IMG/VR virus record: IMGVR_UViG_3300025117_000102
Location: 1 to 47,543 of that record
Strand: one strand, 5' to 3'
Source of the DNA: a virus
DNA: 47,543 nucleotides
Below, piece by piece: positions 1 through 47,543 of this stretch. A program made the translations under genes and the position numbers. Each line of letters opens with the position of its first letter. The stretch's first letter is position 1. The notes below the pieces were generated by a model. That model worked only from the letters and a program-made list of their open reading frames with translations, had not been told where the DNA came from and ran no database searches.

Positions 1-149
1 CACCGCTCTTAAATGCGATGTCAGTGGCAAAGAAGCCAAGAACGAAAAGGGCCTAAAGATTCATCAGTCTAAACATAAGTAATATGCACAATACATTTAG
101 GTACAGTGCGCTGGAAACAGCGGGTGCTACCACCCTTAAAAGTAGCTCA
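1..149. repeat. Terminal redundancy, left copy
   Basis: These 149 bases recur at 47395-47543. Only one base differs: a at 23 against t at 47417. The match shows that the two ends of the window join, as in a circular assembly of a circularly permuted or circular phage genome, giving about 47394 unique bases. The exact part of the match (24-149) is 126 bases, about the size of an assembler k-mer overlap, so this need not be a physical terminal repeat. Confidence 0.93.
2..82 (+). CDS. C2H2 zinc-finger protein, 3' part (window-edge fragment)
   Basis: This is the last 26 codons of the gene seen whole at 47279-47476. Here the second zinc-binding Cys codon reads Ser (tgc gat gtc agt), because of the single mismatch between the two window ends. 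The complete copy has Cys. The fragment starts outside the window and is not a separate gene. Confidence 0.85.
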   Translation, partial: TALKCDVSGKEAKNEKGLKIHQSKHK

Positions 150-350
150 GGTGTCCTCCATTCTATCGTGGTTGGAGAAACCACGGCCTTTCCTATCACT
201 ATTTGGGATAGCGCCGGTTCAGGTGGGACGAAGATTGGCACATTAAAGGCCAGTATCGCTGAAAACACCTTTTGTTACAACACTCGCTTCGCTAAAGGAC
301 TTCATATTGAGAACCCGGGTGGGAGTAAAATAACAGTAAGCTACGCATGA
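84..350 (+). CDS. Small beta-rich protein, likely virion-associated (88 aa)
   Basis: The protein is 88 aa with no signal peptide or membrane segment and is rich in Thr, Ser, Val and Ile in alternating patterns that suggest beta structure. It starts one base after the stop of the C2H2 gene (TAAT-ATG) and overlaps the next gene by ATGA. On the circle it directly follows the head-gene block, so a minor structural role is likely. I do not recognise the family. Its first 66 bases are repeated at the right end of the window. Confidence 0.75.
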   Translation: MHNTFRYSALETAGATTLKSSSGVLHSIVVGETTAFPITIWDSAGSGGTKIGTLKASIAENTFCYNTRFAKGLHIENPGGSKITVSYA

Positions 351-964
351 TCGCCTATACGGCCATAACAGGAGATAAAGACAAGGCACGGACTGATATT
401 CGTGTCTTTTCTGAATATAATAAGTTCAAGAATCCAGTTTACAACGCCAAGATATACAAGATTCTCCCACACAAGTTCCTCGATACCGATATATCCGTCT
501 GGATGGATGGGAATATCTCACTCAATGTCCCATTAGAACAGGTAGTCAATGAATGGCTCGGAGATAACGACATTGCTTTCTTCCGGCACTACAAGTCCAA
601 GAACATGGATTGGGAAGCCAAATGGATTAAATATAAATTTAACCGTCGATCAGAGGTATATTTGGAAGCCCTAGCCCAAGTAGAGCACTATAAGCCTCTC
701 AATATCCAGAAAGAAGAGATGCTGATGGGCGGGTTCATCATCCGTCGTCACACACCACTTGTAGAGCGTTTTAATGAGGCCTGGTGGGCTGAAATATGCA
801 GATATGGTGAAAGGGACCAGCTAAGCCTTCCCGTCGTTCTGAGACGATTTCCTGAGCTTAAAGTGAGTAGGATAGATTTAGATATTAAGAACAATCCATA
901 CCTCAAATACGAGCCCCATAACTTCGATGTGTTGACAGAAAACACAGAAACTGGTAATATCTAA
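347..964 (+). CDS. DUF616/TOD1-like glycosyltransferase
   Basis: A 205-aa protein that resembles the DUF616 (TOD1/MUCI70-like) glycosyltransferase group. Residues about 33-55 read NAKIYKILPHKF followed by SVWMDGNI, the family's WxDGN sugar-nucleotide/metal site. Further on come FFRHYKS, GGFIIRRH and, near residue 163, the RDQLS motif. The likely role is transfer of a sugar to a surface or virion acceptor in the cytoplasm. It opens the sugar module (347-11333) and overlaps the upstream gene by ATGA. A promoter lies inside its 3' end (932-960). The family assignment rests on motifs recalled by eye. Confidence 0.75.
   Translation: MIAYTAITGDKDKARTDIRVFSEYNKFKNPVYNAKIYKILPHKFLDTDISVWMDGNISLNVPLEQVVNEWLGDNDIAFFRHYKSKNMDWEAKWIKYKFNRRSEVYLEALAQVEHYKPLNIQKEEMLMGGFIIRRHTPLVERFNEAWWAEICRYGERDQLSLPVVLRRFPELKVSRIDLDIKNNPYLKYEPHNFDVLTENTETGNI
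932..960 (+). promoter_or_regulatory. Sigma-70-type promoter for the sugar module
   Basis: TTGACA at 932-937, a 17-nt spacer, then TAATAT at 955-960 (4/6 to consensus). It lies inside the end of the DUF616-like gene. The expected transcript start is near 967, just ahead of the hairpin switch at 974-1021. Confidence 0.6.
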
Positions 965-973
965 ACATAACTA

Positions 974-1021
974 GCTTTGCGAACAGAAACGGACTCCTAC
1001 TCGCAAAGCGGGAGTCCTTTT
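974..1021 (+). promoter_or_regulatory. Interleaved hairpin switch / attenuator, locus 1
   Basis: Four segments in A-B-A'-B' order: A GCTTTGCGA (974-982), B GGACTCC (991-997), A' TCGCAAAGC (1001-1009), B' GGAGTCC (1011-1017), then TTTT. B:B' followed by T's is a rho-independent terminator, while A:A' puts B in its loop. With one base between A' and B', the two stems are probably alternatives. The upstream gene stops at 964, so a terminating ribosome could reach A. Confidence 0.75.
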
Positions 1022-1033
1022 GTGTAAAACACT

Positions 1034-1225
1034 ATGAATGATGAAAAGAGTAGACAATTCAAGCTCCTAAAGGAACTGCCAGATGTTTCAAAAGGAACAA
1101 TGTTTATGGCCTCAGGAAAAGACGGTTGGTACTACAATGAGTCCGTGAACAAGGAGCATTACATGAGAAGCCTGCCGTTTTACATAGTCGAAAACAGGCC
1201 TGACTGGTTTGAAGAAAAGAAATAG
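1034..1225 (+). CDS. Hypothetical protein (63 aa)
   Basis: A charged soluble 63-aa protein with the pattern FKLLKELPDVSKGTMF, then YYNES, and a C-terminal RPDWFEEK. Short domains of this layout occur in phages and small-genome bacteria, but I know of no function. It is the first gene after the hairpin switch and has no Shine-Dalgarno (acactATG). TAG-T-ATG links it to the next gene. Confidence 0.7.
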   Translation: MNDEKSRQFKLLKELPDVSKGTMFMASGKDGWYYNESVNKEHYMRSLPFYIVENRPDWFEEKK

Positions 1226-1226
1226 T

Positions 1227-1388
1227 ATGATCTGGGTATTTATCTGGTTACTCTGTGTCGCAGCCGCTCTCTTTGGAGAAGGAGATTATTGGTTTGAATG
1301 GTCAGTTGGTAGGAAGATAGCTCTTTTCCTAGCTCTTTCTCCTTTTACTGCAGTCGGACTGTTCTTTTTGGTACTTTGGCTCTCATAG
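1227..1388 (+). CDS. Small membrane protein (53 aa)
   Basis: Encodes 53 aa with two hydrophobic segments, about residues 2-17 and 30-52, separated by a short acidic/aromatic loop (GEGDYWFEW). It starts one base after the previous stop (TAGTATG) and its own stop is again followed by TATG, so the coupling supports a real gene. Function unknown; it might anchor or support membrane-bound sugar transfer, but nothing in the sequence shows this. Confidence 0.65.
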   Translation: MIWVFIWLLCVAAALFGEGDYWFEWSVGRKIALFLALSPFTAVGLFFLVLWLS

Positions 1389-1389
1389 T

Positions 1390-1872
1390 ATGACCCTGTA
1401 TCGTGACGATGATCTGAATGTCTACACCTGCCCTTTAGCCTTTAAACAGCTCCATGAAGAGTTTATCAAGCGAAAGGAAGTCCACACTGTAGCCCTGATA
1501 ATGAAAGACCTTTGGGAAAACCATGCCCTCTTCTACTACCTTGCCACCGCTCCTTACCTAGAGATAGGCCTCCACGGCTGGGAACACAAAGACTACAGCC
1601 TCCTCTCTTACGAAGCATGCTTTAATGATTTAAAACAGGCTCTAGACTATTGGAAAGAAAACGCAAAACGAATGGTCGGATATGCGAAGCCAATAGACAC
1701 CTTCTTCGCCCCCTGGAACCACGAAAGAGAGAACATTAAGAAGGCTTGTAAAGATTTAGGACTGAGCTTCTGTAACGTGAAGAAAGGAGAATGGAACGGA
1801 GCGAGAGTAAACTCATTCCATCACTGGTACCTTGAGCTTAATCCACAAGACATACCTAAGTTGTTTAAGTAG
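1390..1872 (+). CDS. Polysaccharide deacetylase-like protein (compact)
   Basis: A 160-aa protein with the core motifs of the NodB/CE4 polysaccharide deacetylase fold: RDDD near residues 5-8 (catalytic/metal Asp), LHGWEHKDY at 61-69 (metal His62 and His66), FFAPWN at 105-110 (the R-x-P-like motif, but without Arg) and HH at 144-145. Typical family domains are about 200 aa, so this is compact. The likely reaction is removal of an acetyl group from an N-acetylated sugar, either on a glycan built by the neighbouring transferases or on a host surface polymer. No signal peptide is visible, which favours cytoplasmic action. Confidence 0.75.
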   Translation: MTLYRDDDLNVYTCPLAFKQLHEEFIKRKEVHTVALIMKDLWENHALFYYLATAPYLEIGLHGWEHKDYSLLSYEACFNDLKQALDYWKENAKRMVGYAKPIDTFFAPWNHERENIKKACKDLGLSFCNVKKGEWNGARVNSFHHWYLELNPQDIPKLFK

Positions 1873-1873
1873 T

Positions 1874-2023
1874 ATGATAAAAGAATTTCTCCATTTCGCT
1901 CTAAAAGTTTTTGCAGTAATCTTGCTACTTGAGTTAGGTATATATTTATTTGGCATGAAAGTCGTTGTCGTTGGAACGCTTGCATACATAATCGTAGAAC
2001 TCGCAAATAAAGATATTCTGTGA
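1874..2023 (+). CDS. Small membrane protein (49 aa)
   Basis: The start at 1874 (AGTATG) follows the previous stop directly. An in-frame upstream start at 1832 would overlap the deacetylase and looks less likely. The 49-aa product is mostly hydrophobic, with two segments at about residues 5-24 and 28-42. It ends by overlapping a GTG start (GTGA). Function unknown. Confidence 0.65.
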   Translation: MIKEFLHFALKVFAVILLLELGIYLFGMKVVVVGTLAYIIVELANKDIL

Positions 2024-2862
2024 AAATCCTCTTAGTCCACGCTGATAAGAAACCATGGGCTACCCAAAGAAGGGCAGAAGCTCTTAAGCGTGAATGGAAA
2101 GATGATGAAGTTGATACAGTAGATAGGTGGAACCTACCAGATGGAGATCCGTATGATGTGATTCACTTCCTCTTTAGTGGTGGGATAACGAAGTGCAAGG
2201 AGTATATTTTGAAAAATAAGGAAAAGGTGTTTACTACTGTAGCGTCTAATAGGAGTTTGGACGGGAAGTGGGACAACTTAGACGATTTGTACGATATTTA
2301 TCGAGTAACAAGAGCCTGTGTAGCTCAAAACCACATTTTAGCGGTTTGTATTAGACAAATTGGTGGTGTGGCTAAATTCATTCCAAACGGTGTTGATACT
2401 GACCTATTCAAAAGAGACTTTGTTGTTGGGTATGTCGGTGCTAAAGATAGTTCCGACCACAAGGGGTACAAAATGATCGAAGAAGTCTGTGAAGAACTTG
2501 GACTGATCCTGAGAACAGCAAACTACTACCAACACGAAGAAATGCCAGAATTCTACCGAGAAATAGACTGTCTTGTCCTCATGAGTGAGAGTGAAGGCTG
2601 TAATAACCCTACCCTAGAGGCTTTGGCGATGAATAAACCTGTTATTTCAACTGATACAGGGATTGTTAGAGAGTTATTGGGTGTTACTATCGTTCCTAGG
2701 TATCTAAAAACAGAAGGAGAGCCACTGAAAGAAAACAATCTGAAAGAGGCTCTAAAAATGGCCCTGATTAAAAAAGTCCCAAGGATTCAGATACTCCAGG
2801 AGTACACTTGGCCCATAATCGCAGCAAAATACAAAGAACTTTATGTGCGGCATCTTAGTTAG
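2020..2862 (+). CDS. GT-B glycosyltransferase (family 4-like)
   Basis: A 280-aa GT-B glycosyltransferase. The C-terminal half carries the nucleotide-sugar domain: KFIPNGVDTDLF near residue 124, VVGYVGAKDSSDHKGY, and the E-x7-E-like SESEGCNNPTLEALAMNKPVIS region near residues 190-212 typical of family 4. The N-terminal domain is short. It starts at GTG (2020), overlapping the preceding stop as GTGA, and its 3' end overlaps the asparagine synthetase start. The acceptor is unknown. Confidence 0.85.
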   Translation: MKILLVHADKKPWATQRRAEALKREWKDDEVDTVDRWNLPDGDPYDVIHFLFSGGITKCKEYILKNKEKVFTTVASNRSLDGKWDNLDDLYDIYRVTRACVAQNHILAVCIRQIGGVAKFIPNGVDTDLFKRDFVVGYVGAKDSSDHKGYKMIEEVCEELGLILRTANYYQHEEMPEFYREIDCLVLMSESEGCNNPTLEALAMNKPVISTDTGIVRELLGVTIVPRYLKTEGEPLKENNLKEALKMALIKKVPRIQILQEYTWPIIAAKYKELYVRHLS

Positions 2863-4048
2863 CCGAAACGGAAAAGGAAACAATAGCTTCATCCAAAAGC
2901 GTGGTCAGGACATGACCAACACTGTTCAGGTTGGGGACTTTACTTTCACCCATAACCTCCTTCATGTAACAGGAGAGATGACACTACAGCCGTTTATTGA
3001 TGGGAATATAGTCTGTCTATATAACGGTGAGATATACGATAGACCATTCAACAAGAGTGACGGAGAGAACCTGATCCCACTCTACAAGAAACACGGCATT
3101 CTCTTTGCTAACGAGCTAGATGGGGAGTTTGCCATCGCTCTCTATGACTTCAAATCGGACTTAGCTCTATTCATCACGGACCGCTTTGCTACGAAGCCTC
3201 TCTGGGTAAGTGGTGTGGAGTGCGCGAGCTATCACAGCGGTGTCGGAGGAGTGGAAGTGGAACCGAATACTGTTTTAGGAGTGAGTATTTCCGATGGAAA
3301 GGAACTGTTCCGAGTGAACTACCACAAATGGGACTTTATCCAGAAAAAAGACACCTACAATGATTGGATCAAGGCTTTTGAAGAAGCTGTTAGGAAACGA
3401 GCCACAAGCCGGTGCTTTCTCGGACTTTCCTCTGGCTATGATTCAGGAGCTATCAGCAAGGAACTCACTAATCAAGGCTGGGACTTCAAGGCTTTCTCTA
3501 TCCTGAACAATGAAAACGAAGAAGTTATCAAAGAACGGGCGAAATACTGTTATGAATTTGAGTCTCTTGAAGTCCATGAAAACGGGCTTTTGGCAGACGT
3601 TGAAGATATTAAGTATATCGCCGCTCATAGTGACGGGACTGTAAAGAGAGACATTGCTTCCTATGGTTTGGCGACTATCTGTAAAAAAGCCCAGAGAGAG
3701 GGTCGTAAAGTCTATCTTTCAGGCCAAGGCGCAGATGAGATCATCGGAGACTATAAGCTGTACCCCAACCAAAGTAATTTCAAAGGCATTTTCCCTGATA
3801 AACTGTATAAATGGGAGAATTTCACGAATGGCCTCCAAAGAGACTATATTCACAAGGAAGAGCATGTCGGCGGGGCGTACAGTATAGAAACCAGATACCC
3901 GTTTTTGGATACTGCCGTAGTCCAAGAATTCCTTTGGTTGAAGCCTGAACTCAAGAATGCTCGGTATAAAGCCCCAATTGCTGAGTATTTAGAAAGAAAT
4001 AATGTACCATACGAGAAAGATAAAAAGCGTGGCTTCAGACCTGTATGA
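2843..4048 (+). CDS. asnB: Compact asparagine synthetase (glutamine-hydrolysing)
   Basis: A 401-aa class II glutamine amidotransferase/asparagine synthetase fusion. Mature-type MCGI places the nucleophile Cys at position 2. LYNGEIYD near residue 59 is the glutaminase signature. LSSGYDSG near residue 193 is the pyrophosphate-binding loop, SGQGADEIIGDY near residue 293 and ETRYPFLD near residue 350 are synthetase motifs, and the C terminus has K-KRGF. Bacterial AsnB is usually about 500-600 aa, so this is short but has every catalytic block. In sugar clusters such enzymes often amidate uronic acids or acceptors rather than make Asn. The start is fixed by the Cys2 requirement. Confidence 0.88.
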   Translation: MCGILVSRNGKGNNSFIQKRGQDMTNTVQVGDFTFTHNLLHVTGEMTLQPFIDGNIVCLYNGEIYDRPFNKSDGENLIPLYKKHGILFANELDGEFAIALYDFKSDLALFITDRFATKPLWVSGVECASYHSGVGGVEVEPNTVLGVSISDGKELFRVNYHKWDFIQKKDTYNDWIKAFEEAVRKRATSRCFLGLSSGYDSGAISKELTNQGWDFKAFSILNNENEEVIKERAKYCYEFESLEVHENGLLADVEDIKYIAAHSDGTVKRDIASYGLATICKKAQREGRKVYLSGQGADEIIGDYKLYPNQSNFKGIFPDKLYKWENFTNGLQRDYIHKEEHVGGAYSIETRYPFLDTAVVQEFLWLKPELKNARYKAPIAEYLERNNVPYEKDKKRGFRPV

Positions 4049-4485
4049 AACAGTTAAGAAATGAACCAGTATCAGAGTATAGGCGGTTCTATAACGACTG
4101 GATCAGAGAAAATGTCGGGAAAAACACCAAAGTTCTCGATGTTGGAAAGAGTCAGTTCTGGGAATATGGGTTTGATACGATTGATACCAATCCAAGGCTC
4201 AACCCAACGATTATAGGTGATATATGCGATAATACGATAGACAGCGGTTCCTATGATGTAGTACTGGCGAACGGAATGTACGAATTCGTCAGTGACCAGC
4301 AAAAGATGATAGACGAGTGTTTGAGGATAGCCAGAAAGACAGTAATATTCGGGTTCGTCGGTAAGGACTACAAACCATATAAAAAAGACTGGAAATACTA
4401 CGAATTTAAGGAAAAGTTACCGGAGCATACACTCATGAGTTTTAATAACGAGTATCACTACCTCATATGTCAAAAGAAATCCTAG
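4045..4485 (+). CDS. Class I SAM-dependent methyltransferase
   Basis: A 146-aa Rossmann-type methyltransferase. TKVLDVGKSQFWEYG at about residues 28-42 is motif I, DTIDTNPRLNP is motif II, and YDVVLANGMYEF near residue 71 is motif IV (SAM binding). It overlaps the stop of the synthetase (ATGA). The size is small and no target-recognition domain is seen, so a sugar or other small acceptor made by the module is more likely than DNA. Substrate unknown. Confidence 0.78.
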   Translation: MKQLRNEPVSEYRRFYNDWIRENVGKNTKVLDVGKSQFWEYGFDTIDTNPRLNPTIIGDICDNTIDSGSYDVVLANGMYEFVSDQQKMIDECLRIARKTVIFGFVGKDYKPYKKDWKYYEFKEKLPEHTLMSFNNEYHYLICQKKS

Positions 4486-4631
4486 TCAGATTGTTGGAGT
4501 ACATGGTAAAGCGAAGGATAGTGAAGAAAGAGGCAGAAAACTATGTGTTTAGTAACGGACAGGAAATAACCTGGGAAATGCTTCAATACGATAAGTTTAA
4601 CGCCATTAAACAAGTGCTGGATACACTATGA
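4467..4631 (+). CDS. Hypothetical small protein (54 aa)
   Basis: A 54-aa charged protein starting at ATG 4467 (catATG), overlapping the methyltransferase by 19 bases and ending in ATGA with the next transferase. Lys/Glu-rich with an amphipathic N-terminal helix (SKEILVRLLEYMVKRR). The tight coupling on both sides supports translation. No family recognised. Confidence 0.6.
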   Translation: MSKEILVRLLEYMVKRRIVKKEAENYVFSNGQEITWEMLQYDKFNAIKQVLDTL

Positions 4632-5455
4632 GTAATATAAAGCTCTCGATAGTCCTGCCGTCCTACCACGACAAGTACAACCGAAACACGGTAGAGGATA
4701 TACTCAAGAATTCAGCCTTAGGAAATGCGCTGGAGGTCATAGTGGTTCAGGATGGCTACTGGATGCCATCTGATTGGATCGTAGACGACCCAAGAGTACG
4801 CTATGTGCATTTGGGGAAAAACAGAGGAATGAGAGGGGCGATAAACGCCGGGGTGGCAGTCGCCAGAGGTGAGTTCTTCATGCGCCTCGATGAGCACTGT
4901 TGTTTCGGAAATGGTTTCGACAAGATACTAACGGACGCCTGCAAGGAGAATGAGGTAATGACCGCAACCAGGTATTTCCTTGACCCAGAAAAATGGGAAG
5001 TGATGAACCCAGATGAATACCCGCCTGTCTACCACGAGAGACTAGACATAGTGAATGTAAGTGAAGGAGTGAGAAAGTTCCACGGGAAACCTTGGAAAGA
5101 ACTAGATGAAAAGAGAAAAGATGTGCCAGTTTCAGAAACCTTCGCCATGCAGGGGAGCATGTGGATCGCTCACCGAGACTTCTTTCTAAAGACTGTCGGG
5201 GAATTGGACACCAAGAACTATGGGCCGCTGATTCAAGACTCTGTAGAAGTCACTTTCAAATACTGGAAAGCTGGTGGGAGACTGATGCTCAACAAAAATA
5301 CCTGGTTTGCACACAAGCATCGCTCATTCAAAAGAACGCATAATAACGGCAGCCCAGAGAATCCAGCCCAGTACGATAAAGGGTACGCCTATGCTCTCCA
5401 ACAAAACGAGGTCTATTACAGGCAGGTAATTATGCCAATGCAGCAGGGGATATGA
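4628..5455 (+). CDS. Family 2 glycosyltransferase (GT-A)
   Basis: A 275-aa GT2 enzyme. LSIVLPSYHD at 6-15 is the N-terminal nucleotide-binding strand, VIVVQDGYW at 37-45 holds the first Asp, GKNRGMRGAINAGVAVARG at 63-81 is the family core, and MRLDEH at 85-90 is the DxD-like metal site. The C-terminal part (QDSVEVTFKYWKAGG, near residues 205-219) has the ED-like base region. It is paralogous in layout to the gene at 10344. Likely role: transfer from a nucleotide sugar to a growing glycan in the cytoplasm. Confidence 0.87.
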   Translation: MSNIKLSIVLPSYHDKYNRNTVEDILKNSALGNALEVIVVQDGYWMPSDWIVDDPRVRYVHLGKNRGMRGAINAGVAVARGEFFMRLDEHCCFGNGFDKILTDACKENEVMTATRYFLDPEKWEVMNPDEYPPVYHERLDIVNVSEGVRKFHGKPWKELDEKRKDVPVSETFAMQGSMWIAHRDFFLKTVGELDTKNYGPLIQDSVEVTFKYWKAGGRLMLNKNTWFAHKHRSFKRTHNNGSPENPAQYDKGYAYALQQNEVYYRQVIMPMQQGI

Positions 5456-5667
5456 AAGCCGTAGGTAAGAAAACTAAAGGCGGGCTTAGGAAATGTCCAC
5501 TACACAAGTTTGGGGCTGAGTATACAAAGTATGAAGAACCATGGTTTCGGTGCGGAAAGTGCAAAGGATTTCAAGAGATTCCAGGTGTTATTATAAAAGA
5601 AAATCCGGAGAGAATAATGATAAAGAAATCGTTGATCGGAAAGCATGTAGATTACGAAATCCTATGA
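5452..5667 (+). CDS. Zinc-ribbon small protein (71 aa)
   Basis: A 71-aa protein with CPLH near residue 15 and CGKC near residues 34-37, a plausible single zinc ribbon with one His or Cys ligand replaced. Basic N terminus (MKAVGKKTKGG). It overlaps genes on both sides by ATGA. One of many micro zinc-ribbon proteins in this genome; role unknown, possibly a partner of the adjacent transferases. Confidence 0.65.
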   Translation: MKAVGKKTKGGLRKCPLHKFGAEYTKYEEPWFRCGKCKGFQEIPGVIIKENPERIMIKKSLIGKHVDYEIL

Positions 5668-6371
5668 AACAATTAGTCACTGGATTCTATTGTTCATCAA
5701 ACCGCGAGAAGCCAGAGTTTGAACAGCGTATCAGAGACAATATCCTAAAGTACTGCGGGGATATGCCTATTATCTCCGTCACCCAGAAACCAATAGACTT
5801 TGGGACGAATATCTGCGTTGGGGATCATGTTGGTGTTTCTGGTAAAAACTTCTTCAAGCAATCTCTAATAGCCCTACAACACATTAAAACGCCGTTTGCG
5901 CTGTCTTTAGAGGCCGATACGGTGTATGGGCCATCTTACTTCAATTTCGTGCCTCCTCGACTGGATAAATGCTACCGGAACAAGAACCTGTGGGTGATGG
6001 GACAGTTCCGCTCTTATTTCTTCAAGAAGGAAGAAGGAGCCACCCACTCCCAGATAGTAGGGACGGAGTTTTACAGGAAAAGACTCGAAGAACTCTTCAA
6101 AGGCAACGAAGACTGGGACTATGAGGAAAAAGAAAGAAACTGGCCAAAAGAGCAACTCCACGCTAAAAGGGATGACATATTCAATGTGCATGACAAGGAT
6201 GAGATAGAGTATTACGAGACGGACGAGCCTGTGATTCAGATTAAAACCTCTCAAAGCATGCGACACTACACGAACTCTGACCGGATACCACGATACGAAC
6301 TGCCTTTCTGGGGATCAGGTAAAGACTTTAGAGACAAGTTTTACAACCTAAGCACTGGAGAACGGCATTGA
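5664..6371 (+). CDS. Glycosyltransferase-like protein (GT-A type, unassigned)
   Basis: A 235-aa protein. The start at 5664 (cctATG, ATGA overlap) is chosen over a longer in-frame start at 5541 that would run through the zinc-ribbon gene. The block FALSLEADTVYGPSYFNFVPPR matches the FFLEHDVLYHPSHFDFTPP block of the gene at 9586, so the two are paralogues. Both place an acidic E-x-D triplet after a hydrophobic strand, as in GT-A enzymes. The reaction is inferred from this and from the cluster, not proven by a full family match. Confidence 0.65.
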   Translation: MKQLVTGFYCSSNREKPEFEQRIRDNILKYCGDMPIISVTQKPIDFGTNICVGDHVGVSGKNFFKQSLIALQHIKTPFALSLEADTVYGPSYFNFVPPRLDKCYRNKNLWVMGQFRSYFFKKEEGATHSQIVGTEFYRKRLEELFKGNEDWDYEEKERNWPKEQLHAKRDDIFNVHDKDEIEYYETDEPVIQIKTSQSMRHYTNSDRIPRYELPFWGSGKDFRDKFYNLSTGERH

Positions 6372-7081
6372 AAAACATCCTCATACATCTCAACGGCCCG
6401 GACTACGAATGGCAAAAGGAAGTCGAACCTTTGCTGAAGATTCAGATTGACAATAGTTTAAGGTTTTGGAAAAGAGAGGATATAGTCTTGGTCACGAACT
6501 TCGAGTACGAATACAATGGAATAAAGGCACTTGTTCTACCTGATTCGTTTTACTGTGATTTCAAACCAACTGTTACGAAAGTGAAGGTTATCTACCACCT
6601 AATAGGCAGAGGGATTGATGGATGGTTCCACGATTTAGACGCCTTTCAGCTTGAACCCATAGACTTCACGCTAACCAAAGACATGGCATTGACGGATTAC
6701 GGCGCCACCACAATCAGACCGAGCTACGGTAAACGGTGGAGCACTGGGAGCTGGTTTTTCAAGAGAGAGGCCAAAGATTTATTCTTCGACATACTTTATC
6801 GGTGTATAGTTGATAATGTCAATGAGGAAGCTGCGCTTGGAAGAATCCTAAAAGAGAATAGGAGTCTCCTTCGTAGGATAGAAAAGCTCAACATCACCTA
6901 TAATTTCGCAACGAGAAAGAGGGATGTAGAGAAGACCATGCAGATCGCTGAGAAACCACTTAAAGTCCTACACTTCCATCCCTATGATACAAGACCACTC
7001 TCCAACGGAATGACCAACATGGAGTACTGCCTACCACTCATGCCAAAAGAATTACAACCAATTTTTAAAAAGCACCTATGA
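6368..7081 (+). CDS. Glycosyltransferase-like protein, paralogue A
   Basis: A 237-aa protein with apparent start TTG 6368, overlapping the previous stop. It is clearly paralogous to the next gene: both have a KIQIxNSL segment near residue 27, an NFxY block, a WFHDLDAFQ or WLHDFDAVQ block (D-x-D-like metal site near residue 92), a TDYG block, and an LHFHP motif near the C terminus. The HDxDA site suggests a GT-A fold. Substrate unknown. Tandem duplication probably created the pair. Confidence 0.65.
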   Translation: MKNILIHLNGPDYEWQKEVEPLLKIQIDNSLRFWKREDIVLVTNFEYEYNGIKALVLPDSFYCDFKPTVTKVKVIYHLIGRGIDGWFHDLDAFQLEPIDFTLTKDMALTDYGATTIRPSYGKRWSTGSWFFKREAKDLFFDILYRCIVDNVNEEAALGRILKENRSLLRRIEKLNITYNFATRKRDVEKTMQIAEKPLKVLHFHPYDTRPLSNGMTNMEYCLPLMPKELQPIFKKHL

Positions 7082-7845
7082 AGCAACTCCTCCTCTATGT
7101 GAACCCGAAGAAAGAGTTTGATGAAGAAACAGCGAAGCTCGCAAAAATCCAGATTGAAAACAGTCTTGGACTTGGCTGGAAGCCAGAAGATATACTCTTT
7201 TTTACAAACTTTCCCTATTCTTTCATGGGGATCGAATCTACCATCGTCCCGGATGAGTGCTACAATAATCTCCATCCACAGACAACCAAGATCGATACGA
7301 TGGTCTACCTTTTTGATAATGGATTCATCCAAGACGACCTGTACTGGCTCCATGATTTTGACGCTGTTCAGCAGGAGTGGATAACCGAAGAAGAACTAGA
7401 ACTCGATGGAATCGACATAGGGTTTACGGACTATGGCCGAAATGACAGATATAACGGGGGAAGCGTCTTCGTTCGGAAAGAAGCGGTAGACATATACCGA
7501 GAGCTGAAAGATCAAGTATATGAGCAAAACAAAGGGAATACCGGAAAGGTTCTCAACGAAGAGGATGTTCTCATGTACTTGATGAAGATCGACTTCAATG
7601 GTATGAAGCAAAGAATAAAAAGGCTAAGTATTGGTTACAACTTTGGGATAAAGCAGATGAAACTGTGCTATGAGAAAGCGAACGGAATGATCAAGGTTCT
7701 TCATTTCCACCCAGAAAGAAAGTACCCCGGATGGGGCAGAGCGTTTGATATAGTCTCTACTGAGAATAACGAGTTAGAGAAACCAATTATGACCGAGCGC
7801 CTAATTAGTCTCTTTGAGAAATATGGAATTACCAGAACCCGTTAA
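7078..7845 (+). CDS. Glycosyltransferase-like protein, paralogue B
   Basis: A 255-aa paralogue of the preceding gene with the same order of blocks (KIQIENSL, FFTNFPY, WLHDFDAVQ, GFTDYG, VLHFHPERK). The HDFDA triplet near residue 98 is the likely metal-binding site. It overlaps the previous stop (ATGA) and the next methyltransferase by about 23 bases. Specificity is probably different from paralogue A, since the C-terminal halves diverge. Confidence 0.65.
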   Translation: MKQLLLYVNPKKEFDEETAKLAKIQIENSLGLGWKPEDILFFTNFPYSFMGIESTIVPDECYNNLHPQTTKIDTMVYLFDNGFIQDDLYWLHDFDAVQQEWITEEELELDGIDIGFTDYGRNDRYNGGSVFVRKEAVDIYRELKDQVYEQNKGNTGKVLNEEDVLMYLMKIDFNGMKQRIKRLSIGYNFGIKQMKLCYEKANGMIKVLHFHPERKYPGWGRAFDIVSTENNELEKPIMTERLISLFEKYGITRTR

Positions 7846-8404
7846 AGACCTAGACGAACTCCCGAACCACAATCGACGGCGGTTTTGGGATTCCTTCATG
7901 AAAAAGTACGACTGTCAGAAAATAGCTGAAATCGGTGTTTATAAAGGCGAGAACTTCCGTAGAATGGTCGCCCATAGGCCTAAAATCGCTGTAGGCGTGG
8001 ATATCTGGAAGGAAGAGGGAATACCAGGCCAAAACGATTCTGATCACTCTCAGAGCGAATTAGACGCCATGTATCGCAATCTGTGTTACAAGTACCGAGA
8101 ACACCCGAATATCAAGTTTCTAAGGGACTATACGGTAGAAGCAGCCAGTATCTTCCCTGATGGATACCTGGATTTTGTCTATATAGATGCGAACCACACT
8201 TATGAAGGGGCTAAGGCTGATGTCGAGGCTTGGTTTCCTAAAGTCAGGGAGGGTGGTTTCGTGGTCGGAGATGACTACTGGGATCGCTATTCCCCGAAAA
8301 GACATGTCCGTTTTGGTGTCGTCCGAGCCGTTAACGAATTCGCTGCGAATAACGGACTAACGGTTTATCCCATCTCCCTGCACGGGTGGTGCATACTGAA
8401 ATGA
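7823..8404 (+). CDS. Class I methyltransferase (Methyltransf_24-like)
   Basis: A 193-aa methyltransferase. KIAEIGVYKGENFRRM is motif I, AVGVDIWKE is motif II, and DFVYIDANHTYEGAKADVEAW is the motif IV region characteristic of the Methyltransf_24 group, which modifies sugars or small acceptors. The start at 7823 (aatATG) is preferred to TTG 7814. A second, related gene lies at 8932. Likely role: O-methylation of a sugar in the phage-encoded glycan. Confidence 0.8.
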   Translation: MELPEPVKDLDELPNHNRRRFWDSFMKKYDCQKIAEIGVYKGENFRRMVAHRPKIAVGVDIWKEEGIPGQNDSDHSQSELDAMYRNLCYKYREHPNIKFLRDYTVEAASIFPDGYLDFVYIDANHTYEGAKADVEAWFPKVREGGFVVGDDYWDRYSPKRHVRFGVVRAVNEFAANNGLTVYPISLHGWCILK

Positions 8405-8898
8405 TCGTTGGAAAAGGAGACATCGCTAGCGTCTTGCCTGAGAGCGATCTGCTTTTCTTCGCTTCTGGTGTTTCAAACTCAAGGGAAACCAACGAAGACG
8501 AGTACGCCCGAGAAGTCGACTTGCTTCTGAAACAAGACAAAGATAGTCATGTCGTCTATTTCAGCTCTTTAGGTGTTTTCTATGGAGATACCAGATACTT
8601 TTCCCATAAGCGGTTCATGGAGTCTCTCGTCAAAAAGACATTCAAAAAATACACGATTATTAGGCTAGGCAATATCTCGTGGGGGAAGAATCCAAATACC
8701 ATCATCAATAATCTAAGGGCCAAGATACAGGGCGGAGAGAAGCTTGAAATCTACAACGAATATCGGTATATTATAAGCAAAGAAGAATTCATCCACTGGA
8801 TCAGTTTGATACCAGACTGGTCGTGTGAGATGACTCTTATCGGGAGAACACTGAAAGTAGCGGACCTCGTGAGGGAGATAAAATCAGGTAAAATCTAA
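8401..8898 (+). CDS. Short SDR / NAD-dependent epimerase-like protein
   Basis: A 165-aa protein starting at ATG 8401 (ATGA overlap). It keeps the active-site half of an extended SDR: VVYFSSLGVFYGD followed by YFSHKRFMES (Y-x3-K) and IIRLGNI. The N-terminal Rossmann glycine motif is reduced to VGKGDIA, and about half the usual 300 aa is missing. It may be a minimal sugar-nucleotide epimerase/reductase or a degenerate one that no longer binds NAD well. It sits between two methyltransferases, as expected for deoxy- or methyl-sugar synthesis. Confidence 0.68.
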   Translation: MIVGKGDIASVLPESDLLFFASGVSNSRETNEDEYAREVDLLLKQDKDSHVVYFSSLGVFYGDTRYFSHKRFMESLVKKTFKKYTIIRLGNISWGKNPNTIINNLRAKIQGGEKLEIYNEYRYIISKEEFIHWISLIPDWSCEMTLIGRTLKVADLVREIKSGKI

Positions 8899-8905
8899 AC
8901 TTCGG

Positions 8906-8916
8906 CTTCCTTCCAC
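8906..8916 (+). promoter_or_regulatory. Recurrent CTTCCTTCCAC box
   Basis: The 33-base gap before the gene at 8932 contains CTTCCTTCCAC. The same 11-mer lies at 18734-18744, and its core CCTTCCAC lies at 41441-41448 and 43686-43693, always in short leaders just before genes. Function unknown; the last one is also arm A of a hairpin switch. Confidence 0.4.
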
Positions 8917-8931
8917 GGCTGAGTCAAGACA

Positions 8932-9582
8932 ATGACTATTTCGGAGGGAGTGAAGCAAAAAGGGAACCCCTACTGGATTCCGAATACCAAACGGTCTGAT
9001 CTACCGGCCTTTTTTGTGTCTAAAGGGTTTAAAAAAGGAGTTGAGATAGGTGTTTCTTGGGCGCAGAATATCATCGATTACTGCGAAGCCGGACTGGAAA
9101 TCTACGGGGTTGATCCTTGGGCTGAGAGCACTGATGAAGAAACCTACCGAAAGGTCATCAGTATTGACGGAAAGTACGGGAAAACAGCCGAGGGAGTTTA
9201 TCAACTAGCCAAGCAAAGAACTGAAAAGTACCCGAACTGCCACCTCATGAGGATGACTTCATTTGAGGCTATTGAACATTTCCCTGATCGCTCGCTGGAT
9301 TTCGTTTACATCGACGGAAACCACACCTTCGGGCATGTCGCCATGGATTTGATGAAGTGGTGTCGGAAGGTGAAAAAAGGCGGAGTAATCGCAGGTCATG
9401 ACTACTACTCGCACTCAGAGAAACAGCAAAGAGTGTATCGCGGAGTTGGGGCTATCGTCCGGGCTTTTGCTGATGCCTATGACTACAACGAACCAGGAAA
9501 TAGCTGGTTTGTATTAGGAAGTAAGGAAAAGCAAGAAGACGAGGAAAGCACACTTTCGTTTATGTTTATCAAAAACTGGTAG
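8932..9582 (+). CDS. Class I methyltransferase (Methyltransf_24-like), second copy
   Basis: A 216-aa methyltransferase with VEIGVSWAQNIIDY (motif I), YGVDPWAE (motif II) and DFVYIDGNHTFGHVAMDL (motif IV), closely parallel to the gene at 7823. A start codon with A at -1 (gacaATG) is unusual here. The leader contains the CTTCCTTCCAC box, and AGTCA/TGACT can pair around the ATG. Likely a sugar O-methyltransferase. Confidence 0.8.
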   Translation: MTISEGVKQKGNPYWIPNTKRSDLPAFFVSKGFKKGVEIGVSWAQNIIDYCEAGLEIYGVDPWAESTDEETYRKVISIDGKYGKTAEGVYQLAKQRTEKYPNCHLMRMTSFEAIEHFPDRSLDFVYIDGNHTFGHVAMDLMKWCRKVKKGGVIAGHDYYSHSEKQQRVYRGVGAIVRAFADAYDYNEPGNSWFVLGSKEKQEDEESTLSFMFIKNW

Positions 9583-9585
9583 CCT

Positions 9586-10347
9586 ATGGAAAAATGCGCC
9601 ATATTCTACACCGATAACAAGGTAGGGAATCCAATAAAGGATACTGTCCGGCGTTTCATAAAAGAAGCGGGAATTCATGTAACCTCAACCTCTTTAAAAC
9701 CCATCCCATTCGGGGACAAGAACATCGTCCTAGAGGGCAGGGTACGAAGCTACCCGACCTACCTATATCAGATTTATACGGCACTGGAGAATGCTCCTGG
9801 TAAGTATGTTTTCTTTCTTGAGCATGATGTTCTCTATCATCCGTCACACTTTGACTTCACGCCACCGAAAGATGATGTTTTCTACTACAACGAGAATGTC
9901 TGGAGATGGAAGCTGCATGATTTCAAACTGATTACTTACGATAAGATGCGGCCCCTGTCCTGCATGGTGGCTAATCGGGAATTTGCATTGGCCCACTACA
10001 AGAAGCGGATCGAAGCCATGGAAGCCATGGGGATGGATGAATTTAGGAGTCGAGAGCCAAGAATGGGACGGGTCTGGGGGTATGAGCCCGGAACCAAGAA
10101 ACGCCGAAGAGGCGGGTTTTCAGACGATGAGTGTGAAATGTTCACCTCAGCCCTCCCGAATATCGACATCCGGCATAACCGTACCTTTACCAGTGTGAAG
10201 TGCGACAAAACGGACTTCAAGAATGTCCCTGAGAATTGGAGAGAGATAGAGGTAGATGAAGTTCCCGGCTGGAATCTACGGGAGATATTTAAGGAAGGCA
10301 TGGAGAATCACTCAATCCATAGTGATAAGTTTTACTCAAAAGTATGA
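9586..10347 (+). CDS. Glycosyltransferase-like protein (GT-A type), paralogue of 5664 gene
   Basis: A 253-aa protein. The block YVFFLEHDVLYHPSHFDFTP (near residues 73-92) parallels the gene at 5664 and contains an EHD acidic triplet after a hydrophobic strand, as at GT-A metal sites. Starts at cctATG and overlaps the next gene (ATGATG). The likely job is sugar transfer within the same module; exact family unassigned. Confidence 0.66.
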   Translation: MEKCAIFYTDNKVGNPIKDTVRRFIKEAGIHVTSTSLKPIPFGDKNIVLEGRVRSYPTYLYQIYTALENAPGKYVFFLEHDVLYHPSHFDFTPPKDDVFYYNENVWRWKLHDFKLITYDKMRPLSCMVANREFALAHYKKRIEAMEAMGMDEFRSREPRMGRVWGYEPGTKKRRRGGFSDDECEMFTSALPNIDIRHNRTFTSVKCDKTDFKNVPENWREIEVDEVPGWNLREIFKEGMENHSIHSDKFYSKV

Positions 10348-11333
10348 TGCTTTCAGTTTTAATCCCTGCTAGAAACGAAGAATGGTTGGCTCGAACCATT
10401 CAAGACATTTTAGAGCACTCCGAAATTGAAACGGAGGTAATCGCTGTTCTGGATGGACAGTGGGCTGAACCAGGAATCCCTCAGCATGACAGAGTGAACA
10501 TCATCTATGTCCCTGAATCAATAGGACAAAGAGCAGCCACTAATCTCGCGGCTAGACTGGCTAAAGGAAAGTATGTAGCGAAGTGCGACGCTCACTGTGC
10601 TTTTGAACAAGGATGGGACAGAAAGATGGTCGAGTTCATGGAGAAGCACAGACCCACAATTGCTGCGCCTAAAATGAGAAATTTGTGGGTATTCGATTGG
10701 AAGTGTGGTCACTGTGGCTGGAAGAAATACCAAGGCCCAACCCCGACAGAATGTGGAAATTGCGGTAAGACAGACAAGATTAAAAAGAAGATAGTCTGGA
10801 ACCCTAAAGAGAGGCCTCAATCGTGGTCGTACTGTTTTGATGCCGAGCCCCACTTTCAATATTTCGAGGATCACAAGCATCGTCCGGGCGTAAAAGAAAC
10901 AGCCAGAAACGAAGGTTGGAGTGAAACCATGTCTCTTCAAGGGTCGTTTTTCATGTCATCTCGTGAGGATTTCTGGAGACTCAAACTCTCGGATGAAGCC
11001 TACGGTTCCTGGGGGAATCAAGGGATTGAGCTGGCTTGTAAAGCATGGCTTTCTGGTGGAAAGGTTTTGATTAATCACAATACTTGGTATGCCCATCTCT
11101 TTAGGACTCAGGGGCTCGACTTTACACCTGATTATCTCCGTTCAGGAGGAAATGAAGTACAGAGAACTAAAAAAGGAGTGAAAGATGATGTTTGGTCACA
11201 AAAACTACCATACCAGATTCACCCAGTCAGTTGGTTAGTAAAGAAGTTTTGGCCTGTAAATGGATGGACAGACGAAGACCTAAATAAATTACTTGAGTTT
11301 GAGGCGACGCTCCCTAACCAGCTTCCTAAATAA
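10344..11333 (+). CDS. Family 2 glycosyltransferase with inserted zinc ribbon
   Basis: A 329-aa GT2 enzyme. LSVLIPARNEE at 3-13, VIAVLDGQW at 32-40, GQRAATNLAARLAKGKYVAK at 61-80 and CDAHC at 81-85 (metal site) form the catalytic core. A rubredoxin-like knuckle pair, CGHC (121-124) and CGNC (137-140), is inserted after the metal site, which the paralogue at 4628 lacks. The C terminus may have been altered by the antisense HNH gene that overlaps its last 45 bases. Confidence 0.85.
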   Translation: MMLSVLIPARNEEWLARTIQDILEHSEIETEVIAVLDGQWAEPGIPQHDRVNIIYVPESIGQRAATNLAARLAKGKYVAKCDAHCAFEQGWDRKMVEFMEKHRPTIAAPKMRNLWVFDWKCGHCGWKKYQGPTPTECGNCGKTDKIKKKIVWNPKERPQSWSYCFDAEPHFQYFEDHKHRPGVKETARNEGWSETMSLQGSFFMSSREDFWRLKLSDEAYGSWGNQGIELACKAWLSGGKVLINHNTWYAHLFRTQGLDFTPDYLRSGGNEVQRTKKGVKDDVWSQKLPYQIHPVSWLVKKFWPVNGWTDEDLNKLLEFEATLPNQLPK

Positions 11334-11651
11334 TTCAGGATTCTTAGCGTAGTTATCCCTATTCCAAGCCCTATGACAAATCATGCAGCGTCTATGACCA
11401 CGAACTGGCTCTGGAAGGAGATGACCGCTCTTACAGTGTGTCTGTCGAGCTTTTTGAGCCGTAGCACCATTACCTCTAAGAATGTTCTCAGTATCAGAAA
11501 CAAGGCGAAGATGGGATGGGTTGCAGCAAGAACGATTATCGCAAATATGATCGAGAACAGGAATGTCTTTGCCTTTACCACTAGGGATAGGAGCAACAAG
11601 CCAAGCGTACATGAGACGATGGGTTTTATAGCAAATCTTGTTTACTCGCAC
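11289..11651 (-). CDS. HNH homing endonuclease, antisense, start uncertain
   Basis: Reading from GTG 11651 gives 120 aa with an HNH core (LDHICDNRSCCNPSHLRLV) and a C-terminal zinc-knuckle region (CKSGHLLPE, RRCMICHRAW). The family's N-terminal block, here FRKIRIDARSGCWIW then NKGYG, is encoded in the same open frame further upstream (to about 11738), but no ATG, GTG or TTG precedes it. ATT at 11747 is the only near-cognate candidate. The gene is a free-standing mobile endonuclease against the direction of all neighbours. Confidence 0.85.
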   Translation of the reverse strand: MRVNKICYKTHRLMYAWLVAPIPSGKGKDIPVLDHICDNRSCCNPSHLRLVSDTENILRGNGATAQKARQTHCKSGHLLPEPVRGHRRCMICHRAWNRDNYAKNPELFRKLVRERRLKLK

Positions 11652-11727
11652 CTCCCCGTATCCTTTATTCAGAGAGCCAGCCCAAATCCAGCAGCCACTT
11701 CTAGCATCAATCCGAATTTTACGAAAG

Positions 11728-11775
11728 ATGCGGTCAGAAGAAGCAATTAAAGAATTAAAGAAGAGAGAGAAATAG
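11728..11775 (+). pseudogene. Possible displaced C-terminal tail (15 codons)
   Basis: A 15-codon open stretch (RSEEAIKELKKREK after Met) ends in TAG-T-ATG at the next gene, the usual junction in this genome. It looks like the natural end of a longer gene. The simplest source is the glycosyltransferase at 10344, whose present C terminus reads into the antisense HNH gene. Speculative. Confidence 0.3.
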
Positions 11776-11776
11776 T

Positions 11777-12052
11777 ATGGTCGATATTTTCAAAAAACAT
11801 CTTCCAAAAAAGGGCCTAAATGAATCTGACGATTGCACTGAATGTGGTCATGCTTACGCTGAACACAAAGTTTATCCAGGTGGAAAGTGCGCCAAGTGCC
11901 ATAACCCGAAAAAAGGTTTCGGTTGCAACGGATTCAATCTCGGCATGACAGTGGAATATGACGATGAGCCGGATGAAGTGACTGGAAAGCCGTGGAAGGT
12001 GCGTATCTTACCAGGAAAATTACTCAAAAATGGAAAACAGCCTAAAAATTGA
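11777..12052 (+). CDS. Zinc-ribbon protein (91 aa)
   Basis: A 91-aa protein with two Cys pairs, CTEC near residues 20-23 (followed by a His, GHAYAEH) and CAKC near residues 37-40, plus FGCNGF. It probably binds one zinc. Starts AGTATG and overlaps the fibre gene by 22 bases. Function unknown; it may be a chaperone or assembly factor for the fibre made from the next gene. Confidence 0.7.
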   Translation: MVDIFKKHLPKKGLNESDDCTECGHAYAEHKVYPGGKCAKCHNPKKGFGCNGFNLGMTVEYDDEPDEVTGKPWKVRILPGKLLKNGKQPKN

Positions 12053-13727
12053 CTGTAGTGTATCGACCAGACGGCTGAGTCGGTACCTGATAAAGACAAG
12101 GGTCACAAAGTACACTCGCTCTCAAAAAGTCGAACGGGTGTCTTCTGAGTATTTCTTTCAATGGAAAAACGCTAGGAACGACTTACTCGGTCTAGTAACG
12201 CACCCGTTTCAAACCGCTCCAAGGGTCTCATTCGGACTTTCTGCCCTTCTCCTCGCCCTACTAGGCAATGAAGAGAAGGCCACTTTCGTCGCATTCGTCG
12301 GTGCATTGACTCTCGACAGTGCGACCGAGAGTGACGATACAGCGAGCTTCAATGTAACGGTTGCCTCAAACACCAACCGAATCATGTACATGGGATTCGG
12401 TCACTACCAGAGTGGCGACAACATTTCGGCTGCCTCATACAATAGTGATGCGCTTTCTGAAGTCAAGGCGCAAGCCGGTTCCTTCGGTGAGCGAGCTGGT
12501 ATTTGGGGACTTGTTGCTCCAGACACAGGTACTAACACCTTTTCTATCACAGGAAATGATTCATGGTCTGGATACGGAGTCGTTAGTATTTATGGTGCCG
12601 ATCAAAACCTTTCAACCAACACGGCCGGTGGGAGTGATGACACTTCTGTTGACCTCACAACTTCAGTAGATAATGCTTGGGTCATAGCCGCCATCGGAGC
12701 AGAGCCAGCCATCACCATGACCACCACGAGTGGAGTTGAGGACATGAACGAACAGGGTCAGTCATTCCAGAATGCAGAAATGCACCATGTGAACAAAGCG
12801 ACAGCCGGGACTCAATCGATGACATTTAGTCTCAGTTACGGTGCCCGTTCAAATATTGCTCTTTGTGAAGTGAAGCCAGCCGCCGCGGGCTCAACATCAC
12901 CATCCGTTTCTCCTTCCGTGTCACCTTCGATCAGCCCAAGTAGAAGCCCTAGTGTCTCTGTCTCTATTTCTCCATCGAGAAGCCCGTCCGTCTCACCTAG
13001 TGTCAGTCCGTCTCGGAGTCCGAGCGTTTCAGTTTCCGTAAGTCCAAGCCAGTCCCCGTCGGCTTCAATTTCTCCATCGGTTTCTCCTAGCGTTTCTGTC
13101 AGTGTTAGTCCTTCGGTAAGTCCATCCGTTTCCCCATCTGTTTCACCGTCTCAGTCACCGAGCGCAAGCGTTAGTCCATCAATCAGTCCGTCAGCTAGCC
13201 CGTCGGTATCGACTTCGCTCAGTCCTAGCGCTTCCCCAAGTGTTTCGGTTTCAGTGAGTCCCAGTGTAAGTCAGAGCCTTTCGCCATCCGCTAGCCCGTC
13301 AGTGAGCGTGAGTATTTCCCCAAGTGTTAGCCTAAGTATCTCTCCATCGGTCTCTCAATCAGCTTCGCCTAGCTCATCTACATCTCCATCCGTCAGCCCT
13401 TCAAGGAGCCCGAGTGCTTCACCGTCCGTCTCGAAATCGGCGTCCCCCAGCGTATCGGTTTCGGTTTCCCCGTCGGCATCTCCAAGCATTAGCCCAAGCG
13501 TTTCACCAAGTCAAAGCCCATCAGCATCAATCAGTCCGTCAATTTCACCAAGTGTTTCTGTGTCTTCAAGCCCGTCCGCTTCACCCTCTGTTTCCCCGAG
13601 TATTGCCGTCCCGATAAAACCGAATGTCAGAATCTTGAATCAAACAAGCGTAAGGGTTAGAATAGAAGCATATCCTTCCACACGGACACGAATTGTCTCC
13701 GTTAATCCGCGTGTAAGGGTAATATAA
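12030..13727 (+). CDS. Fibre-like virion protein with long Ser-Pro-Val repeat
   Basis: A 565-aa protein. The first ~290 residues form a beta-rich globular part (for example FVGALTLDS, VTVASNTNRIMYMGF, MTFSLSYGARS). Residues about 290-524 are a low-complexity stretch of SPSVSPS, SPSRSPS and SPSASPS units, followed by a short C-terminal cap (NVRILNQTSVRVRIEAYP). The repeat resembles a flexible mucin-like stalk with many Ser hydroxyls for O-linked sugars. It sits directly after the sugar module and before tail genes, and shares the repeat with the gene at 46568. The exact role is inferred. Confidence 0.75.
   Translation: MENSLKIDCSVSTRRLSRYLIKTRVTKYTRSQKVERVSSEYFFQWKNARNDLLGLVTHPFQTAPRVSFGLSALLLALLGNEEKATFVAFVGALTLDSATESDDTASFNVTVASNTNRIMYMGFGHYQSGDNISAASYNSDALSEVKAQAGSFGERAGIWGLVAPDTGTNTFSITGNDSWSGYGVVSIYGADQNLSTNTAGGSDDTSVDLTTSVDNAWVIAAIGAEPAITMTTTSGVEDMNEQGQSFQNAEMHHVNKATAGTQSMTFSLSYGARSNIALCEVKPAAAGSTSPSVSPSVSPSISPSRSPSVSVSISPSRSPSVSPSVSPSRSPSVSVSVSPSQSPSASISPSVSPSVSVSVSPSVSPSVSPSVSPSQSPSASVSPSISPSASPSVSTSLSPSASPSVSVSVSPSVSQSLSPSASPSVSVSISPSVSLSISPSVSQSASPSSSTSPSVSPSRSPSASPSVSKSASPSVSVSVSPSASPSISPSVSPSQSPSASISPSISPSVSVSSSPSASPSVSPSIAVPIKPNVRILNQTSVRVRIEAYPSTRTRIVSVNPRVRVI
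12897..13601 (+). repeat. Low-complexity SPSVS-coding repeat
   Basis: About 235 codons of Ser, Pro, Val with some Ala, Ile, Arg and Gln in a loose Ser-Pro-Ser-X period. Synonymous codons vary freely (tca, tcg, tct, tcc, agt, agc), so the repetition is maintained at the protein level rather than by recent DNA duplication. A second tract lies at 46990-47212. Confidence 0.9.
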
Positions 13728-15133
13728 TGGCCAAAATCATCATCACTTCCAACCCCGCTCTGGTTGAGGAAGCGCCGTACTCATCACTTAGTGCAGGATC
13801 CGCCGCAGGAGCTAGTACACTTTCCGTCTACTCCATATCAAGTTTTGCGATAAATAAGCCTCTTTTAATAGGGGAATTCGGACAGGAAGGGTCGGAAATC
13901 ATCAAAACCCACACCGACACCGCCCCAACTGGAACGACAGTTACCCTCGTTACAACGCTCACAAAATCCCATCCAAAAGACACCAAGGTCTATGTTCTCC
14001 CATACGACCAGGTACAGATTTACCATGCCTCGACTACGACTGGCTCGAAAACCCTGCTCTCGACCATCGATGTAGACGAAGAATCCACAGAAACAGACTA
14101 CACCGACACCGCCCAGTCATCGGGGTACTATTTCACCCGGTTCTACAATTCAATCACCACGGACTTCTCTGATTACTCCGATCCGATTCCGTATGGTGGA
14201 TTTGATACCAATACTGTCGGTCACATCATCGAGGCAGCGATGCAGGAGACGAAAAAGGAGTTCAACGAAACTCTTACTTTCCAAATGCTCCTGAACGAGA
14301 TTAACTCTTGTCTCCGGTATGTCCGAGGGAAACTAAAGCGCTGGTCAAATGTTCAGGAATTCGATTATGTCGTCGACCAGATGGATAGAGGAGAATACAA
14401 GTTCACTCTCCCAACGACCTACTACGACCAGAACTCTGACCGCTCTGTCCTCGATGTTAGGGTCGGCGACCGCTCTTTACGGTATGTAGACAAAAAGGAG
14501 CTGAATAACCTGATGGACGATGTGCATCTGACAACGGTTGCAACCGAAGGAACTGTCGGAGCCACGACGCTCGCTCTCACCTCGGCAGCCGATTTCGATG
14601 ATTCAGGGACAATCCATGTTTACTCAGGAACGACTCAATACGCCATCACCTATACGGCGAAGTCTGGGAATACCCTCACCGGGATTCCGTCTTCTGGTGA
14701 CGGGTCAATCACTGCGACTCTAGCTGCTGGCCTCAATGTTTGGCAGGGGGAAAGCGAAGGCACTCCGACAGTCTTCTCCATCGCTGACGGGTATCTGTAC
14801 CTCTGGCCACTTATCAATTCGACAGACTCTGGGTTTAATATCGAGATGGATTTCTACACGGATATTGTAGAAGTCAATTCGGATGCTGATGAAATCACAC
14901 TCGCACGGCACGACCTCATAAAGTACTGGCTGAAATGGATGATTCGCAACATCGTCGAACGGAATGGTCAGCTCGACTTCCAAGACGGAGACTGGCTCAT
15001 GTTCAACGCCACTCTGACCGACGCGATACGGAGAGAGTCAAGTGGTCAAAAGTATAAAATGGCCCCGCAGATAAACGGGATTTCCTACGGAGAATCTCGG
15101 AACACTTCTATCGACAACTTCAAACGGCTATGA
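13727..15133 (+). CDS. Head-tail connector or tail accessory protein (468 aa)
   Basis: A 468-aa protein. The N-terminal third is beta-rich (fibronectin-like text such as TDYTDTAQSSGYYFTRFYN), followed by an alpha-helical region (IIEAAMQETKKEFNETLTF, LLNEINSCLRYVRGKL) and another beta part. The helical segment and its position directly before a tail-hub gene fit head-completion/tail accessory proteins of podoviruses. The start overlaps the previous stop (TAATG). Family not firmly identified. Confidence 0.6.
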   Translation: MAKIIITSNPALVEEAPYSSLSAGSAAGASTLSVYSISSFAINKPLLIGEFGQEGSEIIKTHTDTAPTGTTVTLVTTLTKSHPKDTKVYVLPYDQVQIYHASTTTGSKTLLSTIDVDEESTETDYTDTAQSSGYYFTRFYNSITTDFSDYSDPIPYGGFDTNTVGHIIEAAMQETKKEFNETLTFQMLLNEINSCLRYVRGKLKRWSNVQEFDYVVDQMDRGEYKFTLPTTYYDQNSDRSVLDVRVGDRSLRYVDKKELNNLMDDVHLTTVATEGTVGATTLALTSAADFDDSGTIHVYSGTTQYAITYTAKSGNTLTGIPSSGDGSITATLAAGLNVWQGESEGTPTVFSIADGYLYLWPLINSTDSGFNIEMDFYTDIVEVNSDADEITLARHDLIKYWLKWMIRNIVERNGQLDFQDGDWLMFNATLTDAIRRESSGQKYKMAPQINGISYGESRNTSIDNFKRL

Positions 15134-16575
15134 AAATTCCTGAATCAATCCAATTAAGAGATTGGTCACGGGGGAATGTCCGGACAGTCCAAAGTGCCGT
15201 TGCACCTCAAAACTCCGTGAAGCTCGCAGTCAATATGGACTCCGACAAAGAGTTGGGGTCTCTCGTTTCCCGTCTCGGGACTAATATAGTCGGGGTGCAA
15301 GCCGTGGCTTCTGGGATTTGCTACGGCCTTTCGTATTTCCGAGATACAGTCGGGACTTCACATAAACTATTTGGGGTATTTTCGGATGGGGTGAACAACG
15401 ACATTTATGACATGGTTGCTGGTACGAAGTCCCTTGAAGACGACACGAAGGAACTAAAAACCCGTTTCTGTACCTTTCTGGATTCGATCGTTCGGGTCAA
15501 CGGAACGGACGCTGCGAAAGCCTACAACGGGACGGCATGGGTAACGACAGGTGGAGCGTTTGATTTGGCGAACATGCCTACCGGAACAGTTGTGATCGAG
15601 TGGAAAGATCGTGTCTATACTGCCGGAGTCTCGACTTCGCCGTCGATTCTTTTCTACTCGTCTATTGCCGATCCGACTACCCGAACCGTCAGTTGGACAC
15701 TTGAAAACGGCCAGATCGAAATGGAACAAGAGGATGGTGGCGGAGCCATCACGGCACTTGAAAAAGTCCCTGGATACCTCTTGATTTTCAAGGAACGCTC
15801 AATGAAGCGTTGGGACGGGAACTCTACCTACCCTGAAGATTTGGTCGGTTTGGGAGCCCCCAGTCAAGAAGCAGTCTGTCGGGGAAGAGGAAATGTCTTT
15901 GTTGCGAATCAAGAGGGATTCTGGATGACTAATGGGGAGACTTCTGCGAAGATTTCACGACCGATACAGGATATTTGGGACGCTATCCCGGCGGCCAATA
16001 TTTCTTCAATTGCTACATTCTGTGATGAAACATACGCTTACGCCTACATCGGGGACATAACAGTCGGAGACAACTCGCTTACGAATGTCTGTGTCAAATA
16101 CAATATCGACAGCCAATCGGTTGATATTTACTCGTACTACTCAGATTTTACGGTCTTTACCTGGTACCTCTCTTCTTCTCAAAAGGTCATCGTAGCGGGA
16201 GATAAAAACGGGCAAGCGCTGCAAATCAATACAGGAAACACGGATTACCACTCAACAACACAACCGATTTTCTGGTCAGTAGAGACTCAAGACTTAGAGT
16301 TTGGAAGTCGAGGAAAAGTGAAGGAAGCCGATACAGTATTTGTCTACACAAAAAATGTAACTCCCGGTGAACTCATGGCCCGGGCTAACTCTGATAGAGA
16401 CAAAGACTGGAAATCATTTGGAAATGTCACCGACCAGGTAGAGAAAGTACAGAACAAGATAAGTGGGAACTGGCTGAACTTCAAATTAACCGGGGCTTCG
16501 AGTACCGGACAAGTCACATTTCAGGGACTGGGTTTCCCTGAGAAATCTATTAATGTGGTAGAAAATGCAAAATAA
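15130..16575 (+). CDS. Tail hub / DNA stabilisation protein (P22 gp10-like)
   Basis: A 481-aa, almost entirely beta protein with repeated blade-like segments (KDRVYTAG, PGYLLIFKERSMKRW, GNVFVANQEGFWMTNG). This pattern is typical of the beta-propeller tail-hub or DNA-stabilisation protein of P22-like podoviruses, which seals the tail below the portal. Overlaps both neighbours by a few bases, and comes immediately before the tailspike. Assigned by architecture and position. Confidence 0.65.
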   Translation: MKIPESIQLRDWSRGNVRTVQSAVAPQNSVKLAVNMDSDKELGSLVSRLGTNIVGVQAVASGICYGLSYFRDTVGTSHKLFGVFSDGVNNDIYDMVAGTKSLEDDTKELKTRFCTFLDSIVRVNGTDAAKAYNGTAWVTTGGAFDLANMPTGTVVIEWKDRVYTAGVSTSPSILFYSSIADPTTRTVSWTLENGQIEMEQEDGGGAITALEKVPGYLLIFKERSMKRWDGNSTYPEDLVGLGAPSQEAVCRGRGNVFVANQEGFWMTNGETSAKISRPIQDIWDAIPAANISSIATFCDETYAYAYIGDITVGDNSLTNVCVKYNIDSQSVDIYSYYSDFTVFTWYLSSSQKVIVAGDKNGQALQINTGNTDYHSTTQPIFWSVETQDLEFGSRGKVKEADTVFVYTKNVTPGELMARANSDRDKDWKSFGNVTDQVEKVQNKISGNWLNFKLTGASSTGQVTFQGLGFPEKSINVVENAK

Positions 16576-18667
16576 CATTTTCCAGAACGGATTTAACTAC
16601 AATCTTTCCAAACCGCCGCTACTCCCGCCGACGGCTTTTGGCAGGTCGAACTTCTACAATGGAACAGACCCGAGCAAGGTTGGTTTTGGCGATCCGTTTT
16701 TCGGGAAATCTAAAGTCGGACAAAGCACTTTCTCGGTAAAACCAGGTGAGAGTGTCCAAGAGAGAATCAACGAAGCCAAGGATAAAGGCGGCGGAGTTAT
16801 TTACCTTGATGTCGGTACTTTCTATCTCGATGCCGACCTCATTCTTTACTCAAACATAACCCTGCGTGGGGCGAGTGGTGGTGCGACGACTATCGACTTC
16901 GGTGGCGGGGCTTACTCGGTACGGATTGAAGGAGACAATGCCTACTCAACCGGGACAGTAACGACCGTAAAAGACTCGGTTACGATAACCGGCTCTGGGA
17001 CAACTTGGACGAGTGACATGGTTGGACAGACAATTCTCGTCGACGGAAATGTCTACACGGTAACGACCTTTAACTCTAGTACCTCTCTCGACCTGGATAT
17101 TGGCGTCGTTACTGCTGGGGCGGCGGGGCTTTCGTATGTGATCGCTGACTTCATAGAATCTGTAAAGATCGAGGATCTAACCATCTATAATTCCTCAGTC
17201 AATCCGCTCGAAACAAGGTACGGATATTTTATTACACTCAATCTTGTAAACATTGATACTGGCGTCACTGGCTGGAATTGTCAGGATACATTCGCTCCAC
17301 AATTCATCAACTGTAATGTCTACGGATGCACCACAGGAATCAGTCTTTCCAACTGTTATTTTTATACTTTCGGTACCTTTTCAGTAGCGAACTGTACAGG
17401 GGTTGGGATGCTGTTTGCGACGACCGGAAACGCAACCATGTATGACTTTGCAGTTTCTAACAATGGTGGGGTTGGCATGAAATTTACTGGGACAAATATA
17501 CTCGAGTTGGTTTCCTTCACGGCTGACAGCAACGGCTCACATGGAATCGAATGTGTTGCTACATGCGACAACATAACCTTTAATGGTGGATACATCGACA
17601 ACAACACTGGCGATGGGGTAAAACTGACGGCAACGAGCGATGAAAACACTTTTGCCCAGTGTAACTTTACAAATAACGGCGGATACGGATTTAATATTGC
17701 CGCCTCTTCATGTGACAATAATATATTCGGTCTAAATGTAATCACTGGGAACACTTCGGGAACTCATGTAGACAACGGTACAGGTACGGTACTCCGGGCG
17801 AATGTTGGAATCGCTGACAATAACCTGATCGAAGGTGAGATGGTCAATGGTAAAATCTCTGTAACGGTTTCGAGCAATGACATTACCCTGGCACTGAAAA
17901 CAATTGCGGGAACCGACCCATCGGCAAGTAACCCAGTTTTTGTTGTCCTAGACGGAGTAACAAGGTCAGTCACCGGAGCGCTATCTAAAACACTGGCCGA
18001 TGGAACAAACTGGTTTAATTCCGGTTCGACAGAAATCGGTACTCAGGAAGTCGATTACTTTGCTGGTCTCGGGTATAACTCGACCGATGGTGTGTACATA
18101 GGATTTGCTAGAAGACCGAATCTAAACGCCATTGAACTCCAGACGGGTACATCGACAGCCGAAAACTACTGGGCTGGCTCTCAAACGACTTTTGGATCGA
18201 CCGACCCAATTGCTTGTATCGGTAGGTTTGCCGCGACGCTCTCACTTACCGGGACTGGTCACCTATGGACGGTTCCAACATTTACTCGGGTCAACCTCAT
18301 CCAAGAGCCTATAAACGAAACAAGAAACCTTACCTTCACTATCACCCCATCCGGAAATATGACCGTTGCCAGTACGGTAACGAACCTGGCTCGGTACAAG
18401 CTCTCCGGAGACCGCTGTATCGTTGACTTTAATTTCACTGTAACCACGAGCGCCGGGCCTGGGACAGAAATTCGCTTTAACTACCCGATGGCACCTGACG
18501 ATGGGACGGTAAGCTATGGCTGGGCGATTGTTGCACAAGACTCGACAAATGTGGCTGGGTTCGCGTTTTTTGAGTCGAGCAAGATTGCCTGCCGATCCTA
18601 CAACTCTGGAAACTGGGGAACAGGGGCCGGTCGCGGCCCGGAAGGGGTAATCGAATACGGAATCTAA
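16565..18667 (+). CDS. Beta-helix tailspike (pectate-lyase-like)
   Basis: A 700-aa tailspike. After an N-terminal ~55-residue particle-binding part comes the classic start of a right-handed beta-helix (VQERINEAKDKGGGVIYLD, then LYSNITLRG and TTIDFGG). Parallel-helix rungs rich in Asn and Gly follow (CTTGISLSNC, CTGVGML, DSNGSHGIECV). The C-terminal ~200 residues look like a separate trimerisation or receptor-binding domain. Such spikes bind and often cleave host capsule or O-antigen. Catalytic residues cannot be picked by eye. Confidence 0.82.
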   Translation: MQNNIFQNGFNYNLSKPPLLPPTAFGRSNFYNGTDPSKVGFGDPFFGKSKVGQSTFSVKPGESVQERINEAKDKGGGVIYLDVGTFYLDADLILYSNITLRGASGGATTIDFGGGAYSVRIEGDNAYSTGTVTTVKDSVTITGSGTTWTSDMVGQTILVDGNVYTVTTFNSSTSLDLDIGVVTAGAAGLSYVIADFIESVKIEDLTIYNSSVNPLETRYGYFITLNLVNIDTGVTGWNCQDTFAPQFINCNVYGCTTGISLSNCYFYTFGTFSVANCTGVGMLFATTGNATMYDFAVSNNGGVGMKFTGTNILELVSFTADSNGSHGIECVATCDNITFNGGYIDNNTGDGVKLTATSDENTFAQCNFTNNGGYGFNIAASSCDNNIFGLNVITGNTSGTHVDNGTGTVLRANVGIADNNLIEGEMVNGKISVTVSSNDITLALKTIAGTDPSASNPVFVVLDGVTRSVTGALSKTLADGTNWFNSGSTEIGTQEVDYFAGLGYNSTDGVYIGFARRPNLNAIELQTGTSTAENYWAGSQTTFGSTDPIACIGRFAATLSLTGTGHLWTVPTFTRVNLIQEPINETRNLTFTITPSGNMTVASTVTNLARYKLSGDRCIVDFNFTVTTSAGPGTEIRFNYPMAPDDGTVSYGWAIVAQDSTNVAGFAFFESSKIACRSYNSGNWGTGAGRGPEGVIEYGI

Positions 18668-18678
18668 TTGACATCGAC

Positions 18679-18708
18679 TTGAAAACATAGCGGAAATAGT
18701 AGTAAGAT
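18679..18708 (+). promoter_or_regulatory. Candidate promoter for the ejection-protein block
   Basis: TTGAAA (18679-18684), an 18-nt spacer and TAAGAT (18703-18708) lie in the ~100-base gap after the tailspike. A TTGACA at 18668 has no -10 at the right distance. The leader carries the CTTCCTTCCAC box (18734-18744), and CCACA/TGTGG can pair so that the GTG start falls in the stem. Confidence 0.45.
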
Positions 18709-18764
18709 TAAAGAAATAACATACGCAGTAATTCTTCCTTCCACAGTTATGGCGTCCCCTTATT

Positions 18765-20054
18765 GTGGCTATATCCTCAGATGCGAAAAAGGCACTATCC
18801 AAGCTCCCACAAGCAGCTCAGGATTTTATCACCTCTCAGAGTTACGGTGGTAATCTAACCTCGGGGGAAGTTTCAAAGTTTTATTCCACATGGAACGCTG
18901 CCGAAACCTCTCGACAGCAGAAGTCCGCTGCGCTCGACGCTAAGGCTCCTGATTTCCTTAAAAACGACCCATCATACCAGAAGCTGACTGCCGATCAGAA
19001 GGAAATCGCGATTTACAATTACGAAGTCCAGAAATCGAACAATCAGCAGAAAATTGACGCTCTCAACAAGGCCCTTGAAATGGCCACCGCTCAGGCCGAC
19101 CCCTACTGGCGACAGGTCATCCGTATCGCCCAGATGGAGGTTTCTAACGGGCTGGCTGACATTCAGGGTGATTTCGCTGCCCAGAATGAGAACATCAAGA
19201 ATACAATAAAGTACATCCAAGAGGACTTAGCCACGAATAAGGGAAACATCAGCCTCGAACAACAGGCTGAAATCGCCTCTCTTGCCGCCGACCTAACAGA
19301 CCGACAGAAGACCTTTGAACTGAATATGGGGAAACTTGGGGCGCAAAAGGCCTCTCAGTTAGATGCTTTGGAACTCACCTATTCCAAGAACATCGATGAC
19401 ATCCAGAGAAATACTGATTTCACACAGGAAGAAAAGACCGCGGCTCTAGATAAGATAAATCGAGACTTCACCGTCCAGAGAGAAAACCTCGTCGGTCAGG
19501 CCGCAGACGCTGGGATGACCTTTTCAACGAAGCGGAAAATCGCCGAACAACGACTCGCCGAAGATAACAAAGGTTTAGTTGAATCCACCCAGAGACAGTA
19601 CAACAACCAACTAGCTCAACTGGAAGTTGACAGGAACTTCATCACGGCTCAGAAAGGCCAACAGACGGGGAATATCGAGCAAGACTTCCAGTTCAATACT
19701 GAACAGCAGAGACAGGCTCAGGAAACCGCTGCAAGACTCATCCAGGAACATAGAGACAAAGTCCAAAGACAGTACTCGGCTCAGATTGCGGAACTGGAAA
19801 CCGGAGCTGCTCGTGGTGATACGCAGGCTCAGGCCCAACTAGCTGACCTTCAACGGAAACTCCGGTCTTCGTTGGCTTCAGCAGGTCTCGCGGCTGAGAA
19901 ATACTTGGGTTCTGAAAACCTCCCTACTGGGGCTCCTTCAATCGGTGGGGTGACTGGTCAAATCTACGAAGACAAGACTAAAGATATTGCTCAGCGTCAG
20001 GATGCTATCTATGGCGATCTGACTCAGCGTTCACTCAATTACCAACCGCTCTAG
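18765..20054 (+). CDS. Large coiled-coil protein, likely ejection protein
   Basis: A 429-aa protein starting at GTG 18765. It is Gln-, Lys- and Glu-rich with long predicted coiled coils (about residues 95-390) and no membrane segment. Position after the tailspike and size fit internal virion or ejection proteins of podoviruses, which leave the capsid with the DNA and build a channel through the envelope. No sequence family recognised. Confidence 0.6.
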   Translation: MAISSDAKKALSKLPQAAQDFITSQSYGGNLTSGEVSKFYSTWNAAETSRQQKSAALDAKAPDFLKNDPSYQKLTADQKEIAIYNYEVQKSNNQQKIDALNKALEMATAQADPYWRQVIRIAQMEVSNGLADIQGDFAAQNENIKNTIKYIQEDLATNKGNISLEQQAEIASLAADLTDRQKTFELNMGKLGAQKASQLDALELTYSKNIDDIQRNTDFTQEEKTAALDKINRDFTVQRENLVGQAADAGMTFSTKRKIAEQRLAEDNKGLVESTQRQYNNQLAQLEVDRNFITAQKGQQTGNIEQDFQFNTEQQRQAQETAARLIQEHRDKVQRQYSAQIAELETGAARGDTQAQAQLADLQRKLRSSLASAGLAAEKYLGSENLPTGAPSIGGVTGQIYEDKTKDIAQRQDAIYGDLTQRSLNYQPL

Positions 20055-20055
20055 T

Positions 20056-20748
20056 ATGGCTGAACTTCAAAACACTCTTACAGGTACGCTGAATCCACAG
20101 CCAGCCGTCCCGCCCATGCCGACGGGTCTTCAGGTTCCTGAGACACCGCAAAACATCACTGACAAGAATATCGGTGGTGCCATAAACACCCTTCAAGGGG
20201 CTCAAGCATCACCAAACTCTCTCATCGACTTTCAGAAGGTCATGCAGCTGACCTCTCAACAGGCATACAAAGAACGACAGACTTCGGAGATGGAAGTCGA
20301 GGGAAAGGCCTTTGACCCGACCAAAGTTTCCGGTGGGACATTCGCCTCAATCATTTCGAACCTCGAAGCTCAAAGAGGGGGAGATGTAGGAAAGATTTAC
20401 GCCTCTACTCTCAATGCCTATGCTTCGGCCCAGGAACAAATCACCAATCGACTGCAATTCTTACAGGGTTTGAAACAAGCTCAAGACCAGTTTAAGGCTG
20501 AACTAAAGCTCAAAAAGGACGCGATGAAGGCCGATAAAAAGATGGCCAAGAAGCAGTACTCATTGGAAATAAAGAAACTCAATCAAGCACAAGCCCAGTG
20601 GGAAAAAGAATTCGCCCTCGCCCAGTATAAGGCAAATACGGCAAAGAATACTGCCAACATTTATCCAGATACCGGGGACTATAAGTCTTCCTATACACCA
20701 TCGTACAGTCCGCAAGTACAGGCTTCTTTTAATCCAGATAGTTATTAA
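20056..20748 (+). CDS. Likely internal virion protein (230 aa)
   Basis: A 230-aa protein with a Pro-rich N terminus (PQPAVPPMPTGLQVP), a helical middle and a Lys-rich coiled region (about 150-200, ELKLKKDAMKADKKMAKKQY). Starts TAGTATG after the coiled-coil protein. Lies within a three-gene block that looks like ejection proteins. Function inferred from position only. Confidence 0.55.
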   Translation: MAELQNTLTGTLNPQPAVPPMPTGLQVPETPQNITDKNIGGAINTLQGAQASPNSLIDFQKVMQLTSQQAYKERQTSEMEVEGKAFDPTKVSGGTFASIISNLEAQRGGDVGKIYASTLNAYASAQEQITNRLQFLQGLKQAQDQFKAELKLKKDAMKADKKMAKKQYSLEIKKLNQAQAQWEKEFALAQYKANTAKNTANIYPDTGDYKSSYTPSYSPQVQASFNPDSY

Positions 20749-20750
20749 TT

Positions 20751-23069
20751 ATGGCTGACCAGACATTACAAAACACGCTTCAGACTGGAAGTGCCCAGGA
20801 CAAAAAGAAAGCCTACGACCCAAAACGGCGGCGAGCCATGATGGATATGCTGAACTCTGGTGAAGACCCAGGGTTTGTAAAGTACAACCATGTCATGCAC
20901 GGGTACGACCAGGCTGAAGCCGAAGATGCGATCAATACTTACTACCAAGTAACCGGGAAGAAAAATCCACTCGGAACGAAACCGTCTGATAACATCGACC
21001 TATCTGGTGCTTCGGCGTTGGAACGACAGAGTGTCGCCGATATGGACTCAACCATTCAGATGGCTAAAGAGGCTCAAACAATGGCTAAGTTTTCATCGAC
21101 TGGTCCACTCGCAGGGAGAGCACAGCAAGTAGAAAGTTCCCTTCCAGGCGGTGGGGACAAGGAGTTCAACGAACTCAACGCCAAACTCAGCAATATCAAG
21201 TCAAACTTCATGAAGGCACTGTCTGGTGCGGCTGTGAGTGAGCAAGAAGTCAAGCGCCTTTCAAAGTTTCTTCCAGATGTTACCGATCAAGAGGAAGTCA
21301 TACAGATTAAACTCGAAGCGCTAGCAAGCGAACTTGAAACAAGAAAGAAGAACACTCTCAAATCACTTGGTATTGATACCGAAGGAACGGCCCCGGAACA
21401 GCCAGCTCAAAAGTCTGTAGACGACCAAGCATACGAATGGCTGCAATCAAACCCAGAAGACCCAAGAGCGGAGAAGATACGCGCCAAACTAGAGTCAAAA
21501 GGCTATCAGCCAGTTCAAACTGCACCAGAAGAGCCGGTTCAAGAATCTCCTCTCGTAGACCCCGATACAGGAGAAATAAAGAGTAAAGGATTCTTTGAAA
21601 CAATCGGTGAAGAAGTGCCTAAGTTTTTCGGTTCAGTCGCTGGTAGGGTGGGAGACGCTATGGGCGATGTTGAAGCTGAAGCGGCACAAGGAAAAGCTCC
21701 TAGTCTCACTGGACGGGCTGGGCTTCGGGCTGCCGGAGTGGTGGCTGGAACGGTGAGTGATGCTTTTAAAGCTGTCTTTAATATCGGTGTCTCCGCTCTC
21801 CCGGATGAAGTCAGAGATACCGCTGGAAAAACAATGGAAGCCGTCCTTGCAACCGACACTGGGAAAGCCGGACTCTTTGCGTTGCAGCAGGGTCAGGAAG
21901 CGTTTGAAGACTTCAAATCCAGAAACCCAGAAATTGCTAAAGACATCGAGGATGTGGCCAATATCGCTATGGCCATCCCGGCCGGAAAGGTACTCGGTGG
22001 GGTCACGAAAGAAGGAAAGAATATCGTTGGGGATACAGCCAAAGTCACAAACACAATCATCGGTAAAGAACCTGTTGCCAAAGCGAACGATATGATTTTC
22101 CGGGCCGTGAAGCCAAGCGTTACGGGTGGGAAGAAAATCAATCAGGTCAAACAAACGATGGAGACCGCGACTCGTGAGTTGGTTGATCGTGGATATTCTC
22201 CAAAGAACTTTCAAGAATACGCCGAATCTCTCACGAAAGCGAAGGCTGATGTTTGGAAAGAAGTCGAAGCACAAGTAGGCGCCTCTGGTGCTCGGGTAAA
22301 TCTCAGGTCTATTGCTGACGAAGTCACTGCTATGGCAGACGATGCCACCATCGGTCGGGTTGATCCAAACGCAGCCAAGCGAATCAAGAAAATCGCTGAT
22401 TCACTTGTTTCACAAGGCGACGATGTCTCAGTAGCCGAAGCCGAATCTCTCAAGCAATACATCAATGGGGAACTCAAGGGAACCTTTGGGAAGTTCAACC
22501 TCTCAGCCTCAGAAACGAACGCTAAGAAGCTCATTACTGCAAAGTTGGGTCAACAGCTCGATGAAGTACTTTCAAGCGTTCCTGGCGAATTTTCAGGCCT
22601 TAAGAAGGCCTATGGAGCTCTCTCTCAAGCCGAAGAAGAAGCCATGAAACGGCTCGTCGTCTTTGGTCGTCAGAATCCAGCGTCTCTAGTGGAAAGCTTC
22701 AGCAAGATTTCCGGTATCGGTAACATCATAAAAGGTATTGTCACTGCCTCTCCGGCTGATGTGGCTCGGGGGGCTGGAGAAATCGTCCTTGGGAAGATGC
22801 AGAAATCAGCCAACAGTGCTGACGACATGATCCGAAAAGCCTTTGAAGGGATTAAAGGTTCTGAGGAAGGATTCAAGAGCAAGCTCTTCAATGTCCGTCC
22901 CGGTATGAATACTGTCAGCACCGAGAACATCACTGGATTAAACGAAGCCATCACTCAGACTACTAAGAACCTCGAAACAGCTACTAAAAGAGGCGCTACT
23001 AAAAGTGTCATTAGTAAGTTAAACAAGCAGTTAGATGAACTGTATAAAAAGCGTGGGAGCTTAAAGTAA
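20751..23069 (+). CDS. Largest protein, likely ejection protein (772 aa)
   Basis: A 772-aa, mostly helical protein. Residues 1-240 are acidic and soluble with a PEQPAQ linker. About residues 300-450 contain Gly/Ala-rich amphipathic stretches (AGVVAGTVSDAFKAVFNIGVS, VANIAMAIPAGKVLGGV) that could insert into membranes. The C-terminal half is helical with a final Lys-rich coil. This mix is typical of large ejection proteins. No lytic transglycosylase motif was found inside it. Confidence 0.58.
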   Translation: MADQTLQNTLQTGSAQDKKKAYDPKRRRAMMDMLNSGEDPGFVKYNHVMHGYDQAEAEDAINTYYQVTGKKNPLGTKPSDNIDLSGASALERQSVADMDSTIQMAKEAQTMAKFSSTGPLAGRAQQVESSLPGGGDKEFNELNAKLSNIKSNFMKALSGAAVSEQEVKRLSKFLPDVTDQEEVIQIKLEALASELETRKKNTLKSLGIDTEGTAPEQPAQKSVDDQAYEWLQSNPEDPRAEKIRAKLESKGYQPVQTAPEEPVQESPLVDPDTGEIKSKGFFETIGEEVPKFFGSVAGRVGDAMGDVEAEAAQGKAPSLTGRAGLRAAGVVAGTVSDAFKAVFNIGVSALPDEVRDTAGKTMEAVLATDTGKAGLFALQQGQEAFEDFKSRNPEIAKDIEDVANIAMAIPAGKVLGGVTKEGKNIVGDTAKVTNTIIGKEPVAKANDMIFRAVKPSVTGGKKINQVKQTMETATRELVDRGYSPKNFQEYAESLTKAKADVWKEVEAQVGASGARVNLRSIADEVTAMADDATIGRVDPNAAKRIKKIADSLVSQGDDVSVAEAESLKQYINGELKGTFGKFNLSASETNAKKLITAKLGQQLDEVLSSVPGEFSGLKKAYGALSQAEEEAMKRLVVFGRQNPASLVESFSKISGIGNIIKGIVTASPADVARGAGEIVLGKMQKSANSADDMIRKAFEGIKGSEEGFKSKLFNVRPGMNTVSTENITGLNEAITQTTKNLETATKRGATKSVISKLNKQLDELYKKRGSLK

Positions 23070-23073
23070 CCAT

Positions 23074-23295
23074 ATGCCAAGAAAAACAGCAGGCAAGCTA
23101 TTGCCTCGAAAGGTAGCCAAGAGTGCCAAGCAGATTGCAGCAGCCACGAAGACTATTCTCAATTATGAGAAAGTCCAAGCCTATAAGAACCGGGTTTCAG
23201 ATAACCTCGAAGTGTTCTTCATGGGATTTGTAACTGGATTCGCTGTGTGTTTTATAGCAGCACTTATTTCTGTCAGCATTGCTCTAAATGTTTAA
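23074..23295 (+). CDS. Small membrane protein (73 aa)
   Basis: A 73-aa protein with a strongly basic N-terminal half (PRKTAGKLLPRKVAKSAK) and one hydrophobic segment at about residues 47-70 (FFMGFVTGFAVCFIAALI). The topology resembles a small anchor or lysis regulator. Its last 23 bases overlap the antisense HNH gene. Confidence 0.65.
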   Translation: MPRKTAGKLLPRKVAKSAKQIAAATKTILNYEKVQAYKNRVSDNLEVFFMGFVTGFAVCFIAALISVSIALNV

Positions 23296-23716
23296 CTTTC
23301 TCCCATCTCTCTATCGAGTGCATACGACCATGAGAAGAAATGTCTATAACCTCTAGATTGTCTAGTCTATTGTCAGAACGATTGTGGTTAATATGGTGCA
23401 CATGCTCTTTCCTAGTAAGTTTCCTCCCAATATGTTGCTCCATTAGATAACGATGTTCCAAAACCTGAACTCCACCGATATGAATAAATCTGTACCCATC
23501 ACTTTTCCTAGTAGTTCCACCCTTCCAATTATGATTCTTTTCTCCAGTATGCTCTCCCTTCTTAAACTTAGTGCTGTTTGTTGCGAGGTTCCCGAGCACT
23601 TTCCCCATACAGATTTTAGAGCAATACCGAAAGCCATCCTGTCTGTGGAGCACAACATACTTACCAGTCTTACAGAATACACAATGCATTATTTTCCCTG
23701 TTTTCTTACGCCCCAT
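23273..23716 (-). CDS. HNH homing endonuclease, antisense
   Basis: A 147-aa protein. N-terminal zinc knuckle (CVFC near 12-15, then YCSKIC), a middle KGGTTRKSDGYRFIHIGG block and the HNH core HVHHINHNRSDNRLDNLEVI near residues 104-123. This is the common phage free-standing HNH group. It starts at ATG 23716 (actATG on its strand). Like the other HNH gene it runs against its neighbours and overlaps the 3' end of the gene upstream. Confidence 0.92.
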   Translation of the reverse strand: MGRKKTGKIMHCVFCKTGKYVVLHRQDGFRYCSKICMGKVLGNLATNSTKFKKGEHTGEKNHNWKGGTTRKSDGYRFIHIGGVQVLEHRYLMEQHIGRKLTRKEHVHHINHNRSDNRLDNLEVIDISSHGRMHSIERWEKVKHLEQC

Positions 23717-23740
23717 AGTAAATTAAGTTAATTGTATAAT

Positions 23741-23827
23741 ATGACTATAGCACCAGTAAGTAGAAGAAAGCAATATCAAGTCGCCGGAGCCTGTGCCTTG
23801 TTTATCGTGCATGTTTTGAGTGTATGA
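23741..23827 (+). CDS. Tiny membrane peptide (28 aa)
   Basis: A 28-aa ORF starting taatATG and ending ATGA with the next gene. The C-terminal half is hydrophobic (VAGACALFIVHVLSV) after a basic N terminus (SRRKQYQ). A TATAAT sits directly before the ATG, but with no matching -35. It is supported by the coupling alone. Confidence 0.45.
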   Translation: MTIAPVSRRKQYQVAGACALFIVHVLSV

Positions 23828-24273
23828 CCGAAGTAGAAAAGAAATTCGAGGAGCATCTCGAAGGATTCCCAGCGAGACAAAAGGAGATGCTTGAACGATT
23901 TGATGCTATATCAAAACAGATTTCTGTCGGCCTTACACATCCTGAGCCAGCCCCAAAGACAATCGCCATGATTGGCGCTATGGCCGACGACATGGCAGAG
24001 GTAAAAAAATTGAACGAAGAATGGAAGTCAGAAATACTCAGTAAATTCCAAGAACTCGTAGATAATAACAAGAGACAAAATCGGGTTCTCTTTGGCGATC
24101 CAGAAGACAAGGACGACAAGGGTATTCAGGGGATGGTGAAAGATATTCACACGAAGATTTCTGGTGAAGCTGGGTTCTGGGACAGGATTTTCTTCATCGC
24201 TAAGGTCGCCGGGTCTGTAACTGCTATCGGGTTTTTAATCACCGGAATCATTGCTTTCGTAAAGAAATACTAG
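23824..24273 (+). CDS. Coiled-coil protein with C-terminal membrane anchor
   Basis: A 149-aa protein. Residues 1-110 are charged helices (KKFEEHLEGFPARQKEML, MADDMAEVKKLNEEW) and residues about 123-146 form one membrane segment (FFIAKVAGSVTAIGFLITGIIAFV) followed by KKY. The topology fits haemolysin-XhlA-like or holin-accessory proteins and some tail-associated anchors. Placed between the ejection block and the early region. Function not assigned with confidence. Confidence 0.62.
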   Translation: MTEVEKKFEEHLEGFPARQKEMLERFDAISKQISVGLTHPEPAPKTIAMIGAMADDMAEVKKLNEEWKSEILSKFQELVDNNKRQNRVLFGDPEDKDDKGIQGMVKDIHTKISGEAGFWDRIFFIAKVAGSVTAIGFLITGIIAFVKKY

Positions 24274-24279
24274 GACTCC

Positions 24280-24318
24280 CCTGTCTGTCTTCAACGATAG
24301 ACAGGAGCGCCTTTCGGG
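24280..24318 (+). terminator. Hairpin after the membrane-anchor gene
   Basis: CCTGTCT (24280-24286) pairs with AGACAGG (24299-24305), with an outer CTCC/GGAG extension and a downstream GGGG able to pair with the leading CCCC. It lies directly after the stop codon at 24273. There is no long T-run, so termination efficiency is doubtful. Confidence 0.45.
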
Positions 24319-24374
24319 GTTAAATGGGGGGACATGGACTCCAGCCCCCACGCTCCGCCACTCATGGAGTTGTC

Positions 24375-24593
24375 ATGTATTGTGCTCAATGTAATAAGCC
24401 CTGCCCGTGGCCGTATGCCCGTGAAGCGGGTGGCCTCATCTTCGATACCCGGCAATGCTGGGAGAACTGGAGGAATCATGTCGCTCATTCGTCTAGCGGT
24501 CCAGGCTCATCTGGACAAGTCACGACTGACCATCCAGGAACTCCTGGAAGCGGCGTACTACAAGCGGTACGGCAAGCCGATGCCGCCGGATAG
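24375..24593 (+). CDS. Possible Cys-rich small protein in GC-rich cassette
   Basis: From ATG 24375 the frame reads MYCAQCNKPCPWPY then LIFDTRQCWENW, a plausible zinc-binding N terminus. The last ~35 codons overlap the next, better supported gene and look like noise (SSSGPGSSG), so the real product may end by frameshift or may not exist. GC content here is clearly above that of the neighbours. Confidence 0.35.
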   Translation: MYCAQCNKPCPWPYAREAGGLIFDTRQCWENWRNHVAHSSSGPGSSGQVTTDHPGTPGSGVLQAVRQADAAG

Positions 24594-24678
24594 TCTCCTT
24601 GAAGACATCCGTCGTTGGGAAGCGGGAGAAAACAATCTCCCCTACCTGTACGATTTCACTTTCGGAACAACCACATGA
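24478..24678 (+). CDS. Hypothetical protein (66 aa) with Shine-Dalgarno
   Basis: A 66-aa protein starting at ATG 24478, one of very few here with a textbook Shine-Dalgarno (GGAGG, 5-9 bases upstream). Contains LTIQELLEAAYYKRYGKPMP, an amphipathic helix followed by DSLLEDIRRWEAG. Base composition and start signal differ from the rest of the genome, which suggests recent acquisition. Ends just ahead of a strong terminator. Function unknown. Confidence 0.6.
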   Translation: MSLIRLAVQAHLDKSRLTIQELLEAAYYKRYGKPMPPDSLLEDIRRWEAGENNLPYLYDFTFGTTT

Positions 24679-24691
24679 GAAAGGAGGAATT

Positions 24692-24714
24692 GAGGCTCTA
24701 ATAAAGCCTCTTTT
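24692..24714 (+). terminator. Rho-independent terminator
   Basis: GAGGCT (24692-24697), a 7-base loop, AGCCTC (24705-24710), then TTTTACTTT. A perfect 6-bp stem with a T-run. It closes the virion/late block directly before the early promoter at 24725. Confidence 0.85.
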
Positions 24715-24724
24715 ACTTTGCCTA

Positions 24725-24753
24725 TTGACATGCCTTGTACATGCCTGTATACT
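24725..24753 (+). promoter_or_regulatory. Strong sigma-70 promoter (early)
   Basis: TTGACA (24725-24730), 17-nt spacer, TATACT (24748-24753). Start expected near 24760, 20 bases before the first early gene (24780). The same hexamers and spacing recur at 29824-29852. Confidence 0.88.
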
Positions 24754-24758
24754 ACAGG
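24744..24758 (+). promoter_or_regulatory. Operator-like palindrome over the -10
   Basis: CCTGTA (24744-24749), TAC, TACAGG (24753-24758) form a perfect 6-bp inverted repeat that covers the -10 and would block polymerase when bound. The first gene of the operon encodes a basic RHH-like protein, a natural candidate for self-repression. Confidence 0.6.
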
Positions 24759-24779
24759 TACTTAACCATTGAAAACAAT

Positions 24780-24956
24780 ATGCGCCAAGAACGATACACC
24801 GTAGCCCAGTTCCTCGGGAAGAGAGGCAAGAAGAAGATACAGAAACTCGATAAAGCCGCAAAAGAAAGAAACCTCTCAAGAAACCAGTTAGTCGAAGTGC
24901 TGGTAGACGATTTCCTAAGCCCAGTAATCCACGAACAGAAACTCTATGAACAGTAG
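24780..24956 (+). CDS. Small basic DNA-binding-like protein (58 aa)
   Basis: A 58-aa protein starting aatATG 24780; a longer in-frame start (24735) would lie before the predicted transcript start. The sequence YTVAQFLGKRGKKKIQKLDK, then RNLSRNQLVEVLVDDFL has the short strand-helix-turn-helix layout of ribbon-helix-helix regulators. As first gene behind an operator-bearing promoter, it may repress its own transcription. Assigned by pattern only. Confidence 0.6.
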   Translation: MRQERYTVAQFLGKRGKKKIQKLDKAAKERNLSRNQLVEVLVDDFLSPVIHEQKLYEQ

Positions 24957-25155
24957 AAATCCAGGCGAAGGACTCAAAATGGTACTAGACTCAGTGTTCA
25001 ATTTCCTCGGGGTACTAACATTTGCCGTCCTTGCGCTTGCTACCATGATACTGCTCTTCCCGGTCGCGCTTCTCACTCGTTTTGAGTCTCACTGGGAACG
25101 AGCCAAGAAGAAAGAGGACGACTGGATGAGTAGGAGAGAAAATTATCTTAAATAA
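24946..25155 (+). CDS. Single-pass membrane protein (69 aa)
   Basis: A 69-aa protein overlapping the upstream gene by 11 bases (ctctATG). One long hydrophobic segment at about residues 16-44 (VFNFLGVLTFAVLALATMILLF) followed by a charged tail (RAKKKEDDWMSRREN). Early phage membrane proteins often alter the host envelope or exclude other phages; nothing here decides which. Confidence 0.62.
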   Translation: MNSRNPGEGLKMVLDSVFNFLGVLTFAVLALATMILLFPVALLTRFESHWERAKKKEDDWMSRRENYLK

Positions 25156-25156
25156 T

Positions 25157-25333
25157 ATGCTCACCTCCCTCAGAATCTTCTGGAAACTCGACCTACGGAG
25201 ACTCGTCTGCCGGATCGTCAGGAACCACAAGAACAGGACAATCGTAGAAGGTAGAAACATGGCTCACTGCCCCGACTGTGGAAAAGTCCTCCGATACACC
25301 ATGATTAAACCGCCTATTTATAAGTGGAAGTAA
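25157..25333 (+). CDS. Small basic zinc-knuckle protein (58 aa)
   Basis: A 58-aa protein starting aatATG, with a basic N-terminal half (RIFWKLDLRRLVCRIVRN) and a single CPDCGK knuckle near residues 38-43. One zinc-knuckle could pair with the upstream Cys19 or dimerise. Coupled to both neighbours by TAAT-ATG. Confidence 0.6.
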   Translation: MLTSLRIFWKLDLRRLVCRIVRNHKNRTIVEGRNMAHCPDCGKVLRYTMIKPPIYKWK

Positions 25334-25334
25334 T

Positions 25335-26210
25335 ATGCACAACCAAGAAACCTGCGACCTATGGGACCATAGCCACGAAGGCAGCCTAGAGGACAGAGTA
25401 GAACGCCTTGAACACCTCGCTGACGCAATAATCGACACCATCAAATACCACGCCGAAACGCCCTGTGTCGGGTGTAAGAAGGAACAAGCCTCGGAGGAGA
25501 ACATCGTTGGTGACTATTGGTTCAAGGTGGAAAAGGCTGAGACTGGTTATGTCATTACTGGCGGTTACACGACGCTTGACTTGCAGCTTGGTGGGAAAAT
25601 CATTTCTCAAGGCAAAGACGCGAACGAGGTATTTAGCATGGCTGCTGACGCATTCCTAACCGGCCTCGATATTCCAACCAAACCACAAGAAGCCTCGGAG
25701 GAGAGATTTCGAGAAGGCTTGCGATACTGCGTAAACGGTCACGCCCATATAGTGCGGGTGCGTGGTGGAGAAATCATAGAATCAAAAAGCTGTGGTGAAT
25801 ATCTACAGAAAAAGGCTGCTGAGAGTGCTGAACAATGCAAACCACAGGAGGAACCAAAGGAGTATGGTATTCCACCGCAAGATGGTGATGGGCAGTGCTG
25901 CACAAGAGGGATTTTGCCAGGAAATAAACGGTGTCCTATTCACTACCAGAAAGAGAGTGAGTCAAAGTGCGAGTCGAAAGAATGCATCGGTTACAAGAAC
26001 GGCTACGCTGATGGAGCCATGATTGAGAAAGAGCAAAACGCTCTGAACAACTCAGTCGCCATCATCCTCCCTCGTCCCAAAGGCATGTCTATCGAAGAGT
26101 CAATCCATACATTCTACGAGTGGATGAAAAAAGAGGACAAGTGGCCTACATACAACGACCAAGACTTCCTCAAGCTCTGGCAAGAATGGCTGAAAACCAT
26201 AACTCACTAA
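25335..26210 (+). CDS. Cys-rich early protein (291 aa), unknown
   Basis: A 291-aa protein. Several Cys/His clusters are seen: CDLWDHSH near 7-14, CVGC near 44-47, YCVNGHAH near 131, and a C-C-T-R-G ... C-P-I-H group near 187-201. Residues about 60-110 (DYWFKVEKAETGYVITGG) resemble a small beta domain. The C terminus is helical. Looks like a mosaic of short zinc-binding modules. No family recognised. Confidence 0.62.
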   Translation: MHNQETCDLWDHSHEGSLEDRVERLEHLADAIIDTIKYHAETPCVGCKKEQASEENIVGDYWFKVEKAETGYVITGGYTTLDLQLGGKIISQGKDANEVFSMAADAFLTGLDIPTKPQEASEERFREGLRYCVNGHAHIVRVRGGEIIESKSCGEYLQKKAAESAEQCKPQEEPKEYGIPPQDGDGQCCTRGILPGNKRCPIHYQKESESKCESKECIGYKNGYADGAMIEKEQNALNNSVAIILPRPKGMSIEESIHTFYEWMKKEDKWPTYNDQDFLKLWQEWLKTITH

Positions 26211-26222
26211 AGGCACTCAAGT

Positions 26223-26615
26223 ATGGAAAAAGATGTACTTCAAAAAATGATTGACAGTAACGGGCGGTATCTTATCGCAAACAGGAGAGGCAGTGATGGC
26301 GACCAGCAGGCTATCTTTATAGGGCCAAATGTCAGCCGTGAATACTGGGTAGATGATATTGGAAAACTTCCCTACGATGATGTGCAGCGGTTCGCTAAAG
26401 AGGAGTTGATGACAATTATCCATCTTGGGAGTGAATACGGTCCGTTCCAGTATGGTATTTATAGGGACCAGATAACTCAGGTGACAGAAGTAACTTGCGA
26501 GTCAATGAAACTCATAGTCCACTGTTATCAGAACAAAATACGAGATTACTACAAAGTCTTGGAAGCGATGAAGTTGCTAACAGAGGAAGAAAAACAAGAG
26601 AAACAAGCAGTCTAA
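26223..26615 (+). CDS. Hypothetical early protein (130 aa)
   Basis: A 130-aa soluble protein starting aagtATG. Pattern: GRYLIANRRGSDGDQQAIFIGPN, FAKEELMTIIHLGSEYGPFQ, and a Lys/Glu-rich C terminus. No membrane or zinc motifs. Family not recognised. Confidence 0.65.
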   Translation: MEKDVLQKMIDSNGRYLIANRRGSDGDQQAIFIGPNVSREYWVDDIGKLPYDDVQRFAKEELMTIIHLGSEYGPFQYGIYRDQITQVTEVTCESMKLIVHCYQNKIRDYYKVLEAMKLLTEEEKQEKQAV

Positions 26616-26633
26616 CCAACCATCTAAATAGCT

Positions 26634-26771
26634 ATGGAATACTCTGAACTAAGGTGGGCAATAACAAAACTTATTATAGTAATACCTTTACTGGCTGGGT
26701 TTCTAGGAACCCTTGGTGTGCTGGCAGCTATGTGGGTGGTGGAGATTCTTAAAAGAGAAAGTAACCGCTAA
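26634..26771 (+). CDS. Small membrane protein (45 aa)
   Basis: A 45-aa ORF with a single long hydrophobic stretch (about residues 10-37, KLIIVIPLLAGFLGTLGVL) and a charged C terminus (EILKRESNR). The leader has CTAAATA about ten bases before the ATG, a pattern shared by many starts in this region. Confidence 0.55.
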   Translation: MEYSELRWAITKLIIVIPLLAGFLGTLGVLAAMWVVEILKRESNR

Positions 26772-26776
26772 CCCCT

Positions 26777-27151
26777 ATGCCTAACAAAGAACCAACAAAG
26801 GAGTGGCAGTGGAGCGATGAGTTCAGTCGGCTAACCAAAACGATGGATGGGCAGTATCGTCCTAAGCTGAGACTTCTTTTCTCCCAAGCCATCCAAGAAG
26901 CAGTAGATAGAGAAAGAACCGAGCAAGCAGCGGCAGACATGAGAATGACTGAAGAAATCATATCTAAGTACCAGGCCGAATTGATTGAGAAGGTGAGAGG
27001 ACTGAAAAAGTATCACAAGGAGTTTGAGTGCAACGGTGCGTTTAATGGTAGAGGTTGCTACGAGTCGTGGTGTGAAGACCAGACTTGCAGAAACGCCCCG
27101 AAAGAACATAACGAAGCCATCGAGCAGGTCATCGCTTTAATCAAAGAATAG
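26777..27151 (+). CDS. Hypothetical helical protein (124 aa)
   Basis: A 124-aa protein, helical (LLFSQAIQEAVDRERTEQA, ISKYQAELIEKVRGLKKY), with four Cys in the C-terminal third (CNGAFNGRGCYESWCEDQTC) that could bind zinc or form an intramolecular fold. Precedes the synthetase gene by two bases. Function unknown. Confidence 0.6.
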   Translation: MPNKEPTKEWQWSDEFSRLTKTMDGQYRPKLRLLFSQAIQEAVDRERTEQAAADMRMTEEIISKYQAELIEKVRGLKKYHKEFECNGAFNGRGCYESWCEDQTCRNAPKEHNEAIEQVIALIKE

Positions 27152-27153
27152 GT

Positions 27154-27864
27154 ATGAAATATCTCTACGGAATCCAACCAACAGGCCGTCTCCACATCGG
27201 GAACTATCTCGGAGGATTAAAACTGGCGATTGAGAAGAGGGCTGATATTCTCATCGCGGATTACCATGCTATGACCACAACTGATGTAAAAGTGATAGAT
27301 GTAATGATGTATGAGGTAGAGAAACAGCTAATGGACCTCGGTGCACTCGATACTGATTTTCAACACCCATACCACACAGAACTCTCATGGCATATACAGT
27401 GCATCACACCCGTCTCTGACCTCGAACGCATGACCCAGTGGAAAGACAAAGGAAAAGGCAACGCCGGACTTCTCACTTATCCCTGTCTCATGGCGGCTGA
27501 CATTATTCTCTCGGGCTGTGACGCTGTAATTGTAGGGGAAGACCAGGTGCAGCACATGGAGTTCTATCGTCGAACCTGTAAGCGTCTCGGTATCAAGAAA
27601 ATCGCTAAGACGGTACTGACCGAAACCCCGCGCATCATGTCCATCAAAGACCCATCAAAGAAGATGAGCAAGAGCCTCGGGGACGAACACTGCCTATACC
27701 TAGGAGACCATGAAGCCAATCGGAAGAAAATTATGAAAGCCCCCACTACTCCTGCCGGAGTCAAGAACCTGAAACAGATAGCTAAGGGACTTGGAATCGA
27801 ATACGACGCCAAGAACAACAAAGCGTCAAAGGAACGACTCGCTGATTCTCTAGAGAGAATATGA
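27154..27864 (+). CDS. trpS: Truncated tryptophanyl-tRNA synthetase (catalytic domain)
   Basis: A 236-aa class I aminoacyl-tRNA synthetase. YGIQPTGRLHIGNYLGG (5-21) contains the HIGH-type motif, YPCLMAADIIL ... VGEDQVQHMEF (109-137) is the Trp-binding region, and KKMSKS (169-174) is the second catalytic signature. Bacterial TrpRS is about 330 aa. Here nearly all of the C-terminal anticodon-binding domain is missing. The catalytic core is intact, so it may still make Trp-AMP or act on another substrate. No tRNA gene was found in the window. Starts aggtATG; overlaps the next gene by ATGA. Confidence 0.9.
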   Translation: MKYLYGIQPTGRLHIGNYLGGLKLAIEKRADILIADYHAMTTTDVKVIDVMMYEVEKQLMDLGALDTDFQHPYHTELSWHIQCITPVSDLERMTQWKDKGKGNAGLLTYPCLMAADIILSGCDAVIVGEDQVQHMEFYRRTCKRLGIKKIAKTVLTETPRIMSIKDPSKKMSKSLGDEHCLYLGDHEANRKKIMKAPTTPAGVKNLKQIAKGLGIEYDAKNNKASKERLADSLERI

Positions 27865-28049
27865 ACTGCGATCACAAAGACTGCCAAAAACCATTTGTTA
27901 TAACCTGGCTGAATATCGGGCGGTTTTGTTCTGAGCATTTCAACCAAGAATACATCCGGCGTTACCCAGAGGCATTGACAGAAGATACTAGATATTACTC
28001 GAAAAGAGGTGGTAAAATGAAAGAACCTGATACCACCGTAACGAGCTAA
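27861..28049 (+). CDS. Zinc-binding small protein (62 aa)
   Basis: A 62-aa protein with CDHKDC (3-8) and FCSEHF near 23, a plausible treble-clef or zinc-ribbon site. Coupled to the synthetase by ATGA. C terminus is charged and probably disordered. Role unknown. Confidence 0.6.
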   Translation: MNCDHKDCQKPFVITWLNIGRFCSEHFNQEYIRRYPEALTEDTRYYSKRGGKMKEPDTTVTS

Positions 28050-28074
28050 AGGCTGGCGGATAATCCTTGTTCCA

Positions 28075-28362
28075 TGTTTTATTTCCATTGATGAAAGAAT
28101 CGCTGAAGCACGCTCTTTTTATCTCCTCTGTCGTCGCCTTTTCATTGGCGGCTGCCTATTTCTGGTTACAATCAGTATTCTCCTTATTTGGGCAGCTTGC
28201 GTTCTCTACGGGTGGATAAACAAACCAGCTACATTCCGTCCCCAGATCGTTGCTAACGGCCCCGTCTACGAACCCCATCCCTACTACCCAGAGAAGAAGA
28301 TAGTCCCTGATAATCTAAAGGAACTAGCGAAATATGAGCGCCTCGAAAGAATCACCGAGTGA
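28075..28362 (+). CDS. Membrane protein with external tail (95 aa), lysis-like
   Basis: A 95-aa reading frame with a hydrophobic segment at about residues 22-46 (LFIGGCLFLVTISILLIWAAC) and a C-terminal Pro/Tyr-rich then Glu/Lys-rich tail (PVYEPHPYYPEKK, LKELAKYERLERITE). The topology resembles an inner-membrane spanin. It lies two genes before a peptidase and holin-like genes. A different frame at 28091-28219 also encodes a 42-aa hydrophobic peptide; the longer frame is preferred here. Confidence 0.6.
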   Translation, partial: CFISIDERIAEARSFYLLCRRLFIGGCLFLVTISILLIWAACVLYGWINKPATFRPQIVANGPVYEPHPYYPEKKIVPDNLKELAKYERLERITE

Positions 28363-28507
28363 GTCAACTATTTCTTCAACCAACCAAAACATCGAGTTTG
28401 TCTACGGGCCTGTTCTCCTCGATGAAAATGCTATCTATTCCAAAGTCGATCTTGTGAGGGAGATAAATAAACTAAAGAAGGAAATTTATGTACTTACAAA
28501 CCGATAA
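28334..28507 (+). CDS. Hypothetical small protein (57 aa)
   Basis: A 57-aa protein starting aatATG 28334, overlapping both the spanin-like gene (29 bases) and the peptidase gene (20 bases). Ser-rich N terminus (ASKESPSESTISSTN) and helical C terminus (LVREINKLKKEIYVL). It is the out-of-frame overlap that argues for compact lysis-cassette genes. Confidence 0.55.
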   Translation: MSASKESPSESTISSTNQNIEFVYGPVLLDENAIYSKVDLVREINKLKKEIYVLTNR

Positions 28508-28916
28508 GAGGTGGTCTGGGCTAGACATGGACTCTGTGCCGTTTAAAATTGGCCGGTGGGGTTGTACCGTCACCTCGGTTACAAACGGCCTTCTAGCGTT
28601 AAAAATGGGCCTATTAAACCCGAAACAAGTCTCGGATAAACTTTCTTTCACTAACCAGGGACTTTTGCTCTGGGGTTCGACTAAGAATGTCGGACTGGAT
28701 ATGGTTTCGTATTCCCGGTACTTCAATAAAGATAGAGCACAAAAGGCTCTCAAGTCTCCGATCGAGTTTTGTATCGTAGAACTTGACCACTGGCACTGGG
28801 CTTTGGTTTGGAGCCTGAAAGCTGGGGTCATAATCTACGACCCGCTGTTCGGTATCCGTCCGATGTGGCCAAAGTACAAGAATATCACTAAGACCGTAAT
28901 TCTCCGTAAGATTTAG
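28488..28916 (+). CDS. C39-like cysteine peptidase, candidate endolysin
   Basis: A 142-aa protein. The N terminus LQTDKRW and IGRWGCTVTSVTNGL (Cys26) match the peptidase_C39_2 papain-like pattern (substrate loop, then catalytic Cys in a GCxxT context). His101 or His103 (DHWHWALV) and Asp118 (YDPLFG) complete a plausible triad. No signal peptide, so release would need the adjacent holin-like genes. A start-proximal AAGAAGGA is present. The likely role is cell-wall peptide cleavage during lysis; a tail-associated role cannot be excluded. Confidence 0.72.
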   Translation: MYLQTDKRWSGLDMDSVPFKIGRWGCTVTSVTNGLLALKMGLLNPKQVSDKLSFTNQGLLLWGSTKNVGLDMVSYSRYFNKDRAQKALKSPIEFCIVELDHWHWALVWSLKAGVIIYDPLFGIRPMWPKYKNITKTVILRKI

Positions 28917-28918
28917 CT

Positions 28919-29206
28919 ATGGACAGCGCTAAACCTCATGTGACACGCTACAATGAGCCACAACGAATGGATTTAGGTCAGGTATACATTGACCCTATTC
29001 CTGAAAATACGACTCCTACAGGTCAATTTTGGCGATCTCCTAGATTCTGGCTCATCGGTGCAGCCTCAACCGCTACCGTCCTCACTTCTCCTGATTTTAA
29101 TTCAATGACCTGGAACTTGATTCTCGGACAGATAATCCAGTATTGGGCTACGGCCGCAGCGACTGTCGGTGTCCTCGACCGCTCAATCGACGCCATAAAG
29201 AAATAA
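28919..29206 (+). CDS. Holin-like membrane protein (95 aa)
   Basis: A 95-aa protein with a polar N terminus and two hydrophobic segments, about residues 40-56 (PRFWLIGAASTATVL) and 66-88 (LILGQIIQYWATAAATVGVL). Follows the peptidase by two bases and precedes another small membrane protein; this fits a holin. Not matched to a named holin family. Confidence 0.62.
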   Translation: MDSAKPHVTRYNEPQRMDLGQVYIDPIPENTTPTGQFWRSPRFWLIGAASTATVLTSPDFNSMTWNLILGQIIQYWATAAATVGVLDRSIDAIKK

Positions 29207-29208
29207 CT

Positions 29209-29394
29209 ATGTTAAGCCTCCTCGTATCGCTGGTAGTAGTCGGTCTCATCGTCTGGGTACTCCTGTGGGCTTTGGCCGAGGTCGGACTCCCCGAGCCTTT
29301 TGCTAAAGTGGCCAAAGTGGTCATCGTTCTCTTTGCCGCTATCTGGCTCATCAATCTCTTGATGCCTTTAGCTGGTAACAAGAGCCTGTTCTAG
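29209..29394 (+). CDS. Two-segment membrane protein (61 aa)
   Basis: A 61-aa protein starting aactATG 29209; a longer in-frame start at 29143 lies within the holin-like gene. Two membrane segments (LVSLVVVGLIVWVLLWAL and VAKVVIVLFAAIWLINLL) separated by the loop EVGLPEPFAK, typical of the small Thivi_2564-like phage membrane proteins. Probably part of lysis. Confidence 0.68.
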   Translation: MLSLLVSLVVVGLIVWVLLWALAEVGLPEPFAKVAKVVIVLFAAIWLINLLMPLAGNKSLF

Positions 29395-29404
29395 CCTCTC
29401 TCTT

Positions 29405-29420
29405 GGCCTCTTCGGGGGCC
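29405..29420 (+). terminator. UUCG-capped hairpin after lysis genes
   Basis: GGCCTC (29405-29410), TTCG, GGGGCC (29415-29420): a 6-bp stem closed by a C(UUCG)G tetraloop, ten bases after the last lysis stop codon. No T-run follows, so it may be an mRNA 3'-end stabiliser or a weak terminator. Confidence 0.5.
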
Positions 29421-29435
29421 TGGACTAGAGTTTAG

Positions 29436-29463
29436 AAGCACCTTTCCAACCTGCCGTTTAGTC
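29436..29463 (+). repeat. Imperfect inverted repeat, left arm
   Basis: This 28-base arm matches the reverse complement of 29797-29824 at 22 of 28 positions, including an unbroken AACCTGCCGT. The two arms flank exactly one gene (29476-29775). Confidence 0.6.
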
Positions 29464-29475
29464 AAGTCAAAGTCT

Positions 29476-29775
29476 ATGTCAAAACACTACAAAGGTGACG
29501 CAGCGAAAGATGAAGTCTTATTGTTCGATGTGCCGAAAGTTAAAGAGAAAAGTTTGGATTACCTAACCATTGAGAGACAGTTGAAGCACCTCACTGGCGA
29601 GATACTCACTATAATCGATGCCTCTTTCACTGACCCGATACAGAAGAAGGCAATCAAGGACCTTGTGAAAGATAAATTCAGTGCTCAGTTAAGCTGGGTA
29701 TATGAGTTGTGTGGATACCCATCTGGGAGTATCCCAGCCCTTATGGACCCGGATGGTGAAGTCAGAGCAAGGTAA
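29476..29775 (+). CDS. Hypothetical protein flanked by inverted repeats (99 aa)
   Basis: A 99-aa soluble helical protein (SLDYLTIERQLKHLTGEIL, KKAIKDLVKDKFSAQLSW). Starts tctATG. Its flanks carry a 28-base imperfect inverted repeat. Looks like a small helical bundle; similar short proteins occur in phage genomes without known function. Confidence 0.62.
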   Translation: MSKHYKGDAAKDEVLLFDVPKVKEKSLDYLTIERQLKHLTGEILTIIDASFTDPIQKKAIKDLVKDKFSAQLSWVYELCGYPSGSIPALMDPDGEVRAR

Positions 29776-29796
29776 ATAAATATCCTAATCTAAATA

Positions 29797-29824
29797 GATT
29801 AGACGGCAGGTTAGAGGAGTGCTT
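29797..29824 (+). repeat. Imperfect inverted repeat, right arm
   Basis: Reverse complement partner of 29436-29463 (22/28 identical). The last base overlaps the -35 of the promoter at 29824. Confidence 0.6.
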
Positions 29825-29852
29825 TGACAAAATCCGTTTTCTAGCGTATACT
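29824..29852 (+). promoter_or_regulatory. Strong sigma-70 promoter upstream of RNA-rich stretch
   Basis: TTGACA (29824-29829), 17-nt spacer, TATACT (29847-29852), identical boxes and spacing to the early promoter at 24725. Transcript start expected near 29859, just before the hairpin switch. Confidence 0.88.
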
Positions 29853-29869
29853 CTCCAATAGTTAGTTAC

Positions 29870-29930
29870 CGTTGGAGGGTAGCAAATAGAATCCACTCAT
29901 CCTCCAACGATGGGTGGATTTTGTTTCTTT
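29870..29930 (+). promoter_or_regulatory. Interleaved hairpin switch / attenuator, locus 2
   Basis: A CGTTGGAGG (29870-29878), B AATCCACTCAT (29890-29900), A' CCTCCAACG (29901-29909), B' ATGGGTGGATT (29910-29920), then TTGTTTCTTT. A:A' is a perfect 9-bp stem. B:B' is 11 bp with one G-U and is followed by T's, thus a terminator. A' is exactly the loop of B:B', and B lies in the loop of A:A'. With no spacer between A' and B', both cannot form fully. Confidence 0.8.
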
Positions 29931-29940
29931 ATAAAAGATG

Positions 29941-30025
29941 TGGATTGATGGGGGAATGGCGGCGCCCCGAGCGGTCATAAATCCTGTAAGCCATGTGGGA
30001 AACAATGGCGTTCCCCACCAGTCCA
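29941..30025 (+). ncRNA. Folded RNA element, long outer stem
   Basis: TGGATTGATGGGG (29941-29953) pairs with CCCCACCAGTCCA (30013-30025): 13 positions with one mismatch and one G-U. Inside, ATGGC/GCCAT (29956-29960/29990-29994) also pair, and a competing hairpin GTGGG...CCCAC exists. No ORF covers it. Could be an independent RNA or the leader of the 53-aa gene at 30051. Confidence 0.55.
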
Positions 30026-30050
30026 TATCAATTGGTTCATCGACAACAGT

Positions 30051-30212
30051 ATGAAAAAAAAGGAAGAGAAGCAATCAGACAAGTGCGAGTGCGGCGGCGA
30101 GTTGCAGGAGAAGTTCGGCATCGAATATTCATCCTGCGAGGAGGGATGCTGCGGTAGCTACAGCCGGTATGTCTACCAGTGCAGCAAGTGTAAGGAGGTC
30201 AGTTGCCGGTGA
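30051..30212 (+). CDS. Zinc-ribbon micro-protein (53 aa)
   Basis: A 53-aa protein with four Cys pairs: CECGG near 12, SCEEGCC near 29, CSKC near 44-47 and a final SC. It can bind one or two zinc ions. Starts cagtATG; Lys-rich N terminus. It is the only protein-coding gene in the 840-bp RNA-rich stretch. Confidence 0.62.
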   Translation: MKKKEEKQSDKCECGGELQEKFGIEYSSCEEGCCGSYSRYVYQCSKCKEVSCR

Positions 30213-30220
30213 GTCAAATA

Positions 30221-30379
30221 TCGTTCTTTCCATGGTGGTAAATGACGTAGCAAAACCGCGTACCAGTACGCCGGTCCCGTCGCTGAATATGGGATACAGC
30301 TCTAATGTCCCTGTAGGCGCATCGAGTAAGAGCTAACGGGTAGTTTTGCACCACCATAGAGCGAATGATTCGTTCTTTC
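30221..30379 (+). repeat. 10-bp direct repeat flanking an RNA element
   Basis: TCGTTCTTTC occurs at 30221-30230 and at 30370-30379. Between them lies the folded element 30232-30357. The arrangement resembles a target-site duplication or a pair of recombination/regulatory sites; one pair of 10-mers is weak evidence alone. Confidence 0.45.
30232..30357 (+). ncRNA. Large multi-branched RNA element
   Basis: Outer helix: ATGGTGGT (30232-30239) with ACCACCAT (30350-30357), a 10-base bulge on the 5' side only, then GCAAAAC (30250-30256) with GTTTTGC (30343-30349). Inside: GCGTAC/GTACGC (30258-30271), CCCGT/ACGGG (30276-30280/30336-30340), AGCTC/GAGCT (30298-30302/30330-30334) and either GGGA/TCCC or TACAG/CTGTA. 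No coding frame fits. Fifteen contiguous outer pairs make chance unlikely. Confidence 0.7.
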
Positions 30380-30437
30380 AAATCTTCTTAGTAGGTGGAG
30401 AAAAGTAAACTCAGGCAATGGTAGCCAATCCAGTAGC

Positions 30438-30459
30438 GCGTACCGAGTACTGTGTACGC
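30438..30459 (+). ncRNA. GCGTAC/GTACGC hairpin
   Basis: GCGTAC (30438-30443), a 10-base loop, GTACGC (30454-30459). The same 6-bp stem occurs inside the element at 30258-30271. Its loop contains CGAGT, which is also the 5' arm of the next junction and could compete for ACTCG at 30547. Confidence 0.5.
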
Positions 30460-30477
30460 AATTTGCAAGGTGACTAT

Positions 30478-30552
30478 ACGAGTAAAAAAAGGGTGCTGAT
30501 TGCGCCCTAAAGACAATCCGGCAGTAATGAGGCTAACAGCTCTGCCACTCGT
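30478..30552 (+). ncRNA. Three-way-junction RNA
   Basis: P1 ACGAGT (30478-30483)/ACTCGT (30547-30552); P2 GGGTGC (30491-30496)/GCGCCC (30502-30507) with loop TGATT; P3 GGCAG (30520-30524)/CTGCC (30542-30546), whose 3' arm abuts P1 directly. A run of seven A's joins P1 and P2. No ORF. The gene at 30614 follows 60 bases later. Confidence 0.6.
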
Positions 30553-30613
30553 CAAATCCTTGCCCTACTAAGAAGAACTGAGAGAGTGAGTCTAATCCAA
30601 GATAAATGAAACT

Positions 30614-30958
30614 ATGACGATACAGGAAACCATAACCAAAGCCATAGAGGTAGGGTGGCAATACAATGACCCACCTCATATTGAAGGCAGGATTCCTGCG
30701 GAGTATGAAATTAACCACGATACTGTTTTCCTCGACCCTCTCTTCTGGCAGTCACTCGGGAAGGCAATGGGGTGGGGAGAAGAAGTTGCAACTTTGTCAG
30801 GAGGTAAAAAAGAGGAGTGTATCTTTGTGGGGAACAAGCGACACGAAGCACAGTGGGCAAGAGCACAGAAACAGCCAGAATGGCAATACAAATGGCACCG
30901 CTTTATTGACCATCTAGCGGATAATAAGAGTGCAGAGTCTTTCTTTGAGAAACTCTAA
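30614..30958 (+). CDS. Hypothetical early protein (114 aa)
   Basis: A 114-aa soluble protein starting aactATG. The leader repeat TCTAATCCAAGATAAAT is shared with the next gene's leader. Trp-rich (EVGWQYNDPP, LFWQSLGKAMGWGEE, HRFIDHLADN). Short Trp-rich proteins of this style are common in phage early regions; function unknown. Confidence 0.65.
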   Translation: MTIQETITKAIEVGWQYNDPPHIEGRIPAEYEINHDTVFLDPLFWQSLGKAMGWGEEVATLSGGKKEECIFVGNKRHEAQWARAQKQPEWQYKWHRFIDHLADNKSAESFFEKL

Positions 30959-30980
30959 TCCAAGATAAATAAGTGGATGT

Positions 30981-31133
30981 ATGGATAAAAAAGAAAAGAA
31001 AAAAGTTCACCGCCATAAATGGGAACAAAACTATTCCGACTGCCCTGAATGTGGTAGCCAAGAGTATTACGAATGTGAGTGTGGAGAAATCGGCTACTGG
31101 AATCATAAAACAAAAAGAGTAGACAAACGCTAA
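30981..31133 (+). CDS. Zinc-ribbon micro-protein (50 aa)
   Basis: A 50-aa protein: basic N terminus, CPECGS near 21-26 and CECG near 33-36, basic C terminus. A simple zinc ribbon with Lys-rich flanks suggests nucleic-acid or RNA polymerase contact. Starts tgtATG, with TCTAATCCAAGATAAAT upstream. Confidence 0.6.
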   Translation: MDKKEKKKVHRHKWEQNYSDCPECGSQEYYECECGEIGYWNHKTKRVDKR

Positions 31134-31168
31134 CCCTCTCAAAGAGAGCTAAATAATAATAAAAGAGT

Positions 31169-31321
31169 ATGGAAAAGGAAAGAGTAAAAAAGATTTTAGT
31201 AGAGCTATACAACGAGTTTCAGGCTGCTCTCATAGACGCCGAAAAAAGGGGAAAGGGTAACTATACGGACGAGGACTTTGATTCACTGTCTCAATTCATT
31301 ACCTACATTCACAATAACTAA
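31169..31321 (+). CDS. Hypothetical small helical protein (50 aa)
   Basis: A 50-aa protein (KERVKKILVELYNEFQAALI, then DEDFDSLSQFITYI), likely two helices. Starts gagtATG after an A-rich leader (ctaaataataataaaag). Ends 20 bases before a folded RNA element. Function unknown. Confidence 0.6.
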   Translation: MEKERVKKILVELYNEFQAALIDAEKRGKGNYTDEDFDSLSQFITYIHNN

Positions 31322-31340
31322 CCCACTGGTTTATTCCGAA

Positions 31341-31445
31341 GGGCGCTATGGGGATGCAAAGGTCGAAAGGTAATAAAGTGGATACCGATTGTGGGAGATA
31401 TCCCTAAGGTCATAAAGCCACATTTGCATCCCGAACGCAGCGCCC
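31341..31445 (+). ncRNA. Long stem-loop RNA element
   Basis: GGGCGCT (31341-31347) pairs with AGCGCCC (31439-31445), then after small bulges GGGATGCAAA (31351-31360) pairs with TTTGCATCCC (31423-31432). Inside are GTGG/CCAC (31378-31381/31418-31421) and GGGA/TCCC (31393-31404), with GGTAATAAAG and GGTCATAAAG repeats in the unpaired part. No ORF spans it. It lies immediately before the promoter of the replication gene, and 17 perfect pairs exclude chance in practice. Confidence 0.75.
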
Positions 31446-31517
31446 CTCAGAGTAAATCACTCAGATAGCCACAGGACTTGACGCTTGACATTAAGACTTT
31501 TAACTGCTAGTGTTCCG

Positions 31518-31526
31518 TGCTATAAT
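31518..31526 (+). promoter_or_regulatory. Extended -10 promoter of the replication gene
   Basis: TGc directly before TATAAT (31521-31526) is a full extended -10. TTGACA at 31485-31490 is 30 bases upstream, too far to be its -35, but may belong to a second promoter. Start expected near 31533, only about five bases before the leader ATG at 31538. Confidence 0.75.
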
Positions 31527-31537
31527 CGAGTAGACCT

Positions 31538-31624
31538 ATGCTCCTAAATTACGACCAACTAAATTGTTGCCAGCAAAGGTTAGTGGATTCTAAGGCCGTC
31601 GTAAGCCGAGGAGCAGTCCACTAG
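31538..31624 (+). CDS. Leader ORF before replication gene (28 aa)
   Basis: Runs from acctATG, right behind the predicted transcript start, to TAG inside the terminator stem. The peptide begins LLNYDQLNCCQQRL. It overlaps all four pairing segments of the switch at 31539-31632, so its translation would change the RNA fold. Peptide function is doubtful; it is probably regulatory. Confidence 0.4.
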   Translation: MLLNYDQLNCCQQRLVDSKAVVSRGAVH

Positions 31625-31632
31625 CCTTTTTT
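31539..31632 (+). promoter_or_regulatory. Interleaved hairpin switch / attenuator, locus 3
   Basis: A TGCTCCT (31539-31545), B GGTTAGTGGA (31578-31587), A' AGGAGCA (31609-31615), B' TCCACTAGCC (31617-31626), then six T's. B:B' is 10 bp with one G-U and is a strong terminator 15 bases before the replication gene. A' lies in its loop, and A overlaps the leader ATG. Same A-B-A'-B' order as at 974-1021 and 29870-29930. Confidence 0.8.
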
Positions 31633-31647
31633 GGTTGCAACCTATGT

Positions 31648-32121
31648 ATGGCCAACCCTCAAACAGAAAACGGCTACACCGCGATCGCCAATGAGTTACT
31701 TGAAAAGTTCTACCACTGCCCTCTAAACGGGAGCGAATTCAGGGTCTGTCTCATGGTGATTCGGAAAACCTACGGCTACAAAAAGAAAGAAGACTGGATT
31801 TCACTCACGCAATTCGAGAGAGGGACGGGCCTTAAGAGGGCAAATATCTGCCGAACACTCAAGGAACTGGTAGCCAATAGGCTACTACTAAAGTCTAAAA
31901 ATAGCTTTAGATTAAACAAAAACTACGATGAGTGGGTAGTAGCCAAACGGCTACCTAGTAGCCAAACGGGTAAAAAGGTAGTAGCCAATAGGGCAATTCA
32001 GGTAGTAGCCAAACGGCTACACACAAAAGAAACTCTTACAAAAGAAAATATACAAAAGAAAGAAGCCTTAAATAAATTTAGGGAAGATGTAAGTAAAAAG
32101 ATGAGAATTAAGAGAATATAA
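31648..32121 (+). CDS. Replication initiation protein, lambda O-like
   Basis: A 157-aa protein with the Phage_rep_O N-terminal pattern: ANPQTENGYTAIANELLEKF (2-21), FRVCLMVIRKTYGYKKKEDW (31-50), ISLTQFERGTGLKRANICRTL (51-71), a winged helix that binds origin iterons. The C-terminal part is short (family members are often about 250-300 aa) and is encoded by the iterons themselves. Expected role: bind the origin at 31871-32019 and recruit the host helicase loader; no P-like loader or helicase was found nearby. Confidence 0.85.
   Translation: MANPQTENGYTAIANELLEKFYHCPLNGSEFRVCLMVIRKTYGYKKKEDWISLTQFERGTGLKRANICRTLKELVANRLLLKSKNSFRLNKNYDEWVVAKRLPSSQTGKKVVANRAIQVVAKRLHTKETLTKENIQKKEALNKFREDVSKKMRIKRI
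31871..32019 (+). other. Iteron array / probable replication origin inside the O-like gene
   Basis: Five copies of a 14-base palindrome-like unit, consensus TAGCCAAACGGCTA: 31871-31884, 31940-31953, 31959-31972, 31982-31995 and 32006-32019. The last four are spaced 19, 23 and 24 bases apart. A purine-rich, A-rich tract follows (about 32020-32120), like the unwinding region of the lambda origin. Lambda also has its iterons inside gene O. Confidence 0.82.
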
Positions 32122-32122
32122 T

Positions 32123-32329
32123 ATGGGAATGCTCGACTTTGTTCCGAGAAAGGAGTGGAAACCGCCAACCAGCATGAGTAACTATGATGGCGGTAATGAG
32201 CCAGTAGAAGTCCTTTGCGGAATGTGCGGCAATAACTTCACCGGAAAGCGCTGGATGCTGAACACCAAGAAGGATGTCACCTGCCGAAAGTGCTACGAAG
32301 ACACCAGAAGTTTCTACGATAATATGTAA
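32123..32329 (+). CDS. Zinc-ribbon protein (68 aa)
   Basis: A 68-aa protein starting ataatATG. CGMCGN near 32-37 and CRKC near 54-57 form a C-x2-C/C-x2-C zinc ribbon. The N-terminal part is Pro/Lys-rich. Probably nucleic-acid associated, placed directly after the replication gene. Confidence 0.65.
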   Translation: MGMLDFVPRKEWKPPTSMSNYDGGNEPVEVLCGMCGNNFTGKRWMLNTKKDVTCRKCYEDTRSFYDNM

Positions 32330-32360
32330 TCAACCTCATTCCGAGGGTAAATAAAACAAT

Positions 32361-32516
32361 ATGGAAGAAATTAAAACAATAATACTAGTTTTTACAGGAT
32401 TTCTCGTCTGGGTAGGATTGGTGTTGCACTTCAATGAAGAGTTCGGCGGAGGGTTTCTATCGTATATGTTTATGGCGGTAATTGTCCCTCTACTTGTATT
32501 AACATTGTGTCTCTAA
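32361..32516 (+). CDS. Small membrane protein (51 aa)
   Basis: A 51-aa ORF with two hydrophobic segments (IKTIILVFTGFLVWVGLVL and YMFMAVIVPLLVLTLCL) split by HFNEEFGGGF. The leader has ggTAAATAAAacaatATG, as in neighbouring genes. Function unknown. Confidence 0.58.
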   Translation: MEEIKTIILVFTGFLVWVGLVLHFNEEFGGGFLSYMFMAVIVPLLVLTLCL

Positions 32517-32542
32517 CCAACCACTAACTAGAGAAAAGGAAT

Positions 32543-32707
32543 ATGGTAGAGCTACTAATTTTAATGGCCGTTTCCGTTGGTTCCCTGCTGTTTATCGCCT
32601 TTAATTGGAAGGCTTTAACAAGAAGTCGAGTGCTAAGACTGGATAGCTACTGTGATAAACATGGAGGACGGTGTGAGCCTGACCATTTCAAAAAGGTAAG
32701 TCACTAA
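32543..32707 (+). CDS. Membrane-anchored small protein (54 aa)
   Basis: A 54-aa ORF: hydrophobic residues 3-21 (ELLILMAVSVGSLLFIAF), then a basic, Cys-containing tail (YCDKHGGRCEPDH) that could hold a metal ion. AAAGGA lies ahead of the ATG. Function unknown. Confidence 0.55.
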   Translation: MVELLILMAVSVGSLLFIAFNWKALTRSRVLRLDSYCDKHGGRCEPDHFKKVSH

Positions 32708-32738
32708 TTGCTAACCCTACAGGTAAAGATTAAACGGT

Positions 32739-32909
32739 ATGAAAACTTTGAAAACAAAAGAAACCTGTCCCTGTGGTGTGAATGGCCCGTGTTGCGATAA
32801 ACCAGACCTATTCACGCCAGCACATGAACACTCCGGGGAAGCCGTATGTGAAGAATGTTACGAACTTGCGTGTGAAAACTGTGGGAAATCATGTGGGCAC
32901 GAATTATGA
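32739..32909 (+). CDS. Cys-rich zinc-binding micro-protein (56 aa)
   Basis: A 56-aa protein with ten Cys: CPCGVNGPCC near 10-19, CEECYELACENC near 37-48, then SCGH. This density suggests two zinc sites. Overlaps the next gene by ATGA. Function unknown. Confidence 0.58.
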   Translation: MKTLKTKETCPCGVNGPCCDKPDLFTPAHEHSGEAVCEECYELACENCGKSCGHEL

Positions 32910-33142
32910 AATCCCTCCAATCATCCCTCTCCACTCGTCTCCAATCCCTCAAAGAGAGTCCAAAGAGTAAGGCGAAGTATTCATTTCAGGCGCTCGCAGA
33001 AGAGATCGCCGCTAAATACAAGGTCCCCTGGAAACGATTCATATTCCTTTTCTACAGGGTCGAGGAGTGGAAAGTGAGAAAGGCCATGCAGGAAGCAGAC
33101 ACCGTGGAGAATCTTATAAAGTTTAGTCTTAACCAAAAATAA
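32906..33142 (+). CDS. Hypothetical basic protein (78 aa)
   Basis: A 78-aa basic helical protein. The start at ATG 32906 (ATGA overlap) is preferred to 32891. Contains YSFQALAEEIAAKYKVPWKR, then FYRVEEWKVRKAMQEAD. The Ala/Lys helix pattern could be a helix-turn-helix (ALAEEIAAKYKVP reads like the first two helices of one). Confidence 0.6.
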   Translation: MKSLQSSLSTRLQSLKESPKSKAKYSFQALAEEIAAKYKVPWKRFIFLFYRVEEWKVRKAMQEADTVENLIKFSLNQK

Positions 33143-33143
33143 T

Positions 33144-33323
33144 ATGCCACAGCTAGATTCGTATGAATGCAGACACGATGTGAAGCACACGGAAATCGAC
33201 CGCCGAGAAACAGTTATTAGTGATGACACGGTTACTGGTATGGCGCTGATGCAAACGAAAGTAATCGTCACATATTGTGCAGAGTGTGGAAATAAACTCA
33301 AAGAAGTAGATATAGTCAACTAA
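33144..33323 (+). CDS. Zinc-binding small protein (59 aa)
   Basis: A 59-aa protein starting taatATG. Single C-terminal knuckle YCAECGNK near 44-51 plus ECRHDVKH near 8-15, together a possible C/H-x-C/C zinc site. After it comes a small interleaved pairing in the spacer (CCTAA 33329, GGTC 33336, TTAGG 33344, ACC). Function unknown. Confidence 0.55.
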   Translation: MPQLDSYECRHDVKHTEIDRRETVISDDTVTGMALMQTKVIVTYCAECGNKLKEVDIVN

Positions 33324-33372
33324 AAAGCCTAAGCGGTCGAATTAGGACCAAGTAATAATCTAATCTAAATCT

Positions 33373-34062
33373 ATGGAAAGATATATCAAATGGGTGGTTG
33401 GTCCGGTGCTGGTGCTGATTGTGGTACTTATCGTTTTGGGCGTGTATGCGAAAGAAGTTGGGGCAACCTATCAGCCATCCTTTCACACAGAGTGGCGAGA
33501 CGAGGGTCATGTGAAATGGGGTGCGTGTGTTGCAAACGCTGCCTGTGGAACGAGTGAGGGGACACAAACCGGAACCCAGAAGCAGGGCTGTAAGCTCGTT
33601 CAGGGAAGCGGATCGTTCGAGTGTCAGTTGGGCCACCAGCGGTATGTCGAAGTCTCACGAAGCTGTGAGGTAGAAACGCCTGTCTGTGAGGAAGAGCCTG
33701 TCGATACCTGTGAATCCGAAGAAGGAATCCAGGAAAACGGCTGTACACCAGAAGAGCCAGAGACACCGCCAGTCGTAAAGGAAGACACACCAGACAAGCC
33801 GACACTGCATAAGTCACAGGGGCCGAATGGTTCACTCGGTGACGGAACCTGTCAGCTCGAATGGAACAAGATTAAGGGAAGCAAGAAAGTCGAAATCCGC
33901 TATGCCAATGATGGTGTATTCGGTAACGGCTATAAGTCGTTTGAAACCAAGGACGACGGAGCCGAGTGGGTCGAGGGAATCACTGGCGAGAACGCCAAAG
34001 TGAAGTTCCGTGGCCGTGATAGTAAGACCGAGTGGTCAAAGGCAATCAATCTGGATTGCTAG
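33373..34062 (+). CDS. Secreted or membrane-anchored Cys-rich protein (229 aa)
   Basis: A 229-aa protein with an N-terminal signal or anchor segment (about 9-28, VVGPVLVLIVVLIVLGVY). The outside part has about a dozen Cys in residues 50-125, a Pro/Glu-rich linker (CTPEEPETPPVVKEDTPDKP) and a C-terminal beta domain (LEWNKIKGSKKVEIRYA, FRGRDSKTEW) that resembles a fibronectin-III-like sandwich. Even Cys numbers suggest disulfides outside the cytoplasm. Such a cell-surface protein made early could block superinfection or alter adhesion; that role is inferred. Confidence 0.65.
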   Translation: MERYIKWVVGPVLVLIVVLIVLGVYAKEVGATYQPSFHTEWRDEGHVKWGACVANAACGTSEGTQTGTQKQGCKLVQGSGSFECQLGHQRYVEVSRSCEVETPVCEEEPVDTCESEEGIQENGCTPEEPETPPVVKEDTPDKPTLHKSQGPNGSLGDGTCQLEWNKIKGSKKVEIRYANDGVFGNGYKSFETKDDGAEWVEGITGENAKVKFRGRDSKTEWSKAINLDC

Positions 34063-34065
34063 TTT

Positions 34066-34100
34066 CTCTCAGTCCCTGATCCGTCGGGGGCTGGATAGAG
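34066..34100 (+). terminator. Hairpin after the surface-protein gene
   Basis: CTCT (34066-34069)/AGAG (34097-34100) and AGTCCC (34071-34076)/GGGGCT (34087-34092) pair around a 10-base loop just after the stop at 34062. No T-run follows. Probably ends or protects the upstream mRNA before the promoter at 34103. Confidence 0.5.
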
Positions 34101-34102
34101 AC

Positions 34103-34131
34103 TTGTGCTAAAGCATACGGCATGATATAAT
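34103..34131 (+). promoter_or_regulatory. Promoter with extended -10 and shared 14-mer box
   Basis: TTGTGC (34103-34108), 17-nt spacer, TATAAT (34126-34131), with TG one base before the -10. The spacer holds AAGCATACGGCATG (34111-34124), which recurs in the promoter at 34301. Confidence 0.75.
34111..34124 (+). promoter_or_regulatory. Operator-like box AAGCATACGGCATG, copy 1
   Basis: A 14-base sequence present in the spacer of two promoters: here and at 34310-34323. It contains the inverted pair GCAT/ATG(C). Same placement relative to both -10 boxes (one base apart), so a common repressor or activator site is likely. Confidence 0.6.
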
Positions 34132-34152
34132 GGATGGACTAACGAATAAACT

Positions 34153-34311
34153 ATGGATGAACGAAAAATCTCTGCCGTCATGAGCGAACTCGCCAAGCGG
34201 AAGTGGAAGAAAGGCATCACCGAGGAAGAGCGTGAGAAACGAAGGGAGGGCGGAAGAAAGCGACAGATACAGGTAAAGAAGCAGAGGGAAGAAGCGAGAC
34301 TTGACAGGTAA
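34153..34311 (+). CDS. Small highly charged protein (52 aa)
   Basis: A 52-aa basic/acidic helix (AVMSELAKRKWKKGIT, EEEREKRREGGRKRQ). Starts aactATG 15 bases after the predicted transcript start. The -35 of the next promoter (34301) lies in its last codons. It may be a nucleic-acid-binding regulator; family unknown. Confidence 0.6.
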   Translation: MDERKISAVMSELAKRKWKKGITEEEREKRREGGRKRQIQVKKQREEARLDR

Positions 34312-34330
34312 GCATACGGCATGCTAAGAT
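34301..34330 (+). promoter_or_regulatory. Promoter with shared 14-mer box
   Basis: TTGACA (34301-34306), 18-nt spacer, TAAGAT (34325-34330). AAGCATACGGCATG lies at 34310-34323 in the spacer. Start expected near 34337, just before a folded leader. Confidence 0.75.
34310..34323 (+). promoter_or_regulatory. Operator-like box AAGCATACGGCATG, copy 2
   Basis: Second copy of the 14-mer at 34111-34124, one base from the -10 of the promoter at 34301. Confidence 0.6.
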
Positions 34331-34340
34331 GTAGGTACCA

Positions 34341-34406
34341 GTAGAGAACCGGGAGCACACGGAGTCCACATACACTGTACGCTCGTCTGGTCGCTCCCAT
34401 CTCTAC
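34341..34406 (+). ncRNA. Folded 5' leader RNA
   Basis: GTAGAGA (34341-34347)/TCTCTAC (34400-34406) and GGGAGC (34351-34356)/GCTCCC (34393-34398) form a bulged 13-bp helix at the very 5' end of the transcript. Downstream, TCAACC/GGTTGA (34418-34423/34466-34471) competes with CACCTC/GAGGTG (34423-34428/34470-34475). Together the leader is about 170 bases before the gene at 34507, far longer than other leaders here. Confidence 0.62.
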
Positions 34407-34506
34407 GGATAGCCTAATCAACCACCTCTCGTTGAGCTGCCATCTCGCTAATACCGTAACCAGTCGGTTGAGGTGCCGGACCACCGGGAGGTAATAAAAC
34501 AAAAGT

Positions 34507-34683
34507 ATGGACGAGGTAGAGGTAAAAATGGAGATCGAGCACATGGAGTATCTGAACGAACTCAGAGAATCCGGTGAAACCAATATGTTCGGCGCAGGTC
34601 AGTATCTTCAAGAGGAGTTCGGCCTCGATAAGTACGAAGCTCGAAGTATCCTGAAGCAGTGGATGGAATCGTTCGGTAAATAA
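34507..34683 (+). CDS. Hypothetical acidic protein (58 aa)
   Basis: A 58-aa protein (VEVKMEIEHMEYLNELRES, YLQEEFGLDKYEARSILKQW). The second half reads like a short helix-turn-helix-type helical hairpin. It is the first gene behind the long folded leader. Starts aagtATG. Function unknown. Confidence 0.62.
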   Translation: MDEVEVKMEIEHMEYLNELRESGETNMFGAGQYLQEEFGLDKYEARSILKQWMESFGK

Positions 34684-34704
34684 ACAAAAACCTAAAACAA
34701 AAAT

Positions 34705-34824
34705 ATGTACTACATGGTATTCAGCGGTTCTCTCGAAGAGTTCAAGTTCTGGCTCAAGCAGCACATGGCGGAGTATCGGCGCAACGAGTGGAAGGCTAAG
34801 CACATGACCTCTAAAGAAGACTAG
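34705..34824 (+). CDS. Micro-protein (39 aa)
   Basis: A 39-aa ORF (YYMVFSGSLEEFKFWLKQHM, then Lys/Arg-rich). Starts aatATG and ends TAG-T-ATG with the next gene. Amphipathic helix with Trp and basic residues. Only the coupling supports it. Confidence 0.5.
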   Translation: MYYMVFSGSLEEFKFWLKQHMAEYRRNEWKAKHMTSKED

Positions 34825-34825
34825 T

Positions 34826-35086
34826 ATGTACAAAGGCGTATCAGTCAATGAGCGTGACGACCGGCGTGATTTCATCCGAAAGATGGATGACCGATCAAAA
34901 GGGTTTACAGACGAGCTACTCGACAGGTATATCGACACAACTATCGACGGGTTCACACTCGAACAGGTAGGACACATGGCCTGGTATCTAGGAATCAAAC
35001 ACGAACAGATGCTTCGAGAAAAGGAAATGACCCTGCTACAGGGAGACAACCAAGAGCCAGCCGATGAAGAGATACCAGAATTATGA
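34826..35086 (+). CDS. Hypothetical protein (86 aa)
   Basis: An 86-aa acidic soluble protein (DRSKGFTDELLDRYIDTTID, LEQVGHMAWYLGIKHEQML), helical. Overlaps the next gene by ATGA. Function unknown. Confidence 0.62.
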   Translation: MYKGVSVNERDDRRDFIRKMDDRSKGFTDELLDRYIDTTIDGFTLEQVGHMAWYLGIKHEQMLREKEMTLLQGDNQEPADEEIPEL

Positions 35087-35406
35087 AGTCCTCATCAAAA
35101 GAAGCCGTCAAGCAATTCCTCCTCAAACACCCGGAGTACAACCACAGGAAGTGGCAGTACCACATCGCTGGGCTGATCGCCGGAGTAACACCAGAGCAAG
35201 CTGAGATAGTCTCGACTGCCCTCCGCAGAATGAGAGACTTAATACCGAACGACGCCAAAGGCGAACAGTTAGCTCAGGAATGGAGAATCGAGAACGGAAA
35301 AGACCACATCTTCGACCATATCGACAAGCAGTACGAAAATCAACCAGAAAAAGAACAGTTTAAAGTAGTCATGGTTAATGGAGTAAAATACAGGGTAAAA
35401 GCGTAA
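35083..35406 (+). CDS. Hypothetical basic protein (107 aa)
   Basis: A 107-aa protein. AVKQFLLKHPEYNHRKWQYH, then AGLIAGVTPEQAEIVSTALRRM looks like a winged-helix or similar small DNA-binding fold; the C terminus ends in a short beta segment (KVVMVNGVKYRVKA). May be an early regulator. Family not recognised. Confidence 0.62.
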   Translation: MKSSSKEAVKQFLLKHPEYNHRKWQYHIAGLIAGVTPEQAEIVSTALRRMRDLIPNDAKGEQLAQEWRIENGKDHIFDHIDKQYENQPEKEQFKVVMVNGVKYRVKA

Positions 35407-35442
35407 TAAATAAACGAGCGAGCGGGTGAATCGCTAACTCGT

Positions 35443-36072
35443 ATGAAAAACAAAAAACTCAAGAATCTCAAACAGTATCGAAATCGTGTCCGTTTTCAGT
35501 TCTATGTAGTGTTCCGTCCAAAAGCACAAAAGCTGTTCTTCCCAATCATGTTCCTCATCTTCTCGGTTGCCTGTACCAATCACTGGTACGACAATCGTGG
35601 AGTCTGGAAGTTTGAAAATACGACTGCAATCGAGACGCCCGAAACTGTCACCTCTCACGAGGAGAAGCGAGGAGAGACCGATGTGGTGGTAGAGACGGCG
35701 GGGGTGGAGAGAAGGATTCAACCGGCCACCCCCATCGTTGAACTCATCAAGAGCGTGTTCCATGAGGACGCAGAGAACGCCGTTAAAATCGCCCAGTGTG
35801 AGTCCCGGTATAACCCAGAGCAGATCGGCGATGAACACCTTACATTCACCCATAACGGGCAGGAGTACGGAAAGTCTATCGGACTGTTCCAGGTGCGGAC
35901 CGGCGGGAAAGAGAGGAACGGGAAAGTCTGGGTGCGGTCAAATGATGTTCAGTCATTCGAGCAGGAAATGAAAGACCCAGTAAAGAACATCCAGAAAGCC
36001 AAAGAGATTTGGTCAGGTAGTAAAGATTGGTCCCCGTGGTACAACTGTGCAAAACTCAATGGAATTATCTAG
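35443..36072 (+). CDS. Membrane-anchored lytic transglycosylase
   Basis: A 209-aa protein. A basic N terminus is followed by a signal-anchor segment at about 31-47 (LFFPIMFLIFSVACT), then a spacer and an SLT-like domain: AQCESRYNPEQIG (117-129, catalytic Glu120), KSIGLFQVRTGG (144-155) and a C-terminal WSPWYNC (196-202). It would cleave the peptidoglycan glycan strand from outside the membrane. The cluster holds early genes, so it may be a signal-anchor endolysin or a cell-wall opener for entry of other factors. The leader has an AGCGA/TCGCT hairpin just before the ATG. Confidence 0.8.
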   Translation: MKNKKLKNLKQYRNRVRFQFYVVFRPKAQKLFFPIMFLIFSVACTNHWYDNRGVWKFENTTAIETPETVTSHEEKRGETDVVVETAGVERRIQPATPIVELIKSVFHEDAENAVKIAQCESRYNPEQIGDEHLTFTHNGQEYGKSIGLFQVRTGGKERNGKVWVRSNDVQSFEQEMKDPVKNIQKAKEIWSGSKDWSPWYNCAKLNGII

Positions 36073-36073
36073 T

Positions 36074-36283
36074 ATGGGAAACATTAAATTCACAAAAGAT
36101 AGACAGGTAAGAAAGTGGAATAACCCGTATAACTGGGAGCAGGGGTGTCATAAGTGTAAAAAGCCATTCGGTGAGGATGAAGTCTTCACAAGAGTCGATG
36201 TGGAAAATGACGAGTTCAGGGGAAACGATGATGTGTACTGCTTCCATAGAACCTGCAACTGGAACACTGCTGATCTAAAGTAA
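36074..36283 (+). CDS. Zinc-binding small protein (69 aa)
   Basis: A 69-aa protein starting agtATG 36074. CHKCKKPFGEDEVF near 25-38 and YCFHRTCNW near 55-63 form a LIM- or treble-clef-like C-x2-C ... C-x-H-x2-C site. Function unknown. Confidence 0.62.
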   Translation: MGNIKFTKDRQVRKWNNPYNWEQGCHKCKKPFGEDEVFTRVDVENDEFRGNDDVYCFHRTCNWNTADLK

Positions 36284-36284
36284 T

Positions 36285-36440
36285 ATGGAAAAAGACGAAC
36301 AATTCATAAAACTCCTCATGCAGAACATTAGCGACGCAATTAGGGTAGCTCAACCACACATAACCGATGAGGAGTACGCTATAGCGATATTCAGAGTCCT
36401 CGGGAGAATCCAGTGGCGTAGAATGATTAACGAATTTTAA
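36285..36440 (+). CDS. Hypothetical small helical protein (51 aa)
   Basis: A 51-aa protein (FIKLLMQNISDAIRVAQPHI, EYAIAIFRVLGRIQWRRM), two amphipathic helices. Starts taatATG. Function unknown. Confidence 0.58.
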   Translation: MEKDEQFIKLLMQNISDAIRVAQPHITDEEYAIAIFRVLGRIQWRRMINEF

Positions 36441-36444
36441 GCGT

Positions 36445-36666
36445 ATGGCAAAGGTAATTGAAATTTCGTACAGAAAGAGCCAAAGGATACAGCTACAACA
36501 GTTCGAGCCAGTTGAGGTTGAGTGTTCAATCAAGGCCGAAGTGAAAGAGGGAGAAGACCTGAACAAAGCGTATACTGAGTTACAGGCTATCGTTATTCCA
36601 CTAGTTCAAAAAGAAATCGTTGCTCTCAGAGACGCCAAGCAGACTAAACAAGAACTAGACTTCTAA
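36445..36666 (+). CDS. Small recombination-neighbour protein (73 aa)
   Basis: A 73-aa protein: N-terminal beta strands (KVIEISYRKSQRIQLQQF, VEVECSIKAEVKEG) then a helix (NKAYTELQAIVIPLVQKEIV). Small proteins of this layout often sit beside single-strand-binding or recombination genes in phages, which fits its neighbours (36669 and NinG). No known activity. Confidence 0.6.
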   Translation: MAKVIEISYRKSQRIQLQQFEPVEVECSIKAEVKEGEDLNKAYTELQAIVIPLVQKEIVALRDAKQTKQELDF

Positions 36667-36668
36667 CT

Positions 36669-37304
36669 ATGCCATTCAAGCCACTCACGAATATCGTCTA
36701 TCAGGTGAAGTTCAACTTCGATCAGCCGAAAGTCTGGGACAACACCGATAAGGATGGGAAAGCATACAAGTCTTTTTCCTATGGCGTGGAGATAGAGGGG
36801 AAAAACGAATATTTCAATGTTTCCGAGGCAGTCCACAAAATGCTCCAATCTTTTGGTCCTCTCTCGGCCAGAACGCTGGAAATCCAGAAAGTCCAAGACC
36901 CGAACGACCTGAAAAAGATACACTGGATTTTTAAGGAGAATGGGGTGGAACTCCGACCGAGCCAGTCTCCTACACCAGTCCAGTCCCAAACACCTGCTGT
37001 AGCTCAAAATACAGCGTCACAGGGGCATTCTAGCTGCAATGAGAGACTCGATAAGGCGTCAAAAGCTTTCGCTCTACTCAGAACCGAGTTTTCTGACCTA
37101 CAGGATAAGTTCAAGAGCCTCGAAATACTCGTGGAAGAAGTCGCTGGGAAACAGGCTACCGATCTCCATTTATCACTCAAGAACCGAGACATAACGGAAC
37201 CAAAAACCCCTAGTCTTGAAGACGCTGCTAAGATAGTAGACAGCTACAAATCAGACCCGACTATCCCAACTATAAACGAGGTTCCAAAGGACTTTGACGC
37301 ATGA
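36669..37304 (+). CDS. Possible ssDNA-binding protein (211 aa)
   Basis: A 211-aa protein. Residues 1-100 form a beta-rich domain (NIVYQVKFNFDQPKVWDNT, KSFSYGVEIEGKNEYFNV, HWIFKENGVELRPSQ) compatible with an OB fold. A Gln/Ser/Thr-rich linker (SPTPVQSQTPAVAQNTASQ) and a coiled tail with acidic end follow. This layout fits phage single-strand DNA binding proteins next to NinG. Assignment by shape and context only. Confidence 0.5.
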   Translation: MPFKPLTNIVYQVKFNFDQPKVWDNTDKDGKAYKSFSYGVEIEGKNEYFNVSEAVHKMLQSFGPLSARTLEIQKVQDPNDLKKIHWIFKENGVELRPSQSPTPVQSQTPAVAQNTASQGHSSCNERLDKASKAFALLRTEFSDLQDKFKSLEILVEEVAGKQATDLHLSLKNRDITEPKTPSLEDAAKIVDSYKSDPTIPTINEVPKDFDA

Positions 37305-37708
37305 AGAAGAAACCAAAAGCAAAGCTGAAAGGGTGGTATGTCAAAAAGCTCGACCAGGTGTTCTCGATTTACATCCGAAAAAAGTACTCAGACACTTTTG
37401 GAATGACGACTTGCTACACCTGCGGGAAGCGGGCGCACTACAAGGATATGCAGAACGGTCACTACATCAGTCGTGGTCATATGGCTACTCGCTGGGATGA
37501 GTCAAACTGTCGACCTCAATGCGTAGGATGTAATGTGTTCAAGAATGGGAATTATGTAGAATACGCCCACAGACTCTTACAGGAGATCGGAGAAGAAGGA
37601 CTCAACGCCCTCATGGAAAAGAAGAAACTCATCCGTCAGTGGACCATAAAAGAGCTAGAGGAAAAAATAGCGTATTACAAGTCATGTATAGCGACCCATC
37701 ACAACTGA
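37301..37708 (+). CDS. ninG: NinG/Rap Holliday-junction recombination protein
   Basis: A 135-aa NinG-family protein: KLDQVFSIYIRKKYSD (16-31), CYTCGKRAHYKDMQNGHYIS (38-57), RWDESNCRPQCVGCNVFKNGN (64-84). The zinc pairs C38/C41 and C74/C77 hold the HNH-like fold. Lambda NinG (Rap) is a structure-specific nuclease that cuts recombination and replication joints. It overlaps the upstream gene by four bases. Length is shorter than lambda NinG (about 200 aa) but all core motifs are here. Confidence 0.92.
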   Translation: MKKKPKAKLKGWYVKKLDQVFSIYIRKKYSDTFGMTTCYTCGKRAHYKDMQNGHYISRGHMATRWDESNCRPQCVGCNVFKNGNYVEYAHRLLQEIGEEGLNALMEKKKLIRQWTIKELEEKIAYYKSCIATHHN

Positions 37709-38034
37709 TAGAACTGCTCTCTAGTCTCCCCGCTAAAATACGGGACGCTGAGACTGCCTATCTCAAGAAAGCTGAGGAGCTGGAAACGGCTGAATTGACC
37801 TTTGATGTGGCTTTTGGAAACGCACTAGTAGCTTCAACCGCTCCGAACGCCACTGAGAAAAAGGCCGAGGCTACTATTGCTACGGAAAAAGAAAGCCTGG
37901 AATTGATCGGCAAGAAATACGAAGCCAAGAGAGCCGAGACCGAATGGAAGTATTTAACGGACAAATTCGTGGCGCTCCGCAAGGTGGCTAGTTTAGAGCA
38001 GGAGATGTTGAGAACTCAATTATCAGGTGAATAG
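37684..38034 (+). CDS. Coiled-coil protein (116 aa)
   Basis: A 116-aa protein starting ATG 37684 (25-base overlap with NinG); an upstream GTG at 37639 is possible. Almost entirely Ala/Glu/Lys coiled coil (ETAYLKKAEELETAELTF, KYEAKRAETEWKYLTD). Resembles small coiled-coil proteins of phage recombination operons. Function unknown. Confidence 0.6.
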   Translation: MYSDPSQLIELLSSLPAKIRDAETAYLKKAEELETAELTFDVAFGNALVASTAPNATEKKAEATIATEKESLELIGKKYEAKRAETEWKYLTDKFVALRKVASLEQEMLRTQLSGE

Positions 38035-38056
38035 ACATCCAAAATAAGATACCGGA

Positions 38057-38395
38057 ATGAGAGAAATTAAATTTAGAGCTTGGGATGGAGAAAGTGGAAA
38101 AATGTCTTCTCCTTTTCAAATGGAAGAGCTGAAGTTTGGATATCTAAAAGAAATAGATAACTCGATTATTGACGTAGAATTGGTTCTCATGCAATACATC
38201 GGACGAAAAGACAAGAACGGAAAAGAGATTTACGAGGGTGACATTGTAAAAAACCCATGCTATGAGGTGAGAGATGATGGGTCTATTCCAGACGGCATCA
38301 TTGATGTAGTTAAGTTTGAAAAGTGTTGTTTCTGGAATGGACGTGAAAATAGTGAAGTCATCGGTAACATCTACGAGAACCCCAAGCTTCTATGA
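38057..38395 (+). CDS. YopX-like protein
   Basis: A 112-aa protein with the YopX family pattern: REIKFRAWDGESGKM at 2-16 and LMQYIGRKDKNGKEIYEGDI near 63-82, then VVKFE and VIGNIYENP. YopX-domain proteins are common in phage early regions; their role is not known. Starts with A at -1. Confidence 0.88.
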   Translation: MREIKFRAWDGESGKMSSPFQMEELKFGYLKEIDNSIIDVELVLMQYIGRKDKNGKEIYEGDIVKNPCYEVRDDGSIPDGIIDVVKFEKCCFWNGRENSEVIGNIYENPKLL

Positions 38396-38625
38396 ACACC
38401 CACTTCCAAAAGAACCAACACGCTGAATCTTTCTTAGGAAACGCCAGAGAACCACTAGAGGAAGAGAGAAAGAAGATATTAGAAAATATAGTCCTCGTAG
38501 AATCAATGGTCGGTAAGATGAAACCCGAAGAATACGAGAAGTTAGTTATTCGGTTATGGGAACAGAAGAGAGAGATAGAGGTAAAATTAAAGAACATCTA
38601 TGTGGAACAGTCGCTGGGAGAATAA
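38392..38625 (+). CDS. Hypothetical helical protein (77 aa)
   Basis: A 77-aa charged helical protein (EPLEEERKKILENIVLVESM, LVIRLWEQKREIEVKLKN). ATGA overlap with the YopX-like gene and a 26-base overlap with the HTH gene. Function unknown. Confidence 0.6.
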   Translation: MNTHFQKNQHAESFLGNAREPLEEERKKILENIVLVESMVGKMKPEEYEKLVIRLWEQKREIEVKLKNIYVEQSLGE

Positions 38626-38794
38626 TACTAAAGCAGTCCTCACGAGAGAGGATGTCGGAAAGATACGAGCGATGTACGCCGCAAGAAAAGAGCTAAAGTT
38701 GAATCAGGAGAAGATCGCCAAGAAGTTTGGAGTAGCGCAAACGACTATCTCACGAATCACTAGAGGGGCTGGTTGGACAGATAATTTATGGTAA
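38600..38794 (+). CDS. Helix-turn-helix protein (64 aa)
   Basis: A 64-aa protein. VLTREDVGKIRAMYAARKEL, then LNQEKIAKKFGVAQTTISRITRG is a clear HTH with a sigma-factor- or resolvase-like recognition helix (VAQTTISRIT). It precedes the mini-GroES and the late promoter and could control late expression. Partner site unknown. Confidence 0.8.
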   Translation: MWNSRWENNTKAVLTREDVGKIRAMYAARKELKLNQEKIAKKFGVAQTTISRITRGAGWTDNLW

Positions 38795-38802
38795 AATAAG
38801 GT

Positions 38803-39039
38803 ATGATTAAGCCACTTGGGACTCAAATCCTCATTGAAATCAAGAAAGAAGAAAAGACGAAATCAGGTATCGTCCTAGCTACGAGTGAGAGAAAGAATGT
38901 CGGGACTGTGAAAGAAATCGGAAATGAGGTAAAGGCAGTTAAGAAAGGCCAGATGATATTCTTCAAGGGATTCACCGAGGATATTGATGGACTCTCACTG
39001 ATCGAAGAGAAACAAGCCCTCGCTATATTGACAGACTAG
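38803..39039 (+). CDS. groS: Mini-GroES co-chaperonin
   Basis: A 78-aa GroES-like protein: IKPLGTQILIEIKKEEKTKSG at 2-22, the mobile-loop tripeptide IVL at 23-25, GTVKEIGNEVKAVKKGQMIFF at 34-54 and LIEEKQALAIL at 66-76. GroES is about 97 aa; the roof hairpin and part of the mobile loop are shortened. Phage co-chaperonins (T4 gp31) adapt host GroEL to fold the major capsid protein, so its place just before the late block fits. The -35 of the late promoter lies in its last codons. Confidence 0.85.
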   Translation: MIKPLGTQILIEIKKEEKTKSGIVLATSERKNVGTVKEIGNEVKAVKKGQMIFFKGFTEDIDGLSLIEEKQALAILTD

Positions 39040-39056
39040 AGAATAAATAGTACTAT
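39028..39056 (+). promoter_or_regulatory. Late-operon promoter
   Basis: TTGACA (39028-39033), 17-nt spacer, TACTAT (39051-39056). Start expected near 39063. It is the last strong promoter before the terminase-head-tail block. Confidence 0.75.
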
Positions 39057-39077
39057 ACGAATATAGTAAAGCTAACT

Positions 39078-39119
39078 ATGCAAAAGATAACTCAACGAGA
39101 GCAAGGTCATATCCAGTAA
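39078..39119 (+). CDS. Late leader ORF (13 aa)
   Basis: From aactATG to TAA 39117-39119: MQKITQREQGHIQ. It runs through the 5' arm of the terminator that follows. A ribosome on it would block terminator folding. Likely regulatory rather than a functional peptide. Confidence 0.4.
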   Translation: MQKITQREQGHIQ

Positions 39120-39135
39120 TTGGGGCCTTGTTTTT
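39102..39135 (+). terminator. Terminator in the late leader
   Basis: CAAGGTC (39102-39108) pairs with GGCCTTG (39124-39130), with one G-U, followed by TTTTT. It sits about 40 bases after the late start site and before the terminase genes, so late transcription needs read-through. Confidence 0.72.
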
Positions 39136-39158
39136 GCTTACAAATAACTTCCACACCT

Positions 39159-39419
39159 ATGTCAACAGAGAGACCTTTCAAAAAGCTTGTAGATGTTATT
39201 GGACGCTTTGTCATTGAAACAGATGCATATATACATGGTGAATCCACACATTTTACAAGTATCGCAGACACAGAAGAATACTTTAACGGAGACGGAACCG
39301 AGAGAGAAACCTACATTTCTAGAGAGGTAGCAACATATAGGTCGGCTGAAGAAGCCGAAAAAGGCCACAGGAAAATAGTATCAAAAGTGGAAAAGACTGG
39401 AACATTCAAAGACTGGTAA
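39159..39419 (+). CDS. Hypothetical protein before terminase (86 aa)
   Basis: An 86-aa protein starting cctATG 39159; a longer frame from 39120 starts inside the terminator. Contains VIETDAYIHGESTHFTS, REVATYRSAEEAEKGHRKIV. The C-terminal half looks helical. Function unknown; may assist packaging. Confidence 0.62.
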   Translation: MSTERPFKKLVDVIGRFVIETDAYIHGESTHFTSIADTEEYFNGDGTERETYISREVATYRSAEEAEKGHRKIVSKVEKTGTFKDW

Positions 39420-39420
39420 T

Positions 39421-39837
39421 ATGGGAGCTGGAAGACCACTCAAATTTGAAACCAAGGAGATACTCGATGAGAAGATCAATGAGTATTTTAAGTTATGTGA
39501 GGATAGGGGGACTCAGCCTTTTATTACAGAGCTTGCTTTCTATCTTGACACAAGTAGGGAAACATTGCGTGAGTATAAGGAGCGACCAGAATATGTTGAC
39601 TCAATAAAAAGAGCATTGGCGAGGTGTGAGATGTCATTAGAGAGAAATCTCATTGAAGGAAAGGTAAACCCGACTGGTTCAATCTTCAATCTCAAGAACA
39701 ATTACGGATGGAGAGATAAGATAGAGCAGGATGTCACATCTAACGGAGAATCAATCAGTCCATTACTCGTAAGATTCATTGATGCCAAAGACGATCGAAA
39801 TGCAGATACCAGTCGAGTACAAGGAACTGTTCAGTGA
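39421..39837 (+). CDS. terS: Terminase small subunit
   Basis: A 138-aa protein with the small-terminase pattern: GRPLKFETKEILDEKINEYF at 4-23, an HTH (ITELAFYLDTSRETLREY) and GKVNPTGSIFNLKNNYGWRDK at 80-100. The small subunit recognises the packaging site and loads the large subunit. It overlaps the large subunit by 56 bases. Starts taatATG. Confidence 0.88.
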   Translation: MGAGRPLKFETKEILDEKINEYFKLCEDRGTQPFITELAFYLDTSRETLREYKERPEYVDSIKRALARCEMSLERNLIEGKVNPTGSIFNLKNNYGWRDKIEQDVTSNGESISPLLVRFIDAKDDRNADTSRVQGTVQ

Positions 39838-41017
39838 TTGGTGGAGAGAGGCTGGTGTCTATGGTGGAAGATTCTCGCTCAAGTCTCATACGGTAGCGAG
39901 GTTTTTGCTTATTAGGGCCAGAGAACGAAAGACCAGAGTCGCTTGTTTCCGAGAGTTTCAAAACTCTATCGCTGAATCCTCTCACCAGCTCTTAAAGGAA
40001 CTTATAGAACAGTACGAACTGAACGAGTTTGAGGTTACGAATAGCTCCATCATCAACCGACTGAACGGATCAGATTTCATCTTCAAGGGCCTTCACAACA
40101 ACGAACAAAACATCAAATCGACTGAGGGCATAGACATTGCTTGGGTTGAGGAAGCACAAACAGTTTCAAAGAACAGCCTAGAAGTCCTCACCCCGACTGT
40201 CCGTAAGGATGGGTCAAAGATTATTTACACATACAACCGACTCCTCGAAGATGACCCAGTACATACCAGACTGGTCACTGAGGGAAGACCGAACACACTC
40301 ATCATCAATGTGAACTACGACATCGCATTGAAATACGGGATGATGCCCGAAGTCATTAAGGTTGAAATGGAAGATGATAAGGATAAACGCCCGGCTCTGT
40401 ATAGGCATAAATGGCTTGGAGAACCAAGTAACCTTGAAAGAAAGATTTACCGGGATTGGATATTTATCGACGATGTACCACCAGAAGCGAGGCTAGAGCG
40501 GTATGGATTGGACTTTGGGTACACGCATGATGAAACGGCGATCGGGGCTATTTACCGATATAACGGAGGATTAGTAATAGATGAAATAACCTTTGCGAAA
40601 GGGCTATCAAACAAGAATATTGCAGACATTATCAAGAATCTCCCGAGAGCGCTTGTTGTACCGGATAGCTCGGAACCAAAGAGTATTGATGAGCTGAAGA
40701 TGTATGGAATCGCCTGTATCCCAGCGGCGAAGGGTCAGGGTTCAGTCTTTCAGGGTATCCAGTATGTCCAGCAGCAAAAGATATTCATTACCAAGAGAAG
40801 TGTCAACTTCATCAAAGCCTACCAGAACTACTTGTTTATGGAGGACAGAAATGGGAAAATAATAAACGAACCAGACGATACGATTCACACCTGGTCTAAC
40901 GCGATGGACGCCGTGAGATACGCAATCGTCTCACTCTCACCAAGGCAGATTGATCGGCAAGACAGGGAGAGAGTAAAGAAGACAATTGTTAGCCCGTATA
41001 AAATAAGGATGGCCTAG
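39782..41017 (+). CDS. terL: Terminase large subunit
   Basis: A 411-aa terminase. Walker A variant GGRFSLKS at 28-35, Walker B IDIAWVEEA at 117-125, ATPase coupling region (IIYTYNRLLEDDP). The nuclease half has YGLDFGYTHDETA (D244), LVVPDSSEPKSIDEL (D294) and WSNAMDAVRY (D376), a full acidic triad. Cuts and translocates DNA into the procapsid. Length and motifs match the Terminase_3/PBSX-type group. ATG 39782 is preferred to the TTG one codon upstream. Confidence 0.94.
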   Translation: MPKTIEMQIPVEYKELFSDWWREAGVYGGRFSLKSHTVARFLLIRARERKTRVACFREFQNSIAESSHQLLKELIEQYELNEFEVTNSSIINRLNGSDFIFKGLHNNEQNIKSTEGIDIAWVEEAQTVSKNSLEVLTPTVRKDGSKIIYTYNRLLEDDPVHTRLVTEGRPNTLIINVNYDIALKYGMMPEVIKVEMEDDKDKRPALYRHKWLGEPSNLERKIYRDWIFIDDVPPEARLERYGLDFGYTHDETAIGAIYRYNGGLVIDEITFAKGLSNKNIADIIKNLPRALVVPDSSEPKSIDELKMYGIACIPAAKGQGSVFQGIQYVQQQKIFITKRSVNFIKAYQNYLFMEDRNGKIINEPDDTIHTWSNAMDAVRYAIVSLSPRQIDRQDRERVKKTIVSPYKIRMA

Positions 41018-41018
41018 T

Positions 41019-41435
41019 ATGAAAACACTCAAACCTTGGACAATCTACATCTGGAACTACGGGGAAATCGTCTATGCTGCCTCTCCTGTCGTGACGAGAG
41101 ATGGGATTAAAGAGATATATAAATGCGCTTGGACCACGAGTGCAAGTCAGAACGATCCGAACGCCGAACAGTTGACAGAGAAAAAGAAACTCTTTAGAGC
41201 AAAGAGCTTTTGTAAAAAACAATTAAGTGGTACGCTAAATATAATCGACTGGTTTGGAAAGAAAGCCTTGGATGGTAATGGAAACATCGATACCTCCAAG
41301 CTGAATGAACTCTTCGCTACTCAGGCTGTACGAGCGGAAATGTACAACAAATACCCAGAAGACCTGTGGCCTGAAAAGAAGTTTCCAACCAAAGAAATTA
41401 CCTTAGAAGAAGCTATAGAATATCAACTCGCCTAA
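41019..41435 (+). CDS. Hypothetical protein between terminase and portal (138 aa)
   Basis: A 138-aa protein (PWTIYIWNYGEIVYAASPVV, KLFRAKSFCKKQLSGTLNII). The N-terminal half is beta-rich, the C-terminal half helical. Position suggests a head or packaging factor. Starts tagtATG. Family not recognised. Confidence 0.6.
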   Translation: MKTLKPWTIYIWNYGEIVYAASPVVTRDGIKEIYKCAWTTSASQNDPNAEQLTEKKKLFRAKSFCKKQLSGTLNIIDWFGKKALDGNGNIDTSKLNELFATQAVRAEMYNKYPEDLWPEKKFPTKEITLEEAIEYQLA

Positions 41436-41456
41436 CTATCCCTTCCACGGTTTACT

Positions 41457-43373
41457 ATGGGATACCAACCAAAAAAGTCAGAGGAAGAGATCATCAAACG
41501 GGTCTACGAAGACTTTGACCACATGCAGGATGAGCGCAAGAAGCGCTGGAAATACTTTAACGACCGAACCTTAAAAGAATACATCGACGACTCCCAGCTC
41601 CGTCTCAATGGGTATGTCCCAACAAGAGAGGAACAAGGAAAGGAAAGCTGGCAATCGAATGTCTTCCATCCAGTCACTCGAAACAAGTTCAAAGCCATGC
41701 TCGCTGCGGTGGCATTGGATGTCCCACAGGTTAAAATCACCGCTCAGAACGAAAAGAGCCAAAGAGATCACAAGCGGGCTAAGGTTATTAAGAATCTCGT
41801 AAACTTCTCCTACTCCCAAGAGAATAAAGAGGAAAATGTCTTCTTTGAGGGATGGGAAGCGGCTGAAAAAGGAACTGTTCTGACCTATGACGGGTATCTA
41901 AAAGCTAAGGCTAAGCGAAAGCTGATTAAGAGTTTTGATACCCAAACTGGGGAAATTGAGACAGAAGAGGAAGAAATCGAGACCGACTCACAGTGTTTTG
42001 AACAGCTTGTCCCATTGATGAGCTTCTACCCATACGATGTCCATATATTCGATGTCCAGAAGCAGCCCTGTGTTGTTTGGCTAGAGAGAAAGCGCAGAGA
42101 CGACTTTGACCAGGAGTACGGAAAGTACAAGAACGCCAAACAAGTACCAGAATCCGTCCCACTGACGCAGGAGAGCGAAGACAATACTTTCTATACTGAG
42201 CGCTGGGCTGACCGCTATGACAAAGACAATCCGATTGAAGTCTTAAAGTACTACAACAAGATACGAGACGAGTACATCGTGATTGCTAACGGAGTCTTGA
42301 TTCTCAATGTTCCCCTTCTCTTAGGGAAGAAAAAGAAGTGGTACCCATTTGCGAAGACTGTTTTTGAGCCGATTGCAGGAGATTTCTTCTATGGGAAGAG
42401 TCTGCCAGACATTCTCATGGGTGAACAGGATGTAATCAATGCCCTGTACAACATGGCTTTGGACAAGACTTACAAGTCCATGGCTCCAGCACTCCTGATC
42501 GGGAATACGAACAAGGATGATTTCGATCTAGAGGATCAGAACACGACCATAGACACGAAAATCTATGTCCAAGACATCGCTCAAGTAAGAGAGATGCCTA
42601 TTTCCGGTATCGACCAGGCTGATTTGAAGATGATTGAGTTAGTTTCAAGAGGTCTGGACCTGTCATCCGTAGACTCGAACCAGTCCGGTGTACCGGGTAG
42701 GGGAGTGACAGCGCGTGAAGTGGTGATTGCCAACGAAAACGCCAAGAAGTTGAAAGGAATAATGTATCTCTTCCTCACCTCGCTCTGGATACAGAAGATC
42801 AAGCTCCGGATCATGAATATTCTGGTCTACTATCCGAAACCGAAAGTTAAAGAAATCCTTGGTGAAAGTGATAAGGATAACATGCTGGACGAATACCAGT
42901 CCTTTAGCGTGGAAAACGCTGAATTGGATGGTGGAATCAAGGGAACCATGGGTATTGAAATCTATCCGAGCGAAGAAGAACTGCCTTCCAAAGATGAAGC
43001 TGATATACGAGCCATGACCTATCGGGAAAGAAGCAACGAAAACTACGATTACATCGCAATCGCTGCTGATTACCTAGATAACTGGATTTACGATGTCAAA
43101 GTCATCTCAGAATCCGTTTTTCAACAAGAATCGTCCCTCTCTCAAATCAAGATGCAGGATAAACTAAATGTCCTAGCGACCTTCTTCCCGCAACTCCTCA
43201 TGATGAACCAGAAGAAACTGGCCACGGATGTTCTCACGGCCTATGACGATGACGCTGACGAATACACTCTCGAACAAGCGCCTGTAATGCCGGGTGCGAT
43301 GCCTGGTCAGGAACCGGGTGCCGCAGAAGCTACCGCTGGACAGGCTGGTCTTCCGACACTCCCGCCAATATGA
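41457..43373 (+). CDS. Portal protein
   Basis: A 638-aa portal. N terminus KSEEEIIKRVYEDFDHMQDE is the usual helical wing, with RLNGYVPTREEQGKESWQSN near 46-65, a central KTVFEPIAGDFFYGKSLPDI segment and QDVINALYNMALDK, then the clip/stem ARDVV-like ARE-VVIANENAKKLKGIM. The C terminus is Gly/Ala/Pro-rich. Forms the DNA gateway ring at one capsid vertex. Sizes of 600-700 aa are usual for podovirus portals. The leader can form a TATCCC/GGGATA stem around the start. Confidence 0.88.
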   Translation: MGYQPKKSEEEIIKRVYEDFDHMQDERKKRWKYFNDRTLKEYIDDSQLRLNGYVPTREEQGKESWQSNVFHPVTRNKFKAMLAAVALDVPQVKITAQNEKSQRDHKRAKVIKNLVNFSYSQENKEENVFFEGWEAAEKGTVLTYDGYLKAKAKRKLIKSFDTQTGEIETEEEEIETDSQCFEQLVPLMSFYPYDVHIFDVQKQPCVVWLERKRRDDFDQEYGKYKNAKQVPESVPLTQESEDNTFYTERWADRYDKDNPIEVLKYYNKIRDEYIVIANGVLILNVPLLLGKKKKWYPFAKTVFEPIAGDFFYGKSLPDILMGEQDVINALYNMALDKTYKSMAPALLIGNTNKDDFDLEDQNTTIDTKIYVQDIAQVREMPISGIDQADLKMIELVSRGLDLSSVDSNQSGVPGRGVTAREVVIANENAKKLKGIMYLFLTSLWIQKIKLRIMNILVYYPKPKVKEILGESDKDNMLDEYQSFSVENAELDGGIKGTMGIEIYPSEEELPSKDEADIRAMTYRERSNENYDYIAIAADYLDNWIYDVKVISESVFQQESSLSQIKMQDKLNVLATFFPQLLMMNQKKLATDVLTAYDDDADEYTLEQAPVMPGAMPGQEPGAAEATAGQAGLPTLPPI

Positions 43374-43660
43374 AATATCTCTATCTGATAGCCATAAAGT
43401 TCCTCGGGGATAGGCTCTATACCCAGCCACCAGTAGATGGCCAGAAAGTCCATGATTGGTTGAAAGATAACTACAAAGACGGCGGATGGATGGGCTACTA
43501 CACGACTCGTAAGAAGTATCTGATGAGCCTCCTCGAAAACGGGGTTGAAGGTCGGGAGTATCTCGAAACCGTTGGGAGATTAAAGGAACTGAAAGCCTTG
43601 TCGAGCAATATCTTGACAGCCCAACGAAAAGAGCTTGCGAAGAAAAACGAAACCCATTAA
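43370..43660 (+). CDS. Hypothetical protein (96 aa)
   Basis: A 96-aa basic helical protein (YLYLIAIKFLGDRLYTQPPV, YYTTRKKYLMSLLENGVEG). ATGA overlap with the portal. Lies before a multi-state leader. May be a head-assembly factor; family unknown. Confidence 0.6.
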   Translation: MKYLYLIAIKFLGDRLYTQPPVDGQKVHDWLKDNYKDGGWMGYYTTRKKYLMSLLENGVEGREYLETVGRLKELKALSSNILTAQRKELAKKNETH

Positions 43661-43685
43661 ACTACCAACAGTACTTAGAAAAAAA

Positions 43686-43789
43686 CCTTCCACACTCATC
43701 GAGAGGACTGCATGTCTTCTCCTGATCGCACTGTGGAAGGGGCTTTCAGGAGAATACACTCAGTCCCCGCGACTGGGTGTTTTATTTAT
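43686..43789 (+). promoter_or_regulatory. Multi-state leader and terminator before scaffold gene
   Basis: Interleaved pairs: A CCTTCCACA (43686-43694) with A' TGTGGAAGG (43732-43740), and B TTCTCCTGA (43717-43725) with B' TCAGGAGAA (43746-43754). Then a terminator, ACACTCAGTC (43756-43765)/GACTGGGTGT (43771-43780) followed by TTTATTTAT. GGACTG (43705-43710) can also take CAGTCC (43761-43766), which would open the terminator. A weak TTGCGA-17-TAAACT promoter lies at 43635-43663. Confidence 0.78.
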
Positions 43790-43837
43790 CCATATGCCCG
43801 ACGACCGAAATCGGGTTGAAATAAGCGGTTTAAAACT

Positions 43838-44539
43838 ATGGAATCAGTAGACTTAAAAGACGGTGCTGCTACCGAGTCAAATGGTCAAGACACAAAGCAG
43901 GAGGAAGCTGGAACCTCTGGGAATGGCCCTGAAGAACTCACAGCACTACAGGAGCGTCTCAAGAAAGCAGAACAAGAGCGCGATAACTACAAGGAAGGCC
44001 TCCTCAAGTTAAAGCGTTCGGAACGGACTCTCTCAGAGAAGAAAGAAGAGGCCAAGGATGACGAAGACGCCCCTGAATGGGACGAAGCTTCTAAGAAATT
44101 CCAGGCACAGACTCTTTCCGAAGCCGAGAAACGAGCCCGTATCGCTGCTCAATCCTATGTCGAAGAAAACAATGAGAAGGCTGCAATCAGCACATTTCTC
44201 ACTGAACACCCGGAACTAGGAGGAGACGAGGAATGGAAAGAAATTCTCTCGAATTACAATCCAAAACATGGCAAAGGAACCGTTGACAGTATCGTCACTG
44301 ATCTCAATCGAGCCCGAGTCGTCATGCTTCATGACCGAGGCGAACTGGACAAACTGTCACAGGAAGCCGAAGAACGCGGCAAACGAAAAGGAGCAGCTGA
44401 GAGCTATCACGCCAACGCCCATACTTCATCCGGTAGTGCTTCGAAATCTACCAGCGACCAAGGTTCAGACGGAATCTCGAAGGGTGCGAAAGAAATCGCT
44501 CAAGCCTTCGGAATCGATCCTAAGAAGCTTGGAAGCTAA
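43838..44539 (+). CDS. Scaffolding protein
   Basis: A 233-aa acidic, coiled-coil protein (TALQERLKKAEQERDNYKEG, KLKRSERTLSEKKEEAKDDE) with a Ser-rich linker and a short C-terminal helix (GAKEIAQAFGIDPKKLG). This order is typical of HK97-type scaffolds placed just before the capsid genes: it guides procapsid assembly and is then removed. Starts aactATG. Confidence 0.82.
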   Translation: MESVDLKDGAATESNGQDTKQEEAGTSGNGPEELTALQERLKKAEQERDNYKEGLLKLKRSERTLSEKKEEAKDDEDAPEWDEASKKFQAQTLSEAEKRARIAAQSYVEENNEKAAISTFLTEHPELGGDEEWKEILSNYNPKHGKGTVDSIVTDLNRARVVMLHDRGELDKLSQEAEERGKRKGAAESYHANAHTSSGSASKSTSDQGSDGISKGAKEIAQAFGIDPKKLGS

Positions 44540-44556
44540 ACTCTTAATCTAATTAC

Positions 44557-44970
44557 ATGGCTATCAAACCATATCGTGGTAATTTCCACACGGAACATTA
44601 CCCGAAGAAGGTATCTACAGCCTTTACTGTAGGCGACCTCGTTTACCTGGATGGTAATGGGTACCTGGACAGGTGCACATCGACCACGGCCACGGCACTT
44701 GGTTGCATCGGCATCACTGTCGCATCGACTGACAGTGATTACGCATCGGCTACCATGGTTTCTGTAGAGGTTCCTGATGTTGATGCAGAATTCCTCTGTG
44801 ATACATCTGGTGCTGCTCAGACGGATGTTGGTGAATTCATCGACCTTACTGACCATGACACAGTGGATGTTGCTGCTTCGACCTACGACATTTTCTATGT
44901 CACTGGTTATGTTTCAGCGACTCAAGTCATCGCCAAGCTTACTAAGAAGTCTGGTGCTGCAGCTGGTTAA
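44557..44970 (+). CDS. Capsid decoration-like protein (137 aa)
   Basis: A 137-aa all-beta protein (FTVGDLVYLDGNGYLDRCTS, LGCIGITVASTDSDYASATM, FYVTGYVSATQVIAKLTKK) resembling the DUF2190-like small capsid/decoration proteins. Between scaffold and capsid genes, the usual place. Start has C at -1 (ttacATG). Confidence 0.7.
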   Translation: MAIKPYRGNFHTEHYPKKVSTAFTVGDLVYLDGNGYLDRCTSTTATALGCIGITVASTDSDYASATMVSVEVPDVDAEFLCDTSGAAQTDVGEFIDLTDHDTVDVAASTYDIFYVTGYVSATQVIAKLTKKSGAAAG

Positions 44971-45003
44971 ACCTAGCTCAATATAATTCTGTAAACTAAT
45001 ATC

Positions 45004-45990
45004 ATGGCAGGAATTCTCGCAACAGCCTCCCTGAATGACTTCGTGAAGAACGCTGAAGTCATGTGGCGTGAGGGCTATGATCGAGTTCCGCTCGTCGCTC
45101 GTGCGCTGTACGATGTCCGTACAACCTCGACCAAGACCAGCGAACACTCTGATCTCTCCGGCTTCACCTTCGCCGAACGAAAAAATGAAGGTGGCAACTA
45201 CGCCATCGGAAACATCACTCAGGGCTATACGCTCAATCTGAGCCAACAGCGCATCGGTGTGATGAAGGCAATCACTTGGGAAATGCGCAAGTACGACAAG
45301 TACCGCGAAATCCAGAAGACTCTCAATAATCTGGGTATGGCGGCTTCTCATCGTATGGAGCTTGACCTGACTCACTTGTTCACTTTCGGTATGAGCGCTG
45401 CCTCGTACACGAACCGGAACGGTGAGACGATTGCTACAACCTCTGGTGACGGTCAGAATCTCTTCGATACCGACCACACTATCCGTGGCGGTTCCGGTAC
45501 CTACTCGAACCTCATCACTACGGAGTTCTCCCGTGACGGTCTCGAGGATGCGGAAACTCAGTTCACGACCTTCGTTGACAACTCGGGCAACAAGATTGTT
45601 CCGATGCCTGACACGATTGTCACGACCGACCATCCGGCTCTCGTGAACAATGTCAAGGAGTTCTTTAAGTCAAGCCAACAGCCTGACACTGCGAACAACG
45701 CCACGAATGTCTACACAGGGAAGTACAAGCACTTGGTGCTCCCGTACCTCGCTACTGACAATCAGGGTGCTCGCAACTCATCCATCGTGAACTACTGGAT
45801 GCTCGCTGATACCAAGAACACAGACGCCATCTGTGAAATCTCTGAAGAGCCACGCCTCGTCTCCCCGTCAGCGGGTGGGAACGGTGAGGACTTCATGACT
45901 GACGACTGGTACTTCAAGACCTCGGCAGCCTATGACTACGGTGTACTCGGGTATACCTGGATCGTTGGCTCGACTGGTGCGACCTCGTAA
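45004..45990 (+). CDS. Major capsid protein (HK97-like)
   Basis: A 328-aa protein. N-terminal helical arm (ATASLNDFVKNAEVMWREGY), a GFTFAERKNEGGNYAIGNIT E-loop-like region, a long helix (EIQKTLNNLGMAASHRMELD) and an A-domain with the IVPMPDTIVTTDHPALVNNV core. Follows the scaffold and decoration genes, as in HK97-fold phages. Should be the most abundant virion protein; start has C at -1 (tatcATG) and no Shine-Dalgarno. Confidence 0.86.
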   Translation: MAGILATASLNDFVKNAEVMWREGYDRVPLVARALYDVRTTSTKTSEHSDLSGFTFAERKNEGGNYAIGNITQGYTLNLSQQRIGVMKAITWEMRKYDKYREIQKTLNNLGMAASHRMELDLTHLFTFGMSAASYTNRNGETIATTSGDGQNLFDTDHTIRGGSGTYSNLITTEFSRDGLEDAETQFTTFVDNSGNKIVPMPDTIVTTDHPALVNNVKEFFKSSQQPDTANNATNVYTGKYKHLVLPYLATDNQGARNSSIVNYWMLADTKNTDAICEISEEPRLVSPSAGGNGEDFMTDDWYFKTSAAYDYGVLGYTWIVGSTGATS

Positions 45991-45999
45991 GTCCTAACT

Positions 46000-46062
46000 G
46001 GGGGCGGGGTTGACCTGAGTTGATTACTCAGAGGAACCCGAAAGGGCTATAGACCCGCCCCT
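46000..46062 (+). ncRNA. Three-helix leader RNA, copy 1
   Basis: P1 GGGGCGGG (46001-46008)/CCCGCCCC (46054-46061); P2 CTGAGT (46015-46020), loop TGATT, ACTCAG (46026-46031); P3 CCC-GAAA-GGG (46037-46046) with a GNRA loop. Unpaired conserved words are TTGAC before P2, AGGAA between P2 and P3, and CTATAGA after P3. The same fold with different bases occurs at 46496-46555. The gene starts nine bases after P1. Confidence 0.85.
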
Positions 46063-46070
46063 TCCAATCT

Positions 46071-46487
46071 ATGTCTAAAGTATCTGGAATGAGTGGTTTC
46101 TTCGTGAAACCAGCCATCCTCACAGCAGCCGAAACGCTGACCAGAAACAACTCTGGACGGACTCACTTCCTTGATAACGCCGCTGGATTTACCCTGACTC
46201 TCCCCGCTCCTCTCAAGGGACTGGAACTAGAGTTCATCGTAAAGACGGCCCCAACGACGAGTAATTATGTTATTACTACGCCATCGGGAACGATTATCCT
46301 GGGAGGTGTCTATACCAATGATGTTACCAATCCATCGGATTCAGACTTTGAAACAAGCGGAGTTGCAACAATCAATTTCGTGAAAAATGCCTCTCTTCGA
46401 GGGGATAGTATCAAACTCGTATCTGACGGGACCAACTGGTACGCTAAAGCGTTTACCGCTGTCTACGATGGCATTACTCTAGTCTAA
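46071..46487 (+). CDS. Beta-rich virion protein, paralogue 1 (138 aa)
   Basis: A 138-aa protein (LTAAETLTRNNSGRTHFLDN, AGFTLTLPAPLKGLELEFIV, NFVKNASLRGDSIKLVSDG), all beta. Paralogue of the N-terminal 140 residues of the next gene. In phages such GFTLTLP-type domains are found on decoration and fibre proteins. Lies directly after the capsid gene. Confidence 0.75.
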   Translation: MSKVSGMSGFFVKPAILTAAETLTRNNSGRTHFLDNAAGFTLTLPAPLKGLELEFIVKTAPTTSNYVITTPSGTIILGGVYTNDVTNPSDSDFETSGVATINFVKNASLRGDSIKLVSDGTNWYAKAFTAVYDGITLV

Positions 46488-46495
46488 CTAACTAA

Positions 46496-46555
46496 GTTCA
46501 GGATCGACTTCGGCTGATAACCGAAAGGAAACCGAAAGGGAATATATACCTGAAC
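46496..46555 (+). ncRNA. Three-helix leader RNA, copy 2
   Basis: P1 GTTCAGG (46496-46502)/CCTGAAC (46549-46555); P2 TTCGG (46509-46513), loop CTGATAA, CCGAA (46521-46525); P3 CC-GAAA-GG (46532-46539). Shared with copy 1: TCGAC before P2, TGAT in the P2 loop, AGGAA, CCGAAAGGG and TATA before P1'. P1 and P2 keep pairing although almost every base pair has changed. Confidence 0.85.
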
Positions 46556-46567
46556 TCGTAAATCAAT

Positions 46568-47215
46568 ATGTCTAAGCCAACGCAATTCAAGAGCAAGCTC
46601 GTCGAACCGAGGACGCTCGTTGCGGCTACTACGCTTACCTACGGAGACTCGGGGAAGACTCTTTTCCTCAACCTCGCGGGTGCGTTCACAGTCACGCTGC
46701 CTAAAGTCAAAGCCGGTCTGGAATTTGATTTCGTGGTGAAAACCGCTCCTTCAGGGGCAAATTACATTATCACGACTTCGGACAACAGCCCGCTCATGTA
46801 CGGACAGGTCTATACGACTGATGTGAACTCTGGGACTGACCCGGACTTCAATATCGTAGCTGCCACGCGGTTCAACTTCGTCGACGGGGTCGCTGTCGCT
46901 GGTGACAGTATGCGGATGATCTCAGACGGTACCTACTGGTACCTCAAAGGATTCTGTTCGGTGTACAACGCTGAAACACTCACCCTGTCTCAGTCAGTCT
47001 CGCCTTCAGTCTCCGTGTCTGTTTCTCCAAGTGCCTCGCCTTCGGTGTCTGTTTCTCGGAGTCCGTCGGCCTCGCCTTCGGTGTCGCCTTCGGTCAGCCC
47101 TTCAGTTTCCGTCTCTCGAAGTCCGTCCGTCTCGGTGTCTATCTCACCTTCTCGTTCGCCTTCGGTCTCGGTATCCATCAGCCCTTCGGTTTCTCGATCG
47201 GCTTCTCCATCGTAA
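46568..47215 (+). CDS. Beta-rich virion protein with SPSVS repeat tail, paralogue 2
   Basis: A 215-aa protein. Residues 1-140 are paralogous to the preceding gene (GKTLFLNLAGAFTVTLPKVK, MRMISDGTYWYLKGF). Residues about 141-215 are Ser-Pro-Val repeats (SPSVSVSVSPSASPSV-like), the same type as in the gene at 12030. The tail was presumably added to a capsid- or tail-surface domain. Many surface Ser could carry sugars from the adjacent module. Confidence 0.78.
   Translation: MSKPTQFKSKLVEPRTLVAATTLTYGDSGKTLFLNLAGAFTVTLPKVKAGLEFDFVVKTAPSGANYIITTSDNSPLMYGQVYTTDVNSGTDPDFNIVAATRFNFVDGVAVAGDSMRMISDGTYWYLKGFCSVYNAETLTLSQSVSPSVSVSVSPSASPSVSVSRSPSASPSVSPSVSPSVSVSRSPSVSVSISPSRSPSVSVSISPSVSRSASPS
46990..47212 (+). 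repeat. Low-complexity SPSVS-coding repeat, second tract
   Basis: About 75 codons of Ser-Pro-Val/Ala/Arg/Ile in the same style as 12897-13601, again with mixed synonymous codons. Only these two genes in the window have it. Confidence 0.88.
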
Positions 47216-47216
47216 A

Positions 47217-47250
47217 GAATGGGATTGGGGAGCCATTCACTTGGCTCCCC
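47217..47250 (+). terminator. Hairpin / terminator with alternative pairing
   Basis: GGGGAGCCA (47227-47235) pairs with TGGCTCCCC (47242-47250), followed by TTTC. GAATGG (47217-47222) can instead pair with CCATTC (47233-47238), which would consume part of the stem. The upstream stop is at 47215, so a terminating ribosome covers GAATGG. Confidence 0.7.
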
Positions 47251-47278
47251 TTTCGGGTAATTAATCTAACCTCTTCCT

Positions 47279-47476
47279 ATGGGTTCACCTGATTGGAGCC
47301 GTATACCATATGACAAACTCCCTGAGTGGAAACGTCAGGAGATGCTTGAAAAGATGAAGAAGAAAGTAGAGAAGTTAGAAGCCGCCAATGCTGCCACCGC
47401 TCTTAAATGCGATGTCTGTGGCAAAGAAGCCAAGAACGAAAAGGGCCTAAAGATTCATCAGTCTAAACATAAGTAA
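47279..47476 (+). CDS. C2H2 zinc-finger protein (65 aa)
   Basis: A 65-aa protein: helical N-terminal half (PEWKRQEMLEKMKKKVEKLE) and a classical C2H2 finger, Cys44, Cys47, His60, His64 (C-x2-C-x12-H-x3-H) with the hydrophobic Leu57. Such fingers are rare in phages. Placed between virion genes, it may organise a protein complex or bind DNA. Starts cctATG. Ends in TAAT-ATG with the next gene. The window-start copy has Ser for the second Cys. Confidence 0.8.
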   Translation: MGSPDWSRIPYDKLPEWKRQEMLEKMKKKVEKLEAANAATALKCDVCGKEAKNEKGLKIHQSKHK

Positions 47477-47543
47477 TATGCACAATACATTTAGGTACAG
47501 TGCGCTGGAAACAGCGGGTGCTACCACCCTTAAAAGTAGCTCA
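47395..47543. repeat. Terminal redundancy, right copy
   Basis: Same as positions 1-149 apart from t at 47417 (a at 23). Join here to close the circle. Confidence 0.93.
47478..47543 (+). CDS. Small beta-rich protein, 5' fragment (window edge)
   Basis: First 22 codons of the gene seen whole at 84-350; it runs out of the window and is not a second gene. Confidence 0.85.
   Translation, partial: MHNTFRYSALETAGATTLKSSS

Follow-up and report, generated by a model that had tools for sequence, protein, structure and literature searches.

The window analysed here (the whole stretch of DNA, an entire IMG/VR virus record of 47,543 bases) contains two copies of a small structured RNA, each just ahead of one of two paralogous genes that follow the major capsid protein gene, and pattern and covariance-model searches have now identified at least eight further examples on other phage contigs. 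No entry in Rfam 15 covers the element, which is a new RNA family of a known kind (the structured phage leader or intercistronic RNA), and no description of it was found in the literature searched; its biochemical function is possibly new as well. It probably controls the making or the processing of the message for a capsid-surface protein, and the reading that we favour, with a probability of about 0.5, is that it is a cis-acting intercistronic leader which sets spike-gene expression from a shared late message. The features of the region are as follows.

45004-45990, + strand: gene for the major capsid protein, immediately before copy 1 (matches to phrog_371, major head protein, at E 2e-8 and to PF25209 Phage_capsid_4)
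46001-46061, + strand: element copy 1, whole (covariance model match of 80.6 bits; fold; pair counts)
46001-46008/46054-46061, + strand: copy 1, P1
46009-46014, + strand: copy 1, J12, GTTGAC
46015-46031, + strand: copy 1, P2
46032-46036, + strand: copy 1, J23, AGGAA
46037-46046, + strand: copy 1, P3, CCCGAAAGGG
46047-46053, + strand: copy 1, J31, CTATAGA
46071-46487, + strand: capsid-spike-like gene (138 aa) behind copy 1, with its start codon 9 nt past P1
46495-46556, + strand: element copy 2, whole (covariance model match of 75.4 bits; fold; pair counts)
46495-46502/46549-46556, + strand: copy 2, P1
46503-46508, + strand: copy 2, J12, ATCGAC
46509-46525, + strand: copy 2, P2
46526-46530, + strand: copy 2, J23, AGGAA
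46531-46540, + strand: copy 2, P3
46541-46548, + strand: copy 2, J31
46568-47215, + strand: paralogue (215 aa, SPSVSxS repeat at the C-terminus) behind copy 2, with its start codon 11 nt past P1

A preliminary description of this DNA had placed two three-helix RNAs at these sites, and both copies do share a three-way junction of P1, P2 and P3 as their common fold in MFE and centroid predictions. It had also held that nearly all base pairs of P1 and P2 had changed between the copies while pairing was retained. The first part was overstated, as both sides differ in four of eight P1 pairs and three of five P2 pairs (7/13), but the second holds, with no broken pair in the alignment. Of the words that it listed as conserved, TGAT sits in the P2 loop and has no counterpart outside the window, and CCGAAAGG is not family-wide, P3 being variable in L126 and L130 and absent or minimal in L168, L192 and L194. 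Folding energy alone is weak evidence for the window element: z is about -1.7, and for the two copies 11 and 12 of 200 shuffles equal or better the native fold. The case rests on covariation in relatives.

Eight confident members were found in eight other phage contigs, together with two weak ones without P3. Scanning viral contigs with a degenerate pattern yielded L013 and L014, which have the same fold and also lie behind a capsid gene; in the resulting alignment of four sequences (A4), 12 of 16 pairs show double changes, a level reached by none of 500 shuffles. Running a covariance model on the capsid relatives of L013 and L014 then gave L126, L123, L130, L168 and L124, and a rebuilt model added L193, so that the family comprises ten members including the two window copies. 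Across these ten, double changes occur in 15 of 16 pairs and 92% of cells are paired (0/500 shuffles reach this), and the covariation score is 0.876, against 0.245 for shuffled alignments (0/500) and 0.08-0.17 for slid ones. RNAalifold returns nearly the same structure, from an alignment that was fitted to the model and is thus not fully independent. Every match at E <= 1e-5 in approximately 600 kb is on the + strand and immediately precedes the gene that follows the capsid gene or, in the case of copy 2, the paralogue of that gene. The weak matches in L192 and L194 (13-15 bits, no P3) are in exactly the right place. A possible degenerate element, AATCC GTTGGA CACGT..ACGTG GTAAATATTA GGATT, lies at about 3955-4015 of L197 before an NFDIV gene, below covariance model detection.

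Other candidates were rejected. With exact and relaxed DNA patterns in viral contigs, L013 and L014 were the only true members, and all other matches failed the P1/P2 test; L012, L020, L060 and L090 (a Clostridia MAG, the sole match from genome contigs) are chance matches, with L020 and L090 apparently inside coding sequence. The blastn matches in Bacillus phages are promoter or ribosome-binding-site look-alikes and those in Salmonella phages are a tRNA-Ile arm. Among named phage isolates reached through relatives of the capsid or downstream proteins, including L199-L203, no member was found.

The consensus order is P1 - NU(U/C/A)GAC - P2 - AGGAA - P3 - N(U)AYAKA - P1', over about 60 nt. P1 (6-8 bp) is free in sequence, P2 has 4-7 bp and P3 usually 3 bp, whereas the core strands NU(U/C/A)GAC, AGGAA and UAYAKA (alignment A7) are conserved, with AGGAA kept in 10/10 members. 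P3 is present in nine of the ten covariance model members, minimal in L168 and absent from the weak L192 and L194. Its loop is often a GNRA tetraloop (GAAA, GCAA or GUAA); L126 has GUC-GCAA-GAC and L130 has GCC-GUAA-GGC, and such swaps mark the element as a + strand RNA. Within P1 and P2 there is no G.U among 153 pairs, a count that is suggestive only, as the stems were delimited by eye and terminal G.U pairs at hand-set ends were excluded; this absence is as compatible with a rigid fold or a catalyst as with a regulator.

The core also has the sequence layout of a k-junction, which has been described as G.A pairs next to a helix, a three-nt loop and a third helix in the other strand (PMC4005666; for the k-turn, see PMC5061560). 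GA occurs both before and after P2 in 11 of 12 members, L124 having UA. The loop before the first GA (GUU, AUC, UUU, CUU, UUA and others) has three nt in most members, only when the U.U apposition that tops P1 in many of them is counted as P1-stacked; L192 and L124 deviate. From this layout we infer a kinked geometry in which P1 would be the C helix, tandem sheared G.A pairs would extend P2 and P3 would leave from the strand opposite the loop. The likeness is at the level of sequence: compared with the standard motif the element adds the conserved UAYAKA strand and an extra A (AGGAA), and unlike the junction of the TPP riboswitch, for example, it is not part of a known riboswitch (PMC4005666, PMC5061560).

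That a functional RNA was duplicated together with a pair of virion genes is strongly supported, by the family-wide covariation, by 46% identity (E 2e-35) between the products of 46071-46487 and 46568-47215, and by a structural match. The AlphaFold model of the 46071-46487 protein (pLDDT 77.6) matches the capsid spike of Pseudomonas phage Pa223 (E 1.5e-5, prob 1.0); the product is thus predicted to resemble a phage capsid spike, which supports a virion role. In Rhizobium phage RHph_N2 the homologous gene also lies directly behind the major head gene, with a gap of only 12 nt and therefore no element. P1 ends 9, 11, 11, 17, 9, 15, 10, 32, 27 and 16-17 nt before the start codon (range 9-32), a tight spacing, while anything between a few nt and about 80 nt separates the element from the preceding stop codon. 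The capsid gene and the element of L126 have an HNH endonuclease gene (PF01844) between them, but the element still lies 9 nt before the downstream ATG. The unit is therefore the element plus its downstream gene, and the duplication in the window copied these two as one.

The downstream proteins themselves are diverse. The window pair and L123, L124 and L126 have domains of approximately 125-138 aa (125 aa in L123), L130 encodes 792 aa, and the proteins of L013 and L014 weakly match beta-helix tail-fibre profiles. Otherwise different products in L013, L014, L123, L124, L126, L130 and L197 share a short N-terminus, M.xT[NE]FDxV, which is common among element carriers and is perhaps a capsid anchor. 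Long SPSVSxS/SPSLSPS repeats recur in virion-region proteins (window 46568-47215 and 12030-13727; L011:6700-7836; L123, L124 and L126). G+C-rich simple hairpins without a clear T run, perhaps 3' stabilisers, stand behind several late genes, at 47215-47279 in the window and behind relatives' capsid genes (for example GGGGAGCC..GGCTCCCC). The element lies downstream of the hairpin behind the capsid gene, and antitermination of that hairpin was therefore rejected as a function.

As a leader, the element would act in cis ahead of a capsid-spike-type gene, inside a presumably polycistronic late message, with P1 and P2 enclosing the conserved core. Nearly all spacers lack a Shine-Dalgarno sequence. 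Matches precede 8 of 53 window genes and 0 of 47 genes in L123, L124, L126, L130, L168 and L193, compared with 13-24% of random positions, and only L014 among the carriers exceeds the random rate; its spacer has a modest purine-rich match (-5.3 kcal/mol). The folded module sits about where the Shine-Dalgarno helix would be in other phages and, alone or with a ribosome or host RNA-binding protein bound, could set the ratio of spike to capsid output. Folding of the members gave no consistent switch pairing that would occlude the start codon. Leader RNAs by which phages control the translation of late genes form a general class, and the element resembles them in being intercistronic and directly before a start codon, but it occurs in phages that do not use Shine-Dalgarno sequences above chance and has no sequence kinship with them. 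The preliminary description had suggested tuning of translation, a processing site or binding of a virion protein as possible roles.

This defined 60-nt module allows one to ask how a single message in Shine-Dalgarno-poor phages can yield capsid and capsid spike in balance, and whether phages use k-junction-like folds as leaders or cleaving RNAs. More speculatively, and rather against the odds, the element could be the first of a new class of small RNA devices in phages whose hosts do not depend on Shine-Dalgarno pairing, either a new self-cleaving ribozyme with a k-junction-like core or a structure that, instead of a Shine-Dalgarno helix, recruits or positions ribosomes on late virion genes.

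The best rival, although an unlikely one, is that the element is a self-cleaving ribozyme or a host RNase site at which the spike message is cut away from the abundant capsid message; the two window copies would then excise the gene at 46071-46487. It ranks first because hammerheads flank single genes in prophages, where transcript processing has been proposed (PMC3088659), and the element-gene-element order of the window is similar: in both cases a small three-way junction lies between phage or prophage genes, sometimes with one on each side of a gene. A compact junction with conserved unpaired core strands suits a catalyst, a cut would spare coding sequence as the element is always between genes, and no phage trans factor is common to the carriers. 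However, no Rfam ribozyme model matches, the hammerhead core CUGANGA/GAAA/UH is absent (the strands being NU(U/C/A)GAC, AGGAA and UAYAKA), no invariant scissile dinucleotide can be assigned, and the weak members without P3 would have to stay active. Less probable again is a protein-binding operator: the message would be repressed or protected by a host k-turn protein of the L7Ae type, or by the capsid or spike protein, bound to the element. Eleven of 12 members have the tandem G.A signature and k-turns bind L7Ae-family proteins (PMC5061560), which speaks for this idea, as does the association with capsid-spike-type genes. A virion-protein ligand is disfavoured, however, by the widely differing downstream proteins of L013/L014, L123 and L130 and by carriers' capsids that are as little as 20% identical. 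Furthermore, comparison of gene content in eight carriers and four non-carriers (fragmentary contigs) revealed no phage gene that tracks the element, and none beyond portal and capsid that the carriers share.

Least likely of all, and very improbable in our estimation, is a DNA-level element, such as a recombination or homing site or a cassette end with a folding single strand. The lack of G.U pairs, the frequent insertion of HNH and DUF559 endonuclease genes at this locus, a hotspot for them, and a sporadic distribution would suit such an element. The one-strand changes from GNRA to GNRA, the fixed orientation and the fixed closeness to the start codon argue against it, and there is no conserved recombination core because P1 is free in sequence. 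An integron attC site was also rejected: the R boxes (GTTRRRY / RYYYAAC) conserved at the base of its stem are not matched, and P1 is unconserved in A7.

A confident element is present in 8 of 80 capsid relatives, and presence and absence are split between close relatives (L011, with 59% capsid identity to the window; L086, with 50% to L014; the G013/G025 pair, with 68%). Most relatives, among them one with a capsid 68% identical to a carrier's, lack the element; it is thus dispensable, which counts against the leader reading. The family is well supported and tied to one genomic position in phages whose capsids can be as little as 20% identical.

Comparison with known RNAs bears out the earlier view that no riboswitch or ribozyme can be named. 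Rfam 15 gave no match at gathering level (window and 17 loci), and element-sized stretches at E<=10 gave none, or only irrelevant snoRNA and miRNA chance matches. A tRNA or tRNA-like identity was rejected (ARAGORN, 0 tRNAs in the window); the 22-nt identity to a phage tRNA-Ile anticodon arm is limited to P2 of copy 2 and its edges. The Mu-gpT-DE RNA is a motif found downstream of phage head genes. The element shares that position, but no Rfam 15 model matches it meaningfully at E 10.

Free-standing HNH and DUF559 endonuclease genes are inserted right behind the major capsid gene in L126 (4072-4905), L151 (4078-4353) and about 20 other capsid relatives. A second, distinct RNA was observed in relatives. 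It is an H-type pseudoknot, supported by covariation, that covers the start codon where a DUF559-like endonuclease gene lies behind the capsid gene, and it has no Rfam match where tested. Its loci are:

L145, L153, L154, L156, L157, L162, L163, L169, L171, L173, L174, L176, L181, L185: about 40-110 nt after the capsid stop

The loop (ATCTC, ATCGC, GTCTC or TTCTC) pairs with the codons after the ATG (GAGAT, GCGAT, GAGAC or GAGAA, respectively); 90.5% of cells are paired and 20 are double-change cells, which 0/500 shuffles reach.
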